The position numbers and the translations under genes are program-made. Of a stretch of 64,000 nucleotides of DNA, positions 1 to 64,000 are shown one piece after another. The notes below the pieces were generated by a model that worked only from the letters and a program-made list of their open reading frames with translations, was not told the DNA's origin and ran no database searches. This DNA is from Pantoea rwandensis (GTDB taxonomy: Bacteria > Pseudomonadota > Gammaproteobacteria > Enterobacterales > Enterobacteriaceae): positions 124,001 through 188,000 of the forward strand of contig NZ_CP009454.1 of assembly GCF_000759475.1 (NCBI RefSeq), in the 5' to 3' direction. Position 1 is the first letter of the stretch, and every line of letters starts with the position of its first letter.

Positions 1-284
1 AAATCGCTATAATTGACCACCGCCACCACCGCAGGAATAAAGAACAGCAGCATTTCTGCCAGCAGCCAGTTGGCACCGGCTTTCACCCAACGCAGCGGCA
101 CCACGCGCGTCATGATCAATAGCAACAGCAGCACCATTCCCACCACATTGGCGGGCAGCGGCAAATGCAGCCAGCTCACCAGTTTGTCGCTGGCCATAAA
201 CAGGCCGATATACAGCACCAACTGCAATGGCACAAAAACACGTTGCAGGATGTCCGTTCTGCGCGGACTCAATGCAAGCGCCAT
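1..284 (-). CDS. CidA/LrgA family holin-like membrane protein (C-terminus outside window)
   Basis: Partial gene read on the minus strand from an ATG at 284 preceded by GGGGAGAAAG; it runs off the window start. The 94 visible residues form several hydrophobic helices with the family pattern of a short basic N-terminus, a first membrane helix, a PLPANVVGM turn and a third helix after PLRWVKAGANWLLAE. CidA/LrgA proteins are small inner-membrane holin/antiholin-like proteins linked to murein hydrolase control and, in some species, pyruvate transport; a CidB/LrgB partner would be expected just outside the window. The divergent LysR gene 104 bp away resembles the CidR-cidAB arrangement of Bacillus and Staphylococcus. 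Family assignment is fairly sure; the exact role is inference. Confidence 0.75.
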   Translation of the reverse strand, partial: MALALSPRRTDILQRVFVPLQLVLYIGLFMASDKLVSWLHLPLPANVVGMVLLLLLIMTRVVPLRWVKAGANWLLAEMLLFFIPAVVAVVNYSD

Positions 285-388
285 TTTCTTTCTCCCCAGA
301 ATTAAACGTTGGGCTTAGTATAAATCCGCGTCAAACTGTGAAAGAAATGAATTAAAATTATTCAAACTATGCCAAAAAGGAATACTTT

Positions 389-1291
389 ATGGACGTCCGC
401 GCCCTACGCTATTTCACCGAGGTGGTACGCCAGCAAAGTTTCACCCGTGCCGCTGAGAAGCTGTTTGTCACGCAGCCTACCATCAGCAAAATGCTGCGCC
501 AGTTAGAGGAAGAACTCGGCTGCACGCTGCTGCTGCGTGAGGGACGCAAGCTGCATCTCACCGACAGCGGTCAGGCGGTGTATCAGCGCGGGCTGGCGAT
601 TCTGCAGGAGTTTCATCAACTGGAAGCGCAGATTGGCGATATCAATGAATTGAAAACCGGTGAACTGCGGCTGGGCATCCCGCCGATGGTCGGGATGCAG
701 ATCGCCGGTTCGATCTCCGCGTTTCGCCGCCGCTATCCGGGTGTGCAATTGAAGATTGTCGAATCCGGCGGCTTAACCGTGCAGCAGGCCGTGCTGAACG
801 GCGGACTGGATATTGCGCTCACCGCGCTGCCTGTTGATGCCGATTTGCCGCTAAATACACTGGAACTGATGCGTCATCCTTTGTGCGTGCTGCTGCCGCG
901 CAGCGCGCAGTGGCTCAATCGCAGCAGCCTGGGTCTCAAGGAACTGGCGGCTCATCCACTGCTGATCCTGAATGAAGAGTTCTCGCTTAATCGTCAGTTG
1001 ATGAAAGCATTTCAGCGTCAGGGGCTGACGCCGGAGATTGCGGTGCGCAGCGCGCAGTGGGATTTCCTGGCAGCAATGGTACAAGCCGAAATGGGACTGG
1101 CAATTTTACCCGAGCCGATTTGCCAGCGGCTGGATAAGCAATCGCTGCTGTGGCTGCCTCTGGAATCTGAGTTGCAGTGGAGCCTGGGCTTGATCTGGCG
1201 TGAAGGCAGCTATCTGTCGCGCAGTGCGCAGGCGTGGATCGAATGCTGCCGCCAACATTGGCCTGATGCGCCGCCACGTTTATCGGTGTAG
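389..1291 (+). CDS. LysR-family transcriptional regulator, CidR-like by context
   Basis: 300 residues, the usual LysR length. An N-terminal winged helix-turn-helix lies at about residues 1-60 (FTRAAEKLFVTQPTISKMLRQLEEELG, quoted here only as the HTH region), followed by a substrate-binding domain with the LGIPPMVG start of the effector fold near residue 94. The ATG at 389 follows an AAAAGGA ribosome-binding site. It is divergent from the CidA/LrgA-like gene, and in Gram-positive bacteria the LysR protein CidR activates cidAB in response to acetate or weak acid. Control of the neighbour is inferred from this arrangement only; no T-N11-A operator was proven in the 104-bp intergenic region. Confidence 0.8.
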   Translation: MDVRALRYFTEVVRQQSFTRAAEKLFVTQPTISKMLRQLEEELGCTLLLREGRKLHLTDSGQAVYQRGLAILQEFHQLEAQIGDINELKTGELRLGIPPMVGMQIAGSISAFRRRYPGVQLKIVESGGLTVQQAVLNGGLDIALTALPVDADLPLNTLELMRHPLCVLLPRSAQWLNRSSLGLKELAAHPLLILNEEFSLNRQLMKAFQRQGLTPEIAVRSAQWDFLAAMVQAEMGLAILPEPICQRLDKQSLLWLPLESELQWSLGLIWREGSYLSRSAQAWIECCRQHWPDAPPRLSV

Positions 1292-1653
1292 CAATCCCGG
1301 AGCACATTAAAATTCCCCATAGAGGCGCAATGATTGTCAGCAAAGCTGACGGATGAGAACGCAGTCTGGTGTCGTTCAGGGGCTGGCTGCTCTGAAGCTT
1401 CAGTGCGTGTTGTTAACAAGTGCAGGATAGTGGAGGCCAGGGCGCCTCTGCTGCTGGAAGGGCTATCCGCAGCGCTGAGGTTTTTACGTTGGGCCAGGGG
1501 CCTGGCGCAGGGATGCGACTGGCAGTTCGGGTTGGCCTGGATGGCCTTACCCGAACGGTCCGTTGGCACGACGTGGAAGCCGAAGGCACCGCGTCAGCGG
1601 CGCGAGGAAGGCCCGGCAGCAGCAACGGTGCTCAGGCCCGCACGCCGCCTGCG
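1292..1653. other. GC-rich structured intergenic region
   Basis: Some 360 bp between the convergent LysR and yjcE genes with no convincing gene: overlapping ORFs on both strands have no recognisable family and no good ribosome-binding sites. The stretch from about 1430 to 1640 is GC-rich and holds nested inverted repeats, for example TTCGGGT paired with ACCCGAA around an inner GGCC/GGCC stem (about 1526-1556) and GGCCAGG facing CCTGGC (about 1494-1507). It may be a degenerate repeat element or a long transcription-end structure. Confidence 0.4.
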
Positions 1654-3303
1654 TTACTCCTCTTTCTCGATCAGCAACGCTTCCAGCAAATCGAGATCGC
1701 GCAGCAGTTTCTGCATTGTCTCATTCGAAATCTCTTGAGTAGCACGCAGATGGTAAACCTCGGCACGTTCAGCTCGCAGCGCAGTCAGGCGGAAGCGACG
1801 CTCCAGGTTTTCGGCAAACAACGCCTGATCAACCTCGTCTTTACCCACCACGCGACGGCGCAGATTGCCGATCACGCGTAAGCTCACCTCTTTCAACAAT
1901 TCCGGATCGATATTCTCTTCGGTATCGTTTTCCAGTCGCTGCTCCATCTTGTGCAAGCTCTCGATCGCCACATTGGCCATCGCCGCACGCGCATGCTGCA
2001 CTTCCCGCCGGTGCCCGGACTTGTCATGGCTTTCCATACCGCGCAGCAGTATCGGCAACAGAATCACCCCGACAAATAGCGAGAACAGAATCACGCCGGT
2101 GGCGATAAACACCAGTTCATAACGCGCCGGGAACGGTTCGCCATTGCTGAGGAACAGCGGAATCGACAGCACACCGGCCAGCGTAATTGCACCGCGCACA
2201 CCGGCAAAGGAAGCGATGAGCAACTCACGGAAAGAGTAGTTGGAGAACTCCAGCGGTTTCTTTTTCAGAAAGCGCAGGCTGGCACGTTGCATCATCCACA
2301 GCCAGCCAAAGCGCACAATCATCAAGGCGACATACACCAGCGCAACATCGGTGAACAACATCCACAGCTCAACGTTAGGATCGGCATTGGCCTGCGCGAC
2401 GGAGGTTTCCAGAATGTCCGGCAGTTGCAGGCCCAGCATCAGGAACACCATGCCGTTAAAGACGAACTCCAGCATCTGCCACACGCTATTCGCACGTAAA
2501 CGCATCGCCAGCGGTGCCTGACGGATAATGCCAGAGCGCGTGATGGTCATACCCGCCGCAACTGCCGCGAGGATACCTGACACGCCCAGATGCTCAGCAA
2601 TCAGATAAGAGGCGAAAGGCAGCAGCAGCAACAGCACAGTTTGCGTCGCCGGATCGTCACCGCTCCAGCGGCTCAGCAGACGCAACGAGCGGCCATACAG
2701 CCAGCATACCGCCACGCCAGCGACCAGACCGCCGACCGCCACTTTGAGGAACTCCACGCTGGCACCACCCCAGGTAAACACCATGGTGCCCATCGCCACC
2801 GCGACCGCAAACTTCAATGAAACCAGGCCAGATGCGTCGTTCATCAGGGCTTCACCCTGCACAATCGACATGATCTTTTTCGGGATACGCCCTTCCCCGA
2901 CGATGCCGGAAAGCGCCACGGCATCGGTAGGTGACAGCACCGCAGCGAGCGCGAAGGCAGGGATCAGTGGAATACCCGGCACCAGCCAGTAAATCAGATA
3001 ACCAATTCCGACCACGGTAATCAGCACCAGCACCAGCGCCAGGCCCATGATCTCGCGTCCGTGGTGCAAGAATTCGTTAATCGGCGTTTTCCAGCCATCG
3101 GCAAACAGCAGCGGCGGAATGAACAGCACGAGGAACAGTTCGGGGTCAAAATCGACATGCAAGCCAAAGCTCGGCACGGCCAGCAATGCACCAGCGGCAA
3201 TCTGCACCAACGGCAGGGGAATTTGGAACGGCAATATGCGCGCTGCCACGCCGGAGAGTGATACCACCAGCGTCATAATGAGAATGGTAAAGAAGATTTC
3301 CAT
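1654..3303 (-). CDS. yjcE: Na+/H+ antiporter, CPA1 family (YjcE)
   Basis: Inner-membrane sodium/proton exchanger of the CPA1 family. I choose the ATG at 3303, giving 549 residues, the same length as E. coli YjcE, and starting MEIFFTILIM as there; an upstream in-frame start at 3333 is less likely. About 12 membrane helices fill residues 1-420. The FIPPLLFADG segment (61-70), SPTDA (124-128) and NDASG (155-159) are family hallmarks, the last carrying the ion-binding acidic residue. A charged cytoplasmic tail follows (about 430-549). The neighbour ghxP lies upstream on the same strand with a terminator between, the same order as in E. coli. Physiological cation preference cannot be read from sequence. 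Confidence 0.93.
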   Translation of the reverse strand: MEIFFTILIMTLVVSLSGVAARILPFQIPLPLVQIAAGALLAVPSFGLHVDFDPELFLVLFIPPLLFADGWKTPINEFLHHGREIMGLALVLVLITVVGIGYLIYWLVPGIPLIPAFALAAVLSPTDAVALSGIVGEGRIPKKIMSIVQGEALMNDASGLVSLKFAVAVAMGTMVFTWGGASVEFLKVAVGGLVAGVAVCWLYGRSLRLLSRWSGDDPATQTVLLLLLPFASYLIAEHLGVSGILAAVAAGMTITRSGIIRQAPLAMRLRANSVWQMLEFVFNGMVFLMLGLQLPDILETSVAQANADPNVELWMLFTDVALVYVALMIVRFGWLWMMQRASLRFLKKKPLEFSNYSFRELLIASFAGVRGAITLAGVLSIPLFLSNGEPFPARYELVFIATGVILFSLFVGVILLPILLRGMESHDKSGHRREVQHARAAMANVAIESLHKMEQRLENDTEENIDPELLKEVSLRVIGNLRRRVVGKDEVDQALFAENLERRFRLTALRAERAEVYHLRATQEISNETMQKLLRDLDLLEALLIEKEE

Positions 3304-3366
3304 GCTTTCCTTAGGCGAATCGTATTTATTCAAGCGATGTTGTTGCGAAGGAAAGTGTAAAACAAA

Positions 3367-3400
3367 ACGCCGCCCGAAGGGGCAACCCTGCGTGCGGCGT
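3367..3400 (-). terminator. Terminator after ghxP
   Basis: Inverted repeat ACGCCGC (3367-3373) with GCGGCGT (3394-3400). On the minus strand it is followed by TTTTGTTTTA, as expected for an intrinsic terminator, and it separates ghxP from yjcE. Confidence 0.7.
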
Positions 3401-3442
3401 GGACCAGAAAGAGACTTATCTGGAAATCAGTGGTTATAAAAG

Positions 3443-4792
3443 TTAAATAGCCCAGCCACCGGCATAGAAAGTCACCAGCGCAATCGCAATCACTACGGTC
3501 CCGACATTCAGTTTGCGCCACTCACCCGCAAACACCCGACCGATCACCAACGAACCAAAGCCGAGCATGATGCCGGTCACGATGTTGCAAGTCAGAACGA
3601 TGAACACGGCAGTGACCAAACCCGACATCGCATCGACAAAGTCATTGAAGTCAATCTTCGCCACGTTGCTTAGCATCAGCAGGCCAACGTACATCAACGC
3701 TGGTGCCGTCGCGTAGGCCGGCACCAGATAGGCCAGCGGAGACATAAACAAAATCAACAGGAACAACAGACCGACGACAATCGCCGTCAGTCCGGTTTTG
3801 CCGCCTGCGGCTGTGCCAGCAGCTGATTCGATATACACCGCCGCAGGCGAAGCGCCGACCAAACCGGCGAACAGGCTGCTGACGGAGTCGGTGGTCAACG
3901 CGCGACCGCCGTTAATGATCTGACCGTCTTTATCCAGCAGATTCGCCTGGCCCGCCACGGCACGGATGGTACCCGTCGCATCAAACACTGCGGTCATGAC
4001 GAGCGCCAGCACGCTTGGCAGTACCACTGGTTGCAGTGCACCCATAATATCAAGGCTGAACATAGCCGATTGGCCGTTGGCATCCTTCAGGCTCGGCATA
4101 GCGAACAGCCCCTGATAGGTCACCGCCGGATCAAAGATCAGACCCACCACTGAAATCGCTACGATGGTCAGCAAAATCCCGCCTGGCACACGACGTTTTT
4201 CCAGACCAAAGATGGCCGCCAGCCCGATCAGCGCCATAATCACCGGGAACGAGGTGAAGTGGCCGAGTGCCACCGGCAAGCCCGGCGCAGGGTTCTTCAC
4301 AACCAGGCCAATGCCATCGGCCGCAATCAGCAGCAGGAACAGGCCAATACCGACTCCCGTGCCGTGCGCCACGCCCATCGGCAGGTTACGCAAAATCCAG
4401 GCGCGAATCCCGGTGACCGAAATCAACGTGAACAGCAAGCCCATCAGGAATACCGCGCCAAGGGCAACCGGGACGCTAATGTGCTGGCCCAGCACCAGGC
4501 TAAACGCGGTGAAGGCGGTCAGGGAAATCGCACAGCCGATCGCCATGGGCAGGTTGGCCCACAATCCCATGATGATCGAACCAAAGCTGGCGACCAGGCA
4601 GGTCGCTACAAACACGGCAGTCGGCGAGAAGCCGGCTTTACCCAGCATACCCGGAACGACAATGACGGAGTAAACCATGGCTAAAAAGGTGGTTAGCCCC
4701 GCCAAAATTTCCTGACGCACGCTGCTGCCGCGTGCCGAGATGTTAAACCAGGCGTCCAGTTTTCCACTGGCCGGGCGTGAATCGCCAGACAT
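3443..4792 (-). CDS. ghxP: Guanine/hypoxanthine permease, NCS2 family (GhxP)
   Basis: 449 residues from the ATG at 4792 (GAGGATTTACT upstream), matching E. coli GhxP (YjcD) in length and in long blocks such as [19 protein letters not shown] near residue 33 and the [11 protein letters not shown] loop. The protein is a polytopic inner-membrane purine:proton symporter of the AzgA-like branch of NCS2, expected to import guanine and hypoxanthine. A good PurR-type operator lies 90 bp upstream (4881-4896), consistent with repression of purine uptake genes by PurR when purines are plentiful. An upstream extension to 4852 is possible in frame but lacks family similarity. Confidence 0.93.
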
Positions 4793-4880
4793 AGTAAATC
4801 CTCTGCGTTTTTTAAGATGTAATGAGCCCCACGGCCCGCGTTTGCGCATCATCCTGGTGAAGGTATCTCAGTGAGAAAAG

Positions 4881-4896
4881 AGGCAAACGTTTACGT
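4881..4896. promoter_or_regulatory. PurR operator upstream of ghxP
   Basis: AGGCAAACGTTTACGT matches the PurR consensus ACGCAAACGTTTGCGT at 14 of 16 positions, including the central AAACGTTT. It sits about 90 bp before the ghxP start. A weaker GGCAAACG repeat occurs near 4936. PurR control of the E. coli orthologue is established; here it is a sequence match. Confidence 0.75.
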
Positions 4897-5317
4897 AGCC
4901 GCGTATTCCAGGTCGTAAAAGGGGACACGGGAAAAGGCAAACGATTATCTGGCGTTTGCTATGGGGTTTTCAACTACTAATCGATTATCAGGCAGGATAA
5001 AGCGCAGACTGATGCGGATTAACAATGTGGTTACACTGCTTTAGGCGAAATTTAAGAGAGTGGAACTGGCTGGAAAGTATCGATATTTTTCCATTTATCG
5101 CCAAATTTTTCCTCACCAACGGCACCAAACGTATGTGGGTGCGGCGAGTTGAAGCGATGATCAACTTGAGGCCCAGCAAAGGCCCGCCCGAAGAGCAAAG
5201 CGTCCGCGCCATGGACGGCGCGGCCGATCTGCATGGATGCGTTATTCCTTTGCGATCGGGCGGGCCTTTGTTGGGCATGGCACCCAACCCACAGCGATCC
5301 GCGCTAACCTTAGTGCA
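4897..5317. other. Intergenic region with a palindromic repeat element
   Basis: Between the ghxP upstream region and the end of the glutathione transferase gene there is no convincing coding sequence. It contains the ghxP leader and, at 5171-5276, a long palindromic element that recurs at 28976-29126 (listed separately). Overlapping ORFs on both strands across this element are by-products of the repeat. Confidence 0.5.
5171..5276. repeat. Dispersed palindromic element, copy 1
   Basis: A 106-bp element bounded by 21-nt inverted arms (5171-5191 and 5256-5276) that pair with one G.T exception; the inner 15 nt, CAAAGGCCCGCCCGA against TCGGGCGGGCCTTTG, are perfect. The left segment 5179-5211 matches 28976-29008 at 30 of 33 positions and TTCCTTTGCGATCGG (5245-5259) matches 29101-29115 exactly, so this is one of at least two related copies in the window. 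It carries no gene and may be a non-autonomous mobile repeat or a structured transcript end. Confidence 0.7.
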
Positions 5318-5980
5318 TTAATTGAACGTGATTGCCCCGCCCTGCTCAATCGCACGTTGCCACGCAGCACGCTGCTGCATCGCTTCCAGCCAACGCGCGG
5401 TGGCGGGCATCTCTTGCAACGATCCCCGCATCTGCAGCGCCAGCAGCGGGAAACTCATCTGCACATCGGCGAGGCTAAACCGAGAACCGGCGAAATAACG
5501 ATGCTGACTAAGATGCTGCTCAATCACGCCACCGTGCAGCTTCAGCTGCTTATTCAGCCACGCCTTCTGAATCCCTTTGCTCAACGCCATGCCTGCCGGA
5601 CGTAAAATCCATGGCACCGGCTTTTTCCCGAGTTGCCCAAACACCAGCTTCATCACCAGCAACGGCATCAGCGACCCTTCCGCGTAATGCAGCCAGTAAC
5701 GCGCCTGAATCTGCTCATCCTCATCCGTGATAGCAAACAAGTGCTCGCGGTCATATTTTTGCAGCAGATATTCCAGAATCGCCCCTGACTCGGCGATCAC
5801 GCGATTGCCATCGGTCATCACCGGCGACTTCCCCAGCGGATGAATTTTCTTTAATGACTCTGGCGCCAGCAGCGTGTCCTCGCGCTGATAACGCTTAATT
5901 TGATACGGCACCGACAGCTCTTCCAGCAGCCACAACACGCGATGCGAACGGGAATTTTCCAGATGGTGAACGGTAATCAT
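5318..5980 (-). CDS. Glutathione S-transferase family protein
   Basis: 220 residues from the ATG at 5980. The N-terminal thioredoxin-like domain (about 1-80) shows the GST features MITVHHLENSRSHRVLWLLEE with a Ser/Arg pair near the glutathione site, a cis-proline region GKSPV and the ESGAI motif for the gamma-glutamyl group near residue 63. The C-terminal all-helical domain follows and includes FSLADVQMSFPL. GSTs conjugate glutathione to electrophiles or act as peroxidases; substrate is unknown. It is just downstream of soxR on the same strand (44 bp), so a link to oxidative stress is plausible but is inference. Confidence 0.85.
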   Translation of the reverse strand: MITVHHLENSRSHRVLWLLEELSVPYQIKRYQREDTLLAPESLKKIHPLGKSPVMTDGNRVIAESGAILEYLLQKYDREHLFAITDEDEQIQARYWLHYAEGSLMPLLVMKLVFGQLGKKPVPWILRPAGMALSKGIQKAWLNKQLKLHGGVIEQHLSQHRYFAGSRFSLADVQMSFPLLALQMRGSLQEMPATARWLEAMQQRAAWQRAIEQGGAITFN

Positions 5981-6024
5981 GCGGTTTTCCTTGCCGGTCA
6001 AAGTCTCCCGGCAAGTATAGCGGA

Positions 6025-6501
6025 TTAACCTTTGTGCTCGTCTTGCTCTGGATCGAGTAACACCGCCCCCGAACCTTGCTCTGCCAGACGGTCACCGGGA
6101 TTGCGCAGTGGACAATCACGCATCGATAAGCAGCCACAGCCAATACACCCATCCAAATCGTTGCGCAGCCGCGTCAGGGTCTCGATACGCTTATCCAGCT
6201 CTTCACGCCAGTGCTGCGTCAGCGCATCCCACTCCTGCGTCGACATACGCTTGTTGGCCGGCACGTGCATCAAACTGTCGCTGACAGTCGCCAGCGGAAT
6301 GCCGATGCGCTGCGCAATCTTGATAATCGCTACACGGCGCAGCACATCGCGGCTGTAACGCCGTTGATTGCCGCCATTGCGCGAACTAAAAATTAAACCT
6401 TTGGTTTCATAAAAGTGCAGCGCGGAAACGGCCACGCCGCTACGTTTCGCCACTTCACCCGGCGTTAACACCGGTTTTGGGTAATTGCGTTCTTTTTTCA
6501 T
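6025..6501 (-). CDS. soxR: Redox-sensitive activator SoxR
   Basis: MerR-family [2Fe-2S] sensor, 158 residues (E. coli 154). The winged helix DNA-binding region occupies about residues 12-80 and the dimerisation helix about 85-118. The iron-sulfur ligands C119, C122, C124 and C130 ([12 protein letters not shown]) are all present and at the same positions as in E. coli. Oxidation of the cluster by redox-cycling drugs turns SoxR into an activator of soxS. The gene is divergent from soxS, with the SoxR operator between the two, and the C-terminus is slightly longer than usual ([10 protein letters not shown]). Confidence 0.97.
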
Positions 6502-6509
6502 TTAGGGCC

Positions 6510-6540
6510 TTTACCTCAAGTTAACTTGAGGAATTATACT
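6510..6540 (+). promoter_or_regulatory. soxS promoter with SoxR operator
   Basis: The perfect 18-bp palindrome CCTCAAGTTAACTTGAGG (6514-6531) is the SoxR site. It lies between a -35 TTTACC (6510-6515) and a -10 TATACT (6535-6540) with a 19-bp spacer, the over-long spacing typical of MerR-family targets that need DNA distortion for activation. Confidence 0.95.
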
Positions 6541-6598
6541 CGCACACCATCAAAACTTCGAATTTCAAACCCGATAAACCTTTCAGAAGGATGAGGCT

Positions 6599-7027
6599 AT
6601 GATGCAACAGGAAATCATTCATTCACTGACACACTGGATCGATGAAAATCTGGATAAGGCCCTGTCGATCGACGAAGTGGCAGCAAAATCCGGCTACTCA
6701 AAATGGCACCTGCAGCGTATGTTCCGTACCGTGACGAAACAAACGCTGGGTGGCTATATTCGTGAGCGCCGCCTGACTCTGGCCGCTGAAGCGTTACGCC
6801 AGACCCAGCGTCCAGTGTTCGATATCGCGATGCAATACGGTTACGATTCACAGCAAACTTTTTCGCGCGTATTCCGCCGTCAGTTTTCCCAGACGCCGAC
6901 CGCCTATCGTCACACCATGCGCCGTCAGGCGATGATTCAGCGTCCGCGCCTGCTGAGTTTCGATTGCAGTGAAAACATGAACAGCTTTGCCCAGCGCACA
7001 ACCGGCGAGTGCTGCCCGGTTCAGTGA
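6599..7027 (+). CDS. soxS: AraC-family activator SoxS with C-terminal extension
   Basis: Activator of the superoxide regulon made when SoxR is oxidised. Residues 1-107 carry the two helix-turn-helix motifs of the MarA/SoxS/Rob family, with SGYSKWHLQRMFR (first recognition helix) and YDSQQTFSRVFRRQF (second). E. coli SoxS ends near residue 107 in DYRHRL; here the frame continues about 35 residues (to GECCPVQ), so the total is 142. ATG codons at 6599 and 6602 are both possible behind AGAAGGATGAGG. The extension holds three cysteines and no known domain. Divergent from soxR, as in E. coli. Confidence 0.93.
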   Translation: MMQQEIIHSLTHWIDENLDKALSIDEVAAKSGYSKWHLQRMFRTVTKQTLGGYIRERRLTLAAEALRQTQRPVFDIAMQYGYDSQQTFSRVFRRQFSQTPTAYRHTMRRQAMIQRPRLLSFDCSENMNSFAQRTTGECCPVQ

Positions 7028-7152
7028 CATTCTGCGCGCCCTTCACGGGCGCACCTTCCCGCTTTGCCTCTGCCATCTCCCCCGCTTCGATAAAAATCTT
7101 TCTACCATACCAGGTATAAATTTTGTTCAAACTTTCAAATCGAGTGATATAA

Positions 7153-7168
7153 TGTGACCCAAGTCACA
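7153..7168. promoter_or_regulatory. CRP site upstream of yjcB
   Basis: TGTGACCCAAGTCACA is a perfect TGTGA-N6-TCACA inverted repeat, the cAMP-CRP core. It lies 111 bp before the yjcB start and 126 bp after soxS, so it most likely serves yjcB. Confidence 0.7.
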
Positions 7169-7279
7169 GATTTACCCCCGCGTAAGACGGCCAGAAGGGC
7201 CTCCCTGACCCTCCTTCTTTGCCGCCAGTGATGTCCAATCGATGTCAGGGATATTACTGATTTGAAGAGGTTTTTGCAG

Positions 7280-7561
7280 ATGGCTACGTTAACCACCAGT
7301 TTAATCGTCATGCGTTGGGAGCTGCTCAGCGCCATCATGATGTTCTTTGCCAGCACCATGAAAATTAAACTGCGTCAGAACAGTCACCACGTGATGGCAC
7401 TGATGTGCGGCGGTATTGGTGTAGGCATGTCATGCTGGTTTGTCACCGGCCTGCTCGGCATTACCCTGAGCATGGAAAATCTGCACAATTTCATGGAAAT
7501 CTCCAAAAACGCCTTCGTTGAAGTGATGAGTCAGACGCCTGCTGATTGGCCGATGCCTTAA
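7280..7561 (+). CDS. yjcB: YjcB family inner-membrane protein
   Basis: Short hydrophobic protein of 93 residues starting MATLTTSLIVMRWELLSA, clearly the YjcB family of unknown function, located after soxS as in E. coli. I take the ATG at 7280 with GAAGAGG nine bases upstream; a TTG at 7262 is also in frame. Two or three membrane helices are visible (about 5-25 and 42-65) and the end, QTPADWPMP, matches the conserved QTPPQWPM tail of the family. A strong bidirectional terminator follows at 7573. Confidence 0.9.
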   Translation: MATLTTSLIVMRWELLSAIMMFFASTMKIKLRQNSHHVMALMCGGIGVGMSCWFVTGLLGITLSMENLHNFMEISKNAFVEVMSQTPADWPMP

Positions 7562-7572
7562 TCGCAGCCAAT

Positions 7573-7600
7573 AAAAAACCCCGCTTAGCGGGGTTTTTTA
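7573..7600. terminator. Bidirectional terminator between yjcB and the ATP-grasp gene
   Basis: AAAAAACCCCGC-TTA-GCGGGGTTTTTT with A and T runs on either side; it serves the convergent genes yjcB (plus) and the ATP-grasp gene (minus). Confidence 0.9.
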
Positions 7601-7616
7601 TTTTGCTGTGTGATAC

Positions 7617-8579
7617 TCAAATTTTCTTCAATACGGCTGGAATAGCGACTTCCGGCACCGTCACACCCGGTATCTGCGTACCGCGGCGGTCTTGAATCCA
7701 CATATCACCCATCATCTGGTTTAATCCACGGTCCAACCCGGTCACCAACCCGGCACCTGGCGTAAACGTCAGCTCGCCAAAGTAAATCCGATCACCATCG
7801 ATGTACCAGTCCACACGCACATAATCAAAATCGCTCGCCAGGGTTTTACTCAGCGCCAATGCGTGCTGTAACTGCGCCATTTGTGGATTCACATCCAGCC
7901 CGGTATCGCGAATTTTGTGGTACGCCTCATTGAGGTTGTTCACATAAAAATTCATCGACAGTAACGGGTTACATCGGTTGTAAATCACCTGCAGCACATA
8001 TTCAAAGCTGCCGTCACGCTTGTTGAACATGTGAAACTTGTAATCAATCGGCGCGGTTTTACCATCACCAATGTACTGCTCCACCAGGATACGCGGCTTG
8101 ATGTAGCGATAGTGAATCTCACGCGCTTCATTAGCAAAGTCGGTCTTCAACCAGCGATGGCAGTCACTGATAATTTTCTGCTTCTTTAGCGCATCCGGCT
8201 CTTCCAGCAGGATTTCCACCATGTTGGAGCCGTGATTGGGCTTAATCACCGTGTTCTTCCAGCTCGGCAGCGTATGCAGCGAGTGCGGGTCGCTGGTCTC
8301 ATACACCAGTGGGATCAGGTATTCGCTGCCCACTTTCTCGGCGATGTATTCGCGCACCGAATACTTATCCGACAGGCGGCCATAGATTTGGTAATCGCCA
8401 AAAACGAATTTCCGGTACAGCACCTTCTCATTAAACACTTTCGGTTGACGCAAATTAGGCAGTTTGCGGAATTTATGAAAGTAATAGATGCGGTCCTGGT
8501 AAGCCCAGGGCATCTTCTTGATGAAGTACTGGACACTTCTTCTGAGTTCATCTTTCAACTTGAGCATATCGGACCTCAT
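7617..8579 (-). CDS. TupA-like ATP-grasp protein
   Basis: 320 residues, resembling the ATP-grasp family found with TupA (teichuronopeptide synthesis) and in many capsule and O-antigen clusters. Family features: an N-terminal region with NLRQPKVFNEKVLYRK near 45-60, a lysine in TVIKPNHGSNMV (nucleotide site) near 118, the IDYKFHMFN strand near 182, and a C-terminal metal-binding stretch DYVRVDWYIDGDRIYFGELTFTPGAG near 255. ATP-grasp ligases join a carboxylate to an amine; here an amino acid or similar group might be added to a glycan. The ATG overlaps the flippase stop by ATGA, so the two are translated together. No glycosyltransferase is near. Substrate unknown. Confidence 0.8.
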   Translation of the reverse strand: MRSDMLKLKDELRRSVQYFIKKMPWAYQDRIYYFHKFRKLPNLRQPKVFNEKVLYRKFVFGDYQIYGRLSDKYSVREYIAEKVGSEYLIPLVYETSDPHSLHTLPSWKNTVIKPNHGSNMVEILLEEPDALKKQKIISDCHRWLKTDFANEAREIHYRYIKPRILVEQYIGDGKTAPIDYKFHMFNKRDGSFEYVLQVIYNRCNPLLSMNFYVNNLNEAYHKIRDTGLDVNPQMAQLQHALALSKTLASDFDYVRVDWYIDGDRIYFGELTFTPGAGLVTGLDRGLNQMMGDMWIQDRRGTQIPGVTVPEVAIPAVLKKI

Positions 8580-9832
8580 TTGTAGGTTTTGTAGTTGAGT
8601 GAGGAAACTTGAATCTTCTGAATGACGCCGTTATTGAAGAAGTAATTCATTACGGTGAGGGACAGAAGTTCAGAGATGAAGACGCTCCAGGCGGCACCCA
8701 TGATGCCGTAGCCCTGGATCAGCCACCACGACAGCGGCAGACTGATCATCATCAGGCAGATAATCTTCTTCAGCAGATAGTTAAATCCGCCCTCTTTCAC
8801 CATGTAGCGATACGCTACGGTCCCCATTGCCGAAAAGCAGGTCGCTAACGACAGTAACGTAATGAGACTCCCTGACTGTGTGTACTCGTGACCATACAAA
8901 GCGATGATGATTTGCTCGCCATACAGCGCGATCACCGCTAACAACAACAATGAAACACCCATGACATAGCCGTTCAGCCGCGCAGTGAGCTTGATGGCGG
9001 CTGCTCCGCGCTCCCGGAAGATCTCCGAAAAGCAGGAAGTGATGATGGCAACCGGAATGAATATCCAGGACGCCGAAATGGTATTGGCGGCAGCAAACAG
9101 ACCGAGATCGCGAGCGGAGGCAATACCCGCCAGAAACATCTGAGCGGCCTTAACCTGCACGGAAATGAAGATGCTGGAAATGGCCAACGGTAAACCGGCG
9201 TACAGCAGATAACGCAGGTAGGTATTGCGCTTCTCCTGCGGTGGCGCCATGTCCTGATTTTCGCGGTAAAAGTTAGACCGTTTAATGACGTACGGCACCA
9301 GCGTGACCAGCACAATCGACAGCGTCAGCCACAAGGGATTGAGATGCAGCCAGGCAATGGTGAAACTCAGGGTAAAGCCCAATAGCAGACCCACCGAGTT
9401 AGCCACCGTGTTAAGTCGGGAAGCCAGACGTGCGTTGTTATAGACGCTGAACGTATCCTGCGTCACAAATACGGAGGAGATAAATGAGGCCAGGGCAAAT
9501 GCGAGGAAATTTTCCTGCATGTTGTACCACACCCAAATCAACACCGGGATGGAGGTCAACAGCAATAAGACCAACCGCAAGGTGCGCGCCACCGCCATCA
9601 ACCGCAGGCCTTTCGGCGCGCTCTTGCTGATGCGTTTGAACAGGATGGTTTCGGTACCGAAAATCGCTACGGTCTGCACCATCGAAAACAACGAGGTTGA
9701 AAACGCCATCTGACCGAAGATGGTCGGACCAAATGACTTAGCCACGTAGGAGGTCACAAATATGACGCCGAACACCGAGACGATCTTCTCAGACATCATC
9801 CAGGCGGCATTAGACATTACGCTCAATTTCAT
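8576..9832 (-). CDS. Polysaccharide flippase (Wzx/MATE-like superfamily)
   Basis: 418 residues with about 12 hydrophobic helices and few charged loops, of the oligosaccharide flippase type (MOP superfamily). Seen: an N-terminal MSEKIVSVFGVIFVTSYVAKSFG start typical for Wzx-like proteins and FGQMAFSTSLFSM near residue 38. Such proteins move lipid-linked glycans across the inner membrane. It is the first gene of a two-gene unit with the ATP-grasp gene downstream (4-bp overlap). The absence of glycosyltransferases, polymerase or priming enzyme means it must act on a glycan made elsewhere. No JUMPstart element was seen upstream. Confidence 0.82.
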   Translation of the reverse strand: MKLSVMSNAAWMMSEKIVSVFGVIFVTSYVAKSFGPTIFGQMAFSTSLFSMVQTVAIFGTETILFKRISKSAPKGLRLMAVARTLRLVLLLLTSIPVLIWVWYNMQENFLAFALASFISSVFVTQDTFSVYNNARLASRLNTVANSVGLLLGFTLSFTIAWLHLNPLWLTLSIVLVTLVPYVIKRSNFYRENQDMAPPQEKRNTYLRYLLYAGLPLAISSIFISVQVKAAQMFLAGIASARDLGLFAAANTISASWIFIPVAIITSCFSEIFRERGAAAIKLTARLNGYVMGVSLLLLAVIALYGEQIIIALYGHEYTQSGSLITLLSLATCFSAMGTVAYRYMVKEGGFNYLLKKIICLMMISLPLSWWLIQGYGIMGAAWSVFISELLSLTVMNYFFNNGVIQKIQVSSLNYKTYK

Positions 9833-10359
9833 CGACTGATCCTTAGTATTACTTACAGCAACTGCCTTTCGCTAAAACGTCCTTGAAATGAATTAACAAG
9901 CGCTCAGTGGGCCTGACTTAAATTAATAACTTCAAACCAAACTGGTCCGAAAAATGAGACTCCCGTCAGGATTCTTTGAATGAATTCAGGAAAATTCCGA
10001 TTAAATCTGGTGCGAAACTCTGCGGATGTAAACGATTTCAGCCTAAATTCGAAGCAAAGGTTTACTGGCACACCCTGTGATTTTCATAAACAGGTTATGC
10101 CGTATTTCCAATGATTGTAGTATTTTTCTGCATTTGGGATGAAATGAATCTATATCAAAAACCCAAAGCCAGGAAGGCGTTCAATGGCATTCAGAATAAA
10201 ATAAGATTTATCCCATGATGATATTTATTCCAAATAACTTAATTTAGACCTCGCAATTCTAATCGCGCACTTTAATACTGCATTAATACTCTTTTTGCAG
10301 TGCCAGATATTAATACAGTAATTCTCATCCATTAATTGATAAGAAAGGTAAGAGCATTT
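9833..10359. other. AT-rich divergent intergenic region
   Basis: About 530 bp between the flippase start and the transposase-like ORF. No gene, tRNA or clear operator was found. The AT-rich character is stronger than in the flanking core and it probably holds the promoters for both divergent units. Confidence 0.5.
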
Positions 10360-10755
10360 ATGAGAAAGTCACGATATAGCGAAGAGCAAATCACAAATGC
10401 CATTAAAGCTTCTGAAACGGGAGTGAAAGTCAGGGAGATTTGTGAAGAGCTTGGCATTTCCGAGGCCACCTTCTATAGCTGGAAGAAAAAGTTTTCTGGG
10501 CTTTCTTCAGAAGAAGGTAGAAAAATCAAAGAGTTGGAGGATAAACTACAAAACCTTACCCGTGAACTGCAGTCACTGAGTTCCGACAAAGAGATGCTGC
10601 AAAGCGTGCTGAAAAACTTCTTCACTACAAATGAGAAGCGGCAAGCTGTTAACTTCCTGCAAACCACCTTCGACATTGGAACGCGTCGCAGCTGCCGCTT
10701 GCTGGATATTAGCCGCAGTGTTTACCACTATCCTTCAGGCTCCGATAATCGCTAA
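10360..10755 (+). CDS. Truncated IS3-family transposase-like protein (OrfA joined to start of OrfB)
   Basis: 131 residues from the ATG at 10360. Residues 1-50 are a HTH_Tnp_1 domain (RYSEEQITNAIKASETGVK, then GISEATFYSWKKK), followed by a leucine/glutamate-rich coiled coil (about 50-85), as in IS3 OrfA. The frame then continues into NEKRQAVNFLQ..TRRSCRLLDISRSVYHY, which is the beginning of OrfB; the DDE catalytic domain is missing and no remnant is visible downstream. No terminal inverted repeats were recognised. It cannot transpose alone. It could be a decayed element or a domesticated DNA-binding protein; the intact frame and divergent position beside the flippase operon leave the second option open. 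Confidence 0.75.
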   Translation: MRKSRYSEEQITNAIKASETGVKVREICEELGISEATFYSWKKKFSGLSSEEGRKIKELEDKLQNLTRELQSLSSDKEMLQSVLKNFFTTNEKRQAVNFLQTTFDIGTRRSCRLLDISRSVYHYPSGSDNR

Positions 10756-11618
10756 CACCATTAAGACCGTTGTTATTTGACTTAATGCTGAGATTTGTTC
10801 TTACCAGAAGAGATGAAGATCATTTAATTCGGCGTTCGTAACATAACAATTCGCACCATTTTTTCCTGATGAATATCATCGCGGATTTGCTTCCTTTTTT
10901 GCGGTAAAATTGATTCACATCAGCAAAAGTCTCGCTATTCAAGCCTTTCATACGCAGCCCAATCTCATTACGGTGAGATTGGCGCTTCGTTTTATTACTT
11001 AATTGATATTAATGATCAGGACTGAATACAGATAAATCTGTTAAGCAATCATGAACAACGACATGTAATCGCTCGCACAGTGACTCTTATTTTTATTGGA
11101 CCTATCACTTTAGGTGACGATCACGGATTGCCATCTGGCCATGGCGATACGTTGATCACTGCACCAGGATTACTCCTGATTAGAAACGTTATCACACCTA
11201 AACAATAACAGTAAAAAATGGCGACTTATGGGAAATATCGCCAGGTAATTCATCGCTGTGTTTAATCATTTTTTTATGCAGATTCAGCGGATGTTTCTCA
11301 ACACCGGAGCAGCATCTTGAGAAAATCGTGGCTTGAAGCGGTGATTTTCAGTGCCAAATCGCAATAAAAATGCAGATAGAACACCTTTTTAACCCTCCCG
11401 GCGCCGGTTTTTTTACCCTTCCCGGCGGGTTATCAACCCCTTTCCACCCGCTTGAGTGACCGGAGTCCCCCCAAAATGCAACATGGGTTATGACAAAGTG
11501 GGGTAAAAACAGGCAAGGATAAGCGAGGGAAAGTTATATCGCGGTGGTGTCTGAAGATAAAAATGGCGAAGAGGAGCGCAAGAGAGAGGCGGCAAATTCC
11601 TAAAAACACTGAAGAAAG
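10756..11618. other. Long AT-rich non-coding region
   Basis: About 860 bp without a supportable gene. Visible structures: a hairpin CCAATCTCA/TGAGATTGG (10959-10982) followed by a T-rich stretch, possibly the end of an unrecognised small transcript, and a CCGGCGCCGG palindrome followed by seven T near 11399. It may be the remains of an insertion event linked to the truncated transposase ORF. Confidence 0.45.
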
Positions 11619-11646
11619 GGCTGCTGAGCCCTTCTACTCAGCAGCC
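11619..11646 (-). terminator. Terminator after the EamA gene
   Basis: Ten-base inverted repeat GGCTGCTGAG / CTCAGCAGCC just past the stop of the minus-strand EamA gene, followed on that strand by a pyrimidine-rich run. Confidence 0.7.
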
Positions 11647-11657
11647 AGAAATTCATG

Positions 11658-12611
11658 TTAAAGCGCGCTGACTTCCGGCTGCGGTTTAATACGCATGGCG
11701 TAGATCACGCCGACGATGAGACAGCCAATCCCGATCCCAGTGAGCAGCGGCGGCCAGCTCTGTCGCCAGAGAAAGGTCCACAGCAGACCAGCCAGCGTTT
11801 CGAACACAATCAGCGGCCCCATGATGACCGTTGGCACACGCTGGCTAGCCGCATTCCAGCATAGCGTGCCTAACCATGAACATATCAGCCCAATCGCCAG
11901 CATGATGAGGAGAAAACGCGTGGGCTGCGGGCCAAATGGCAGAGCGAACTCAGGCTGCTGCCAGTAAAGCTGACCGCAGACTAATAAATAGAACACCAAC
12001 GCCAGCGGTAAGGTCACCAACCCTTGTGCCGTCGCCCAGCTACCGGCTTTATGCTGTGGATGCGCGCGCAGCCAGATGCCATTACGCAGCGGATACCAGG
12101 TCCAGCAGGCGACCGCTAAAATCGCCAGTAATAGCCCTGTCAGGTAGCGCGACCAGTCAAAATCCGGCCCCTGCATCTGCATCTCCGCAGCATTCACGCA
12201 GCCCAGGCCAGCAGCAATAATCAGTAGCGCCGGAAAGAGTTTACGCCAGGAAAGTCGCCCTTCAAGATGACCGTAGCAGAGGTTGGCCGTCACGGTGATG
12301 ACCACCGGCAAGGTGCCAATGATCATGGTCGAGATCGGCGCACCGGTGCGCTGGATAGCACTGGCAAGGCAGGCGTAATAGAGCAGATTACCGACCAGCG
12401 ACAATTTCAGCGCTTCCAGCCAATCTTTGCGTGCCAGCTGTTTCAGACGGCGGCGATCCAGCCATGCCAGCGGTAATACCACCAGCCCAAAAGCCACGTA
12501 GCGTCCGGCCGATTGTAAGGTACCCGGATAGTCAGGTATCAGCAGCGGTCCCACAAAAATGAGCCCCCACATCAATCCTGCGGCAAGTGCAAACACGATT
12601 CCTGCAAACAT
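11658..12611 (-). CDS. EamA/DMT-family transporter
   Basis: 317 residues from the ATG at 12611 (AAAGGA upstream; a GTG at 12629 is also in frame). Ten hydrophobic helices arranged as two EamA repeats (about 5-135 and 155-305) are the pattern of the drug/metabolite transporter superfamily, which mostly exports amino acids, purines or other metabolites across the inner membrane. The AraC-type regulator lies 72 bp upstream on the same strand, so the exporter may be controlled by or co-transcribed with it. Substrate cannot be deduced. Confidence 0.83.
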   Translation of the reverse strand: MFAGIVFALAAGLMWGLIFVGPLLIPDYPGTLQSAGRYVAFGLVVLPLAWLDRRRLKQLARKDWLEALKLSLVGNLLYYACLASAIQRTGAPISTMIIGTLPVVITVTANLCYGHLEGRLSWRKLFPALLIIAAGLGCVNAAEMQMQGPDFDWSRYLTGLLLAILAVACWTWYPLRNGIWLRAHPQHKAGSWATAQGLVTLPLALVFYLLVCGQLYWQQPEFALPFGPQPTRFLLIMLAIGLICSWLGTLCWNAASQRVPTVIMGPLIVFETLAGLLWTFLWRQSWPPLLTGIGIGCLIVGVIYAMRIKPQPEVSAL

Positions 12612-12683
12612 TCTCTTTTCCTTTATCACTTTTCCGTCGCAGTGTGGCGTAACCGGATAATAAAGGCTTGTAGCAGATTGCGG

Positions 12684-13514
12684 TTAACGCGAGGGGAAAA
12701 CTTGCTTCTGATAACGTCCAGGGGTGATGCCATAGCGATGAGCAAAAGCGCGCGTGAGGTGCGCCTGATCGGTCAATCCAACGGCGGCCGCCACCGAAGC
12801 CGCGCTTTCCCCCATCCCCAAACGTTGCTTGGCATCGAACAGACGAAAGGCCATCAGCATCTGATGTGGCGTGACATGGAAGTGGTGTTTAAAACTGCGG
12901 AGAAAATGCCACGGCGACAACGACGCCAGGGCGGCCAGCTCATCAAGACGAATCGGCTCCGCCAGGTTTTCACGCAGATAGGTTTTTACCGCATCAAAGC
13001 GATGGGCGCCCTCTTCGGGTCGGGATTTTCCCTGATGGGCCAGCGGGCGTAATAGCTCCAGCAGTTCCAGCAACAGACTCTCGCGTTCCAGCGCGCTAGT
13101 GGCCTGCCACATCTGCGCCAGCCGCTGGGAAAACGGCTGTGCCAGACGGGCGTCTGTACGCAGCGCTTCACTAAACCACCAGTGACGATCGCCGGTAAGC
13201 CGCTCCATCTCCTGCGGATCAATATAGATCATGCGATAACGCCAGCCCTCATCACAGGCCGATTCCCCGGTGTGCAATTCATCAGGGTTCATCATCACCA
13301 GTGAATGCTGCGGTGCCGTATAGTGCGTGCCGCGGTAGCGAAAACGCTGTGCACCCGATTCAATGGTGCCGATACCAAAGGCTTCATGGGTATGCGGCTC
13401 AAAGGCGTAACGCGAGATGTGCGCCTGATACAGCTCGATACCCGGCAGTTCAGCAAAATGCTGGAACTGCGCTTGATCGCACTTATCAGGAAAGATTTCC
13501 GGAACCACCTTCAC
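12684..13514 (-). CDS. AraC-family transcriptional regulator with cupin sensor
   Basis: 276 residues. An N-terminal AraC-type cupin region (about 15-150; the HTHEAFGIGTIESGAQRFRYRG strand pattern lies near 40-62) precedes two helix-turn-helix motifs (ELAALASLSPWHFLRSFKHHF near 195-215, and AAVGLTDQAHLTRAFAHRYG near 240-260). Start taken as GTG at 13514 because AGGAGG lies just upstream. Upstream of the EamA exporter and divergent from the hydrolase at 13639, it plausibly regulates both; the effector is unknown. Confidence 0.85.
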   Translation of the reverse strand: MKVVPEIFPDKCDQAQFQHFAELPGIELYQAHISRYAFEPHTHEAFGIGTIESGAQRFRYRGTHYTAPQHSLVMMNPDELHTGESACDEGWRYRMIYIDPQEMERLTGDRHWWFSEALRTDARLAQPFSQRLAQMWQATSALERESLLLELLELLRPLAHQGKSRPEEGAHRFDAVKTYLRENLAEPIRLDELAALASLSPWHFLRSFKHHFHVTPHQMLMAFRLFDAKQRLGMGESAASVAAAVGLTDQAHLTRAFAHRYGITPGRYQKQVFPSR

Positions 13515-13638
13515 ATCACACCTCCTAAAAACAGGCTAATTAGCATGCGCGGCGGCGAGCTGAAATGCAAAACAGATTTGCTTTACCTGCATGCGTAACA
13601 ATCGCAATACTGTCATCCACTATATAAAGGAGGCGATG

Positions 13639-14166
13639 ATGGCTAATCGGGTGGTAGTGGTAGTGGATATGCAAAATGGCGTGCTGGCTTCACCACGTTT
13701 TGATCGTGACGGACGTTGTCAGCGCATCAATCAACTGACGGCAGCGGCCGATCAGGTGATTTTTATCCAGCACGTTGAGCCAGGCCTCGAAGTGAACAGC
13801 GAAGGCTGGCAGATCGTGCCGGAATTGGCTCAGCCAGCCAACGCGATCTACGTTAACAAGACCGCTTGCGACAGTTTCTGGCAAACCGACCTGGCGGCTC
13901 AGCTTGATCAACATGGCATTGAGAGCTTTGTAATTTGCGGTTGTGCGACCGATTACTGTGTCGATACCACCATCAAGGTGGGTGCCAGCCTGGGCTATCA
14001 CATCACCGTTGCCGCCGATGCGCATACCACTGCCGATCGGACTTACGTTTCCGCACAGCAGCAGATCAATCAGCATAATGAAGTCTGGGCGGATTTGATT
14101 ATGCCGGGCAACCCGGTGTTAGTGCGTGATACTGAGGTGCTTTTGCGGGAGTGGCGGCCGCATTAG
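13639..14166 (+). CDS. Isochorismatase-family cysteine hydrolase
   Basis: 175 residues from the ATG at 13639 (AAAGGAGG five bases upstream). The catalytic triad of the family is visible: Asp in VVDMQNG near residue 10, Lys in VNKTACDSF near 74, and Cys in ICGCATDYCVDTT near 110, with the cis-peptide region just before the cysteine. Members hydrolyse amides or isochorismate (nicotinamidase, N-carbamoylsarcosine hydrolase and others); the size and sequence fit the general cysteine hydrolase group and not EntB. Divergent from the AraC gene, 124 bp apart. A small inverted repeat follows the stop. Confidence 0.88.
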   Translation: MANRVVVVVDMQNGVLASPRFDRDGRCQRINQLTAAADQVIFIQHVEPGLEVNSEGWQIVPELAQPANAIYVNKTACDSFWQTDLAAQLDQHGIESFVICGCATDYCVDTTIKVGASLGYHITVAADAHTTADRTYVSAQQQINQHNEVWADLIMPGNPVLVRDTEVLLREWRPH

Positions 14167-14175
14167 AAGCGATGG

Positions 14176-14197
14176 AGCCGGACGGGTTTGTCCGGCT
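14176..14197. terminator. Hairpin between convergent hydrolase and DprA-like genes
   Basis: AGCCGGAC (14176-14183) pairs with GTCCGGCT (14190-14197) over a 6-nt loop. No long T run follows, so termination may be weak in either direction. Confidence 0.5.
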
Positions 14198-14220
14198 TCA
14201 TGATGGAAGACGCACAGCAG

Positions 14221-15450
14221 CTACATTTTTCGCTTCCATTGATAACAGTTTGTTCCTGTCGGCTGTTCAATCACTCCCTCATGCACCGCGCGCTGCAACC
14301 ATTCAGTCAGCTGAATCTGATGCAGGCCCGTCCGCGAGCCCAGATCCTCGATCGTAACGGGATGGGCGGCCAGTGCCGGCAATTGCGCCTGAAAAATTTG
14401 ATAAAAATCGGATGGATGCCAGATTCCTTCTGGTTCCTGAGCCACATTAACCACAGCGGTCATGTCGGGCAGCTTGTACCCTGCGCGGCTCAATAAATCC
14501 TCCGGCTGATGGGGCTGATGACGGGGAGGCGACATCCATTGCGCAACATCAATGTCATCGGGGTGAGCAGCGCACCATTGCCCCCCCTGTTTAACCAGTT
14601 CAGCGTTGCTGGCCTGTACATCGTCGGTAGGCTTAACCCACAACGGTACCCACTTCTTGCGCAGATTCTCTTCCGCACCGACCAGCGTCCCGCCCTTGTG
14701 ACCCGCGTGCACCACCAGCGCACTCCTCGCCAGGCAATAAACGTATCGATTGCGCGCCATTGCATTACCCACAGTAAAGCCCGCTTCAGGATAGAACGGT
14801 GAAAGCAGCAGTAATTTACCCGCCATTAACCCCTTTCGCCATTTGGCGCTGGTCGCAGCGGTCAGCAGACTATCACTGAGGACACCCACGACGGTTCCGT
14901 TGTGTTGCAATGCGCCCAGCATAGCGGCTTCATCGATGCCTCGCGCGCCACCTGAAATCAGATTTACCCCCGCAGAGGCCACTTTTCCCGCAACCTGACG
15001 ACTGAACGCTAAATCCAGCTCGCTGGCATTCCTCGATCCTACCACCGCAAGGCCGGGATGATTTAACAGAGCGATATCACCACAGCCGAACAGGACCGCT
15101 GGCGCGTTGGTGCGCAATTGTTGCTTAAGCAGCCTTGGGTAATCAGCATCAGAACGCGTTAGCACCCAAAGCCCCGCGCGCTGCCAACGTTCAATCGCTA
15201 ACGCCAGGCTGTGCCCACGACTGAGTAGCGTTTCAATTCGCTCGCGTGTGATATGGGGTTCTACCCAGGTGGCTAACATGACATCAGCACCAGAGCTGAG
15301 CAGATCGGCGGGTGAAGCGGATTGCTGTTTTAACCACAGGGCAAATCGTCCCCATTCCGCATTACTTAGCGGCTTCACCTCATCCTCGCTCTGGCGCGAG
15401 AAGTCACTGGTTAATAAAAGAGTTGCTTGTGCAACAGGAGATAAATTCAT
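14221..15450 (-). CDS. DprA-like (SLOG superfamily) protein paired with RecQ-like helicase
   Basis: 409 residues. The central Rossmann-type domain (about 100-330) has DprA/Smf hallmarks: AVVGSRNAS (135-143), SGGARGID (166-173), NAMARNR (229-235) and HKGGTLVGAE near 251. A short winged-helix-like domain ends the protein (about 360-409). DprA loads RecA onto incoming single-stranded DNA in transformation; other SLOG proteins bind nucleotides in conflict systems. Chromosomal dprA normally lies by def/fmt, so this is probably a second, divergent paralogue. Its ATG overlaps the stop of the helicase gene (ATGA), showing translational coupling. The N-terminal 90 residues are unlike classical DprA SAM domains as far as I can tell. 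Confidence 0.85.
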   Translation of the reverse strand: MNLSPVAQATLLLTSDFSRQSEDEVKPLSNAEWGRFALWLKQQSASPADLLSSGADVMLATWVEPHITRERIETLLSRGHSLALAIERWQRAGLWVLTRSDADYPRLLKQQLRTNAPAVLFGCGDIALLNHPGLAVVGSRNASELDLAFSRQVAGKVASAGVNLISGGARGIDEAAMLGALQHNGTVVGVLSDSLLTAATSAKWRKGLMAGKLLLLSPFYPEAGFTVGNAMARNRYVYCLARSALVVHAGHKGGTLVGAEENLRKKWVPLWVKPTDDVQASNAELVKQGGQWCAAHPDDIDVAQWMSPPRHQPHQPEDLLSRAGYKLPDMTAVVNVAQEPEGIWHPSDFYQIFQAQLPALAAHPVTIEDLGSRTGLHQIQLTEWLQRAVHEGVIEQPTGTNCYQWKRKM

Positions 15451-17546
15451 GACTCTTTCACCGTTGAGGTTGCCAGCGCCAGTGGGTAGACAATGCCGCT
15501 ACCCGCCTGCTGAAGCAGGGCGGCAGCCACTGCCATTGTCCAACCTGAATCGACAATATCGTCTACCAGTAACACAGCCGTGGCAGGCAGATTAGCGCAG
15601 GTGGAAAACGCGCCATCCAGATTACGACATTGATGGAAGCGATTATTCTGCAGACGTTGTCGAGGGTTATCTTTCACTTTCTGAAGTGCATCTATAAAGG
15701 GTAAGTCGAGTCGCAGTGCCAATCGGCGGGCAAAATCCGCCACCAGTTGAGGTTGGCGCAACGACGGTACGCAACAAACCCACTTTGGCGCAGGCACTGG
15801 CTGCCAGCGCTGTTCAATCAATTCAGCCAGAGCAGAAACAAGTTCATCGCTGAAATGGCCTGCGGCTTTCTCGGCGACTACGCGAGATCCCCAACCGGCA
15901 TCTCCCCAGCGCGAAAGCACCCGACCTTCCTGCGCACGCAGGGCAGCAGGTAAATTACCGCGAAAACCGTATTCTTCAAATGCCTGAGCAGCCACCTGAA
16001 TTTTGGGCGACAGCACCGTTTCGGCGCGCTGTAGAAAAGTCGCAGCCTGATGAGCCAACATTGCATCCACCTTCGGGTCAATCAAGGGCCGGCCGAGGCA
16101 ATATGCACATTTGCCACAGGATATCGGGTCGGCATCATCCAGCGATAATCGCAGAAACGTCATCAGGCAACCGCGCTGTGAGATATAAGCCTGCACTTCC
16201 TGCCACTCTTGTTCGCGCTGCTGCGTAAGATGCACGATACGTTTGCGATCCAACTGATAGAAAACCGGCGTTCTCCGCCACTGGCTTTTTACTTTAATCA
16301 CCGGGGCAGGATTTTCAACGCTCAGTAATTTCAGTACTTTTTCAATTTGCCCCTGACGCAGATTGGTTTGCTGCTCGATATCGCGAATCGACAAACCATC
16401 GCTCTCCTCCAGCACCTGCAAAATATCATGCACCTGTGCTTCTGCCGGAAAAGCTGACTGCCGGAAGAACTGATGAATATCACGATCTTCCCCCCCAGAC
16501 ATTAGCACGCCAACCGCATGATCGATGCCACGACCCGCGCGTCCTACCTGTTGGTAGTAAGCGACAATCGAAGCAGGCGCCTGATAGTGCAGCACAAAAC
16601 TCAAATCAGGTTTGTCATATCCCATTCCCAGTGCGGTGGTCGCCACCAGGACTTTCAATTGGTTAGTCAGCAGCAAGTTCTCAAGATGTTGGCGATAGTC
16701 ATTGCTGCTGTCGAAACCCGCGTCCTCAACGCTGCCATGATAGGCGCGCGCATCAATGTGCTGCGTGCGTAACCAGGCCGCTACCTGTTCGGCATCACGA
16801 ACGGTAAGCGTGTAGACGATCCCGGTTCCCTCAAGAGTCGGAATGACTTGCGCCAGCCAGGCAAGACGTGACGCCTGATTCGGTAGAATGAGTGTTTGAA
16901 GCGCCAGACTCTTACGGATCAGCTCACCGCGTTGAATCACAATATCGCCCATCTGTTGCTGTATATCTGCAACAACACGATTATTGGCAGTAGCGGTGGT
17001 GCCAAGCACCGGCGTGTTTGCGGGTAATTGCCTTAGAATGCTGACGATACGGCGATAATCGGGACGGAAATCGTGCCCCCAATCGGAGATACAATGCGCT
17101 TCGTCAATCACCATGAGCGCGATGCGGTTAGCAATCGGCTGCAGTACGGTTTCGATAAATTGATCATTCGCGAGACGTTCTGGAGAGATGAGTAAACAAT
17201 CAACCTGATTATCCAGCACGCGCTGTGTCACCGACTGCCAGTCACTGCTGTTCGAAGAATTGAGGGTTTCAGCCACAATGCCTAATCGACGGGCAGACTC
17301 AATTTGGTTACGCATCAGCGCCAGTAGCGGTGAAACGATAATGGTTGGGCCCATACCGCGATCGCGAAAAATTTTGGCGCTGATGAAATAGACGGAGCTT
17401 TTACCCCAACCAGTCCGCTGCACCACCAATAATTTCTGCTGTTTATTCACTAGTGCATCTATCGCTTCCCACTGCCCACGACGAAACTGGGCATGATCAT
17501 TTGCCAGTGCGACTTTTAATAATGCTTCTGCCTGTTGCTGTTTCAT
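15447..17546 (-). CDS. RecQ-like ATP-dependent DNA helicase fused to a phosphoribosyltransferase domain
   Basis: 699 residues from the ATG at 17546 (AAGGAGTGATA upstream; an earlier in-frame start at 17609 would overlap the ssb terminator). Helicase motifs: QRTGWGKS (43-50), DEAHCISDWGHDFRPDY (148-164, the RecQ signature), TTAT (183-186), QVGRAGR (333-339). A RecQ-like zinc cluster is suggested by C460, C477, C480 and C483. The C-terminus carries a type I phosphoribosyltransferase PRPP loop, VLLVDDIVDSGWT (658-670), as in ComF-like proteins; this is absent from classical RecQ. Together with the coupled DprA-like gene it resembles competence (ComFA/ComFC/DprA) parts rearranged into one operon. 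Function unproven. Confidence 0.9.
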   Translation of the reverse strand: MKQQQAEALLKVALANDHAQFRRGQWEAIDALVNKQQKLLVVQRTGWGKSSVYFISAKIFRDRGMGPTIIVSPLLALMRNQIESARRLGIVAETLNSSNSSDWQSVTQRVLDNQVDCLLISPERLANDQFIETVLQPIANRIALMVIDEAHCISDWGHDFRPDYRRIVSILRQLPANTPVLGTTATANNRVVADIQQQMGDIVIQRGELIRKSLALQTLILPNQASRLAWLAQVIPTLEGTGIVYTLTVRDAEQVAAWLRTQHIDARAYHGSVEDAGFDSSNDYRQHLENLLLTNQLKVLVATTALGMGYDKPDLSFVLHYQAPASIVAYYQQVGRAGRGIDHAVGVLMSGGEDRDIHQFFRQSAFPAEAQVHDILQVLEESDGLSIRDIEQQTNLRQGQIEKVLKLLSVENPAPVIKVKSQWRRTPVFYQLDRKRIVHLTQQREQEWQEVQAYISQRGCLMTFLRLSLDDADPISCGKCAYCLGRPLIDPKVDAMLAHQAATFLQRAETVLSPKIQVAAQAFEEYGFRGNLPAALRAQEGRVLSRWGDAGWGSRVVAEKAAGHFSDELVSALAELIEQRWQPVPAPKWVCCVPSLRQPQLVADFARRLALRLDLPFIDALQKVKDNPRQRLQNNRFHQCRNLDGAFSTCANLPATAVLLVDDIVDSGWTMAVAAALLQQAGSGIVYPLALATSTVKES

Positions 17547-17607
17547 TATCACTCCTTGATGGGAAATGCGTCCCTTCTTTTGATTGAGAAACCTGAGAGT
17601 CAGATAC

Positions 17608-17634
17608 AAAAAAGCCCCGTAAAACGAGGCCTTA
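17608..17634 (-). terminator. Terminator after ssb
   Basis: On the minus strand AAGGCCTCG-TTTTA-CGGGGCTTTTTT forms a 9-bp stem with wobble pairs followed by T residues, just below the ssb stop and about 60 bp before the helicase start. Confidence 0.7.
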
Positions 17635-17660
17635 GCGTGTAATTATGCGTGCGCGTTGTC

Positions 17661-18212
17661 TTAGAACGGGATATCGTCGTCAAAGTCCATTGGCGGTTCG
17701 TTGTTCGCCGGTGCGCTCTGCTGCTGCGGACGCTGTTGTGCGCCGCCGCTGAACTGGTTGCCGCCCTGAGGCTGCTGCTGAGGTTGCTGTGGCTGGCCCC
17801 AGCCGTTGTTATTGCCGCCGCCCTGGCCGCCCATCGGTGCGCCACCTGCGTTCGCGCCCTGCTGACGTCCACCGAGCATCTGCATGGTGCCGCCAACGTT
17901 AACAACCACTTCGGTGGTGTATTTTTCCTGGCCGCTTTGATCCTGCCATTTACGGGTACGCAGCTGGCCTTCGATGTAAACCTGAGAGCCTTTACGCAGG
18001 TATTCACCCGCCACTTCAGCCAGTTTGCCGAACAGCACAACACGGTGCCATTCAGTAATCTCTTTGTTTTCACCGGTTTGCTTGTCGCGCCAGCTTTCCG
18101 ACGTGGCCAGCGTAATGTTGGCTACCGCGCCACCATTTGGCATGTAGCGCACTTCCGGATCCTGACCCAGATTCCCGACAAGAATCACTTTGTTTACGCC
18201 ACGACTGGCCAT
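17661..18212 (-). CDS. ssb: Single-stranded DNA-binding protein SSB
   Basis: 183 residues. The OB-fold is at about 5-110 ([19 protein letters not shown] at the start), followed by a Gly/Gln-rich linker (about 115-170) and the acidic tip MDFDDDIPF that recruits partner proteins including RecQ. SSB coats single-stranded DNA in replication and repair. Divergent from uvrA with a LexA box between them, as in E. coli. The RecQ-like gene directly downstream is of note because SSB's C-terminal tip is a classic RecQ docking site. Confidence 0.98.
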
Positions 18213-18335
18213 GTTGCTGTCTCCCGATGAGTTGATGCTAAAAGTCTAAGCCAAAAATTGTATCACGTCACAATGACGGTGCCCACTTCAGAGCAGGCTC
18301 GCAATTTTTATTTGGCACACAGAATAGCAAAAGCA

Positions 18336-18351
18336 CTGGATATTTATTCAG
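18336..18351. promoter_or_regulatory. LexA (SOS) box between ssb and uvrA
   Basis: CTGGATATTTATTCAG fits CTG-N10-CAG with an AT-rich centre. Its place between the divergent ssb and uvrA genes matches the known SOS control of uvrA. Confidence 0.92.
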
Positions 18352-18434
18352 TTTATTTTTTGTGCCATACTAACGCGTTTCTGCTGGTCGTGCTGGCAAG
18401 GCATGGCGAGTGTTGTTCAATCCGGGAAAGGTGA

Positions 18435-21266
18435 ATGGATAAGATCGAAGTCCGCGGTGCTCGCACCCATAATTTGAAGAATATCAACCTGATCATCCCT
18501 CGCGATAAGCTGATTGTGGTCACCGGTCTGTCGGGTTCCGGTAAGTCTTCGCTGGCGTTTGATACGTTGTATGCCGAAGGTCAGCGTCGCTATGTTGAAT
18601 CGCTCTCGGCCTATGCGCGCCAGTTTCTTTCATTAATGGAGAAACCGGACGTGGACCATATTGAAGGTCTCTCGCCCGCCATTTCTATTGAGCAGAAATC
18701 CACATCGCATAACCCGCGCTCGACGGTCGGCACGATTACTGAAATCCATGACTATCTGCGTCTGCTGTTTGCCCGTGTGGGTGAACCACGCTGCCCGGAT
18801 CACGATGTTCCGCTGGCGGCACAGACCGTGAGCCAGATGGTGGATCAGGTGATGGCGCAGGAAGAAGGCCGTCGTCTGATGCTGCTGGCACCCGTGGTGA
18901 AAGATCGCAAAGGCGAGCACACCAAAACACTGGAAAACCTTGCGGCTCAAGGCTACATCCGCGCCCGTATTGATGGCGAAGTCTGTGATCTGTCAGATCC
19001 ACCCAAGCTGGAACTGCAGAAAAAGCACACCATTGAAGTCGTCGTGGACCGCTTCCGCGTGCGCGATGACCTGGCGACGCGCTTAGCAGAATCCTTTGAA
19101 ACCACGTTGGCGCTGAGTGGTGGTACCGCCATCGTCGCCGATATGGATGACAGCGAGGCCGAGGAGCTGCTGTTCTCCGCTAACTTTGCCTGCCCGATTT
19201 GTGGCTACAGCATGAGTGAGCTGGAACCGCGCCTGTTCTCGTTCAACAACCCGGCCGGTGCCTGCCCAACCTGCGATGGTCTGGGCGTGCAGCAGTATTT
19301 CGATCCCGATCGCGTGGTGCAAAACCCTGAGCTATCACTGGCTGGCGGTGCGATTCGTGGTTGGGATCGTCGCAACTTCTATTACTTCCAGATGTTGCGT
19401 TCGCTGGCAGAGCATCTGGATTTCGATGTCGAAGCGCCGTTTAACAGCCTGAGCGACAAAGCGCGCGAAGTGATTCTGTACGGTTCCGGCAAAGAGAATA
19501 TCGAATTCAAATACATCAACGATCGCGGTGACACTTCGGTGCGTCGCCATCCATTTGAAGGTGTGCTGCACAACATGGAACGCCGTTATAAAGAGACGGA
19601 ATCCAATGCGGTGCGTGAAGAGCTGGCGAAATTCATCAGTAATCGCTCCTGCAACAGCTGCGAAGGGACACGCCTGCGCCGTGAAGCACGCCATGTATTT
19701 GTTGAGAATACCAACCTGCCGACCATCTCTGAGATGAGCATCGGCCATGCCACCGACTTTTTCCGCAATCTGAAACTGAGCGGACAGCGCGCGCAGATCG
19801 CCGAAAAAATCCTGAAAGAGATCGGCGATCGTCTGAGCTTCCTGGTTAACGTCGGGTTGAATTATCTGTCGATGTCGCGTTCCGCAGAAACGCTCTCTGG
19901 CGGAGAAGCGCAGCGTATTCGTCTGGCAAGCCAGATCGGTGCGGGTCTGGTGGGCGTGATGTATGTGCTTGATGAGCCCTCAATTGGCCTGCATCAGCGC
20001 GATAACGAACGTCTGCTGGGCACCTTGATCCACCTGCGCGACCTCGGCAACACCGTAATTGTGGTCGAGCACGATGAAGATGCGATTCGCGCCGCTGACC
20101 ACGTGATTGATATTGGTCCTGGCGCAGGCGTGCACGGTGGCCAGGTCGTGGCTGAGGGTGATGTGAATGCCATTATGGCTAACGAAGCTTCGCTGACCGG
20201 GCAATACCTGAGCGGCAAACGCGAAATTGCCATTCCGCAACAGCGCGTGAAGGGCGACCCGGCGAAAGTGCTGAAACTCACCGGCGCACGCGGTAACAAC
20301 CTGAAGGATGTCACGCTGACGATTCCGGTTGGCCTGTTCACCTGTATCACCGGCGTTTCGGGTTCCGGTAAGTCTACGTTAATCAACGACACGCTGTTCC
20401 CGATTGCACAGCGGCAGTTGAACGGGGCCACCACGACGGAGGTTGCTCCCTATCGCGAGATCGCGGGTCTGGAGCATTTCGATAAAGTCATCGATATCGA
20501 CCAGAGCCCCATCGGCCGCACGCCGCGCTCGAACCCGGCCACTTACACCGGTATTTTCACCCCGGTGCGTGAATTGTTTGCCGTTGTACCTGAAGCACGT
20601 TCCCGTGGCTACAATCCAGGGCGCTTCAGCTTTAACGTGCGCGGCGGACGTTGCGAAGCCTGCCAGGGTGATGGCGTAATTAAAGTCGAAATGCACTTCC
20701 TGCCGGATGTGTATGTGCCTTGCGATCAATGCAAAGGCAAACGCTATAACCGTGAAACGCTGGAGATTAAATACAAAGGCAAAGGGATTCACGAAGTGCT
20801 GGATATGACCATCGAAGAAGCACGTGAGTTCTTTGATGCCGTACCTGCGCTGGCGCGTAAATTGCAAACGCTGATCGACGTGGGGCTGTCTTATATTCGC
20901 CTCGGTCAGTCTGCAACCACGCTGTCAGGCGGTGAAGCGCAGCGTGTAAAACTGGCGCGCGAGCTGTCGAAACGTGGCACCGGGCAAACACTCTATATCC
21001 TTGATGAGCCAACCACGGGTCTGCACTTTGCTGATATTCAGCAGTTGCTGGAAGTGCTGCATCAGTTGCGCGATCAGGGCAATACCATCGTGGTGATTGA
21101 GCATAACCTCGACGTGATCAAAACGGCTGACTGGATTGTCGACTTGGGTCCGGAAGGCGGCAGCGGCGGCGGCGAAATCCTGATTTCAGGCACACCAGAA
21201 ACCGTGGCAGAGTGTGAAAAATCCCACACTGCCCGCTTCCTCAAGCCGATGCTGAAGAAGAAGTAA
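18435..21266 (+). CDS. uvrA: Excinuclease ABC subunit UvrA
   Basis: 943 residues (E. coli 940). Damage-recognition ATPase of nucleotide excision repair acting with UvrB. Two ABC-type ATPase modules: Walker [11 protein letters not shown] near 31-40 and [10 protein letters not shown] near 640-650, with signatures [12 protein letters not shown] near 488 and [12 protein letters not shown] near 830, each followed by [11 protein letters not shown] or [11 protein letters not shown]. Zinc-finger cysteines lie near 253-280 (CPICGYS..CPTCDG) and 740-766 ([15 protein letters not shown]). SOS-controlled through the upstream LexA box; a terminator follows. Confidence 0.98.
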
Positions 21267-21270
21267 AATT

Positions 21271-21293
21271 GAAGGCCCGCACTGCGGGCCTTC
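21271..21293 (+). terminator. Terminator after uvrA
   Basis: GAAGGCCCGC-ACT-GCGGGCCTTC followed by a T-rich stretch, four bases past the uvrA stop. Confidence 0.85.
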
Positions 21294-21556
21294 TCATTTC
21301 TTTCAGTGCGCAGGCGCGACTCACGCGAGTTTAACAGCCTAATATTGCAGCTATCCGAGCCTGATGTCTGGCTGTCAGATTCCGCAGCAAAATGCAGAAA
21401 CAGGCAAGAATCAGACAACTTCAGGCATATACGCATCTCATCTCGCTGACTATCCTTACACAGTTCCTTTTTGGCGTAGCTCGTTACGCCTTTGTCCCTT
21501 CAGATCGCTGAACGGGATCCCGCAATACACTCACGACACACCCGATTGGAGACACC

Positions 21557-22621
21557 ATGAATATTACGCATGCCTATGCCGCACAGGACGCGAAATCCAA
21601 GCTCGCCCCGTTCGACTATAAGCCGCGCGAGCTTCGCGCTCATGATGTGCAGATTGAAGTGTTGTACTGTGGCGTTTGCCACTCTGACCTACACCAGGCG
21701 CGCAACGAATGGAAAAACACTATTTTCCCAGTGGTGCCTGGCCATGAAATCGTTGGCCGCGTCACTGCCGTTGGCGCACACACCCACAAATACAAAGTGG
21801 GTGACCTGGTCGGTGTCGGTTGTTTAGTTGATTCCTGCCGTAGCTGTCCAAGCTGCCAGAGAGGATTGGAGCAATATTGCGAAAACGGCTTTGTGGGCAC
21901 CTATAACGGTGAAGACCGTGAAACCGGCGCCATCACTTACGGCGGGTACTCCACGGCGATGGTAGTGGATGAGAACTATGTGTTGCGCGTGCCGGAAAAT
22001 CTCGATCTGGCTGGTGTGGCACCACTGCTGTGTGCGGGTATCACCACCTATTCCCCACTGCGTCACTGGAACGTTGGCCCAGGTAAAAAAGTGGGCATCG
22101 TCGGTCTTGGCGGCCTCGGCCACATGGGTGTGAAAATCGCGCATGCGATGGGCGCACATGTTGTGCTGTTCACCACTTCACCGTCAAAAATTGAAGATGG
22201 TAAACGCTTAGGTGCTGATGAAGTCGTCATTTCGAAAGATGCCGATCAAATGGCGCAGCATGCCAACAGCTTTGATTTCATCTTGAATACCGTTGCGGCT
22301 CAACACGATCTCAACCCGTTCATCACCCTGTTGAAGCTGGATGGCAATATGACGTTGGTGGGCGCGCCAGAGCACGATCACCCGGCCCCACAGGTGTTTA
22401 ACCTGATCTTCAAACGTCGCAGCATCGCCGGTTCACTGATCGGTGGTATTGCTGAGACCCAGGAAATGCTGGATTTCTGTGGCAAGCACGGTATCACTTC
22501 CGATATCGAACTGATCGCCATGAACCAGATTAACGAAGCCTATGAACGTATGCTGAAAAGCGACGTGAAATACCGCTTCGTGATTGATATCAACACCCTG
22601 AGAGAAGAGTCAGCGGCTTAA
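21557..22621 (+). CDS. Zinc-dependent NAD(P) alcohol dehydrogenase, YahK/cinnamyl-alcohol type
   Basis: 354 residues. Catalytic zinc ligands are in CGVCHSD near 38-44 and GHEIVGRV near 64; the structural zinc cysteines are in CRSCPSCQRGLEQYC near 95-110. The Rossmann motif GLGGLGHMGVKIAHAMG follows near 182-198. Long stretches such as APLLCAGITTYSPLRHW and ILNTVAA resemble E. coli YahK, an NADPH-dependent aldehyde reductase of the CAD family, so reduction of short or aromatic aldehydes is expected. It sits between uvrA and yjbR, where E. coli has other genes, so it is an insertion relative to that synteny. Its stop adjoins the yjbR stop. Confidence 0.88.
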   Translation: MNITHAYAAQDAKSKLAPFDYKPRELRAHDVQIEVLYCGVCHSDLHQARNEWKNTIFPVVPGHEIVGRVTAVGAHTHKYKVGDLVGVGCLVDSCRSCPSCQRGLEQYCENGFVGTYNGEDRETGAITYGGYSTAMVVDENYVLRVPENLDLAGVAPLLCAGITTYSPLRHWNVGPGKKVGIVGLGGLGHMGVKIAHAMGAHVVLFTTSPSKIEDGKRLGADEVVISKDADQMAQHANSFDFILNTVAAQHDLNPFITLLKLDGNMTLVGAPEHDHPAPQVFNLIFKRRSIAGSLIGGIAETQEMLDFCGKHGITSDIELIAMNQINEAYERMLKSDVKYRFVIDINTLREESAA

Positions 22622-22978
22622 TTAGCGCGAGTCCTCATCATGGCTGACGCCCGCCGCGCGCGTGGCGTCAGCCTGTTGCCAGGAAGCGTCGACCAGATAA
22701 TAAATCTGCGAATCCTTTAGCGACCCATCCAGCCATAGCGTGCTCCAGTGCGACTTATTGAGATGCTCGCTCGGGAATACATCACTGTGCTCTTCGCGCA
22801 ATAAATCAGCCAGCGCTGGCGAGGTTTTCAACGATAGCGCCGGACGCCCTTTCACCTCATGCACCATGGCAAATAGTACGCCTTCGCTTTTAATCTGCGT
22901 TGCATCCCATTCATTTTTATAACTTTGCTCCGCACCTGGTTTGCTCATGCAGTAGGTGAGGAGATCCGAAATGTTCAT
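22622..22978 (-). CDS. yjbR: MmcQ/YjbR family protein
   Basis: 118 residues from the ATG at 22978, the same length as E. coli YjbR; an extension to 23050 is in frame but unsupported. The fold is that of the small MmcQ/YjbR double-wing domain: SYKNEWDATQIKSEGVLFAMVHEVKGRPALSLKT region (about 20-55) and the NKSHWSTLWLDGSL segment (about 80-93). Function is unknown, though the fold resembles DNA-binding proteins. Convergent with the dehydrogenase, stop to stop. Confidence 0.9.
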   Translation of the reverse strand: MNISDLLTYCMSKPGAEQSYKNEWDATQIKSEGVLFAMVHEVKGRPALSLKTSPALADLLREEHSDVFPSEHLNKSHWSTLWLDGSLKDSQIYYLVDASWQQADATRAAGVSHDEDSR

Positions 22979-23113
22979 GCGGTATTCTCCTTGGTAGAGG
23001 CCGATTTTAGGCCCGATGACGCCTGCCATCGGCTTCATTATAGACGTCATGACACCGTTTAAGTGTGCAGCAAGTCAGCCAAAGGTAAAGGCGGTGGCAC
23101 CAGATAACGCACA

Positions 23114-23148
23114 TAAAAAAACCGCCAGCCCAGAGGCATGGCGGTTTT
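23114..23148 (-). terminator. Terminator after tyrB
   Basis: AACCGCCA (23120-23127) with TGGCGGTT (23139-23146); on the minus strand a run of seven T follows. Located just past the tyrB stop. Confidence 0.88.
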
Positions 23149-23166
23149 CTCGTGCTGCGAAGTGCG

Positions 23167-24360
23167 TTACATCACGGCAGCAAAGGCCTCGGCCACCTGA
23201 TTAACGTTGCGGCTGTTGAGGCCAGCCACACACATACGGCCGCTGGCGATCAGATATACGCCGAACTCATCACGCAGGCGATCAACCTGCTGCGCGCTTA
23301 AACCGGTGTAACTGAACATGCCGCGCTGCTTCAGCAGGTAATCGAAGTTTTTACCCGGCAGCTTGGTGCTCAATACGTTGACCAGCGTCTGGCGCATTTC
23401 GATGATGCGCAGGCGCATGGCTTCCACCTCGGCCAGCCAGTTGTTCAGCAGCGCCTCATCGTTCAGTACGCAAGAAACCACCTGCGCGCCAAAGTTTGGT
23501 GGGCTGGAGTAGTTGCGACGGACGGTCGCTTTCAGCTGACCCAACACGCGAGCAGACTCTTCTGCGCTCTCACACACGATGGAGAGGCCACCAACACGCT
23601 CGCCATACAACGAGAAGATTTTCGAAAATGAGTTGCTGACCAGAGCCGGCAAGCCCGCAGCAGCAATCGCGCGAATCGCATAAGCATCCTGCTCCATGCC
23701 CGCACCAAAGCCCTGATAAGCGATATCGAGGAACGGAATCAGTTCCTGCGCTTTCAATACTTCGGTGGTTTCATCCCACTGCGCGTTCGTCAGATCCGCG
23801 CCAGTTGGGTTGTGGCAGCATGGGTGCAACAGCACGATAGATTGCTTCGGCAGCGTTTTCAGCTTGGCAATAAACGCATCAAACTTCACGCCGTTGGTCT
23901 CTTCGTCGTACCACGGATAAGTCTGTGCGTCGAAACCAGCACCGTTGAAAATCGCGATGTGGTTCTCCCAGGTCGGATCGCTCACCCAGACATTTGAGTG
24001 CGGGAAGTAACGCTTGAGGAAATCCGCCCCGACTTTCAGTGCACCGGAGCCACCCAGCGTCTGGATGGAAGCAATGCGACCGGCCTTTAACATCGGGTGT
24101 TCTTTGCCAAACAGCAGCGGTGCAATCGCATTACGGTATGGGCCCAGGCCTTCCATCGGCAGGTAAAGCGACGCCTGATGCGGCTGCGCCTGCAGGCGTT
24201 CTTCTGCCGCAGCCACGGCTTGCAGCTGAGGAATGATACCCGCCTCGTTGTAATAGAGGCCAATGCTCAGATTCACTTTATTGTCACGTGGGTCCTGTTT
24301 GAAGGTTTCCATCAGCGACAGAATTGGATCGCCAGCATAAGCATCAACGTTTTGAAACAC
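23167..24360 (-). CDS. tyrB: Aromatic amino acid aminotransferase TyrB
   Basis: PLP-dependent class I transaminase for tyrosine, phenylalanine and leucine synthesis. I choose the GTG at 24360: it gives 397 residues, as in E. coli (which also begins with GTG), and has GGAG nine bases upstream, while the ATG at 24375 has no ribosome-binding site. Motifs: [14 protein letters not shown] near 105, the CCHNPTGAD block near 190 with the PLP-contacting Asn, DIAYQGFG near 222, and the PLP lysine in [18 protein letters not shown] near 247. Downstream of a YitT-family gene on the same strand; E. coli has alr in the dnaB-tyrB interval instead. Confidence 0.96.
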
Positions 24361-24408
24361 GGTGCAGATCTCCATGATTGGTCATAAATAGTCGGTAAAG
24401 AGGCGTCA

Positions 24409-25023
24409 TCAAACCATGTAGCGGCCGGGACGATGATTCATAGCGATGATGAGATTAAGGATCACCGCGCCCGCGATAGAGGCCAAAAGTATCGGCAGCG
24501 ACACCACGAACAGCGATGCGAGTACCACGCAGGTATCCACCGCCATTTGCAGTTTGCCGGCACGCAGACCGATACGGTCCTGCAGCCAGAGCGCCAAAAT
24601 GTTGATACCGCCGAGGCTGGCTTTGTGACGAAACAACACTATAAACCCAATCCCCATCACCACGTTACCGAACAATGTCGCATAAAACGGATTTAGCGCA
24701 GAAAAATGGATGAACATCGGATGCAAGTGCGTGAACAGTGAAACCAGCCCCACTGCGCAGAACGTTTTAACCGTGAATTCCCAGCCCATGCGGCGCACTG
24801 CCAGCCAGTAAAACGGCAGGTTAATCAGGAAAAATGCGGTACCAAAAGAGAGGTGCGTCAGATAGCTGATTAAAAACGCGATACCTGCAGTGCTGCCAGT
24901 CAGCGCGCCCGCCTGTTTCAGCATCATCACGCCAAAGGAAACCATTAAGGTGCCGAGCACTATCGCCAGCGCATCTTCAATACGTGAATGAGGAATTTTA
25001 GTGGGTTGAACAACGTTATCCAT
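24409..25023 (-). CDS. YitT family (DUF161) inner-membrane protein
   Basis: 204 residues with about five or six membrane helices. The start GTLMVSFGVMMLKQAG with LTGSTAGIAFLISY (about 23-52) and the FRHKASLGGINILALW segment (about 131-146) mark the YitT/DUF161 family, whose function is unknown but which is often tied to amino-acid genes. An AsnC-type regulator gene lies 230 bp upstream, and repeated ATGCACAAA-type motifs in that gap match a palindrome before the regulator gene, suggesting direct control. A strong terminator-like hairpin sits in the leader at 25067-25106. It could be an amino-acid transporter; this is inference. Confidence 0.85.
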   Translation of the reverse strand: MDNVVQPTKIPHSRIEDALAIVLGTLMVSFGVMMLKQAGALTGSTAGIAFLISYLTHLSFGTAFFLINLPFYWLAVRRMGWEFTVKTFCAVGLVSLFTHLHPMFIHFSALNPFYATLFGNVVMGIGFIVLFRHKASLGGINILALWLQDRIGLRAGKLQMAVDTCVVLASLFVVSLPILLASIAGAVILNLIIAMNHRPGRYMV

Positions 25024-25059
25024 GGAGTCATCTCAGTGCAATTGATGCGGTTCAAATGC

Positions 25060-25106
25060 AAAAAACGCACCACATAGGCGGCGTTAAGTCGCCACCTATG
25101 GGGTGC
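25060..25106 (-). terminator. Strong hairpin with T tract in the yitT-like leader
   Basis: A 17-bp stem with two non-canonical positions (arms 25067-25083 and 25090-25106) followed on the minus strand by GTTTTTTG. It may simply end the AsnC-type transcript; alternatively, since it stands just 37 bp before the YitT-like start and after possible operators, it may attenuate that gene. Confidence 0.75.
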
Positions 25107-25150
25107 CAGCGATTATCCAATTGATATCTAAGGCGCTTTTATTGCAGGTT

Positions 25151-25193
25151 TTTGTGCATCACCCCAAACTTTAACCGTTGATTCATGCACAAA
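25151..25193. promoter_or_regulatory. Candidate AsnC-type operator pair before the YitT-like gene
   Basis: TTTGTGCAT (25151-25159) and ATGCACAAA (25185-25193) form a perfect inverted pair, and CATGCACAAATC here repeats the left half of the palindrome at 25835-25859 upstream of the AsnC-type gene. Shared motifs in both promoters point to one regulator. Confidence 0.55.
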
Positions 25194-25253
25194 TCTGTTT
25201 TCTGGTGCGCGTTATTTGCATTTACTGTGCGTTAATTGCACCAGATTAGCACA

Positions 25254-25745
25254 TCATGCACTTTTTTGGCGCGTTTTGTGCTCGGGGATAATCATCAAGC
25301 CGTTCTCTTTTAAACGGCTCAACACCACGGAGGTTTTCACATGGGCCACACTCTGATGGCCAGCCACCAGTTGACTGATCAACGCACTCAGCGAGGCTAA
25401 ATCAGCCACGGCCACTTTCAGCAGATAATCAGCATCACCGGTGGTTTTGAAGGCATCAACAATCGCGTCCTCCTCTGCCACCATGCGATGGAAACTCTCT
25501 TCATAATCTGGCGTGTGATTCTTTAAACGCACTTCAATTAAGCCCACCATGCCGAGACCCACCGCATCCGGCGAGAGCCGTGCGTGATAGCCGAGGATGA
25601 GGTTTGCCTGTTCAAGATTGATGCGGCGGCGTGAACATTGAGACGCCGAAAGACCGACTAAATCACTGAGTTCCTGATTGGTAAGGCGGCCGTTAGATTG
25701 TAATAGTGTCAATATCTTAAGGTCGTAATCATCTACCTGAGTCAT
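25254..25745 (-). CDS. Lrp/AsnC-family transcriptional regulator
   Basis: 163 residues. N-terminal helix-turn-helix (about 5-50: LKILTLLQSNGRLTNQELSDL then SASQCSRRRINLE) and a C-terminal RAM ligand-binding domain (about 65-150; FKTTGDADYLLKVAV is the typical strand). Lrp/AsnC proteins sense amino acids and often control an adjacent transporter gene. Here the likely target is the YitT-family gene downstream. The gene lies just after dnaB on the same strand, occupying with yitT the interval where E. coli carries alr. A 10-bp perfect inverted repeat 90 bp upstream is a good candidate autoregulatory site. Confidence 0.92.
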   Translation of the reverse strand: MTQVDDYDLKILTLLQSNGRLTNQELSDLVGLSASQCSRRRINLEQANLILGYHARLSPDAVGLGMVGLIEVRLKNHTPDYEESFHRMVAEEDAIVDAFKTTGDADYLLKVAVADLASLSALISQLVAGHQSVAHVKTSVVLSRLKENGLMIIPEHKTRQKSA

Positions 25746-25834
25746 TCTGCTTCCACAGCGTTATAGGGTGCGCTTTGGTACAGATAACCTGATTAAAGCC
25801 GGGGTTGTCCAACACTATTTTCTGATGACGTGAA

Positions 25835-25859
25835 ATGCATGCACAAATCGTGCATGCAT
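25835..25859. promoter_or_regulatory. Perfect inverted repeat upstream of the AsnC-type gene
   Basis: ATGCATGCAC-AAATC-GTGCATGCAT: 10-bp perfect arms around 5 bp, between dnaB and the regulator gene. One arm plus spacer (CATGCACAAATC) recurs before the YitT-like gene, so it is best read as the operator of the Lrp/AsnC protein. Confidence 0.6.
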
Positions 25860-25873
25860 CCAGCGGGAAAGGA

Positions 25874-27280
25874 TTATTCGTCGTCGTAGGACGGGCCTGC
25901 GTAGTTATCAAAACGCGACCACTGGCCATTGAAGGTCAATCGTACTGTACCGATTGGGCCGTTACGCTGCTTACCGAGGATGATCTCCGCGATGCCTTTA
26001 AGATCGCTGTTTTCGTGATACACCTCATCGCGATAGATGAACATGATCAAGTCAGCATCCTGCTCGATCGATCCCGATTCACGCAGATCCGAGTTCACCG
26101 GACGTTTATCGGCGCGCTGCTCCAGTGAGCGGTTAAGCTGCGACAGCGCCACCACCGGCACATTGAGCTCTTTCGCCAGCGCTTTGAGCGAGCGCGAGAT
26201 CTCCGCGATCTCCAGCGTACGGTTATCCGACAGCGCCGGCACGCGCATTAACTGGAGATAGTCGATCATGATCAGGCTTAAACCGCCATTCTCACGAAAC
26301 ACGCGGCGCGCGCGCGAACGCACTTCCGTTGGCGTCAGGCCAGAAGAATCATCGATGAACATGTTCTTCTTCTCCAGCAAGATGCCCATGGTGGCAGAGA
26401 TGCGCGCCCAATCTTCATCTTCCAGCTGGCCGGTACGAATGCGCGTTTGATCCACGCGTGATAATGACGCCAGCATACGCATCATTAGCTGCTCGCTGGG
26501 CATCTCCAGACTGAATATCAGCACCGGTTTGTCTTGCAGCATCGCGGCGTTTTCACACAGGTTCATGGCGAAGGTGGTTTTACCCATCGACGGACGCGCC
26601 GCCACGATGATCAAATCTGAACCCTGCAAACCGGCGGTCTTTTTGTTCAGATCCTGATAGCCCGTATCCACTCCGGTGACACCATCGTGTGGGGTCGACA
26701 CTAGCGCTTCAATACGCGAGACCGTGGCTTCCAGAATTTGCTCGATGTTCTGCGGGCCTTCCGCCTTATTGGCGCGCTGTTCAGCAATCTTGAAGACGTT
26801 GGATTCTGCGAAATCGAGCAAATCTTCACTGCTGCGCCCCTGCGGATCGTAACCGGCATCAGCAATTTGATTCGCCACCGAGATCATTTGACGCACAACG
26901 GCACGTTCACGCACGATATCCGCATAAGCGCCGATGTTCGCCGCACTTGGCGTGTTTTTCGCCAGCTCTGCCAGATAAGCAAAGCCACCGGCCATCTCCA
27001 GCTCGCCCAGTGTTTCCAGCGATTCAGACAGCGTAATGAGGTCAATCGGCTGGCCCATTTCCAGCAGACGCTGCATCTCAGAGAAGATCATGCGGTGCGA
27101 ACGGTTGAAGAAATCATCCGCCACCACGCGCTCGGAGACGTTATCCCAGCGTTCGTTATCCAGCATCAACCCACCGAGCACCGACTGCTCCGCTTCAATA
27201 GAGTGCGGCGGCATTTTCACGCCTTCCAGCTGACGATCGCGGGGTTCGTTGGATTTGTTGGTGGGTTTATTTCCTGCCAT
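25874..27280 (-). CDS. dnaB: Replicative DNA helicase DnaB
   Basis: 468 residues from the ATG at 27280 (E. coli 471). The N-terminal helical domain (about 25-130; PPHSIEAEQSVLGGLML) is followed by a linker and a RecA-type motor domain with Walker A ARPSMGKTTF near 228, the SLEMP block near 257, the MIDYLQLMR Walker B near 335 and the ALSQLNRSLE.R arginine-finger region near 375. It unwinds the fork as a hexamer and binds DnaG primase and DnaC. Divergent from qor as in E. coli. Confidence 0.98.
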   Translation of the reverse strand: MAGNKPTNKSNEPRDRQLEGVKMPPHSIEAEQSVLGGLMLDNERWDNVSERVVADDFFNRSHRMIFSEMQRLLEMGQPIDLITLSESLETLGELEMAGGFAYLAELAKNTPSAANIGAYADIVRERAVVRQMISVANQIADAGYDPQGRSSEDLLDFAESNVFKIAEQRANKAEGPQNIEQILEATVSRIEALVSTPHDGVTGVDTGYQDLNKKTAGLQGSDLIIVAARPSMGKTTFAMNLCENAAMLQDKPVLIFSLEMPSEQLMMRMLASLSRVDQTRIRTGQLEDEDWARISATMGILLEKKNMFIDDSSGLTPTEVRSRARRVFRENGGLSLIMIDYLQLMRVPALSDNRTLEIAEISRSLKALAKELNVPVVALSQLNRSLEQRADKRPVNSDLRESGSIEQDADLIMFIYRDEVYHENSDLKGIAEIILGKQRNGPIGTVRLTFNGQWSRFDNYAGPSYDDE

Positions 27281-27353
27281 AGTGAATGCATTACCGATCG
27301 TGAAAGGGACGCGCAAGTATACCGTCCCAGGATGAACAATCACAGGAGTCAGA

Positions 27354-28337
27354 ATGGCAAAGCGTATTCAGTTCAACCAACACGGTGGCCCGGAGGTACT
27401 GCAATGGGTCGATTTTGAGCTGGCCGATCCCGCTGAACATGAGGTTCAGGTCGAAAACAAGGCGATTGGCATCAACTATATCGACACCTATGTGCGCAGC
27501 GGGCTCTATCCGGTGGCGGCTTTCCCGTCCGGGCTGGGCACAGAAGCCGCTGGCGTGGTGAAACGCGTTGGCTCAGGCGTGACGCGCTTTAAGCCCGGCG
27601 ATCGCGTGGTCTATTGTCAGGCCGCGCTGGGTGCCTATAGCGAAATGCATAACGTGGCGGAAGAGCGTCTGGTGATCCTGCCGGAGAGCATCAGCTTTGA
27701 ACAAGGTGCAGCCTCGTTTTTGAAAGGCTTAACCGTGCAGTATTTGCTGCGTCAGACCTACAAAGTGAAAGCCGATGAAATCTTCCTGTTCCATGCCGCA
27801 GCGGGCGGCGTGGGACTGATTGCCTGTCAGTGGGCTAAAGCGCTGGGCGCGCATCTGATTGGTACCGTGGGCTCCGCCGAAAAAGCGCAGATTGCAAAAA
27901 ATGCCGGCGCCTGGGCAACCATTAACTATCGCGAAGAGAATATTGCACAGCGCGTCAGTGAATTGACTGACGGTGAAAAGGTCGCGGTTGTGTATGACTC
28001 GGTGGGGAAAGATACCTGGGAACCGTCTCTCGATAGCCTGCGTCGTCATGGCTTAATGGTGAGTTTTGGTAATGCCTCGGGCCCCGTCACCGGCGTCGAT
28101 CTTGGGATTCTGAACAAGAAAGGTTCGCTGTTTGTCACACGCCCTTCGCTGTTTGGTTACATTACCAATCGTCAGGAACTGGATAACGCCAGCAACGAGT
28201 TGTTCTCGTTAATCGCCAGTCGTGCGATTCAGTTGAAGGTGCCAGAAGAGCAGAAGTTTGCCTTGAGCGATGCGGTGCGCGCGCATCAGGTTCTTGAGAG
28301 CCGCGCCACGCAAGGTTCCAGCTTGCTGATTCCCTAA
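27354..28337 (+). CDS. qorA: Quinone oxidoreductase, zinc-free MDR family (QorA)
   Basis: 327 residues, the length of E. coli Qor (QorA). NADPH-dependent one-electron quinone reductase of the zeta-crystallin type: GroES-like N-terminal domain with NYIDTYVRSGLYP near 42-54, then a Rossmann fold with HAAAGGVGLIACQWAKALG near 144-162. No zinc-binding cysteines are present, as expected. Divergent from dnaB with about 73 bp between starts; followed by a strong terminator. Confidence 0.96.
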   Translation: MAKRIQFNQHGGPEVLQWVDFELADPAEHEVQVENKAIGINYIDTYVRSGLYPVAAFPSGLGTEAAGVVKRVGSGVTRFKPGDRVVYCQAALGAYSEMHNVAEERLVILPESISFEQGAASFLKGLTVQYLLRQTYKVKADEIFLFHAAAGGVGLIACQWAKALGAHLIGTVGSAEKAQIAKNAGAWATINYREENIAQRVSELTDGEKVAVVYDSVGKDTWEPSLDSLRRHGLMVSFGNASGPVTGVDLGILNKKGSLFVTRPSLFGYITNRQELDNASNELFSLIASRAIQLKVPEEQKFALSDAVRAHQVLESRATQGSSLLIP

Positions 28338-28343
28338 AAAGTT

Positions 28344-28372
28344 AAGGGCTTCCCGAAGGAAGCCCTTTTTTC
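28344..28372 (+). terminator. Terminator after qorA
   Basis: AAGGGCTTCC-CGAA-GGAAGCCCTT followed by a T run, seven bases after the stop. Confidence 0.92.
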
Positions 28373-28522
28373 TTTCTTTTTATAGTTCGCGCTGGTGTAG
28401 GGTCAGCGGCGATGAATTCGTTTTGAATTACTTTACGCATCCTGACAGAAAACATAAGTAAAAAATATGTTTAATTGCAGATTCGTACTAAGCAATTACC
28501 GACTCTGTGATCGCTCCCGCAT

Positions 28523-28789
28523 TTAGCGCCAACCACGCCGCTCTAACTTGCTGATTTTTCTTTTCAGTCTGTTCAATTTCACTTCACCGCTTGGTGTCGT
28601 AAAGGCGCGATAAAGCCACACGGCTACCACCGCCAACACCAGCCAAGGTAACAATTTGATAACAAGCGCGAATAACCCGCCGAGGAACATCACAACGGTG
28701 GCAACAACCAATGCAGCGATAACGCCCAGCAGTGAAACGCCAGTCAGCAACAGCATCAGAAAAAAGCCGATAACAAATAAAATTTCCAC
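28523..28789 (-). CDS. pspG: Envelope stress response protein PspG
   Basis: 88-residue inner-membrane protein. The N-terminal half (residues 1-55) is two hydrophobic helices with the PspG sequence pattern EILFVIGFFLMLLLTGVSLLG; the tail is basic and a little longer than in E. coli (80 residues). PspG belongs to the phage-shock response to loss of membrane potential and is driven by PspF and sigma-54. A good sigma-54 promoter lies just upstream. Its neighbours qorA and dusA are as in E. coli. Confidence 0.93.
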   Translation of the reverse strand: MEILFVIGFFLMLLLTGVSLLGVIAALVVATVVMFLGGLFALVIKLLPWLVLAVVAVWLYRAFTTPSGEVKLNRLKRKISKLERRGWR

Positions 28790-28823
28790 GAAGGCTCTCC
28801 TGTGTAAGTAACACAGAGTGCTT

Positions 28824-28840
28824 TACAAGATACGTGCCAA
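28824..28840 (-). promoter_or_regulatory. Sigma-54 promoter of pspG
   Basis: On the minus strand TTGGCACGTATCTTGTA fits TGGCACG-N4-TTGC(A/T) with one mismatch in the -12 element. The position, about 35 bp before the pspG start, is right. Confidence 0.8.
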
Positions 28841-28975
28841 TATAGTTAAACAGTTAATACACTGAAAAATAAGAGGTTATATTCAGAGGGGTATTTCAGC
28901 AGTGATGAAATTCACTAATTATTGGCGCATTTTAAACCGTATTAACGGCAGCGATGCTCCTCTGAAGGGGCAGAA

Positions 28976-29126
28976 AAGGCCCGCCAGAAAAGCAAAGCTT
29001 CCGCGCCAGAGATCAATACGCTGAGCGCGTTTTTCAGCCATGCGCAGCATCGGGCCGTTTCACAAAAATGGGGCGAATGTTCGCGCAGCAGATCGGCATT
29101 TTCCTTTGCGATCGGACTGCCCTTTT
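28976..29126. repeat. Dispersed palindromic element, copy 2
   Basis: The left part (28976-29008) matches 5179-5211 at 30 of 33 positions and TTCCTTTGCGATCGG at 29101-29115 is identical to 5245-5259. The arms pair less perfectly than in copy 1 and the middle is about 55 bp longer and unrelated. It lies between pspG's upstream region and the end of dusA; short ORFs across it are not genes. Confidence 0.65.
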
Positions 29127-29164
29127 ATGGCCGGGCACACCGGCCCACCGCGACTCACCTACAA

Positions 29165-30160
29165 TCAGGCTTCCTGTGGAATCTTATCCGCGACCAGCGA
29201 CAGTGCCGCTTCCAGCACTCGTACATCGGCACCCGGCTTATGGGCATTCTCACTTAAATAACGACGCCACTGGCGCGCGCCAGGAATGCCCTGGAACAGG
29301 CCCAGCATATGGCGTGTAACGTGTCCCAGATAGGTGCCTTTGCTCAGCTCCGCTTCGATGTACGGATACATCGCACGAACCACTGCGACCGGATCGACAG
29401 ACGGCGTATCACGACCAAACAGTTCACGATCGACCTGTGCCAGAATGCCGGGATTTTGATACGCTTCGCGCCCCATCATCACGCCATCCATATGCTGCAA
29501 ATGCACTTTCGCCTCTTCCAGCGTCTTGATGCCGCCGTTAATCGCCATGGTCAGCGCCGGAAAATCACGCTTCAGCTGATAGACACGCGGATAATCCAGC
29601 GGCGGAATCTCACGGTTCTCTTTCGGGCTTAAACCAGAAAGCCATGCCTTACGCGCATGGATAATAAAGGTATCGCAGTTGCCCTTATTGGCCACCGTAC
29701 CAATGAAATCACACAGAAATGCGTAGCTGTCCTGCTCATCAATTCCGATACGGGTTTTCACCGTCACCGGAATACTGACCACATCGCGCATCGCTTTAAT
29801 GCAATCTGCGACCAGCGCGGCGTCAGCCATCAGACAGGCACCAAAGCGCCCATTCTGCACGCGATCGGATGGGCAACCGACGTTAAGGTTAATCTCGTCG
29901 TAACCGCGCGCTTCCGCCAGCTTCGCACATTGCGCCAGAGCTGCCGGATCGCTACCGCCCAACTGCAGCGCCAGCGGATGCTCCTCTTCGCTGTAAGCCA
30001 GGTAATCGCCTTTGCCGTGAATGATGGCGCCCGTGGTCACCATTTCGGTATACAGCAGCGTATCGCCGCTCAGCTTACGGTGAAAATAACGGCAGTGGCG
30101 ATCGGTCCAGTCCAGCATCGGAGCGATAGAAAAACGTTGCGAAGAGAAAGTATCGGTCAT
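29165..30160 (-). CDS. dusA: tRNA-dihydrouridine(20/20a) synthase DusA
   Basis: 331 residues from the ATG at 30160. FMN-dependent TIM-barrel enzyme that reduces uridine in the tRNA D-loop. Visible: [16 protein letters not shown] near 11-26 (phosphate/FMN end), ALQLGGSDP near 64, the catalytic cysteine in [19 protein letters not shown] near 92-110, [16 protein letters not shown] near 167 and INGGIKT near 208. The ORF is open upstream to 30517 but that part overlaps the transporter gene and is not conserved. Followed on the minus strand by pspG after the repeat element. Confidence 0.96.
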
Positions 30161-30252
30161 GAAACGCAGTAAATCCGGAGTTAGGTGAGTGACGAGAAAC
30201 TGCGCAATGATACCACAGCAATAACGGGCGACACAGCCGCCCGTTGTTTCAC

Positions 30253-31578
30253 TCACACCGTCGGGGCTGTTGAGGTTGATGAAGCCGGCAGAGAGGGCTC
30301 GCCCACTTTCACCGGCGCGGTTTCCCGTGTGTTGAAGGCGACCCAGGTTGAAATGACGCCCAGTAACGAGAACATCACCGCCGGTCCGATCCAGCCGACC
30401 ATGCCATACACGCCTGTTGCGATGAACGGTAACAGCCCCGCCACCACGGAAGCGCCGTTGTAGCCCAATGAAATCCCCGAGGAACGGACGTTGGCCGGAA
30501 ACTGTTCGGAGAACCAACTCGACTCTACGGCAAATATCGGGTCATGGCTGAAGAGCAGGGACAGGGCGACAGCGACAATCACCATCATCACTGCACCGGT
30601 ATTGATCAGCATAAACATGGGGATGCCAAACAGAATGGTGAAGATGGCGCCAATCAGGAATATTGGGCGACGTCCCACCTTATCACTTAGCGCGCCATAC
30701 AGCAGATGGCTGCCGAGCCCCAGCGCTGAACCAATCAGCGTGCCCCATAACACATGGCGCGTATCTGTGATTTCCGCCAGCACCACATAGGACAACATAA
30801 AACTGGTGGTGATGTAGTAGCCACCCGTCTCCGCCAGGCGTAGCCCCATAATTTTGACGATGGTACGCCAGTCGCGACGAATGACCTCCAGCGCGGGTTG
30901 TAGCACAATCTGCTTATCTGCTTTGGCTTTCTCGAATTCCGGCGATTCCGCGACTTGCATTCGAATAAAGATGCCGATGGCCACCATCACAAAAGAGATC
31001 AGGAACGGCATGCGCCAAACCCAATCACCTTCAAACAGTGCCGCAGAGAGCAGGAAAGAGCCATTCGCCAGCAGCAGGCCGAGCGGGATCCCGAGCTGCG
31101 GCACCGCGCCATAGAAACCGCGCTTTTTCACGGGCGCATGCTCAAATGCCATTAACACCGCGCCGCCCCACTCGGCACCGAATCCGATCCCCTGGATCAT
31201 GCGTAATAAGATCAACAAGATCGGTGCCAGCACGCCAGCCTGCTCATAGGTTGGCAACGCACCGATCAGTACGGTGGCACCGCCCATTGCCAGTAATGAC
31301 CAGAACAGTACGGTTTTTCGGCCATAGCGATCGCCGAAATGGCCGGCGAGGTAACCACCAAACGGGCGCATCAGGAAGCCGACCGCTAAGGTGGCGAATG
31401 CCGCCAGAATGCCGACGATGGGCTCTTGCGTGTGGAAAAAGATCTTACCGAACCAGGCTGCAGCGGCGGTGCCATAGATAAAGAAATCATAGCTCTCCAC
31501 CGCTGAGCCAATCATTGAGGCGAAAGAGACTTTCGCCGCATTGTCGCGGGTGTTTGCAGGTACAGAAGTCGTGTTCAT
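30253..31578 (-). CDS. MFS transporter, metabolite:H+ symporter (MHS) type
   Basis: 441 residues, 12 membrane helices. The first helix region with [17 protein letters not shown] (about 27-43), HFGDRYGRK between helices 2 and 3 (about 80-88), and the [22 protein letters not shown] segment (about 129-150) are typical of the MHS group, which includes ShiA, KgtP and ProP relatives that import organic acids or zwitterions with protons. It is the last gene of a four-gene unit (transketolase N and C halves, dehydrogenase, transporter; 48-bp gap to the dehydrogenase), so it likely imports that pathway's substrate. Substrate unknown. Confidence 0.88.
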
Positions 31579-31626
31579 GTGTTACCCCGGTATTATCGTA
31601 TTTTTCGGGCAGCAGTGATGGAGCGG

Positions 31627-32484
31627 TTAATTTGCAGGTTTGCTCCAGGTCTCAATCACTCTGCTGTCATCACGTTGCCCCAATCCGGCTTCTGCTGCCG
31701 CCAGATAACGAGCATGAGCGACCTGTAACAGCGGAACCTCAGCGTGGCAGGCGGTCGCCGCCTCTGCCACTAACCCGCTATCTTTGACAAAGATATTGAT
31801 GGCGCTGGAGACCGAGACATCAGTCCCCTCCAGCATGCGCGGACCACGATCTGACAACATCCACGATCCCGCCGCGCCGCGCTCGACCAGTTTCAATACC
31901 TGAGCGGGAGCTAACCCCAGCGACTGTGCGAGATTTAGCGCCTCCGCGGCTGCCACAATATGCACCGAGCAAAGGTGCTGATTGATCACTTTGATCCCCT
32001 GCCCCTCGCCAACCTCATCACCCACGATCGACACCGATCCCATGGCTTTGAGTACCGGCTCAACAAGGGCAATGGCGGCAGGTGCGCCGGAAGCAAAAAT
32101 CACTAACTCACCGGTGCTGGCGCGGGCGGTTCCGCCCGTGACCGGTGCATCCACGACCTGCGCACCGGCAGCAATCAGTGAAGAAGCCGCCTCACGCACC
32201 GCTTGCGGCCCGACAGTGGACATGATGACCCAGTGCTGACCAGCCACCTGCGGCAGCGCTTCCGCCACCAGCGCCTGCAGCTGCTGTGGCGTGGCGACCA
32301 TCACCACTACCACATCCGCTTCAGGTGCTTCTGCAATGCGACTCACCGCTTCAATCCCCTGCGCCTGAGCACGCTGACGCGACGCTTCAAACACATCCAC
32401 TCCGATTACCGCATGCCCTGCACGCTGAATCTGGCAAGCCATAGGAACGCCAATTGCCCCGGTGCCGACAAATATCACCTTCAT
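31627..32484 (-). CDS. 3-hydroxyisobutyrate-dehydrogenase-like (beta-hydroxyacid) oxidoreductase
   Basis: 285 residues. N-terminal Rossmann fold with VGTGAIGVPMA (6-16); the aspartate in VIGVDVF at the end of the second strand suggests NAD over NADP. The family substrate motif appears as DAPVTGG near 112-118, and the catalytic lysine in GEGQGIKVINQ near 160-170 (the usual second Asn is Gln). Members include tartronate semialdehyde reductase, YihU and 4-carbon acid dehydrogenases. Placed 20 bp after the transketolase C-terminal gene, so it probably handles a hydroxyacid or aldehyde made in that pathway. The exact reaction is not known. Confidence 0.88.
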   Translation of the reverse strand: MKVIFVGTGAIGVPMACQIQRAGHAVIGVDVFEASRQRAQAQGIEAVSRIAEAPEADVVVVMVATPQQLQALVAEALPQVAGQHWVIMSTVGPQAVREAASSLIAAGAQVVDAPVTGGTARASTGELVIFASGAPAAIALVEPVLKAMGSVSIVGDEVGEGQGIKVINQHLCSVHIVAAAEALNLAQSLGLAPAQVLKLVERGAAGSWMLSDRGPRMLEGTDVSVSSAINIFVKDSGLVAEAATACHAEVPLLQVAHARYLAAAEAGLGQRDDSRVIETWSKPAN

Positions 32485-32504
32485 GCTGTTCTCCTTTCGC
32501 GTCG

Positions 32505-33509
32505 TTATGCCAGCCAGACGCGAATCGCGCTGACCATCGCTTCTGTGGAAATGCCGTAGCGGTCGTGCAAAGTGGGCAGCGCGCCCGCAGCCAGGAATTG
32601 ATCTGGCAAGCCGATTTGACGAAACACGGGCATGACCTGCGCATGCATTAACGTGGTCGCCACCGCCTCACCTAAACCGCCGACCACGCTATGGTTCTCA
32701 ACCACTACCACTAAACGCCCGGCACGCCGGCACTGGGTGATGATGGTTTCAGTGTCCAGAGGCTTAATGGTCGGCACGTGCAATACCGCAACATCGACGT
32801 TATCGGCTGCCAGCGCTTTTGCTGTCTCCAGTGCGCGCATTGTCATAATCCCACTGGAAATCAGCAGCACATCACGGCCATCACGCAGCAATTTGGCTTT
32901 GCCCAGTTCGAATTGATAATCGTATTCGTTCAGCACCAGCGGCACCTTACCGCGCAACAGACGCATATAAACCGGCCCCTGATGATCGGCTATTGCGGCA
33001 ACGGCTTGTTCCGTATCCAGCGCATCACAAGGATCAACAATGGTCATGCCCGGAATACCCCGCATCAGCGCGATATCTTCAGTGGCCTGATGGCTTGGGC
33101 CGTAGCCGGTGGTTAACCCCGGCAGCGCAGCGCAGATTTTCACATTCAGCTGCTCTTCCGCGATCACCTGATGCATAAAGTCGTAGGCACGACGCGTGGC
33201 AAACACCGCATAGGTGGTAGCAAATGGCGTCATGCCCTCCTTCGCCATGCCACCGGCTGCGCCCATCAACAGCTGCTCCGCCATGCCCATCTGGAAATGA
33301 CGTTCCGGATGGGCCTGGGCGAAGATATGCAAATCGGTGTATTTTGACAGGTCGGCAGTCAACCCAACGATCGACGGCCGGGTCGCAGCAGCTTTGACCA
33401 GCGCATGACCAAAGGGCGCAGCAACCGTGGCTTGTCCTTCTGCGGCAATGGAGGCAATCATCGCCGACGTTGTCAGGCGTGGCTTTTTCTCTGTGGTGAT
33501 GCTGCTCAT
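32505..33509 (-). CDS. Transketolase C-terminal section (split enzyme, beta-type subunit)
   Basis: 334 residues from the ATG at 33509, which overlaps the N-terminal half gene stop by ATGA. It has the pyrimidine-binding domain with VGLTADLSKYT near 46 and the activating glutamate in HFQMGMAEQLLMGAAGGMA near 71-89, then the transketolase C domain (SSGIMTMRALETAKAL near 213). Together with the preceding gene it makes one TPP enzyme that moves a two-carbon ketol unit. Split transketolases are common in specialised sugar and sulfosugar pathways; the substrate here is open. Confidence 0.9.
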   Translation of the reverse strand: MSSITTEKKPRLTTSAMIASIAAEGQATVAAPFGHALVKAAATRPSIVGLTADLSKYTDLHIFAQAHPERHFQMGMAEQLLMGAAGGMAKEGMTPFATTYAVFATRRAYDFMHQVIAEEQLNVKICAALPGLTTGYGPSHQATEDIALMRGIPGMTIVDPCDALDTEQAVAAIADHQGPVYMRLLRGKVPLVLNEYDYQFELGKAKLLRDGRDVLLISSGIMTMRALETAKALAADNVDVAVLHVPTIKPLDTETIITQCRRAGRLVVVVENHSVVGGLGEAVATTLMHAQVMPVFRQIGLPDQFLAAGALPTLHDRYGISTEAMVSAIRVWLA

Positions 33510-34366
33510 TGCGTGGCCTCCTGAGCCTGATCGAGGATGGCGATGGCCTGTTGCCACTCGTCAGCATCCACACGAATAAAATGATTCTTTTCACGCGCTT
33601 CCAGGAATGGCACGCCTTTACCCATTAGCGTGTCCAGCAGAATGACGCGCGGCTTGGGTTCGTTTAACGCGCGTGCCCGATCAAATGCCTGCTTCACAGC
33701 AGCAATGTCATTGCCATCCACACGCTGCACATGCCAGCCAAACGCCTGCCACTTATCTGCCAGCGGTTCAAACCCCATGACCTTGCCAGAGGGGCCATCT
33801 GCCTGCTGCTGGTTGATATCCACCATGACGATCAAATTACTCAGTTGATGATGTGCCGCTCCCATCGCCGCTTCCCAGGTTGCCCCTTCATCCAGTTCGC
33901 CATCAGACATCGAGTTGTAAACAAAAGCCGGATTTCCTTTATGACGCAATGCCAATGCCATACCGACACCAATCGTCAGCCCCTGTCCGAGCGATCCACC
34001 TGAAATTTCCATGCCTGGCGTGTAGGTAGCCATGCCCGACATCGGTAAGCGACTATCATCAGATCCATACGTTTCCAACTCCTCCACAGGAATCACGCCC
34101 GCTTCAATCAGCGCCGCATATAGTGCAATCGCATAGTGGCCGTGGGACAGCAGGAAACGATCGCGGCCTTCCCATTCAGGTTCATCCGCGCGGTAATTCA
34201 TCGCATGGCACCATGCAACAGCCAGCATATCAGCCAGTCCCAGAGCCTGGCCGATATAGCCTTGCCCCTGTACTTCGCCCATTTGCAACGCGTAGCGACG
34301 AATACGATAAGCGTGCTGTGACAGCCGCTGTGTAAGGCTCAATTCCGGTTCTGCAAGAGTCGTCAT
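33506..34366 (-). CDS. Transketolase N-terminal section (split enzyme, TPP-binding subunit)
   Basis: 286 residues, about the size of the first domain of transketolase. The TPP diphosphate motif is SDGELDEG (154-161) ending in DINQQQ near 183, with supporting residues in LLSHGHYA (72-79) and GSLGQGL (124-130), all as in transketolase family members. First gene of a minus-strand unit with the C-terminal half, a hydroxyacid dehydrogenase and an MHS transporter. The LysR gene 183 bp away, divergent, is the likely regulator. The split is natural and not a frameshift, since the second half has its own start and coupling. Confidence 0.9.
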   Translation of the reverse strand: MTTLAEPELSLTQRLSQHAYRIRRYALQMGEVQGQGYIGQALGLADMLAVAWCHAMNYRADEPEWEGRDRFLLSHGHYAIALYAALIEAGVIPVEELETYGSDDSRLPMSGMATYTPGMEISGGSLGQGLTIGVGMALALRHKGNPAFVYNSMSDGELDEGATWEAAMGAAHHQLSNLIVMVDINQQQADGPSGKVMGFEPLADKWQAFGWHVQRVDGNDIAAVKQAFDRARALNEPKPRVILLDTLMGKGVPFLEAREKNHFIRVDADEWQQAIAILDQAQEATQ

Positions 34367-34549
34367 ATCTGTTCCTGAAAGAAGAGAAAATCAGCAGAGT
34401 TGGCAAGCAGAAGAGCGATCTGTCATGGTGAAAGCTGCAGCGGATTCACGTGCCATTTTCACCTGCTTGCCGTTTAGCAGCAGATTACTCAGCCTTGACC
34501 TCTGCCGACAAAAGCAAAAAATGCATCAACTGTTGAATGGGATTCACAA

Positions 34550-35443
34550 ATGACATTATTAAAAAAAGCCCCACTTTCGCTGTTGCGCGCGTTTGAAGCC
34601 GCAGGCCGTACAGGAGCATTTACCACCGCAGCGCAAGAGTTAGATTTGTCGCCTAGCGCCATTAGTCATGCGATTCGTAAGCTGGAGGAGACGCTCGACA
34701 CGCGCCTGTTTCAGCGCAGTACGCGCGAAATCATGCTAACCAAAGAAGGGGCAATCTTGCTGGAACACATCCAGCGGGGATTTGATGAGATGCAGCGTGG
34801 GCTTTCGCTCGTCACCGCTGATGAATCGCGACCACTGCGTCTGCACACCGCGCCAAGCTTTGCCCATCAGTGGCTATTACCCCGTCTCGGAAGCTTTATT
34901 GCCGCGCATCCACATATTGATCTGCGTCTTTCAGCCAGCACCGAATATGCGCGCTTTGAGCAGGATGACTATGATTTAGATATTGTTTATGGCGAGCCGC
35001 GCCCCTCGCCTTACGAGAAAATCCCGCTGGCCGTGGAGGAGTTAACACCGCTTTGCTCACCAGAGATTGCCGCACGCATTCGCTGCCCGGAGGATCTCTA
35101 TCACCAATCGTTGATTCAGTGCGATGTGCAACTCTACCAATGGAAGGGCTGGTTTGAAGCCAATCACCTGACGCCCCCGCGCCATTATGGTTTGCGCTTT
35201 GACCGCAGTTTTATGGCGATTGCCGCTGCCGTTGATGGTCTGGGGGTGGTGCTGGAATCCAAATTATTAGCAGAACGAGAGCTTGCCAGTGGGCGCTTAG
35301 TTTGTCCGCTGATTGAGACCACCCAGGAGATTCACTATATCGGCCATTACCTGGTGTTCCCACGGCATCAGCATCGCCACTTCGCGTTAGATAGCTTTAA
35401 AGATTGGCTACTTTCCCAGTTGAATCTGGCACAGCTTCGCTGA
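34550..35443 (+). CDS. LysR-family regulator, GcvA-like
   Basis: 297 residues. N-terminal helix-turn-helix (about 8-65: LLRAFEAAGRTGAFTTAAQ and SPSAISHAIRKLEE) and a substrate-binding domain beginning near 90, with sequence of the GcvA/AmpR branch (HTAPSFAHQWLLPRLGSF near 102). Divergent from the split-transketolase operon, so it is presumably its activator or repressor responding to the pathway substrate. No operator was identified with confidence in the 183-bp interval. A terminator hairpin follows. Confidence 0.87.
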   Translation: MTLLKKAPLSLLRAFEAAGRTGAFTTAAQELDLSPSAISHAIRKLEETLDTRLFQRSTREIMLTKEGAILLEHIQRGFDEMQRGLSLVTADESRPLRLHTAPSFAHQWLLPRLGSFIAAHPHIDLRLSASTEYARFEQDDYDLDIVYGEPRPSPYEKIPLAVEELTPLCSPEIAARIRCPEDLYHQSLIQCDVQLYQWKGWFEANHLTPPRHYGLRFDRSFMAIAAAVDGLGVVLESKLLAERELASGRLVCPLIETTQEIHYIGHYLVFPRHQHRHFALDSFKDWLLSQLNLAQLR

Positions 35444-35479
35444 TTGATTACGATCACAAATTCCGCGCCCAATAATGAA

Positions 35480-35506
35480 ACAGGCCGCCAATGGCGACCT
35501 GTTTTT
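35480..35506 (+). terminator. Terminator after the GcvA-like gene
   Basis: ACAGGCCGCCAATGGCGACC with its downstream TGT and T run forms a short-loop hairpin. The ATGGCGACCT part is shared with hairpins at 52808-52831 and 56034-56063. Confidence 0.75.
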
Positions 35507-35562
35507 GTGAGCATGTTCACGCCATTTCAGGGTGAATGTTAGCGTGATGTGAAATGACGCAA

Positions 35563-36813
35563 TTAGAAGTTAAATCCGAGCTGCAGCATGCCGCCCCAGG
35601 TATTATCGTCACCCACTGAACCAGCAAGATCCAGATGCACCGTGTTGTTAAACGGTGAAACGCCCAGACCTGCGGTAAACACATTGGCATCATTTGATTT
35701 CATATCCGCACGATAACCCGCGCGCAATGCTAACCAATCCAGCACGCGATACTCGGCACCCACTCCCGCATATTGGCTGCTTTCTTCCGATTTGAAACGT
35801 TTGGTTTGCGTCAAATCAACATCGCCTGCCAGGGTGAACGCGCCGTAGTTCCAGGCCAGACCTGACGTGACCAGCGGACGGATTTGATAGGTATCGCGGT
35901 AGCCTTCCACTGTTTTGGTGTCGATGTCGCGTGAGATCAGGTTCTGCCCTGTCACACCCAACGTCCAATGCTCACCAAAGTCGGTCGCGATGCCTGCATC
36001 AATGTTGAAGCCGGTATCGGAACTGCGGTATTGGCTGTTGTTGATATCACTTTTATCAAAGTTATAAATACTGGCGGTGTAGTTATACAGCCAGGTTTTT
36101 TGCAGCTTTGGTGTCACGCCCACAGAAACCGGATGGCCAGCGACATCAAATTCATGTGCAACGGAGACGCCATAATCGGTGACTAACGCCGCAAGGCCAT
36201 TGCCGCTCGAACGCAGGTTATCCTGATCGCCCGGCCTTGGCGTGATGCTCCCATCCGCGACACCACGCAGATAGGTGATGTCGCTATCAACCACATTGGC
36301 GCGCACATGTGCCGTGCCGTAGGCTTTAGTAATAAAGGCAAAGGGCAGCGTATCGTTTGGAACAGTGACGGCAAAAGCGACTCCCGCAGTGCCGTTAGCT
36401 TTATTACCTTTCAAATCTTGAAGCTGATTGGCCATATCGCCTGCCGCAGCCTTCAGCTCCGGGTAACCTCTGAGATAATCAGCAAAATCGAAATCATCTA
36501 TCAGTTGTTTATAACGATCAACACTGTCCGTGATGTCATCAACTTTGTTAATTAATTTGTCTTTGTCGGTAACCTGTACACCGGCTGAAGGGAATATGAC
36601 GCTGACGTTATCTTCAGGTTTGGCTTTGGTCATCAATGCCGGGTTAGCCAGCACCGCTGAACTCCAGGTTGACGAAGCGACGCCGGTGCCACCCATGGCA
36701 TCGTTACGCGCGTCATACCATGTACCTGCTGCCAGAGCTGAAGAAGAAAGAAATACTGCATTCAAACCAACAAGATAAGCTACTTTTTTGTGCCTGAATA
36801 ATGTCTTCACCAT
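35563..36813 (-). CDS. TraF-like (plasmid conjugation family) outer-membrane beta-barrel protein
   Basis: 416 residues. A signal peptide is evident (basic start MVKTLFRHKK, hydrophobic core, LSSSALAA cleavage near residue 29), followed by GTWYDARNDAMGGTGVASS, the opening typical of the chromosomal family annotated as conjugal transfer TraF_2. Alternating polar/hydrophobic strands and the terminal phenylalanine (LQLGFNF) point to an outer-membrane barrel of FadL-like type. It lies alone between the LysR gene and zur; no conjugation genes are near, so the TraF name reflects only family. Function unknown. Confidence 0.78.
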   Translation of the reverse strand: MVKTLFRHKKVAYLVGLNAVFLSSSALAAGTWYDARNDAMGGTGVASSTWSSAVLANPALMTKAKPEDNVSVIFPSAGVQVTDKDKLINKVDDITDSVDRYKQLIDDFDFADYLRGYPELKAAAGDMANQLQDLKGNKANGTAGVAFAVTVPNDTLPFAFITKAYGTAHVRANVVDSDITYLRGVADGSITPRPGDQDNLRSSGNGLAALVTDYGVSVAHEFDVAGHPVSVGVTPKLQKTWLYNYTASIYNFDKSDINNSQYRSSDTGFNIDAGIATDFGEHWTLGVTGQNLISRDIDTKTVEGYRDTYQIRPLVTSGLAWNYGAFTLAGDVDLTQTKRFKSEESSQYAGVGAEYRVLDWLALRAGYRADMKSNDANVFTAGLGVSPFNNTVHLDLAGSVGDDNTWGGMLQLGFNF

Positions 36814-37265
36814 GAGCCTGCCATCACCTTTGAAATGTCGCTGAATAACTCAGAAACGAAACAGTTTAGTTAGCCGCTATTCTGAACCCTGGCTAACGCA
36901 TCATTGCTGTGAATTAAAAGGAAATAGCACTGCTGTTCGCAGAATTGGATACAACCACACCATTCTGCTGTTTAGTTATGCAGAAAAATGAACAAAGCCT
37001 AAATTGATGCCAGATATTACTTAAGACCTTTTGAACCTTAGACGCTAACCCGGTGAGTTGCAAAGCAAAAATAGCGTGATAATTACGCTATATGACTGAT
37101 CTAATGTAGGGTCTGAAATGAGCGGTTTTATCAGCACAACAGGAAGGTTAAGTTAATTTATTGATTAACGAGATTTTTCCTGGACTTTAACCGGGTAAAA
37201 AGCAATCACAGCAGGGTAAAAGTTTGTGTGATAAAATAACATCGCCTGCAACCTGGAGAACACTT
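36814..37265. other. Divergent intergenic region before zur
   Basis: About 450 bp between the TraF-like gene and zur with no supportable gene. It is AT-rich, has an imperfect CAGAAT/ATTCTG inverted repeat near 36940-36965, and should hold both promoters. No Zur box was recognised. Confidence 0.45.
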
Positions 37266-37787
37266 ATGTCAAACCTCACGCCCGCACAACTGCTTACTCA
37301 GGCAGAATCCCTTTGCCTTGACCGCGGCGTGCGCCTGACCACTCAACGCGCTGAAGTGCTGCGTTTAATGGCTGAGCAGAATGGTTCGATCAGTGCTTAT
37401 GATCTGCTGGATCAACTCCGCATCAGCGAGCCACAGGCTAAACCTCCGACCATTTACCGCGCGTTGGATTTTCTGTTGGAGCAGGGTTTTATTCATCGTG
37501 TTGAATCGAATAACAGCTATGTGGTTTGCCACCATTTCGACGAGCCTGCGCATACTTCGGTGATGCTGGTGTGTGATGGTTGTGCGGCAGTCAGTGAAAA
37601 ACACGCACACGGCGTAGAAAAGATTATTTCGGGATTGGCCGATCAGGCCGGATTCTCACTGCGCCACACGGTTATTGAAGCCCATGGTTTGTGCGAGAAC
37701 TGCGCAGAAGTCGCAGCGTGCAATCATCACGATAGCTGCGATCACGATCATGAGATTGATACGAAAAAGAGAGTGAGAAAAGGGTGA
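37266..37787 (+). CDS. zur: Zinc uptake regulator Zur
   Basis: 173 residues from the ATG at 37266 (GGAG upstream; an earlier ATG at 37224 lacks one). Fur-family repressor that senses zinc and shuts off zinc import. N-terminal winged helix (about 18-80, RLTTQRAEVLRLMAEQNGSISAYDLLDQL) and C-terminal dimer/metal domain with SYVVCHHFDEPAH near 82-94, the CDGC pair near 103-106 and the CENCAEVAAC pair near 145-154. The histidine-rich tail (NHHDSCDHDHE) may add metal binding. Neighbour of yjbJ as in E. coli. Confidence 0.95.
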   Translation: MSNLTPAQLLTQAESLCLDRGVRLTTQRAEVLRLMAEQNGSISAYDLLDQLRISEPQAKPPTIYRALDFLLEQGFIHRVESNNSYVVCHHFDEPAHTSVMLVCDGCAAVSEKHAHGVEKIISGLADQAGFSLRHTVIEAHGLCENCAEVAACNHHDSCDHDHEIDTKKRVRKG

Positions 37788-37852
37788 GTGGCACTTCCTT
37801 GTGCCTTGCCGACGGGTGATCGGCGGGGTAGGAGCATCTTCCTTAATTTCGG

Positions 37853-38065
37853 TTACCAGCGGTAATCTTTATTGTGACTTTCCCAGTCTTTCACTTCACT
37901 TTCGGCCTGGTCTTTCGCATAGCCGTAGCGTTCCTGAATTTTACCCACAAGCTGATCGCGTTTACCTTCGATGACCGTCATATCGTCATCCGTCAGCTTG
38001 CCCCACTTCTCTTTCATTTTCCCTTTAAACTGCTTCCAGTTACCGCTCGCTTCGTCTTTGTTCAT
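37853..38065 (-). CDS. yjbJ: CsbD family stress protein YjbJ
   Basis: 70-codon gene (69 residues plus stop counted from the ATG at 38065, six bases after GGAGG). Small charged hydrophilic protein with the CsbD pattern: NWKQFKGKMKEKWGKLTDDD near 9-28 and VGKIQERYGYAKDQAE near 40-55. CsbD proteins are abundant, stress-induced and probably intrinsically flexible; function is unknown. Between zur and dinF as in E. coli. Confidence 0.94.
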   Translation of the reverse strand: MNKDEASGNWKQFKGKMKEKWGKLTDDDMTVIEGKRDQLVGKIQERYGYAKDQAESEVKDWESHNKDYRW

Positions 38066-38228
38066 CATAATCCTCCACATCATCCTGAGTGAGATGCGAT
38101 GTTCTCCTAATAAATCAGGAAATCACCCACACAACGCGCTACTCAATTGCGCCGTTTGAGATAATTATAGTAGCCAGATAGGATTACGCAAAAAATACAG
38201 AATAATCTGTAGGTTACGCTTCGCTTAT

Positions 38229-39551
38229 TCAAACAGTGAACCAGCTGTCGTGTCGCCAGTGACGTCGCCACATCCACCAGAGCGTCAAGCCGCGCAAGGC
38301 AAGAAACACCGTCACCGCCAGCCATAAGCCGTGATTACCGAGCCACGGGAGTGTCAGTAAGGCAAGCCCATAACCCACTGCCGCCATCACCATGCTGTTG
38401 CGCATTTCACGCCCACGCGTGGCGCCGATAAACATACCGTCCAGCAGATAACACCAGACACCGATCAGCGGCAGAATCACCTGCCAGCCAAGATAACGAT
38501 CGGCCATCTCTCGCAGTGGCTCAAGCGAGGTGAGCAACGCCACAATTTGAGGGCCGGTTACCGCATAGATGGCGGCGAACGCCAGGGCAACGATACCGGC
38601 CTGACGGCAGGCAGCATGCCAAATCAGTAATAAGCGACTGCGATCTCGTGCTCCCACCGCTTCACCGGAGCAGGCCTCCACGGCATAGGCAAAACCATCC
38701 AGCGCATAGGCCGTAAACGTCAGGAACATCAGCAGTACGGCATTCACCGCAACAACATCTGGCCCTAAACGCGCGCCCAGCAAGGTGAGTGACGCGAAAC
38801 AGATTTGCACCATAAGCGAACGCAGCATGATGTCGCGGTTGAGCCGGAACAGGCGTGCCGCATCACCACGCCAACTCTGTTTTAGCAGATTGAAAGAAAT
38901 GCCACGCAACTTAAGCACACGTACCACCATCCATAACCCCACTCCCAGCGTGACGTACTCTGCCACCGCCGTTGCCGCCGCCGCACCCGCAACGCCCCAG
39001 TGAAGCTTCAGCACAAACAGGAGATCGAGCAGGATATTCACCAGGTTACCGACAATGAGCAGCACCATCGGCGCTCGCGCATATTGCACGCCGAGCAACC
39101 AGCCTAAAATCACCAGATTGGCTAAGGTCGCCGGTGCGCTAAGCCAGCGAATGTTGATAAAAATTTGTGCCTGGTGCTGCACTTCCGGGCTGCCGCCCAT
39201 TAATGAGGCTGCGACCAAACTGAAGGGCGCGCGCAGTAATAAAAACAGCACGCCCGCCACCAGAGCGATCAACAGAGGTTGCGTCAACGCCCGCGCCAGG
39301 GCGGTTTTATCGTTCGCGCCAAACGCCTGCGCAGTCAAACCCGTGGTGCTCATGCGCAGGAACAGCAGCAACATAAAGATGAAACTGGTCGCCGTTGCAC
39401 CTACCGCCACGCCACCGAGGTAAATGGGACTATCGAGATGGCCAATCACTGCCGTATCGACGACACCGAGCAGCGGAACGGTAATATTGGAGAGAATCAT
39501 CGGCAGCGCCAGCCGCCACAATGCTTTATCTGAAGAGGAAAACAGCCGCAT
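38229..39551 (-). CDS. dinF: MATE family efflux protein DinF
   Basis: 440 residues, twelve membrane helices in two MATE repeats. Visible: ALPMILSNITVPLLGVVDTAVIGHL near 14-38 with the conserved Asp, and FLRMSTTGLTAQAFGAND near 64-81. DinF lies downstream of lexA in one transcription unit and is SOS-induced in E. coli; it is thought to export toxic or oxidised compounds and protects against oxidants and bile salts there. The gap to lexA is 126 bp here, larger than in E. coli. Confidence 0.94.
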   Translation of the reverse strand: MRLFSSSDKALWRLALPMILSNITVPLLGVVDTAVIGHLDSPIYLGGVAVGATATSFIFMLLLFLRMSTTGLTAQAFGANDKTALARALTQPLLIALVAGVLFLLLRAPFSLVAASLMGGSPEVQHQAQIFINIRWLSAPATLANLVILGWLLGVQYARAPMVLLIVGNLVNILLDLLFVLKLHWGVAGAAAATAVAEYVTLGVGLWMVVRVLKLRGISFNLLKQSWRGDAARLFRLNRDIMLRSLMVQICFASLTLLGARLGPDVVAVNAVLLMFLTFTAYALDGFAYAVEACSGEAVGARDRSRLLLIWHAACRQAGIVALAFAAIYAVTGPQIVALLTSLEPLREMADRYLGWQVILPLIGVWCYLLDGMFIGATRGREMRNSMVMAAVGYGLALLTLPWLGNHGLWLAVTVFLALRGLTLWWMWRRHWRHDSWFTV

Positions 39552-39677
39552 TCGCCCGTTCCATTGTTGCGCTGGCCAATCGGACCATTAACCGGCAATC
39601 AGCCTGAGGAGGAAAATCAGTGTATCAGACTGCGGTCAGTACAGTGACCAACCGCAGCGGGGGAATTCAACGAGAGA

Positions 39678-40292
39678 TTAAAGCCATTCGCCGTTACGTA
39701 CGATACCCACAGCCAGACCTTCAACGGTCAGAGCCTGCTCACGGGTATCGACTACAATTGGCTGGAATTCGGTGTTTTCTGGCAGCAAATGCACAATGGC
39801 ACCCTGCTTTTTCCAGCGCTTGACGGTCACTTCATCATCAATACGCGCCACCACAACCTGACCATTACGGACTTCCTGAGTTTTATGCACTGCAAGCAAG
39901 TCGCCATCCATAATCCCGATGTCTTTCATCGACATACCACTCACGCGCAGCAGGAAATCAGCGGTAGGTTTAAACAGATTGGCATCAACCTGATAGTGCG
40001 CTTCGATGTGCTCTTGCGCCAGCAGCGGCTCACCGGCGGCCACGCGACCGATCAGCGGTAACCCTTCGGAGACTTCTTCTTCCATTAGCAGGCGGATGCC
40101 GCGAGATGCGCCGGATACAATCTCGATGACGCCTTTACGCGCCAGTGCTTTCAGGTGTTCTTCCGCAGCATTGGGCGAGCGAAAACCCAGTTGCGCAGCA
40201 ATTTCCGCACGCGTTGGCGGCATGCCGGTCTGGTTAATGTGGTCGCGAATCAGATCATAGACCTGTTGCTGCCTGGTGGTTAACGCTTTCAT
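39678..40292 (-). CDS. lexA: SOS repressor LexA
   Basis: 204 residues (E. coli 202). The N-terminal winged helix (about 1-68) binds SOS boxes. Self-cleavage occurs at the Ala86-Gly87 bond in GRVAAGEP; the catalytic dyad is Ser121 (SGMSM) and Lys158 (VTVKRW), both shifted by two from E. coli numbering. Two LexA boxes upstream give autoregulation. dinF follows in the same direction. Confidence 0.98.
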
Positions 40293-40300
40293 CCCGCCCC

Positions 40301-40335
40301 CTGGTTGTTTATACAGTCGCTGTGAGTATATACAG
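40301..40335 (-). promoter_or_regulatory. Twin LexA boxes of lexA
   Basis: CTGGTTGTTTATACAG (40301-40316) and CTGTGAGTATATACAG (40320-40335) both fit CTG-N10-CAG and are adjacent, as in the E. coli lexA promoter. Confidence 0.96.
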
Positions 40336-40397
40336 GTATTGGCGAAATGAAAACCAAAACAGAGGGAAAAATCAGCGGTTTGAAGATTCTGGAATAC

Positions 40398-40766
40398 CTA
40401 TCGCAAATGCGACCAGAGCAGCGCGATCCAGACAAACAGAGCCAGTAAGATAGCCAGCAATACCGCCGCTGAGCCCATATCTTTTGCTCGTCCGGCTAAA
40501 GGATGGCGCTCTTGCCCAATGCGGTCCACCACCGCTTCGATGGCGCTATTCAGGATTTCAACGATGATCACCAGCACCACGGAGCCAATCATCAGCACAC
40601 GGGAAATCGCATCAACATCCAGCCAGCAGGCCACCACAATCGCCACCAGTGCGGCAATGGCTTCCTGACGAAATGCGGCTTCATGTTGCCAGGCGGCGCG
40701 CAAGCCCTGCCAGGAATAACCGGCTGCATTCACTATTCTTTGAATACCGGTGACGTTATTTGCCAT
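40398..40766 (-). CDS. dgkA: Diacylglycerol kinase DgkA
   Basis: 122 residues from the ATG at 40766. Small trimeric inner-membrane kinase that recycles diacylglycerol to phosphatidic acid. Three membrane helices follow an amphipathic N-terminus (GIQRIVNAAGYSWQGLRAAWQHEAAFRQE). The conserved active-site stretch VEILNSAIEAVVDRIG is near 68-83. Divergent from plsB as in E. coli, so two phospholipid genes share one promoter region. Confidence 0.97.
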   Translation of the reverse strand: MANNVTGIQRIVNAAGYSWQGLRAAWQHEAAFRQEAIAALVAIVVACWLDVDAISRVLMIGSVVLVIIVEILNSAIEAVVDRIGQERHPLAGRAKDMGSAAVLLAILLALFVWIALLWSHLR

Positions 40767-40893
40767 GCTTTGGAACCCTTGATGTGATTTGGCGTCAATA
40801 TGTGGGCTGTTTGAGGTCGTGTAAGCCACAGATCTTCGTTGCACTTTCTGGTATGCTTGCCGCGCTTTGCTAACAAGAGGCTTTAAGTTGTCT

Positions 40894-43317
40894 ATGTCAG
40901 GTTGGCGTAAACTTTATTACAAACTATTGAATTTACCACTCTCTTTTTTGGTAAAGAGTAAGGTCATTCCGACCGATCCTGTCTCAGAACACGGGATCGA
41001 TCCGACGCGTCCAGTGATGTATGTTTTGCCTTATGATTCAAAGGCTGACCTGCTCACTCTCCGGGCGCAGTGCCTGAAACATGATCTGCCCGATCCGCTG
41101 GCTCCGCTGGAGATCGACGGCACGCTATTGCCGCGTCACGTGTTTATTCACGATGGCCCACGCGTATTCCCCTATTTCGTTGCCAATCCTGAGTCGGTGA
41201 AGCTATTCCACGACTACCTCGATTTGCACCGCAGTAATCCGAATCTCGACGTCCAGATGTTACCGGTTGCGGTCATGTTTGGTCGTGCGCCAGGACGTGA
41301 AATCCAGGGTGAAGATACGCCGCATCTGCGCATCCTTAATGGTGTAGAGAAATTCTTCGCCATTTTGTGGCACGGACGTGACAGCTTTGTGCGCTTCTCG
41401 CCAACCGTTTCCCTGCGCCAGATGGCGACAGAGCACGGCACCGATAAGTCGATTGCCCAGAAGCTGGCACGCGTGGCACGCATTCACTTCGCGCGTCAGC
41501 GTCTGGCTGCAGTCGGGCCACGTCTGCCCGCACGTCAGGATCTGTTCAATAAGCTGCTGCAATCCAAAGCGATTGAAAAAGCGGTTGAAGATGAAGCGCG
41601 CAGCAAAAAAATCTCGCACGAGAAAGCCCAGCAGAATGCCGTTGAGATGATGGAAGAGGTCGCAGCGAACTTCTCGTATGAGGCCATTCGCGTCACAGAC
41701 CGCGTGATGGGCTGGCTGTGGAGCCGTCTTTATCAGGGCATCAACGTCAACGGTGGCGAGCGTGTGCGTCAGCTGGCGCAAGATGGCCACGAAATTGTGT
41801 ATGTGCCCTGCCATCGCAGTCACATGGACTATTTACTGCTCTCTTACGTGCTCTACCATCAGGGCCTGGTGCCGCCACACATCGCGGCCGGCATCAACCT
41901 GAACTTCTGGCCAGCGGGTCCGATTTTCCGTCGCCTGGGCGCTTTCTTTATCCGTCGTACCTTCAAGGGCAACAAACTCTATTCCACGGTGTTCCGTGAA
42001 TACCTGGGCGAGTTGTTCAGCCGCGGATATTCAGTCGAGTATTTCGTTGAAGGCGGGCGCTCACGCACGGGCCGACTGCTGGATCCTAAAACCGGCACGC
42101 TGTCGATGACGTTGCAAGCCATGTTGCGCGGCGGTAGCCGTCCGATTACGTTTGTTCCGATCTACATCGGCTATGAACACGTCATGGAAGTGGGTACTTA
42201 CGCCAAAGAGTTACGTGGCGCGGCCAAAGAGAAAGAGAGTTTCCTGCAGATGGTGCGCGGGTTACGTAAACTGCGCAATCTTGGCCAGGGCTACGTTAAC
42301 TTCGGCGAACCCCTGCCGTTGATGAACTATCTGAACAAAAACGTGCCGGAATGGCGTGATGCGATCGATCCGATTGAACCGCAGCGTCCGGCATGGATGA
42401 CGCCGACCGTGAATGATATTGCGGCACGTCTGATGGTGCGCATTAACGAAGCCGGTGCAGCCAACGCCATGAACCTGTGCGTCACCGCGTTGCTGGCTTC
42501 TCGTCAGCGTTCTCTGACGCGTGAGCAGTTGATTGAGCAACTGGAATGCTATACCCAGCTGCTGCGTAACGTGCCTTATTCGCCGGAAGCGACTGTGCCG
42601 GAGATGAGTGCTGAAGCGCTGCTTGATCACGCCATGGGCATGAACAAGTTCGAGACGGAACAAGACAACATTGGCGATATCATCATTCTGCCGCGCGAGC
42701 AGGCCGTCCTGATGACCTACTACCGCAACAACATCCACCACATGCTGGTCATGCCATCGCTGATTGCCGCTATTGTGCAGCAGCATCGTGAGATCAGTGA
42801 GGCGGAGCTGCTGCGTCAGGTGAGTCTGGTTTACCCGATGCTGAAGAGTGAGCTGTTCCTGCGCTGGGATAACGCCGAGCTGCCAGGCGTGCTGAATGCC
42901 CTCTGTGCTGAGATGGCACGACAAGGCCTGATTACCGAGCATGATGGGCAGTTACGCATGAATCCAGTGCGTCACCGCTCGCTGCAATTGCTGGCTGCCG
43001 GTATCCGTGAAACGTTGCAGCGTTTTGCCATCACCTTCGCCATTCTGAGTGCCAAGCCGACGATTAACCGCGGCACGCTGGAGAAAGAGAGCCGCACGCT
43101 GGCGCAGCGTTTGTCTGTGTTGCATGGCATTAATGCGCCAGAGTTCTTCGACAAAGCGGTATTTACCGCGCTGGTGCTGTCACTGCGTGATGAAGGCTAC
43201 ATCAGTGATTCAGGCGATGCCGATGCGGAACGCACCCACATTATGTGGCAGATGCTGGCAGAGCTGGTGACCGGTGATGTCCGTTTGACTATTGAAAGCG
43301 CTGTAGCCCACGAATAA
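40894..43317 (+). CDS. plsB: Glycerol-3-phosphate acyltransferase PlsB
   Basis: 807 residues, identical in length to E. coli PlsB, starting [17 protein letters not shown] at the ATG 40894 (an upstream in-frame start at 40867 is not needed). Inner-membrane enzyme for the first acylation of phospholipid synthesis from acyl-ACP or acyl-CoA. Acyltransferase motif I is [12 protein letters not shown] near 304-315 (HX4D), followed by [12 protein letters not shown] near 350, [12 protein letters not shown] near 383 and PIYIGYE near 417. A bidirectional terminator separates it from convergent ubiA. Confidence 0.98.
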
Positions 43318-43336
43318 CGTCGGGCATCAAAAACAG

Positions 43337-43366
43337 AAAGGCGACCCTCAACGGGTCGCCTTTTTT
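43337..43366. terminator. Bidirectional terminator between plsB and ubiA
   Basis: AAAGGCGACCC-TCAAC-GGGTCGCCTTT with flanking A and T runs, centred between the convergent stops. Confidence 0.93.
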
Positions 43367-43380
43367 ATGGCATTAACCAC

Positions 43381-44265
43381 TTAAAACAGGTCAATAAATG
43401 GCTGAGTATTGAGAAGTACGCCGATAAACAGCACCAGCCCAACATAGTTATTATTCAGAAAGGCCTGGAAGCAAGGATCGCGTTCACGTTGAGCAATCAG
43501 CTTTTGTTGATACACAAAGAAGCCGCCCGCCACCAGCAGTGACCAGTAAAACGCACCGTTCAGATGCAACATCAATCCCACCAGCGCCATTAGCCCCAGC
43601 GTGGCCAACTGCAATAAGCCGATGATCAACTTATCGAAACGACCGAACAGAATCGCCGTGGATTTCACGCCAATCTTCAGGTCGTCATCACGATCAACCA
43701 TCGCGTATTGCGTGTCGTAAGCCACCGTCCAGCAGATATTCGCGAAGAACACCAGCCAGCAAACAAGAGGTAAGGACTCACTAACTGCCGCCCAACCCAT
43801 TGGAATCGCCCAGCCGAATGCCGCTCCCAATACCACCTGGGGTAAATGGGTGTAGCGCTTCATAAACGGATAGACCCATGCCAGTGCCAGGCCACCAAAT
43901 GACAGCAAAATCGTCATACGGTTCATGGTCAGCACGAGCGCAAATGCCAGCAACCCCAGCACGACAAACAGGATTTTGGCCTCTTTCTCCGTCACCACGC
44001 CGCTCGCCAGCGGACGCGATGCGGTCCGTTTGACATGACCATCCACCTTACGGTCCGCATAATCATTGATCACGCAGCCCGCGGCACGCATCACAATGAC
44101 GCCGAGCACAAATACCACCAGCACAGACAAAGGCGGCACCGCCATGCCTGATAACCACAGTGCCCACATTGTGGGCCACAGCAGCAACAGCGTGCCAATC
44201 GGTTTATCGATGCGCATCAGGCGCCGATAAGCCTGCCATTTGGTCATGGTTAAGGTTTTTTCCAC
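43381..44265 (-). CDS. ubiA: 4-hydroxybenzoate octaprenyltransferase UbiA
   Basis: 294 residues, eight or nine membrane helices. Prenylates 4-hydroxybenzoate in ubiquinone synthesis. The first aspartate-rich site is in [18 protein letters not shown] near 68-85 and the second in [16 protein letters not shown] near 184-199; both bind the prenyl diphosphate through magnesium. Only six bases follow the ubiC stop, so the ubiCA operon of E. coli is kept. Confidence 0.97.
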
Positions 44266-44271
44266 AATCCT

Positions 44272-44790
44272 TTATCCTTGATTCAGCGCGCGGTACAACG
44301 GCGACGCTGGTAAAAACAGTTCAGTTAGCAGCAGCGGTTTGCCTGATAAACGCAGGCGCGAGCGGCGTCCCCACAGATCATCCACCTGGCCGGGATCGAT
44401 AAAATCGCGGCTCAGCGTCGAGGAGGCGAAAAGATAGCGCCCCAACGGACGGGTGCCAAGATTTTGCAGCATCTGCTCCGGGCCGTTCAACGTGCTTTCT
44501 GGCACCACGGTTCGCCCAATCAGCCAGGGTTCGCCATCGCCACACAGCACAATTTCACGTAACCAAAAGCGCTCATCGGCGGGCAGGAATTCCGCTTCTG
44601 GCGCCATCTCGTCAGCGGTAATAAAGCTTTCGCGGATCAGTTCCACCGTCACCTGCTGGCAATGCTGCTCGAAACGACGCGTCATGGAGTCTTCCTCCAG
44701 CAACCAGTCAAGCAGAGGGGGGGAAAGCAAGGGGGAAGTGGCTGGCAGCCAATGCAGTGCGAGTAACTGGCGCAGCGCGTGATGCGACAT
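44272..44790 (-). CDS. ubiC: Chorismate pyruvate-lyase UbiC
   Basis: 172 residues (E. coli 165). Makes 4-hydroxybenzoate and pyruvate from chorismate, the first ubiquinone-specific step. Conserved features: [16 protein letters not shown] near 28-43 including the product-binding Arg region, and [26 protein letters not shown] near 140-165 with the catalytic Glu. First gene of ubiCA. Confidence 0.96.
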
Positions 44791-44880
44791 CAGGACATCT
44801 CCGGAGAAAAAGTTGCCCTAGTTTAACGCAGAGAATCGGGCGTGGCACTGCTGGTTGTGCCACACCCGACAGAAGGGGGA

Positions 44881-45291
44881 TTATTCGCGCTTTAAGCGAT
44901 TGCTATTGGCTAACCACAGCGTGACCACCAGAATTAAAATCGCCGCTGAATAATAAAGCGTGTCGAACGGGTTTTTGTGGTCAACGATTATTAGACGAAT
45001 GATTGCGGTGATGCCGATATAGATGAAATAACGCAGCGGAAAGTGATAGCCGGACTGGAAGTACTTCACGATCAGCGCGATAAATTCAAAATAAAGAAAA
45101 TAGATCACAATGCCTTCGATCAGCAGGTAGGACGACGCCTGCTCACCGGTGCTGAACAGCACATTGGCTAAATGGATTGTCTCTTTGCCAAGGAAGACCA
45201 CCAGGATGACAGCCAGCGTCACCAAACCCATATTCAGAACCCATTGTAAAACTGAAGCAATAAGCTGCCCCATCGCTGATTTTGTTGTCAT
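44881..45291 (-). CDS. psiE: Phosphate-starvation-inducible protein PsiE
   Basis: 136 residues from the ATG at 45291, the E. coli length; the in-frame extension to 45333 is not conserved. Inner-membrane protein with four helices; [17 protein letters not shown], then [20 protein letters not shown] and the end SNRLKRE are hallmarks. In E. coli psiE is activated by PhoB and repressed by cAMP-CRP. A perfect CRP core lies 50 bp upstream. Its neighbour here is a Pho-type uptake cluster and not the maltose genes. Confidence 0.96.
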
Positions 45292-45340
45292 TTTTATGCG
45301 CCTCAAAGTACGGAAACTTTCTGAGGCTATCATGCTGTAG

Positions 45341-45356
45341 TGTGATCAAAATCACA
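45341..45356. promoter_or_regulatory. CRP site in the psiE promoter
   Basis: TGTGATCAAAATCACA, perfect TGTGA-N6-TCACA, between psiE and the GntR-type gene. CRP is a known repressor of psiE in E. coli. Confidence 0.85.
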
Positions 45357-45361
45357 ATATG

Positions 45362-46060
45362 CTACACATCAACATCCACACAGAGCGCGTCATAACGCCA
45401 GTACTCACAGTCACAGTCGATCACCCGTTTATGTTGATCGCGGTTGATACGTGTAATCAGTAATCCGGGAGTGCCGCTGGCGACATTAAGTGCCGGTGCA
45501 GCGCGCGCCGGTAACGGACCAGGAAGAATGGTAAAGCGTGCGCCGCCGTAACGAATGCCATAACGCTGATCGTAGAGGTCGGTGAGCGAGCGGGTCAGAT
45601 CTTCTTCCAGCAGGCCAGGAAAAAAGGCCGGGTTGAGGTAATGTTCGACATACAACACCGCGCGGCCATCGATACGTCGCAGGCGGCGAATGCGAAATAC
45701 ACTATCGCCTTCTAATAGCTGTAAATGTCGCGCAATCACCAGCTGTGCCGGGACCTCCCGCGCCTCAATCACTTCAGTAAGGGCGATACGGCCTTGTTCG
45801 GCCGCCATGGCATGAAAGTGGCTGTGATGGGCCGGGTTATACACCAGCCTTGGCGGTGCGAGAAACCAGCCTCGACGCAATTCACGGTAAATAATGCCCT
45901 GCGCTTCCAGCAAGCCCAGCGCCTCACGCAGGGTAATGCGCGTGGTGGAATAGAATTCACTCAAACTGCGTTCTGCCGGTAAACGCCCGCTGGCAAATTC
46001 ACCGTTTTCAATGCGTTCACTCAGCGCCGTAGCAATCACATCCACCGTTTTTGACGACAT
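45362..46060 (-). CDS. GntR/HutC-family regulator, PhnR-like
   Basis: 232 residues. N-terminal winged helix (about 5-65: SGRLPAERSLSEFYSTTRITLREALGLLEAQG) and a C-terminal UTRA effector domain. The end, DQHKRVIDCDCEYWRYDALCVDVDV in outline, parallels Salmonella PhnR ([24 protein letters not shown]), the regulator of 2-aminoethylphosphonate genes, as does the WFLAPPRL.YNP segment near 65. It is divergent from an ABC importer operon of the same PhnSTUV type. PHO-like repeats stand 33 bp upstream of its start and a CTAG-centred palindrome lies in the shared promoter region. Effector probably an organophosphorus compound; unproven. Confidence 0.88.
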   Translation of the reverse strand: MSSKTVDVIATALSERIENGEFASGRLPAERSLSEFYSTTRITLREALGLLEAQGIIYRELRRGWFLAPPRLVYNPAHHSHFHAMAAEQGRIALTEVIEAREVPAQLVIARHLQLLEGDSVFRIRRLRRIDGRAVLYVEHYLNPAFFPGLLEEDLTRSLTDLYDQRYGIRYGGARFTILPGPLPARAAPALNVASGTPGLLITRINRDQHKRVIDCDCEYWRYDALCVDVDV

Positions 46061-46092
46061 TCTTTAGCCTCATTTTGGGGCAATTCTGCACT

Positions 46093-46121
46093 ATGACAGT
46101 TCGATGACTACAATATGACAG
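46093..46121 (-). promoter_or_regulatory. Tandem PHO boxes upstream of the PhnR-like gene
   Basis: Reading on the minus strand: CTGTCAT-ATTG-TAGTCAT-CGAA-CTGTCAT. Three PhoB 7-mers at exact 11-bp spacing, two of them perfect. This matches overlapping PHO boxes and points to PhoB activation of the regulator gene. Confidence 0.78.
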
Positions 46122-46189
46122 GCATATCCCACGCTTTCGCGCGCTGTATCCGCATGTGGAGCTGCGCGTCACACCACATTTCACCACCA

Positions 46190-46223
46190 TGGTCATAAAA
46201 CCTTCATCTGATCGGGCTACATT
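46190..46223 (+). promoter_or_regulatory. PHO-like box and -10 of the uptake operon
   Basis: TGGTCAT-AAAA-CCTTCAT (46190-46207) resembles a PHO box with two mismatches per 7-mer and the AT spacer. A -10 TACATT (46218-46223) follows after 10 bp, the spacing used at PhoB-dependent promoters that lack a -35. Confidence 0.6.
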
Positions 46224-46237
46224 GGCTCGGTTCTTGC

Positions 46238-46249
46238 TGGACTAGACCA
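46238..46249. promoter_or_regulatory. Candidate PhnR-like operator
   Basis: TGGACTAGACCA is a CTAG-centred inverted repeat with one mismatched pair, located just past the predicted transcription start of the uptake operon. GntR/HutC proteins often bind such sites. Confidence 0.5.
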
Positions 46250-46283
46250 AGACGTCCCACAACTTACACCCGGAGCAATCGAG

Positions 46284-47345
46284 ATGAAAGCGTTTATCTC
46301 CTCTGTAGTAGCCAGTGCCGTACTGCTTGCGCTGCCCGCCGCGCACGCCGCCGATAACGACCTTGCCGCGCTGGAAAAAGCCGCGCGTGCTGAGGGCCAG
46401 GTCAACAGCGTCGGTATGCCAGACAGCTGGGCGAACTGGAAAGACACATGGAATTACATCAACAGCAAATATGGCCTGAAGCACAGCGATACCGATATGT
46501 CATCGGCGCAGGAGCTGGCTAAATTTGATGCAGAGAAAGAGAACGCCAGCGCCGATATCGGTGATGTGGGCGCCGCTTTCGGTCCGGTCGCGGTGACCAA
46601 AGGTCTGGCACAACCCTACAAACCGACGCATTGGGATCAGATTCCGAGCTGGGCAAAAGATAGCGAAGGCAACTGGATGCTGGCTTACACCGGCACCATC
46701 GCCTTCCTGATCGACAAACAGCAGGTGAAAGATGCGCCACACAGCTGGGCCGATCTGAAGAAAGGTAAGTATGTGGTCACTATCGGTGATGTCGGCGTGG
46801 CTGCTCAGGCTGCGAACGGCGTTCTGGCCGCGAACTACGCACTGGGTGGTGATGAGAAGAACCTGAAGCCAGCGTTGAACTTCTTTGGCGAACTGGCCAA
46901 AGAGGGCCGTCTGGGCGTGACCGATCCGGTGATTGCCAACATCGAGAAAGGCGAAATTCAGGTTGCCGTGGTATGGGACTTCAACGGTCTGAATTACCGC
47001 GATCAGATCGACAAAAACCGCTATGAAGTGGTGATCCCGTCTGATGGCTCCGTGATTTCAGGCTATACCACCATTATCAACAAATACGCTAAGCACCCGA
47101 ACGCCGCCAAACTGACGCGCGAATACATCCTGTCTGATGAAGGTCAGACCAACCTGGCGAAAGGTTATGCGCGTCCAATTCGTGCTGAACATTTGACCCT
47201 GCCAGCTGACGTACAGGCCAAACTGCTGCCGCAGTCTGAGTACAAAAATGCCCGCCCAATCAAAGACCAGGCCGCATGGGATAAGACGTCAAAAATGCTG
47301 CCGCGCCTGTGGCAAGAGAACGTGATTATCAATATGAAGCAGTAA
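46284..47345 (+). CDS. ABC transporter periplasmic substrate-binding protein (iron/phosphonate/AfuA-like type)
   Basis: 353 residues with a clear signal peptide (residues 1-22, cleaved at AHA-AD). The mature protein resembles the two-lobed SBP_bac_6/8 group (PhnS, AfuA, FbpA relatives): GMPDSWANWKDTW near 44, SSAQELAKFDAEKENASADIGDVG near 73-96, YTGTIAFLIDK near 135 and VAVVWDFNG near 231. First gene of a five-gene operon. Binding-protein relatives take phosphonates, hexose phosphates or ferric iron; the phosphodiesterase gene next to it and the Pho-type promoter favour an organophosphorus ligand. Confidence 0.88.
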   Translation: MKAFISSVVASAVLLALPAAHAADNDLAALEKAARAEGQVNSVGMPDSWANWKDTWNYINSKYGLKHSDTDMSSAQELAKFDAEKENASADIGDVGAAFGPVAVTKGLAQPYKPTHWDQIPSWAKDSEGNWMLAYTGTIAFLIDKQQVKDAPHSWADLKKGKYVVTIGDVGVAAQAANGVLAANYALGGDEKNLKPALNFFGELAKEGRLGVTDPVIANIEKGEIQVAVVWDFNGLNYRDQIDKNRYEVVIPSDGSVISGYTTIINKYAKHPNAAKLTREYILSDEGQTNLAKGYARPIRAEHLTLPADVQAKLLPQSEYKNARPIKDQAAWDKTSKMLPRLWQENVIINMKQ

Positions 47346-47469
47346 TTTGCACACACCCTGGCGGCGCGATGTCGCGCATCGATCTGCAGCGACAACGCTG
47401 CGCATCGATACGCAATACGTTGCGCCGCTATGCACAGTGCCCGCAATTTGAATGATGTAAGGAACGGGA

Positions 47470-48279
47470 ATGAAGACAATCCTGGTGGTACTGGATGGCC
47501 TGAGCAATCAGGTGGCACAGCATGCGATGGGCTATCTGTTTGCCGAATGCAAGCAGGGTAATGGCCAATACTACACGCTCACCTGCGAGCTGCCTTCGCT
47601 ATCGCGTCCGCTATACGAGTGCATTCTGACCGGTATTCCGCCGGTAGAGAGCGGCATTATACATAACGGCGTCAATCGCCTGAGCAATCAGCGTAGCATC
47701 TTCCATTACGCCCGCGCCGCCGGTTTAACCACGGCCGCTGCCGCCTATCACTGGGTCAGTGAGCTGTATAACCAATCCCCGTTCAACAATGCGCGTGATC
47801 GCCACACCGTCGCCCCCGATTTGCCGATCCAATACGGCCACTTTTACTGGGACGACAGTTATCCGGATTCCCACTTGTTTGAAGATGCTGAGAGCCTGCG
47901 TCTGAACCACGATCCGGACTTTTTACTGATCCACCCGATGAATATTGACGATGCCGGGCATAAACACAGCCTGTCATCGCCGCAATACCGCAACCGCGCA
48001 CGAATGGCCGATGGCTATTTGTCACAGTGGATGCCCGGCTGGCTCGCCGCGGGCTATCAGGTGATCGTCACCGCCGACCACGGCATGAACGATGACCGTT
48101 CGCACGGCGGTATTTTACCGGAAGAGACGCAAGTGCCGCTGTTTGTGTTTGGTGCAGGCTTCTCACGTCAGCCCGATCTCGAACCGCAGCAGATCGAACT
48201 GTGCGGTATTGTCTGCACGCTGCTCGGCATTGAACACGACAAACCCGTGTGTCACGGTTTGCTGGCGGGGCCGCGTTAA
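47470..48279 (+). CDS. Nucleotide pyrophosphatase/phosphodiesterase-like (alkaline phosphatase superfamily) enzyme
   Basis: 269 residues with no signal peptide, so it should act in the cytoplasm. Two-metal site residues of the superfamily are all visible: D9 (VVLDG), the nucleophile position Ser45 in PSLSRP (usually Thr in NPP enzymes), D160/D161 and H164 (NIDDAGHKHS), D203 and H204 (TADHG), H212 (RSHGG). Typical NPP substrate-pocket pieces LTGIPP and GIIHNGVN follow the nucleophile. Expected reaction: hydrolysis of a phosphoester, phosphodiester or phosphonate brought in by the ABC importer encoded around it. The stop overlaps the next ATG by one base (TAATG). Confidence 0.88.
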   Translation: MKTILVVLDGLSNQVAQHAMGYLFAECKQGNGQYYTLTCELPSLSRPLYECILTGIPPVESGIIHNGVNRLSNQRSIFHYARAAGLTTAAAAYHWVSELYNQSPFNNARDRHTVAPDLPIQYGHFYWDDSYPDSHLFEDAESLRLNHDPDFLLIHPMNIDDAGHKHSLSSPQYRNRARMADGYLSQWMPGWLAAGYQVIVTADHGMNDDRSHGGILPEETQVPLFVFGAGFSRQPDLEPQQIELCGIVCTLLGIEHDKPVCHGLLAGPR

Positions 48280-49127
48280 TGAAGGGCAAAACCCTCGCCA
48301 CACTGTTACTGCTGCCGTTCGCCTTTTTCTGGGTCGCCTTCCAGCTCGCGCCGCTGTTGTGGATTGCCATTAACAGCTTCTGGAGCGACATGAACGAGCG
48401 CTGGGGTATCGATAACTATACCGATATCCTCACTTCGCCGTTTTATCTGCAGGCATTTCGCCTGTCGCTGGATATCTCCATCTGGTCGAGCATTTACGGC
48501 CTGCTGATTTCGCTGTTTGCCGGCTATTCCCTGCATCAGTTGGGCAGCGGTCGTTTTCAGCGCTTCCTGATGTCCTTCACCAACATGACCAGTAACTTCG
48601 CCGGCGTGCCGCTGGCGTTTGCCTTCGTGATTCTGCTGGGCATGAATGGCTGTCTGACGCTGCTGCTGCGCCACTTCGGCATGCTGGAAGGATTCAAACT
48701 GTTCTCGCGTGACGGCATGGTGCTGGTTTACACCTGGTTCCAGATCCCACTTGGCATTCTGCTGCTCTATCCGGCGTTTGATGGCTTACGCAAAGATTGG
48801 GAAGAGTCAGCCGCGCTGCTCGGTGCCAGTCGCTGGCGTTACTGGTGGCATATTGGTTTGCCCATTTTGTTCCCGGCGCTGTTAGGGACTTTCGTCATCC
48901 TGCTGGCCAATGCCCTGGGCGCTTACGCCACCATTTATGCACTGACCACCGGTAACTTTAACGTGGTGCCAGTGCGAATTGCTGCGCTGGTGTCGGGCGA
49001 TATCTCGCTCGATCCGAATACCGGCGGTGCGCTGGCAATGTTGCTGGTGTTCATTATGGCGCTGATTACCGTGGTGCAGCAGTATCTGGTGCGCCGCAGT
49101 TATCTCAACGCGAAATCACAGGAGTAG
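48279..49127 (+). CDS. ABC transporter permease, PhnU-like
   Basis: 282 residues from the ATG at 48279 overlapping the phosphodiesterase stop; an earlier in-frame start at 48249 would overlap it further. Six membrane helices of the binding-protein-dependent (MetI) type, with the EAA loop seen as EESAALLGASRWRYWWHIGLPILFPALLG near 176-204. Forms the channel with the next permease and the ATPase for uptake of the substrate caught by the binding protein. Confidence 0.9.
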   Translation: MKGKTLATLLLLPFAFFWVAFQLAPLLWIAINSFWSDMNERWGIDNYTDILTSPFYLQAFRLSLDISIWSSIYGLLISLFAGYSLHQLGSGRFQRFLMSFTNMTSNFAGVPLAFAFVILLGMNGCLTLLLRHFGMLEGFKLFSRDGMVLVYTWFQIPLGILLLYPAFDGLRKDWEESAALLGASRWRYWWHIGLPILFPALLGTFVILLANALGAYATIYALTTGNFNVVPVRIAALVSGDISLDPNTGGALAMLLVFIMALITVVQQYLVRRSYLNAKSQE

Positions 49128-49130
49128 AAC

Positions 49131-49916
49131 GTGTCTCGCGCGGAAAAAATTTATCATCGCCTGATTATCTGGCTGCTGCTGATCATCCTCGCCGCCCCGC
49201 TGCTGGCGACGCTGCTGTACGGCATATCCACCGACTGGAGTGACACTATTCTGCCGCAGGGCTTCACACTTAAGTGGCTTATCGCACTGTGGAGCGATCC
49301 GCGTTTCCTGACGGCGCTCGGTCATTCGCTGCTGATTTGCTTTGGTGCGCTGTTGTTCTCGCTGGTGCTGGTGCTGCCTGCGATGTTTGTAATCGCTTAC
49401 TATTATCCGAAGCTGGATGCGGTGATGAACGTGCTGATTCTGATGCCGTTTGCCGTACCGCCGGTGGTGTCATCCGTTGGCCTGCTGCAGCTTTACTCGT
49501 CATCACCGCTGATGATCACCGGCACGCCGTGGATTCTGGTCGGCTGTTATTTCACCATCGCGCTGCCGTTTATCTACCGCGCCATTGCCAACAATATGCA
49601 GGCGATCAACCTGAAAGAGCTGATTGATGCGTCTCATCTGCTGGGTGCCAGCACCTGGCAGGCAGCACTGTTTGTGGTGTTGCCCAACCTGCGCAAAGGC
49701 GTGTTTATCGCGGTGTTGCTCTCTTTCTCTTTCCTGATAGGTGAGTTTGTGTTCGCTAACCTGTTAGTCGGCACTCGCTATGAAACCTTACAGGTGTATC
49801 TCTACAATATGCGTAACGGCAGCGGCCACTTTACCAGTGCGCTGGTGATCTCCTATTTTGCTGTCGTCCTGCTGGTCACCTGGCTGGCGAATGCCCTCAA
49901 TCCTGAACGAGGCTGA
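49131..49916 (+). CDS. ABC transporter permease, PhnV-like
   Basis: 261 residues from a GTG at 49131 behind AGGAG. Six membrane helices; the EAA-like loop is LKELIDASHLLGASTWQAALFVVLPNLRKG near 162-191. Second half of the importer channel, three bases after the first permease stop and two bases before the ATPase start, so tightly translated together. Confidence 0.9.
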   Translation: MSRAEKIYHRLIIWLLLIILAAPLLATLLYGISTDWSDTILPQGFTLKWLIALWSDPRFLTALGHSLLICFGALLFSLVLVLPAMFVIAYYYPKLDAVMNVLILMPFAVPPVVSSVGLLQLYSSSPLMITGTPWILVGCYFTIALPFIYRAIANNMQAINLKELIDASHLLGASTWQAALFVVLPNLRKGVFIAVLLSFSFLIGEFVFANLLVGTRYETLQVYLYNMRNGSGHFTSALVISYFAVVLLVTWLANALNPERG

Positions 49917-49918
49917 CC

Positions 49919-50911
49919 ATGAGTTATCTGAATGTCACCCAGCTGAACAAAAGCTACGGCCCCACCAGCATCTTTGAAAATATCGATTTCAGCGCCGATG
50001 AAGGCGAGTTTGTCACCCTGCTCGGCCCGAGCGGTTGCGGCAAATCGACGCTGCTGCGCTGCATCGCCGGTTTGACCGATGTCGATAGCGGCAAAATTCT
50101 GCTGCAGGGTCAGGATATCGTGCCGCTGCCACCGCAGAAACGTACTATCGGCATGGTGTTTCAGAGCTACGCACTGTTCCCCAACATGACGGTGGAGAAG
50201 AACGTGGCGTTTGGCCTGAAAATGCAGAAACTGCCAGGCGGCGATATTCAGAAACGCGTTATGGAAGCGCTGGCACTGGTCGAACTGACCGATTTTGCCC
50301 GCCGTTATCCGCACCAGCTTTCTGGCGGACAATGCCAGCGTGTTGCCTTAGCGCGCTCCCTGGTCACGCGTCCTCGTTTGCTGTTGCTGGATGAGCCGCT
50401 CTCCGCACTGGATGCGCGTATCCGCCGCCATCTGCGCGAACAGATCCGCAACATTCAGCAGGAGTTAAAGCTCACTACGATTTTCGTTACCCACGATCAG
50501 GAAGAGGCGCTGACGCTGTCGGATCGCATCGTGCTGATGAACCGTGGCAAGATCGTGCAAAACGGCAACGCTGAAGCCCTCTACACGCAACCAGCCGACC
50601 TATTTGCCGCCGGGTTTATCGGCAACTACAACCTGCTGAGTGCGGAACAGGCAACGCAGCTCACCGGCCAGACATTCACGGGTCAGGTAGCGATTCGACC
50701 TGAGTCAATCCGCTTGAGTGCACCGCAGGATGGCATTCCGGGCACTATTCTCAGTCACAGCCTGCTGGGTAATGTCATTCGCTATCGCGTAGTGGCGAAT
50801 AGCGTGGAGTTATCCGTCGATGTGCTGAACCGTAGCGTGGCGGATTTGCACCCTGCTGGCATGCAAATTGGTCTACAGTTAGAGATGTCGACGTTGCGCC
50901 AGGTTGCTTAA
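49919..50911 (+). CDS. ABC transporter ATP-binding protein, PhnT/PotA-like
   Basis: 330 residues. Walker [10 protein letters not shown] near 37-45, Q loop FQSYALFPNMTV near 80, signature LSGGQCQRVALARSLV near 135 (Cys after LSGGQ instead of the usual Gln, a common variant), Walker B LLLLDEPLSALD near 155, switch His in THDQEEA near 190. A C-terminal TOBE-like domain (about 250-330; AIRPESIRLS near 259) is typical of importers for polyamines, iron and phosphonates. Last gene of the five-gene operon. Confidence 0.93.
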   Translation: MSYLNVTQLNKSYGPTSIFENIDFSADEGEFVTLLGPSGCGKSTLLRCIAGLTDVDSGKILLQGQDIVPLPPQKRTIGMVFQSYALFPNMTVEKNVAFGLKMQKLPGGDIQKRVMEALALVELTDFARRYPHQLSGGQCQRVALARSLVTRPRLLLLDEPLSALDARIRRHLREQIRNIQQELKLTTIFVTHDQEEALTLSDRIVLMNRGKIVQNGNAEALYTQPADLFAAGFIGNYNLLSAEQATQLTGQTFTGQVAIRPESIRLSAPQDGIPGTILSHSLLGNVIRYRVVANSVELSVDVLNRSVADLHPAGMQIGLQLEMSTLRQVA

Positions 50912-51091
50912 ATTTAACGAAAAATGGGCAAGGCAACGCGGCAGTATTCAGCGTTAATGCAGCCTGTTAATCGTTGTCGAGGCGGCCTGTAGGCTGCCCG
51001 TGGTCGCGCTACGGTGCGCCCGCCACTTCGGTGCTCACCCACAGGCTTGCAGTTGGTGCAATGAAAGTCTGAGGATAAGGAACCGCCCGAC
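50912..51091. other. Intergenic region with partial inverted repeats before yjbB
   Basis: The stretch near 50985-51058 is GC-rich and has facing GGCCTGTAGG and CCCACAGGC segments with a smaller GTGG..GCGC / GCGC..CCAC structure inside. It may end the ABC operon transcript or be a degenerate repeat; no PHO box is evident. Confidence 0.4.
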
Positions 51092-52717
51092 GTGTTGACC
51101 CTGCTCAATCTATTATCTGCCGTGGCCCTGCTGGTGTGGGGCACGCACATTGTGCGCACCGGCATCATGCGCGTGTACGGCGCCGATTTGCGGCGGGTGC
51201 TCAGCCGCAGCGTGGAAAAGAAGCCGATGGCGTTTCTCGCCGGGATTGGCGTCACCGCGCTGGTGCAGAGCAGTAATGCCACCACCCTGCTCGTCACCTC
51301 ATTCGTCGCACAGAATCTGGTGAGTCTGACGCCTGCGCTGGTGGTGGTGCTCGGTGCCGATGTCGGTACCGCCATCATGGCGCGTATCCTGACCTTCGAT
51401 CTCTCCTGGCTATCGCCGCTCTTCATCTTCTTTGGTGTGGTGTTCTTCCTCAGCCGTAAGCAGACGCGGGCCGGACAAATGGGGCGCGCCGCGATTGGTC
51501 TTGGATTGATTCTGCTGGCCTTGCAACTGATTGTCGCCGCCGCCAAACCCATCACTCAAGCGGCAGGTGTGCAGGTTTTATTCTCCACGCTGACTGGCGA
51601 TGTCATGTTAGATGCACTGCTGGGTGCCGTATTCGCGATCATCAGCTACTCCAGTCTTGCTGCTGTACTGATCACCGCCACGCTCACGGCCACCGGGGTC
51701 ATCTCGTTCAAAGTCGCGCTGTGCCTGGTGATTGGCGCCAATCTCGGCAGTGGTTTACTGGCGATGATCAATGCCAGCGGTTCCAATGCTGCAGGTAAAC
51801 GCGTGGCACTCGGCAGCTTGCTGTTCAAATTGATCGGTAGCCTGGTTATTTTGCCTTTCGTCGATTTCATCGCTGATGTGCTCGATAAGTTGCCGGTGAA
51901 TGACGAGGAGTTGGTGATCTTCTTCCACGTGTTTTATAACCTGCTTCGTTGTCTGGTGATGGTGCCATTTACCGGTCCCATGGCGAGCTTGTGCCGACGC
52001 ATGATTGCCGATGACCCAGAAAACCAGGTTCACTTAAAGCCCAGACATCTTGATAGCAGCGCACTGGATACGCCGGCATTGGCACTGGCGAACGCATCGC
52101 GGGAAACGCTCCGTATAGGCGATGTGGTTGAACAGATGATGGAGTCTTTCAACAAAGTGGTTCACGGTGAGCTACGAGAAGAGCGTGTGGTGCGGCGGTT
52201 GGATGATGATGTTGACGTGCTGTATACCGCTATCAAACTCTATCTTGCACGCATGCCGAAAGAAGATTTGCCAGAAGAGGATTCACGTCGCTGGGCAGAG
52301 ATTATTGAGATGGCGCTCAACCTGGAGCAAGCGGGCGATATCATCGAGCGCATGTGCGCAGATGTGGCCGATAAGTCATTGCAGGCCCGGCGCGCATTCT
52401 CCGCCGAAGGATTAGGAGAGTTAAATACTTTGCAGGAGCAGGTGCTGAATAATTTACGCCTGAGTCTGTCGGTATTTTTGTCTAAAGACCTCACCAGCGC
52501 CAAACGCCTGCGCCGTTCCAAACACCGCTTCCGCATCCTGATTCGCCGCTTCTCTCATGCACACGTTGAGCGCTTACATCAACAGAACGTGCAGAGCATC
52601 GAAACCAGTTCCCTGCATTTAGGGTTGCTGGGGGATATGAAGCGTCTGAACTCGCTGTTCTGTGCAGTGGCGTATACGGTGCTGGATCAGCCGGATGATG
52701 AGCGGGATGAGGATTAA
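51092..52717 (+). CDS. yjbB: Na+/phosphate cotransport-family protein YjbB
   Basis: 541 residues from a GTG at 51092 (AAGGA upstream; E. coli YjbB 543). Two Na/Pi repeats lie in the N-terminal membrane half (about 1-300; VGVTALVQSSNATTLLVTSF near 58 is the QSS signature and IISYSSLAAVLITATLTATG the second), followed by a cytoplasmic PhoU-like helical domain (about 330-530). In E. coli YjbB exports excess phosphate. It follows an operon predicted to release phosphate inside the cell, which would make such a valve useful. In E. coli it lies elsewhere, so this neighbourhood is different. Confidence 0.95.
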   Translation: MLTLLNLLSAVALLVWGTHIVRTGIMRVYGADLRRVLSRSVEKKPMAFLAGIGVTALVQSSNATTLLVTSFVAQNLVSLTPALVVVLGADVGTAIMARILTFDLSWLSPLFIFFGVVFFLSRKQTRAGQMGRAAIGLGLILLALQLIVAAAKPITQAAGVQVLFSTLTGDVMLDALLGAVFAIISYSSLAAVLITATLTATGVISFKVALCLVIGANLGSGLLAMINASGSNAAGKRVALGSLLFKLIGSLVILPFVDFIADVLDKLPVNDEELVIFFHVFYNLLRCLVMVPFTGPMASLCRRMIADDPENQVHLKPRHLDSSALDTPALALANASRETLRIGDVVEQMMESFNKVVHGELREERVVRRLDDDVDVLYTAIKLYLARMPKEDLPEEDSRRWAEIIEMALNLEQAGDIIERMCADVADKSLQARRAFSAEGLGELNTLQEQVLNNLRLSLSVFLSKDLTSAKRLRRSKHRFRILIRRFSHAHVERLHQQNVQSIETSSLHLGLLGDMKRLNSLFCAVAYTVLDQPDDERDED

Positions 52718-52807
52718 CCAACAGCCTGCCATAACTACGATGATCAACGGCTGCGGGATTCAGCCACATCGTCATACAGGCGCTACCAACCGGCGGTGCT
52801 ATTCGTT

Positions 52808-52831
52808 CAGGTCGCCATCAATGGCGACCTG
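52808..52831. terminator. Perfect palindromic hairpin after yjbB
   Basis: Eleven-base perfect arms (CAGGTCGCCAT and ATGGCGACCTG) around two bases. Lacks a clear T run; related to hairpins at 35480 and 56034. Confidence 0.6.
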
Positions 52832-52856
52832 CCGTGTGGAGAGATAGATTTTATAG

Positions 52857-52876
52857 GGTGCGCATTACGGCGCACC
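52857..52876 (-). terminator. Hairpin after gntU
   Basis: GGTGCGC-ATTACG-GCGCACC, ten bases past the gntU stop; on the minus strand followed by an AT-rich stretch. Confidence 0.6.
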
Positions 52877-52885
52877 TGAAAAATC

Positions 52886-54226
52886 TTACGACAGCAAAGT
52901 GAACGCGATCATCCCGACAATGGCACCGGTGGTACCCAGAATGGTTTCCATTAGCGTCCAGGTTTTCAGCGTTTCACCTTCAGTGGCGCCGGTGAAGCGG
53001 CCAAACAGCCAGAAGCCGGCATCGTTGACGTGACTAATAATGATGGAGCCGCCCCCGATACAGATCGACAGCGCCGCCAACTGCGCGCCGCTGTAGTGCA
53101 GCGGTTCAATTACCGGCATGACCAGGCCCACAGTCGTCAGACAGGCCACGGTCGCCGAGCCCTGAATCACACGGATAGCACCAGAGAGGATAAAGCACGC
53201 CAGCGCAATCGGCATCCCGGCGCCAGTGAGCGCATGGCCCAATACCGGACCGACGCCAGAATCCACCAGCACCTGCTTGAACACACCGCCCGCACCGATC
53301 ACCAGCAGAATAATGCCGGCCGGTTGCAGTGCGCTGCCGCACACTTGCATCACCTTCTCTTTGTCCATCCCCTGGCGATAGGCCAGACCGTAAATCGCCA
53401 CCAGACACGCCAGCAGGATCGCCGTAAACGGATGGCCGATAAACTCCAGCCACTCGTAGAGACGTGAATCCGGGGTGGTGAAGCGCGCACCGATGGTTTT
53501 CAGGCCCACCAGCAGCAGCGGGAACAGGATCAGCGCCAGGCTGAAGCCAAATGATGGCAGTTTACCCTCTTCAATTTCAGGCTGATGGTCTTCTGGCGGC
53601 GCACTGAAGCTGACGTGACGGGCAATAAAGTTACCAAACAGCGGACCCGCAATCAGCATACCGGGAATCGCTGCACACAGGCCCAGCAGGATCATCCAGC
53701 CAAAATCAGCGTGCATCTGGGAAGCCAGCAGCATCGGAGCCGGTCCCGGCAGCAGAAACGCCGCTGAGGCCGCCACACCGGCAAACAGTGGAATGACCAA
53801 CTTCACTAAGTTGCCATGGGTGCGACGCGCCACGGCAAAAGCGATGCTAATCAGCAAGACCACCGCCACTTCAAAGAACAGCGGCAGCGCGCAGATCAAT
53901 CCGGCAATCCCCATCGCGTAGTGCGCCCGGTTTTCACCAAAGGCTTTCAGCATGCGGATAGCGATTTGATCGACTGCGCCGGTTTCATGCAGGATTTTGC
54001 CGAACATCGCGCCCAATGCCACCACGATGGCGAGAAATCCGAGCGTTCCGCCCATGCCTTTTTGCATGGTGTCAGCAATTTTATCCAGCGGCATGCCAGA
54101 GAACAGACCGGCACCAATTGAGACTAACATCAGGGCGACAAAGGCGTGCATACGCGCTTTCATCACCAAAAACAGCAGCAGCAGGACGGAGCCTGCTGCA
54201 GTTAACACCAGCGTTGCGGTACTCAT
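52886..54226 (-). CDS. gntU: Gluconate permease, GntU type
   Basis: 446 residues from the ATG at 54226. Inner-membrane gluconate:proton symporter of the GntP family, with twelve or more helices. The sequence follows E. coli GntU closely (LVLTAAGSVLLLLFLVMKARMHAF near 6; HETGAVDQIAIRML near 84; VIQGSATVACLTTVGLVMP near 358; SHVNDAGFWLFGRFTGA near 396). It is the last gene of gntR-gntK-gntU; the gntK stop is two bases before its ATG, so translation is coupled. Confidence 0.95.
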   Translation of the reverse strand: MSTATLVLTAAGSVLLLLFLVMKARMHAFVALMLVSIGAGLFSGMPLDKIADTMQKGMGGTLGFLAIVVALGAMFGKILHETGAVDQIAIRMLKAFGENRAHYAMGIAGLICALPLFFEVAVVLLISIAFAVARRTHGNLVKLVIPLFAGVAASAAFLLPGPAPMLLASQMHADFGWMILLGLCAAIPGMLIAGPLFGNFIARHVSFSAPPEDHQPEIEEGKLPSFGFSLALILFPLLLVGLKTIGARFTTPDSRLYEWLEFIGHPFTAILLACLVAIYGLAYRQGMDKEKVMQVCGSALQPAGIILLVIGAGGVFKQVLVDSGVGPVLGHALTGAGMPIALACFILSGAIRVIQGSATVACLTTVGLVMPVIEPLHYSGAQLAALSICIGGGSIIISHVNDAGFWLFGRFTGATEGETLKTWTLMETILGTTGAIVGMIAFTLLS

Positions 54227-54228
54227 CA

Positions 54229-54765
54229 CTAACCCTTGTTGATTGCTTCCTCAATGGTCGCAACCGTGGCCGCAACGACTTCATCCAGTGAATGATTAAT
54301 ATCAACCACCAGTACATCGGGCTCGTCAGCCCCAGGCTCTTGCAAGGTCTCAAACTGCGTCACCAGCATCTGCGGCTTAAAGAAGTGACCTTTACGTGCT
54401 TTCAGACGCGATTCGATGGTTTCGAAATCGCCCTTCAGATAGATGAACTTCAGGTTTTGGTTGCCCTGACGCAGAATATCGCGGTAGGACTTTTTCAACG
54501 CCGAGCAGACGATAATCGAAATAGCCTGGGTGCGCTGCATGGCGAACGCGGCATCATTCAGCGCCTGCAGCCACGGCTGGCGATCGTTATCATCCAGCGG
54601 ATGACCGTCGGCCATTTTCATGATGTTGCTGCGCGGATGGAGGAAATCGCCATCCAGAAATGCCGTGCTCAACTGATGAGAAACCTGATTAGCGACGGCA
54701 GACTTTCCGCTGCCGGAAACGCCCATCAGGATAAAGACGTGGTGCGATGGAGATGGCGTGGTCAT
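54229..54765 (-). CDS. gntK: Gluconokinase GntK
   Basis: 178 residues from the ATG at 54765 (E. coli 175). Phosphorylates gluconate to 6-phosphogluconate for the Entner-Doudoroff and pentose phosphate routes. Walker [10 protein letters not shown] near 19-27, the DGDFLHP motif near 42 that binds the sugar, and LKARKGHFFKPQML near 130. A GntR operator lies 30 bp upstream of the start. Confidence 0.97.
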   Translation of the reverse strand: MTTPSPSHHVFILMGVSGSGKSAVANQVSHQLSTAFLDGDFLHPRSNIMKMADGHPLDDNDRQPWLQALNDAAFAMQRTQAISIIVCSALKKSYRDILRQGNQNLKFIYLKGDFETIESRLKARKGHFFKPQMLVTQFETLQEPGADEPDVLVVDINHSLDEVVAATVATIEEAINKG

Positions 54766-54794
54766 GGTTTTGCGCTCCGGCAGTTTGCCTGCCA

Positions 54795-54810
54795 ATGTTA
54801 CCGATAACAA
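54795..54810. promoter_or_regulatory. GntR operator before gntK
   Basis: ATGTTACCGATAACAA closely matches the GntR/IdnR operator ATGTTACC-(C/G)GTAACAT, lying between gntR and gntK, thus controlling gntKU. Confidence 0.85.
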
Positions 54811-54905
54811 ATTTGATTATCATTGTCGGAGCCCACTGCGGGACTGGCAACCCTTGTTAGGTGGAAAAGCACGAAAGTGTGAACTGACTCAAATAATCGC
54901 CAAAA

Positions 54906-55901
54906 TCAGATGCTGCCACCTTCAGCAATTTCAAACCCGACATCCAGCGGCTCGATCACGCTGCGATCACCACCGATACGCGCCAGCAGCATCGCGGCTG
55001 ATTCACGTCCCATGCGCTCACGCGGCGTAAGCACTGTGGCCAGACGCGGCGTGACCACTTGCGTAATGTCGTGGCCGTGAAATCCGGCAATCGCCATCTG
55101 TGCGGGGACATGTAAGCCCTGACGCTGACACTCAAACATCGCGCCGACCGCCAGGTCATCGTTGGTACAAAACAGGCTGTCGGTTTCGGGATAGCGTTTC
55201 TGCGCCTCACGCAGCAGCTGCGCGCCGGCACTGAAGGAGGAAGCATCTTCCATCATCACACTGTGCGGGGTGAGCCCGGCTTCACGCATCGCCTTTTCGT
55301 AGCCCTGCTGTTTTTGCAGGGTACGCTCATCAAGACGCGCGCCAAGGTAAACGGTGTGGCGGTGGCCTTTTTTCAGAATAGCATGCGTCATCTGGCGCGC
55401 CGCTTCGACGTTATCGAAGCCCACCGCCATATCGAGGCACGGCGTCACCGAATCCATCATCTCAATCACCGGAATACCGGCCACTTCCAGCATGCGCAGC
55501 GTGCCGGGCGTGTGGGTGCGTTCGGTGAGAATGACGCCATCGATGTTCCAGCCGAGCAGCGATCGCAGCTGTAGCTCTTCTTTGTCCGCGTTATAGCCAA
55601 AGTGCGCCACCAACGTTTGATAACCGGCCTCATCCGTCACGGTTTCAATGCCGCGTAACACATCGGCGAATACCTGGTTGGTGAGCGAGGGCAACAGTAC
55701 GCCGATGGCGCGACTGGTCGCATTAGAGAGCATATCGGGGGCACGATTGGGGATATAACCGAGTTCATCCAGTGCGACGGCGATCTTATCGCGCAGCGCC
55801 GCAGAGACCTGATCGGGGTTTCGCAGGTAGCGACTGACGGTCATTTTTGTGATGCCGACGCGATCGGCAACGTCCTGTAGTACCGGCCTTTTCTTCTTCA
55901 T
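54906..55901 (-). CDS. gntR: Gluconate operon repressor GntR (LacI family)
   Basis: 331 residues. LacI-type helix-turn-helix at the N-terminus (LQDVADRVGITKMTVSRYLRNPDQVS near 8-33) and a periplasmic-binding-like effector domain (IGVLLPSLTNQVFADVLRGIE near 66). Represses the gnt genes until gluconate is present. First gene of the gntRKU block, with the operator between it and gntK. Confidence 0.96.
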   Translation of the reverse strand: MKKKRPVLQDVADRVGITKMTVSRYLRNPDQVSAALRDKIAVALDELGYIPNRAPDMLSNATSRAIGVLLPSLTNQVFADVLRGIETVTDEAGYQTLVAHFGYNADKEELQLRSLLGWNIDGVILTERTHTPGTLRMLEVAGIPVIEMMDSVTPCLDMAVGFDNVEAARQMTHAILKKGHRHTVYLGARLDERTLQKQQGYEKAMREAGLTPHSVMMEDASSFSAGAQLLREAQKRYPETDSLFCTNDDLAVGAMFECQRQGLHVPAQMAIAGFHGHDITQVVTPRLATVLTPRERMGRESAAMLLARIGGDRSVIEPLDVGFEIAEGGSI

Positions 55902-56033
55902 CGTATGCGCCTGAGGTCAGAGATACGATGAGTCTATCATTTTTTTGTCAATTTCAGGCTTTGCGGAAAACCATGAATACCCGCTCTGATTTTGTGCACA
56001 TCGATACGCACCCAACGAAAAGTCGGCAAAAAA

Positions 56034-56063
56034 TGCAAGGTCGCCATAGAGGGCAACCTTGCA
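56034..56063 (-). terminator. Terminator after yhhW
   Basis: TGCAAGGT (56034-56041) with ACCTTGCA (56056-56063), stem extended inwards by GCC/GGC; on the minus strand followed by TTTTTTG. Shares ATGGCGACCT with two other hairpins. Confidence 0.85.
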
Positions 56064-56081
56064 CGATTTATTGACAGGCTG

Positions 56082-56777
56082 TTACACCGGCGGCAGATCA
56101 AACAGCAGAATCTCTGCATCGCTGTCAGCGTTGATGGTCAGCGCGCTTTCATCCCAGATCGCCAGCGCATCACTGGTACCGACCTGTTCGCCATTCACGC
56201 TCACCAGACCTTTTACCACCTGAATCCACACACGACGACCCGCTTCGACAGTCACCGCGTCGGCTTCGCCCTTAGCAAACACCCAGCGCGACAGGGTCAT
56301 GTCCTGGAACACTTTCAGCGATCCTTCACGCTCATCCGGTGACAGGACAAACTGGCGACCTTTCACATCCCCGAAACGGCGCTGCGCATAGCGTGGCTCA
56401 ATGCCTTTGCGCTCTGGAATGATCCAGATCTGATACAGATGCAGCGGATCTTTATCACTGGCGTTGTACTCTGAATGGCGCACGCCAGTACCGGCGCTCA
56501 TGATCTGGAACTCACCTGCTGGGATCTGCTCTTTGTTCCCCATGCTGTCCTGATGTTCCACGGTGCCAGACAACACATAGGTCAGGATTTCCATGTCTTT
56601 ATGCGGATGGGTACCAAAACCCTGGCCGCCATCAATTACGTCTTCATTGATAACGCGTAAGGCCGAGAAGCCCATAAAGTTGGCATCGTAATAATCGGCG
56701 AAAGAAAAGGTGTGCCAGCTATCGAGCCAACCGTGATTGGCGTGACCGCGTTCTTCTGCTTTGCGTACGTAGATCAT
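56082..56777 (-). CDS. yhhW: Pirin-family quercetinase YhhW
   Basis: 231 residues from the ATG at 56777 (GAGGAG upstream), the E. coli length. Bicupin with a single metal site in the N-terminal cupin: HPHKDMEI near 57-64 and the RHSEYN motif near 101-106 supply His, His, His and Glu. E. coli YhhW cleaves quercetin with oxygen; its natural role is unclear. Located next to ryhB and gntR as in E. coli. Confidence 0.95.
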   Translation of the reverse strand: MIYVRKAEERGHANHGWLDSWHTFSFADYYDANFMGFSALRVINEDVIDGGQGFGTHPHKDMEILTYVLSGTVEHQDSMGNKEQIPAGEFQIMSAGTGVRHSEYNASDKDPLHLYQIWIIPERKGIEPRYAQRRFGDVKGRQFVLSPDEREGSLKVFQDMTLSRWVFAKGEADAVTVEAGRRVWIQVVKGLVSVNGEQVGTSDALAIWDESALTINADSDAEILLFDLPPV

Positions 56778-56918
56778 GTTCAATTCTCCTCAATGTTTTT
56801 TACAGTGTGTGCCTGAGGGAGATTGATTGATAGCTGAAAAACTTCACGCCTCTGTTCAAAAATGCTGAATGTTTTAAGGAGGATTGCACAGGAGAGATGA
56901 AGGAGGTAAATCGCAGGC

Positions 56919-57013
56919 AAAAAAAAAGCCAGCACCCGAGCTGGCTAAGAAACACTGGAAGCAATGTGAGCAATGTCGTGCTTACCCGGTAGTCAGGAGA
57001 CGTTTCCGAGCCC
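56919..57013 (-). ncRNA. ryhB: Iron-responsive small RNA RyhB
   Basis: On the minus strand the stretch AAGCACGACATTGCTCACAT followed by TGCTTCCAGT is the RyhB core that pairs with target mRNAs, and the terminator stem AGCCAGC..GCTGGCT with nine T closes it. A Fur box overlaps the promoter. RyhB is made when iron is scarce and, with Hfq, represses mRNAs for iron-using proteins. The 5' part differs from E. coli, as is common between genera. It lies next to yhhY as in E. coli. The 5' end (about 57013) is estimated from the -10. Confidence 0.95.
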
Positions 57014-57017
57014 GCAT

Positions 57018-57036
57018 GACAATAATAATCATTATC
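57018..57036. promoter_or_regulatory. Fur box of ryhB
   Basis: GACAATAATAATCATTATC matches the 19-bp Fur consensus GATAATGATAATCATTATC at 17 positions, overlapping the predicted ryhB promoter. Confidence 0.9.
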
Positions 57037-57141
57037 ATTCGCGTCTGTAAACCCTTTTTGCGAATTATTTTCCATTGACGACCCGCGAGAATTCCTTGAT
57101 GTTAAAGAGGATTTTATTCACTTTGCACAAGGAGTCGCTTT

Positions 57142-57633
57142 ATGAGTCAGATCGTCATTCGCCACGTAATCCCTGAAGATGCTGCGGCACTAACACGTCT
57201 CTATAGCCAATCAGAGACGCAGGCGAACACGTTACAGCTACCACATCAATCGCCAAAGCTATGGCAGGAACGCCTTAGCAATCCGCGTCCGGGTGTGCAT
57301 ATGCTAGTGGCAATGATTGACGATCAACTGGCTGGGCAAATCACGCTAGAAGTGCAATCTGTCGCACGACGTCGCCACGCCGCTACCTTTGGCATGGGCG
57401 TCGATCCCGCCTTTCACCGTCGCGGCGTAGGCTCGGCGCTCATGGCCGCGATGATTGATCTGTGCGACAACTGGCTACAGGTGACGCGTATTGAGCTGAC
57501 GGTGTTTGCCGATAATCATAAAGCGATTGGGCTGTATCAGAAGTTTGGCTTTGAGATTGAAGGCACCGCGAAGCGTTTTGCGATGCGCGACGGTGAGATG
57601 ATTGATACGCACTACATGGCGCGACTGAAATAA
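57142..57633 (+). CDS. yhhY: GNAT N-acetyltransferase YhhY (AaaT)
   Basis: 163 residues (E. coli 162). Single GNAT domain with the acetyl-CoA pyrophosphate loop HRRGVGSALM near 93-102 and the strand IELTVFADNHKAIGLYQKFGFEIEG near 116-140. The E. coli protein acetylates certain aromatic and other amino acids. AAGGAG lies upstream of the ATG at 57142. A terminator separates it from convergent ggt. Confidence 0.95.
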   Translation: MSQIVIRHVIPEDAAALTRLYSQSETQANTLQLPHQSPKLWQERLSNPRPGVHMLVAMIDDQLAGQITLEVQSVARRRHAATFGMGVDPAFHRRGVGSALMAAMIDLCDNWLQVTRIELTVFADNHKAIGLYQKFGFEIEGTAKRFAMRDGEMIDTHYMARLK

Positions 57634-57667
57634 CCGCTAATCAGTAGAAGCGCCCTCAAGCATACTA

Positions 57668-57709
57668 AAGCGCCACGACGGACAATAAGACTCGTCGCGG
57701 CGCCTTTTT
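57668..57709. terminator. Terminator between yhhY and ggt
   Basis: GCGCC-A-CGACG pairs with CGTCG-C-GGCGC over a 15-nt loop, followed by five T; serves the convergent genes. Confidence 0.8.
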
Positions 57710-57717
57710 ATTCGAAC

Positions 57718-59469
57718 TTAATACCCAGCACTCAAATCATCCACCGAACGCGGATCCGAAGCGCCATAACGCATGCCATCCGGCCCAATCATAATGCTCT
57801 GCGTGCTGCCCATTGCGGGCATTACTTTCACATGCTGACCTTTGGCTTCCAGCAAACGCAGCGTATCCGGGCTAAAGCCTTTCTCCACACGCAGCTGATC
57901 CGGTAACCACTGATGGTGGAAACGCGGCGCATTGGTCGCTTCCGCTACGTTCATACCAAAATCGATGCTGTTCACCACCATTTGCAGCACAGTGGTGATA
58001 ATACGGCTGCCACCTGGGCTGCCCGTCACCAACCAGGTTTTGCCGTCTTTGGCGATGATAGTCGGTGACATCGATGACAATGGACGTTTAGCCGGTTGCA
58101 CGGCATTCGCCTCACCGCCCACTAAACCATACACGTTTGGTGTGCCCGGCTTAGCGGAGAAGTCATCCATTTCGTTGTTCATCAGGATACCGCTCTGTCC
58201 AGCCACAATACCGCTACCGAAATAGGTGTTCAGCGTGTAGGTCACGGCGACCGCATTACCGTCTTTATCCACCACCGAGAAGTGCGTAGTCTGGTTGCTT
58301 TCGTACGGCTCAAGCTTACCCGGTTTGATTTCGCTGGAAGGACGCGCTTTGTTGACGTCAATCTGCTGCGCCAGGGTTTTGGCGTAGGCTTTGCTGGTCA
58401 ATGCTTGCTGCGGCACTTTGACGAAATCCGGATCGCCAAGGTATTCCGAACGATCGGCATAAGCGTACTTCTCAGCTTCCGCCATCACCTGCATTGCATC
58501 GGCGCTACCAAAGCCCCACTTCGCCAGATCGAAGTTCTCCAGGATGTTGAGGATCTGCACGATGTGAATCCCACCTGAAGACGGTGGCGGCATTGAGAAC
58601 ACTTCATAGCCGCGATAGGTGCCGCTGACCGGTTTGCGCTCTACCGCACGATAGGCGGCCAAATCCGGTTTGCCAATCAATCCGCCATGCTGTGCCATTT
58701 CTCCGGCGATCTCATCGGCAATCTTGCCTTTGTAGAAGGCATCCGGCCCTTGTTGAGCAATCAGTTGCAGGCTGTGCGCGAGGTTTTTCTGCACCAGACG
58801 CTCACCTTTTTGATACGGCTTGCCGTCTGCCTTGTAGAAAATCGCCCGGCTGTTGTCGTGATTGATCAACGTCTCTTTGCCGTAGGTCGCCAAATCGTCC
58901 GCCAGCGCATCGTTAACGATGATGCCCTCACGCGCCAGTTTAATCGCTGGAGCCAGCAGTTTACTCAGCGGCAGCGTACCGTATTTTTGTGCCGCCAGCG
59001 CAAAACCAGCAACTGTACCCGGCGTGCCCGAGGCTAAATGGGACGTGAGCGACAGTTTAGGGTCAGCATTGCCCTGCTTATCGAGGAACATATCGCGTGA
59101 GGCACGCGCCGGCGCCATTTCACGAAAATCGATCGCCGTGGTGCGTCCCGATGCGGTTCGCAGCATCATAAAGCCACCACCGCCGAGATTACCGGCTTGT
59201 GGATGCGTGACGGCTAATGCGAAGCCCACGGCAACGGCCGCATCCACGGCATTACCGCCCTGCTTCAGAATATCGACGCCAACCTGGGTGGCCATCGCAT
59301 CCACCGACGCCACCATACCGTGCTGCGCCTTCACCGGATGAAAGGTGTCACTGTCCACGCCGTATGACACCGGTGGCGCGCTGGCGGGCGCGGCAAACGT
59401 CCCCTGTACCACGGTAAAACTCATTAATAATGCCCAGCCAACCTGGCGCACGCTGCCCTTTAGTCTCAT
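57718..59469 (-). CDS. ggt: Gamma-glutamyltranspeptidase, periplasmic
   Basis: 583 residues from the ATG at 59469 (upstream in-frame sequence lacks a start site signal). The signal peptide ends near FAA (about residue 27). The precursor cleaves itself before the nucleophile Thr in NQTTHFSVVD (second Thr, near residue 393), giving large and small subunits. Other conserved parts: GGGGFMM near 96, DFREMAP near 113, and the lid/active-site region NNEMDDFS and GSPGGSRI. It breaks down periplasmic glutathione. Followed upstream by yhhA as in E. coli. Confidence 0.97.
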   Translation of the reverse strand: MRLKGSVRQVGWALLMSFTVVQGTFAAPASAPPVSYGVDSDTFHPVKAQHGMVASVDAMATQVGVDILKQGGNAVDAAVAVGFALAVTHPQAGNLGGGGFMMLRTASGRTTAIDFREMAPARASRDMFLDKQGNADPKLSLTSHLASGTPGTVAGFALAAQKYGTLPLSKLLAPAIKLAREGIIVNDALADDLATYGKETLINHDNSRAIFYKADGKPYQKGERLVQKNLAHSLQLIAQQGPDAFYKGKIADEIAGEMAQHGGLIGKPDLAAYRAVERKPVSGTYRGYEVFSMPPPSSGGIHIVQILNILENFDLAKWGFGSADAMQVMAEAEKYAYADRSEYLGDPDFVKVPQQALTSKAYAKTLAQQIDVNKARPSSEIKPGKLEPYESNQTTHFSVVDKDGNAVAVTYTLNTYFGSGIVAGQSGILMNNEMDDFSAKPGTPNVYGLVGGEANAVQPAKRPLSSMSPTIIAKDGKTWLVTGSPGGSRIITTVLQMVVNSIDFGMNVAEATNAPRFHHQWLPDQLRVEKGFSPDTLRLLEAKGQHVKVMPAMGSTQSIMIGPDGMRYGASDPRSVDDLSAGY

Positions 59470-59671
59470 TTGCGATCTTCCTTTGCGGTTATTTACATTT
59501 GTTATTTTTTGATGCAAGTGTTTGCAAACACGATAAAAAGCGTAGCAGTAAGCCAAATTCGGCGCACTCCTGGTTCAGGACTTTGTGACATCGCATAAAC
59601 TTATGACAGCAGCCCTTGTTGCCATACTGATGGCAACAGCACACAGCAGGCTGCATTAATGGAGGAAGACC

Positions 59672-59950
59672 ATGAAAAAATGGCTAATCGTTATCGCTGC
59701 GTTGCTACCCTTAAGCAGCATGGCAAATATGCTGAACAGCACAAATGACCCGAATAAGCCTGGCTACAACCCGAGCCAGCAGCGCATGCAAACGCAAATG
59801 CAGGTCCAGCAGCAACAGCAGCAGCAGAAACTGCGTCAGGATCAGCAGCAACAGAATCAGGAATTACAGCGGAAAATGCAGGAGCGAAGGGATAGCGCCC
59901 AGCAGCGCGTGATTCAGCAACAGCCGGGCCAGCAGCAAAACCAGAATTAA
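59672..59950 (+). CDS. yhhA: Small secreted glutamine-rich protein YhhA (DUF2756)
   Basis: 92 residues. Signal peptide [18 protein letters not shown] then [21 protein letters not shown], the DUF2756 start, and a long glutamine/arginine-rich helical tail (about 40-92) with Q runs. Shorter than E. coli YhhA, from which the Q-rich part differs in length. Function unknown; probably periplasmic. Its stop overlaps the end of ugpQ on the opposite strand. Confidence 0.9.
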
Positions 59951-60690
59951 CGGAAGTCGGGACCGATAATGTCGATGCGGTCAGTACAGATGGCATCGAC
60001 GCCCCAATTCAGCAGCTCGCGCGCCCGCGCGGGCTGATTGACTGTGTACACCAGAATGTGCAATCCGGCGGCTTTCAGCTGCGCGGTGCGCTCGGCATCC
60101 AGCAATTTATGATTGAGATGGATAGAAACGCAGCCCAGTGCACTCGTCAGCGCCTGCCAGTCCTCGTGCCACTCATCCAGCAATAATCCGCGTGGCAATT
60201 CAGGCGCCGCCTGCATCGCTGCTTCCAAAGCTTCATAAGAGAAGGAAGAGAGCAGCGGCGCCGTTTGCCCCTGCCACAGTTCGCGCGCGGCCAACGCCAC
60301 ATCGCGTCCGGTCTCCACCTCTTTGCCGGTGGTCGGTTTGATCTCAATGTTCGCCATCATCTGATGCTGGCGACAGCGATCGGCCACGTCACGCAGCAGC
60401 GCCAGCGGCTCGCCTTCATACTCACGGCTGTACCAACCGCCCGCATCCAGCTGCGATAGCTTACTCCATGAGAGATCGCCCGCCACACCCCAGCCGTTGC
60501 TGGTGCGATCCAGCGTATCGTCATGCAACAGGAACACCTGTTTATCATCCGACAGCTTGGCATCAAACTCGATCATGGTATGACCGTACTGCGCGCCAAC
60601 ATCAATCGCCGCCAGGGTATTTTCCGGTGCCAGCTTACCGCCGCCGCGATGGGCGACGATCGGTGGGTATGGCCAATTTTCTACACTCAT
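59947..60690 (-). CDS. ugpQ: Glycerophosphodiester phosphodiesterase UgpQ, cytoplasmic
   Basis: 247 residues from the ATG at 60690 overlapping the ugpC stop (ATGA). TIM-barrel GDPD with the catalytic start [16 protein letters not shown] near 13-28, EFDAKLS near 43 and [11 protein letters not shown] near 56-66. It hydrolyses imported glycerophosphodiesters to sn-glycerol-3-phosphate and an alcohol, completing the Ugp pathway. No signal peptide, unlike GlpQ. Confidence 0.97.
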
Positions 60691-61760
60691 TCCAGACGCT
60701 TTCCATGGGTTGAATCGAAGAAGTGTAACGCATCTGGCGGCAGTTGCAGCCATAAGGTGCTGCCTGATTGCGGACGCTCGCTGTGCGGCAAACGCACCAC
60801 CAGACGGGTATTGCCGATGCGGCCGTGCGCGAGGTTATCCGCACCCAGCATCTCCAGCGTATCCACCACTAAAGGAATGCCACCCGCGGCTTGCGAGCTG
60901 AGCACCAGATGCTCAGGGCGAATACCCAACGTAAGGGGACGATTCGCCCACTTCGCTTTGCTTTCACCCAATGGCAGGCTATTAAGCGCATCGAGCGTAA
61001 AGCGCGTGCCGTCGCTGTTGATTTGGCCTGGTAGCAGGTTCATTGCGGGCGCACCGATAAACGATGCCACAAACTGGCTCGCCGGACGCTCATACACTTC
61101 CACCGGCGTGCCGACTTGCTCGACCACCCCTTTGTTCATCACCATCACACGCTGGGCCAGCGTCATCGCTTCCACCTGATCGTGTGTCACATACAGACTG
61201 GTGGTTTTCAGGCGGCGGTGCAGTTGTTGCAGTTCAAGACGCATCTGCACACGCAGACGCGCATCGAGGTTCGATAATGGCTCATCAAACAGGAATACCG
61301 CCGGTTCACGTACAATCGCACGGCCCATCGCCACACGCTGACGTTGACCGCCCGACAGCTCACGTGGACGACGAGCCAGCAGGTGATCCAGTTCCAGGCT
61401 GCGCGCGGCTTCCATTACGCGTTGATCGATCTGCTCTTTGCCCATACCGCGAATTTTCAGGCCATAAGCCATGTTTTCGCCCACAGTCATGTGCGGGTAA
61501 AGCGCATAGTTCTGGAACACCATGGCGATGCCACGATCTTTCGGTTCCATGTTAGTGACACGCTTATCGTCGATATAGATATCGCCAGAAGTCACGCGCT
61601 CAAGGCCCGCTACCATGCGCAGCAGTGTCGATTTACCACAGCCCGAAGGGCCGACCATCACCATAAACTCGCCATCGTTGATGGTGATATTCAGCGGCTG
61701 AATGATCTGATTTTTGCCGTCATACGATTTGGTGACGGTCTGAAGGGTTACGCCTGCCAT
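60687..61760 (-). CDS. ugpC: sn-Glycerol-3-phosphate ABC transporter ATPase UgpC
   Basis: 357 residues (E. coli 356). Walker [10 protein letters not shown] near 37-45, signature [16 protein letters not shown] near 135, Walker [12 protein letters not shown] near 156, switch THDQVEAM near 190, and a C-terminal regulatory domain (about 240-357; LGIRPEHL near 281). Drives uptake through UgpA/UgpE and interacts with PhoU in E. coli. Directly after ugpE (stop TAA adjoins the ATG). Confidence 0.97.
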
Positions 61761-62606
61761 TTATTTATCACTCTCCACCAGGCCACGCACAAAGGCACGT
61801 TGCATCACGAGGACCACCACCACCGGTGGGATCAGGGTTAATAACATTGCCGCCATCACTTCGTTCCACTGCGTTGGCCCACCGCTGGTGTTGATCATAC
61901 TTTTCACCCCGGCAACCGCCGTGCTCAGGCTCGGATCGTTAATGATCAACAGCGGCCATAAATACTGGTTCCAGCCGTAGATAAAGGTGATCACGAACAG
62001 TGCGGCAAGGTTGGTCTTTGACAGCGGTAAGACGATATCCCAGAAGAAGCGCATCGGGCTGGCACCATCAATACGCGCCGCTTCAATCAGCTCATCCGGC
62101 AGTGACATAAAGAACTGGCGGAACAGGAACGTTGCGGTTGCCGAAGCCATCAGCGGCAGGGTTAAGCCACTGTAGCTGTCGAGCATATTCAGGTTTGAAA
62201 TCACTTCCACCGTGGGGAAGATACGCACTTCCACCGGCAACATCAGCGTGATGAAGATCAGCCAGAAGAACAGCGAGCGCAACGGAAAACGGAACCACAC
62301 CAGTGCGAAAGCTGAGAGCATCGACACCGCGATTTTGCCCACCGTAATGCCCAGCGCCATGATCAGGCTGTTGAGCATCATCATGCCAAAGGCTGGACCG
62401 CTGCCATTGACGCCCTGCGTCCAGATGCGTGAAATGTTGTCCCACAGATGCGTGCCGGGCACTAAGGTCATTGGCACCTGATACACCGCTTCGTTATCCA
62501 ACGTCGCGGCGACTATCGCCACGTACAGCGGGAACAGAATGGTCAGCACACCGAGCACCAGCAGGGTATGGCTGAAGATATCCAGCCCGCGTCGATTCTC
62601 AATCAT
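61761..62606 (-). CDS. ugpE: sn-Glycerol-3-phosphate ABC transporter permease UgpE
   Basis: 281 residues, six membrane helices, with the EAA loop [30 protein letters not shown] near 180-209. Inner-membrane channel partner of UgpA. Its ATG overlaps the ugpA stop (ATGA). Confidence 0.97.
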
Positions 62607-63490
62607 TGGTATTGCACCTTACGCTCGACAAAGCGGAATTGCAGGATCGTCAGTCCAATCACCAGCAGCATCAGCACCACCGACTGCGCGGCAGAGGATG
62701 AGAGATCCAGACCGGTAAAGCCTTCGCGATAAATTTTGTAGATCAGCGTGGTAGTGGCCTGCACCGGGCCACCGCCGGTCGCGGCATCGATCACCGGGAA
62801 AGTATCGAAGAAGGCATACACCAGATTGACCACCAACAGGAAGAAACTCACCGGGGTGATCAGCGGCAGTGACAGATTGAAGAAGCGGCGCACCGGTCCA
62901 GCCCCGTCAATCGCCGCCGCTTCCACCAGCGATTTGGGGATCGATTGCAGCGCGGCGAAGAAGAACAGGAAGTTGTAACTCATCTGCTGCCAGATGGACG
63001 CCAGCACAATCAGGAACATCGCCTGACCGCTGTTTTGTGCGTAGTTCCAGTTGTAACCGATCTGGTTCAGCAGATGGCTAAACAGGCCGAGGCCGGGATT
63101 GAACAGGAACATCCACAGTACCGCGGCAACCACGGGCGCAACGGCATAAGGCAGCAGCAGCAAGGTTTGATACAGTTTTTTTAGCCGTATGACGTAATCG
63201 GCCAGCGCCGCCAGCAGTAGCGAAAAGGTCATGCCACACACGGTGACCAGTGCGCTGAACTCAATGGTGGTCCAGAACGAAGCGAGGTAATACTCATCGC
63301 TGAACAGACGTTTAAAGTTCTCCAATCCGACAAAGGTGCTGGAAATACCAAAAGGATCGATGCTTTGCAGCGAATACCACAGCGCTTCACCGGCAGGCCA
63401 TAAAAAGAAAATGGCGGTGATCACCAGTTGCGGTGCCACCAGCAAATAGGGCAAAAATCGGGAGCGAAATACGGGGCGTGATGAGGACAT
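62603..63490 (-). CDS. ugpA: sn-Glycerol-3-phosphate ABC transporter permease UgpA
   Basis: 295 residues, six membrane helices (first at about 14-32), with the EAA loop [29 protein letters not shown] near 182-210. Forms the inner-membrane channel with UgpE. Located 61 bp after ugpB. Confidence 0.97.
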
Positions 63491-63551
63491 AGCAGACTCG
63501 CCAAAAGAGAAATCGGGGCTGACGCCATGCGCCAGCCCCGAGACAACGGAA

Positions 63552-64000
63552 TTACTTCACTTGCTGTTCAAAACGACGCAGCAGTTCGTTTCCGCGCTTC
63601 ACAGCGTTATCCAGTGCAGCCTGTGGAGCCTGTTTGCCCGTCCACACGCCTTCCAGCTCTTCGTCCACGATGGTACGAATCTGTGGCATGTTGCCCAGAC
63701 GCATGCCTTTGGTGAATGGCAGAGGATCTTTGTTCAGCATCTGACGCGTGGCAATGTCTGCGCCTGGGTTCTTGTCATAGAAGCCCTGCTGCTTGGTCAG
63801 CTCATACGCCGCGGTGGTGATGGGCAGGTAACCGGTCTTCTGGTGCCATTCCGCTGCGATTTCTGGCTGTGCCAGGAACTTCATGAACTCCGCCACGCCT
63901 TTGTAGGTGTCAGCATCTTTGCCTTTCATCACCCACAGACTTGCGCCGCCAATGATGGCGTTCTGCGGTGCGTTAGGCACCGTTGAGTCGTATGGCATCA
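63552..64000 (-). CDS. ugpB: sn-Glycerol-3-phosphate-binding protein UgpB (N-terminus outside window)
   Basis: C-terminal part only, about 149 codons; the frame continues past the window end, and the first Met seen (63998) is internal. The visible stretch matches UgpB of E. coli ([27 protein letters not shown], then [13 protein letters not shown] and [18 protein letters not shown] in outline). Periplasmic receptor for G3P and glycerophosphodiesters. First gene of ugpBAECQ; PHO boxes expected upstream are not in the window. Confidence 0.96.

Follow-up and report, generated by a model that had tools for sequence, protein, structure and literature searches.

Gene content and arrangement of the locus

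The window, a stretch of 64,000 nucleotides of Pantoea rwandensis contig NZ_CP009454.1 (positions 124,001 to 188,000), contains at positions 45362 to 52717 an operon with a divergently transcribed regulator gene and a gene for a phosphate carrier. An open reading frame check confirmed the place and strand of every gene listed below. Profile searches assigned the operon products to the families SBP_bac_6, Phosphodiest (PF01663), BPD_transp_1 (two proteins), and ABC_tran, and the flanking products to the UTRA/GntR regulators, Na_Pi_cotrans, and PsiE. The regulator, binding protein, phosphodiesterase (PDE), two permeases, ATPase, yjbB, and psiE named in the preliminary description of this DNA are therefore all present.

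44881..45333, minus strand: psiE, phosphate-starvation-inducible, PsiE family; follows the GntR gene in the direction of transcription, 28 bp separating the listed open reading frames
45362..46060, minus strand: PhnR-like regulator with UTRA and GntR domains
46093..46120, minus strand: predicted triple Pho box, oriented towards GntR-psiE, 1 mismatch to TGTCAT-N5-TGTCAT-N5-TGTCAT
46190..46207, plus strand: predicted Pho box at the promoter of the operon, 14/18 to consensus
46218..46223, plus strand: presumed -10 element TACATT, read from the sequence, 10 bp behind the Pho box
46238..46249, plus strand: predicted GntR operator TGGACTAGACCA, 11/12 to the palindrome TGGTCTAGACCA
46284..47345, plus strand: periplasmic binding protein, SBP_bac_6, signal-peptide-like N terminus by eye
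47346..47469, plus strand: intergenic region separating the binding protein and PDE genes, with a long stem-loop
47470..48279, plus strand: PDE, NPP/PhnA-like hydrolase (PF01663), presumed cytoplasmic
48279..49127, plus strand: permease A, BPD_transp_1, ATG start
49131..49916, plus strand: permease B, BPD_transp_1
49919..50911, plus strand: ATPase, ABC_tran; best NCBIfam match PhnT2
51092..52717, plus strand: YjbB-like Na/Pi carrier with PhoU domain (TIGR01013, Na_Pi_cotrans)

The names PhnR-like and PhnSTUV-type had been used for the regulator and the importer. They hold as a statement of resemblance, but scores remained below the curated cut-offs of PhnR (TIGR03337; 264.1 versus 296.75 bits) and of the PhnSTUV and PhnS2T2U2 families (PhnS, 40.5 versus 395.3; PhnV, 87.6 versus 358.7; PhnT2, 381.6 versus 457.7 bits). 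The YjbB-like protein exceeded the cut-offs of both TIGR01013 (430.4 bits; cut-off, 306.15) and NF037997 (142.8 bits; cut-off, 50). Among solved structures, the binding protein matched PDB 5t1p_A with an E value of 7e-158 and had binding proteins for Fe3+ and sulfate among its relatives.

The operon had been described as tightly packed, which is not the case between the binding protein and PDE genes (124 bp, with a hairpin) or between the ATPase gene and yjbB (180 bp). The segment from 47340 to 47470 folds strongly into a hairpin, at -56.1 kcal/mol (z, -4.1), and strong folding recurred in many of 78 related spacers, though not in every one. One copy of the hairpin was found in the genome, and a multicopy element was therefore rejected. 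Nor does the operon occupy the place of the Escherichia coli maltose genes, as had been proposed: in K-12 the interval from psiE to ubiC is taken up by the mal genes, whereas here psiE and ubiC adjoin, and psiE separates ubiC from the operon.

Predicted promoter and operator elements

The conserved cassette has a GntR-type palindrome behind the presumed -10 element, and predicted Pho boxes stand to either side of its divergent promoter. Towards the regulator gene, two overlapping matches to the triple Pho box pattern occurred at up to three mismatches where 0.05 would be expected in the window, the pattern having been picked after the overlapping matches were noticed. Upstream of related GntR genes, 42 of 76 distinct sequences scored at least 13/18 for the triple box, versus 0.66% of shuffles. 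The operon Pho box is unremarkable by itself, as about 16 matches of its class are expected in the window.

Since the operator and Pho patterns were chosen after viewing the sequence, weight is placed on conservation and not on counts within the window. The palindrome scored at least 10 in 128/146 upstream sequences and in 1/146 after shuffling, a set that includes close relatives and repeats (L001, L003, and L096 are the genome of the window itself; L137 and L160 are another). After thinning to 92 distinct upstream sequences, 56 had a Pho box that preceded the palindrome by exactly 48 bp, compared to none in 40 shuffles; the other 36 do not have this arrangement. Base content was kept in the shuffles for the palindrome and GntR-upstream tests and blocks of two bases were kept for the spacing test, but neither models the relatedness of the sequences. 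A TAnATTGG-like context recurred in many related upstream sequences, which is consistent with the presumed -10 element. Pho box scores were low in Dickeya (L036 and L037) and L098, as well as in several loci resembling the Vibrio record L015, in which the palindrome also stands elsewhere; L164 and L165 had neither element. For PDE genes standing alone, the Pho box score was at or just above chance.

A short relative of nucleotide phosphodiesterases

The PDE is 269 amino acids long and scored 55.8 bits for PF01663, above the gathering cut-off of 23. By profile, its best matches among solved relatives were NPP, ENPP7, PhnA, and ENPP6, members of the alkaline phosphatase superfamily with which it shares family and catalytic-residue pattern. 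Eight residues (D9, S45, N66, D160, H164, D203, H204, and H212) were invariant in 36 sequences. The two-metal ligand set D9, D160, H164, D203, H204, and H212 was thus retained in 36/36, and Ser45 is presumed to be the nucleophile. Unlike these relatives, of which three bacterial NPPs, ENPP6, ENPP7, and PhnA range from 383 to 429 amino acids, the PDE is short and has no signal peptide visible by eye; its N terminus leads directly into the stretch with the first invariant aspartate, D9. It further differs in its serine at the nucleophile position, which in PhnA is likely a threonine according to the available text of PMC10574752, and in its score for phosphonoacetate hydrolase PhnA (TIGR02335), which was the sole NCBIfam match but reached only 22.2 bits at a cut-off of 407.55. 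The literature searched held no description of a role for this PDE.

Conservation and distribution

Among the 80 best of at least 528 confirmed loci, which therefore lean towards close relatives, all six cassette genes were found in 77, a relative of the GntR regulator in 77, the PDE gene between binding protein and permease genes in 78 (as also on Enterococcus plasmids), and a YjbB relative within 6.5 kb in 38. The neighborhood conservation for which the preliminary description had proposed a search was thereby borne out, and an obligatory tie to yjbB was dropped.

The cassette was found in Pantoea, Rahnella, Serratia, Dickeya, many Pseudomonas, Enterococcus faecium plasmids, and records labeled Vibrio, Aeromonas, and Halomonas. 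The PDE was carried by 48/60 sampled genomes of the genus. In Pantoea ananatis, Erwinia persicina, L118, and a few distant loci (L153 to L155) it occurs without the transporter, so the coupling of the two is not obligatory. Carriage by phages was rejected, with one weak 23% match in a viral collection, as was carriage by E. coli: a megablast search of 5,426 genomes, sensitive to about 85% identity or more, returned no match.

Partner genes and C-P bond cleavage

A gene for a HAD-IB phosphatase followed the ATPase gene in 64 of 93 testable loci, which were not thinned for relatedness; 72 of 165 loci were excluded for too little flank or because no ATPase was found. The preliminary description had noted the absence of phnW, phnX, and C-P lyase genes. 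This is correct for the locus but not for the genome, in which a gene for PhnI of C-P lyase lies at 2.22 Mb; no PhnX match above the family cut-off was obtained genome-wide. In the sample of the order, in which kinship confounds the comparison, PhnX above cut-off was present in 24/49 genomes with the PDE versus 13/148 without it, the opposite of a replacement of PhnWX by the PDE. PhnX above cut-off, PhnI, and a strong Phn-HD match were all missing from 16 of the 49 PDE genomes of that sample (nine Phn-HD matches counted as strong, all under the curated cut-off, and two weak ones, in G325 and G461, were omitted). In those 16, a phosphate ester should suffice as substrate unless another C-P route exists. 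Sequence searches were limited to E values of 1e-30 or 1e-25.

TmpAB-like genes stood near distant PDE homologs in 3/21 loci. In Labrenzia, TmpA (577.5 bits; cut-off, 400) and TmpB (351.8 bits; cut-off, 300) of the 2-trimethylaminoethylphosphonate pathway directly precede the PDE homolog, an order shared with one other genome. In contrast to the Pantoea locus, where these genes do not occur, the importer is absent at such loci and the PDE homologs are distant (31% in Labrenzia).

Relation to characterized systems

In its working principle the cassette resembles UgpBAEC-UgpQ of E. coli, which provides Pho-controlled phosphodiester import and cytoplasmic hydrolysis, but UgpQ belongs to an unrelated enzyme family (GDPD) and the Ugp binding protein to a different family. 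With PhnRSTUV of Salmonella, which is accompanied by phnWX, it shares a PhnR-resembling GntR protein, and its binding protein and permeases are distant relatives of PhnS, PhnU, and PhnV; it differs in that all of the Pantoea proteins fall below the curated cut-offs, phnWX is not at the locus, and a PDE is present. We take Cj0728-Cj0734 of Campylobacter jejuni to be the same cassette as the Pantoea operon, and 5t1p, the strongly similar binding protein, presumably comes from this bacterium; a literature search on 5T1P returned no useful paper. Cj0727/0728-Cj0734 are reported as phosphate regulated in the available text of PMC1892558.

The importer appears to be partly known from Pseudomonas putida BIRD-1 as AepSTU/PhnD3 (PPUBIRD1_3890-3895), where regulator, binding protein, and ATPase follow the same order by locus tag; the comparison of gene order rests on the tags and on another P. 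putida genome, in which one of 14 stretches covering 15 SBP_bac_6 matches had the cassette arrangement. In Table 2 of PMC5082522, as far as available, low Pi raised the GntR protein PPUBIRD1_3890 (+3.57 log2), the binding protein PPUBIRD1_3891 (+2.69), and the ATPase PPUBIRD1_3895 (+4.72), the first and the last being undetected in a phoBR mutant. The accessible parts of PMC5082522 and PMC8316502 describe AepSTU as a Pi-responsive, auxiliary importer of 2-aminoethylphosphonate (AEP), with AepS constitutive and not PhoBR dependent. According to the latter, PPUBIRD1_3891 is AepS, a triple transporter mutant no longer grows on AEP, and growth on AEP is unimpaired when aepSTU alone is mutated. The literature on AepSTU, in the portions searched, does not discuss the PDE, which would be PPUBIRD1_3892. 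Within the literature searched, the statement that no pathway of this make-up has been characterized seems to hold for the PDE, but the transporter has a published account as AepSTU, and phosphate regulation is reported for the Campylobacter genes. In one proteome table PP1726 appears in an ABC transporter row; the literature search on PP_1726 was otherwise unproductive.

Unlike the Pantoea locus, BIRD-1 is reported to cleave AEP by PhnWX, which is essential for AEP use (PMC8316502 and PMC9311074, available text), so the PDE is probably no substitute for C-P cleavage. Together with the PhnX counts, this weakens the earlier proposal of the hydrolase as a stand-in for phnW and phnX, and we rejected it.

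Proposed function and alternatives

The locus is probably a phosphate-starvation module for Pho-controlled uptake and cytoplasmic hydrolysis of a phosphodiester or phosphonate ester, perhaps one with an aminoethyl or choline head group. At low Pi, PhoB~P would activate the operon, and the GntR protein would repress it as long as no ligand is bound, the ligand perhaps being the substrate. The intact compound would enter by way of the binding protein and ABC importer, and the two-metal PDE would cleave it in the cytoplasm with its serine nucleophile. A HAD-IB phosphatase, which most testable relatives encode within the operon and of which the source genome perhaps has a homolog elsewhere, may finish the product; with a phosphonate head group, C-P lyase, PhnWX, or TmpAB may do so. 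Surplus Pi may leave through YjbB, which could act as an overflow valve. From context, we would guess at aminoethyl- or choline-like head groups, as in glycerophosphoethanolamine or AEP esters. The preliminary description had proposed phosphorus scavenging by import and internal cleavage of an intact compound; this is supported by the Pho boxes, the P. putida data, the HAD partners, the reported phosphate regulation in Campylobacter, and the conservation of the gene set, import and internal cleavage being inferred. Several observations weigh against the proposed function: AepS is reported as constitutive and independent of PhoBR, the single aepSTU mutant grows undisturbed on AEP, the PDE also occurs apart from the transporter, the TmpAB neighbors belong to distant homologs, the operon Pho box is unremarkable by itself, and 36 of the 92 distinct upstream sequences lack the 48-bp arrangement.

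That the cassette is a plain AEP importer, AepSTU, with the PDE as a passenger or acting on an unrelated cytoplasmic diester, seems rather unlikely to us, even though AepSTU reportedly supports growth with AEP as P source (PMC8316502, available text), PhnX is more common in PDE genomes, and P. ananatis and E. persicina have kept the PDE without the transporter. The position of the PDE gene inside the transporter operon, also on Enterococcus plasmids, the HAD phosphatase gene that follows, the PDE genomes without the three C-P cleavage markers, and the undisturbed AEP growth of the single aepSTU mutant all argue against it.

Two other readings turn on the nearest relatives of the PDE. As PhnA is one of these and the sole NCBIfam match, the PDE might itself be a PhnA-like C-P hydrolase that frees Pi from an imported phosphonate; the distance to the PhnA cut-off, the serine in place of a likely threonine, the PhnWX requirement of BIRD-1, and HAD partners that suggest a phosphate monoester product make this improbable. 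A similarly low probability is assigned to scavenging of nucleotides or cyclic nucleotides by import of nucleotide diesters and NPP-type cleavage: nucleotide pyrophosphatases/phosphodiesterases are the best profile matches, but the PDE is much shorter, the binding protein belongs to the same family as those for AEP, sulfate, and iron, and AEP is reported to be carried (PMC8316502, available text). The relatives of the binding protein would fit an importer of iron or anions whose regulatory history is unrelated, but such a function is very hard to reconcile with the conserved Pho boxes and with the Pi-responsive proteins and AEP transport of P. putida (PMC5082522 and PMC8316502, available text).

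Implications

If a diester or phosphonate ester is indeed taken up and hydrolyzed, a known AEP importer would actually be part of a diester-using route, and gene surveys that use aepS-type genes as AEP markers would require care. Enzyme, importer, regulator, and promoter are defined and could then be tested together. Although the cassette is widespread, no substrate is assigned to the PDE in the literature searched. More tentatively, and with considerable doubt on our side, the PDE may be the founder of an uncharacterized hydrolase family that acts in the cytoplasm on phosphodiesters and phosphonate monoesters whose head groups are of the aminoethyl or choline type. Combined with its own importer, it would allow many bacteria to take up intact fragments of (phosphono)lipids or conjugates. 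Cleavage by the PDE would then release phosphoethanolamine, AEP, or trimethylaminoethylphosphonate, to be processed further by HAD phosphatases, PhnWX, C-P lyase, or TmpAB. To our knowledge, known pathways of phosphonate catabolism start from the free phosphonate; this family would provide their front end.

Organization of the locus

The genes claimed in the preliminary description exist where it had placed them. A PhnR-like GntR/UTRA regulator gene, with psiE behind it, is divergent from the gene of a binding protein (SBP_bac_6). The latter is followed by the genes of a 269-amino-acid putative phosphodiesterase (PDE; 47470..48279, forward strand) assigned to the alkaline-phosphatase superfamily, two permeases, and an ATPase, and a YjbB-like Na/Pi carrier is encoded 180 bp further on. 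By eye, a GC-rich inverted repeat was noticed between the ATPase gene and yjbB (50912-51091), so that yjbB may form a separate transcript. The operon does not take the position of the Escherichia coli maltose genes, as had been proposed: the K-12 mal genes sit between psiE and ubiC, whereas in the genome of the window these two are direct neighbors and the operon lies on the far side of psiE. Nor is it tightly packed everywhere, since the binding protein and PDE genes are set apart by a 124-bp spacer that contains a strong stem-loop. The features referred to below are as follows:

46093-46120, other strand, towards the regulator and psiE: predicted triple Pho box
46190-46207, upstream of the binding protein: predicted Pho box
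46238-46249, upstream of the binding protein: palindrome TGGACTAGACCA
47346-47469, between binding protein and PDE: stem-loop spacer, folding z -4.1

A single copy of the stem-loop was found in the genome. Strong folding was present in many, not all, of 78 related binding protein/PDE spacers.

Conservation and distribution

The module is real and widespread. A neighborhood search confirmed the conservation of the gene set in other genomes, all six cassette genes occurring together in 77 of the 80 best named loci kept from at least 528 confirmed ones; at one of the three incomplete loci (L086), the contig begins too late to show the regulator, and the other two (L027 and L039) are described below. 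The nearest named loci, with 98 to 99% identical PDE, belong to Candidatus Pantoea formicae and a strain labeled Erwinia sp. S63, which fits a genome from Pantoea or a close relative. PDE was found in 48/60 sampled genomes of the genus, 49/197 of the order, and 41/398 of the phylum. A different class of the phylum, to which genome G182 belongs, had it in 15/385 genomes, mostly in a distant form. In Pantoea ananatis (L027, 8374-10190), Erwinia persicina (L039, 8811-9941), and another genome of the genus (L118), PDE stands alone beside yjbB, and the regulator, binding protein, and importer are gone from that spot. Such a lone PDE seems useful without the transporter, or it is a relic. The same five-gene order is carried by one P. 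aeruginosa plasmid and by the Enterococcus faecium plasmids examined (L012, L187). Of the 199 plasmid records in which PDE was matched, 179 were from Enterococcus and 113 were of conjugative type. The Enterococcus cassette is accompanied by a divergent PHP-domain gene, kin of histidinol phosphatases.

Promoter architecture

The module looks to be under phosphate-starvation control. In the window, the Pho box and the palindrome lie 48 bp apart, start to start. Under identical thresholds, 56 of the 92 distinct upstream regions showed exactly this spacing, compared with none of 40 shuffles. The palindrome scored at least 10/12 in 128/146 upstream regions compared with 1/146 shuffled ones. On the regulator side, 42 of 76 distinct upstream regions scored at least 13/18 for a Pho box, compared with 0.66% of shuffles. 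Sites were weak or absent in some lineages (Dickeya, loci resembling Vibrio record L015, L164, and L165). At L160, the palindrome is lost (7/12), the Pho box is near perfect (17/18), and no GntR gene was seen in 17 kb of sequence. The geometry of the two sites suggests that PhoB would activate the operon promoter and that the GntR protein would block it just downstream of the start.

Relation to known importers

Six consecutive tags of P. putida BIRD-1 (3890 to 3895) fit this cassette. In a P. putida genome other than BIRD-1, 15 SBP_bac_6 matches were covered by 14 stretches, and in one of these a relative of the regulator adjoins the binding protein and the ATPase gene comes four genes later. 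We take Campylobacter jejuni Cj0728-Cj0734 to be the same cassette, which is backed by the match of the binding protein to PDB 5t1p, presumably a C. jejuni protein. The importer is thus partly known from other bacteria.

Phosphorus scavenging, as first proposed, was borne out by the predicted Pho boxes and by the P. putida counterparts: the available part of PMC5082522 gives 3890 (GntR), 3891 (binding protein, phnD3), and 3895 (ATPase) as Pi responsive. According to the same paper, 3890 and 3895 were undetected in a phoBR mutant, and 3891 was PhoBR independent. Within one tag run, regulator and ATPase are reported as PhoBR dependent and 3891 as independent or constitutive (PMC5082522 and PMC8316502); this differing control might stem from the hairpin in the spacer or from an additional promoter. 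Tag 3891 was named AepS, and AepSTU is described as an auxiliary, constitutive importer of 2-aminoethylphosphonate (AEP) in the accessible text of PMC8316502. For C. jejuni, Cj0728-Cj0734 were reported as phosphate regulated (PMC1892558, in part), and cj0727-cj0732 are listed among operons without assigned function (PMC7176700, in part).

PDE and its phosphatase partner

The best solved relatives of the PDE profile were bacterial NPPs, ENPP7, PhnA, and ENPP6. In an alignment of 36 sequences spanning 27 to 85% identity to the PDE of the window, D9, S45, N66, D160, H164, D203, H204, and H212 were invariant. The serine at the presumed nucleophile position and a low PhnA score speak against the enzyme being a PhnA. 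No description of PDE function was found in the literature searched, which left subscription journals mostly outside.

A HAD-IB phosphatase gene follows the ATPase gene in 64 of 93 testable loci. Also compared with Pfam families and solved relatives, the HAD proteins (five scanned, or kin) scored above the HAD-IB subfamily cutoff but did not reach the cutoffs for serine or histidinol phosphatases. The gene is missing from the other 29 loci, among them those of the Pantoea clade, which have yjbB next, as well as loci in Dickeya, Mangrovibacter, Serratia, Lonsdalea, Halomonas, and Enterococcus; the genome of the window encodes a 39% homolog elsewhere. A phosphodiesterase paired with a phosphomonoesterase suggests that a phosphodiester is degraded stepwise to Pi. 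Import with cleavage in the cytoplasm, as proposed, is plausible.

Substrate

Contrary to the preliminary proposal, the hydrolase probably does not substitute for the cleavage of C-P bonds. In P. putida BIRD-1, phnWX is reported as essential for AEP use (PMC8316502 and again PMC9311074), so the PDE of such operons is not enough on its own to make AEP a phosphorus source. The absence of C-P lyase genes noted in the preliminary description does not extend to the genome as a whole, where subunit PhnI is encoded at G000:C1:2219487-2220539; PhnX had no match over the cutoff in this genome. Within the order, PhnX exceeded the cutoff in 24/49 genomes with PDE versus 13/148 without it (Fisher test, kinship ignored). 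Sixteen of the 49 lacked PhnX over the cutoff, PhnI, and a strong Phn-HD match (PhnA and PalA being outside the test), and the product there should therefore be a phosphate monoester.

In Labrenzia, TmpA and TmpB genes, each scoring above its curated cutoff, immediately precede a distant PDE homolog. Of 21 loci with distant homologs (three of them from named Alphaproteobacteria), 3 had TmpAB-like genes near the homolog, two contiguous with it and one on the other strand. Genes for oligopeptide-type binding proteins are neighbors of other distant homologs (L147, L148, L150-L152, L186, L205, L211, and L214), which suggests that this enzyme family is also paired with another kind of importer; at some of these loci, a large hydrolase-like gene was seen by eye to adjoin.

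AEP import, TmpAB neighbors, and PhnX enrichment are three hints of an aminoethyl or choline-type head group; the 16 genomes without the three C-P cleavage markers point in the opposite direction. As a conjecture, a PDE cleaving both ethanolamine-phosphate diesters and AEP esters would fit all these results.
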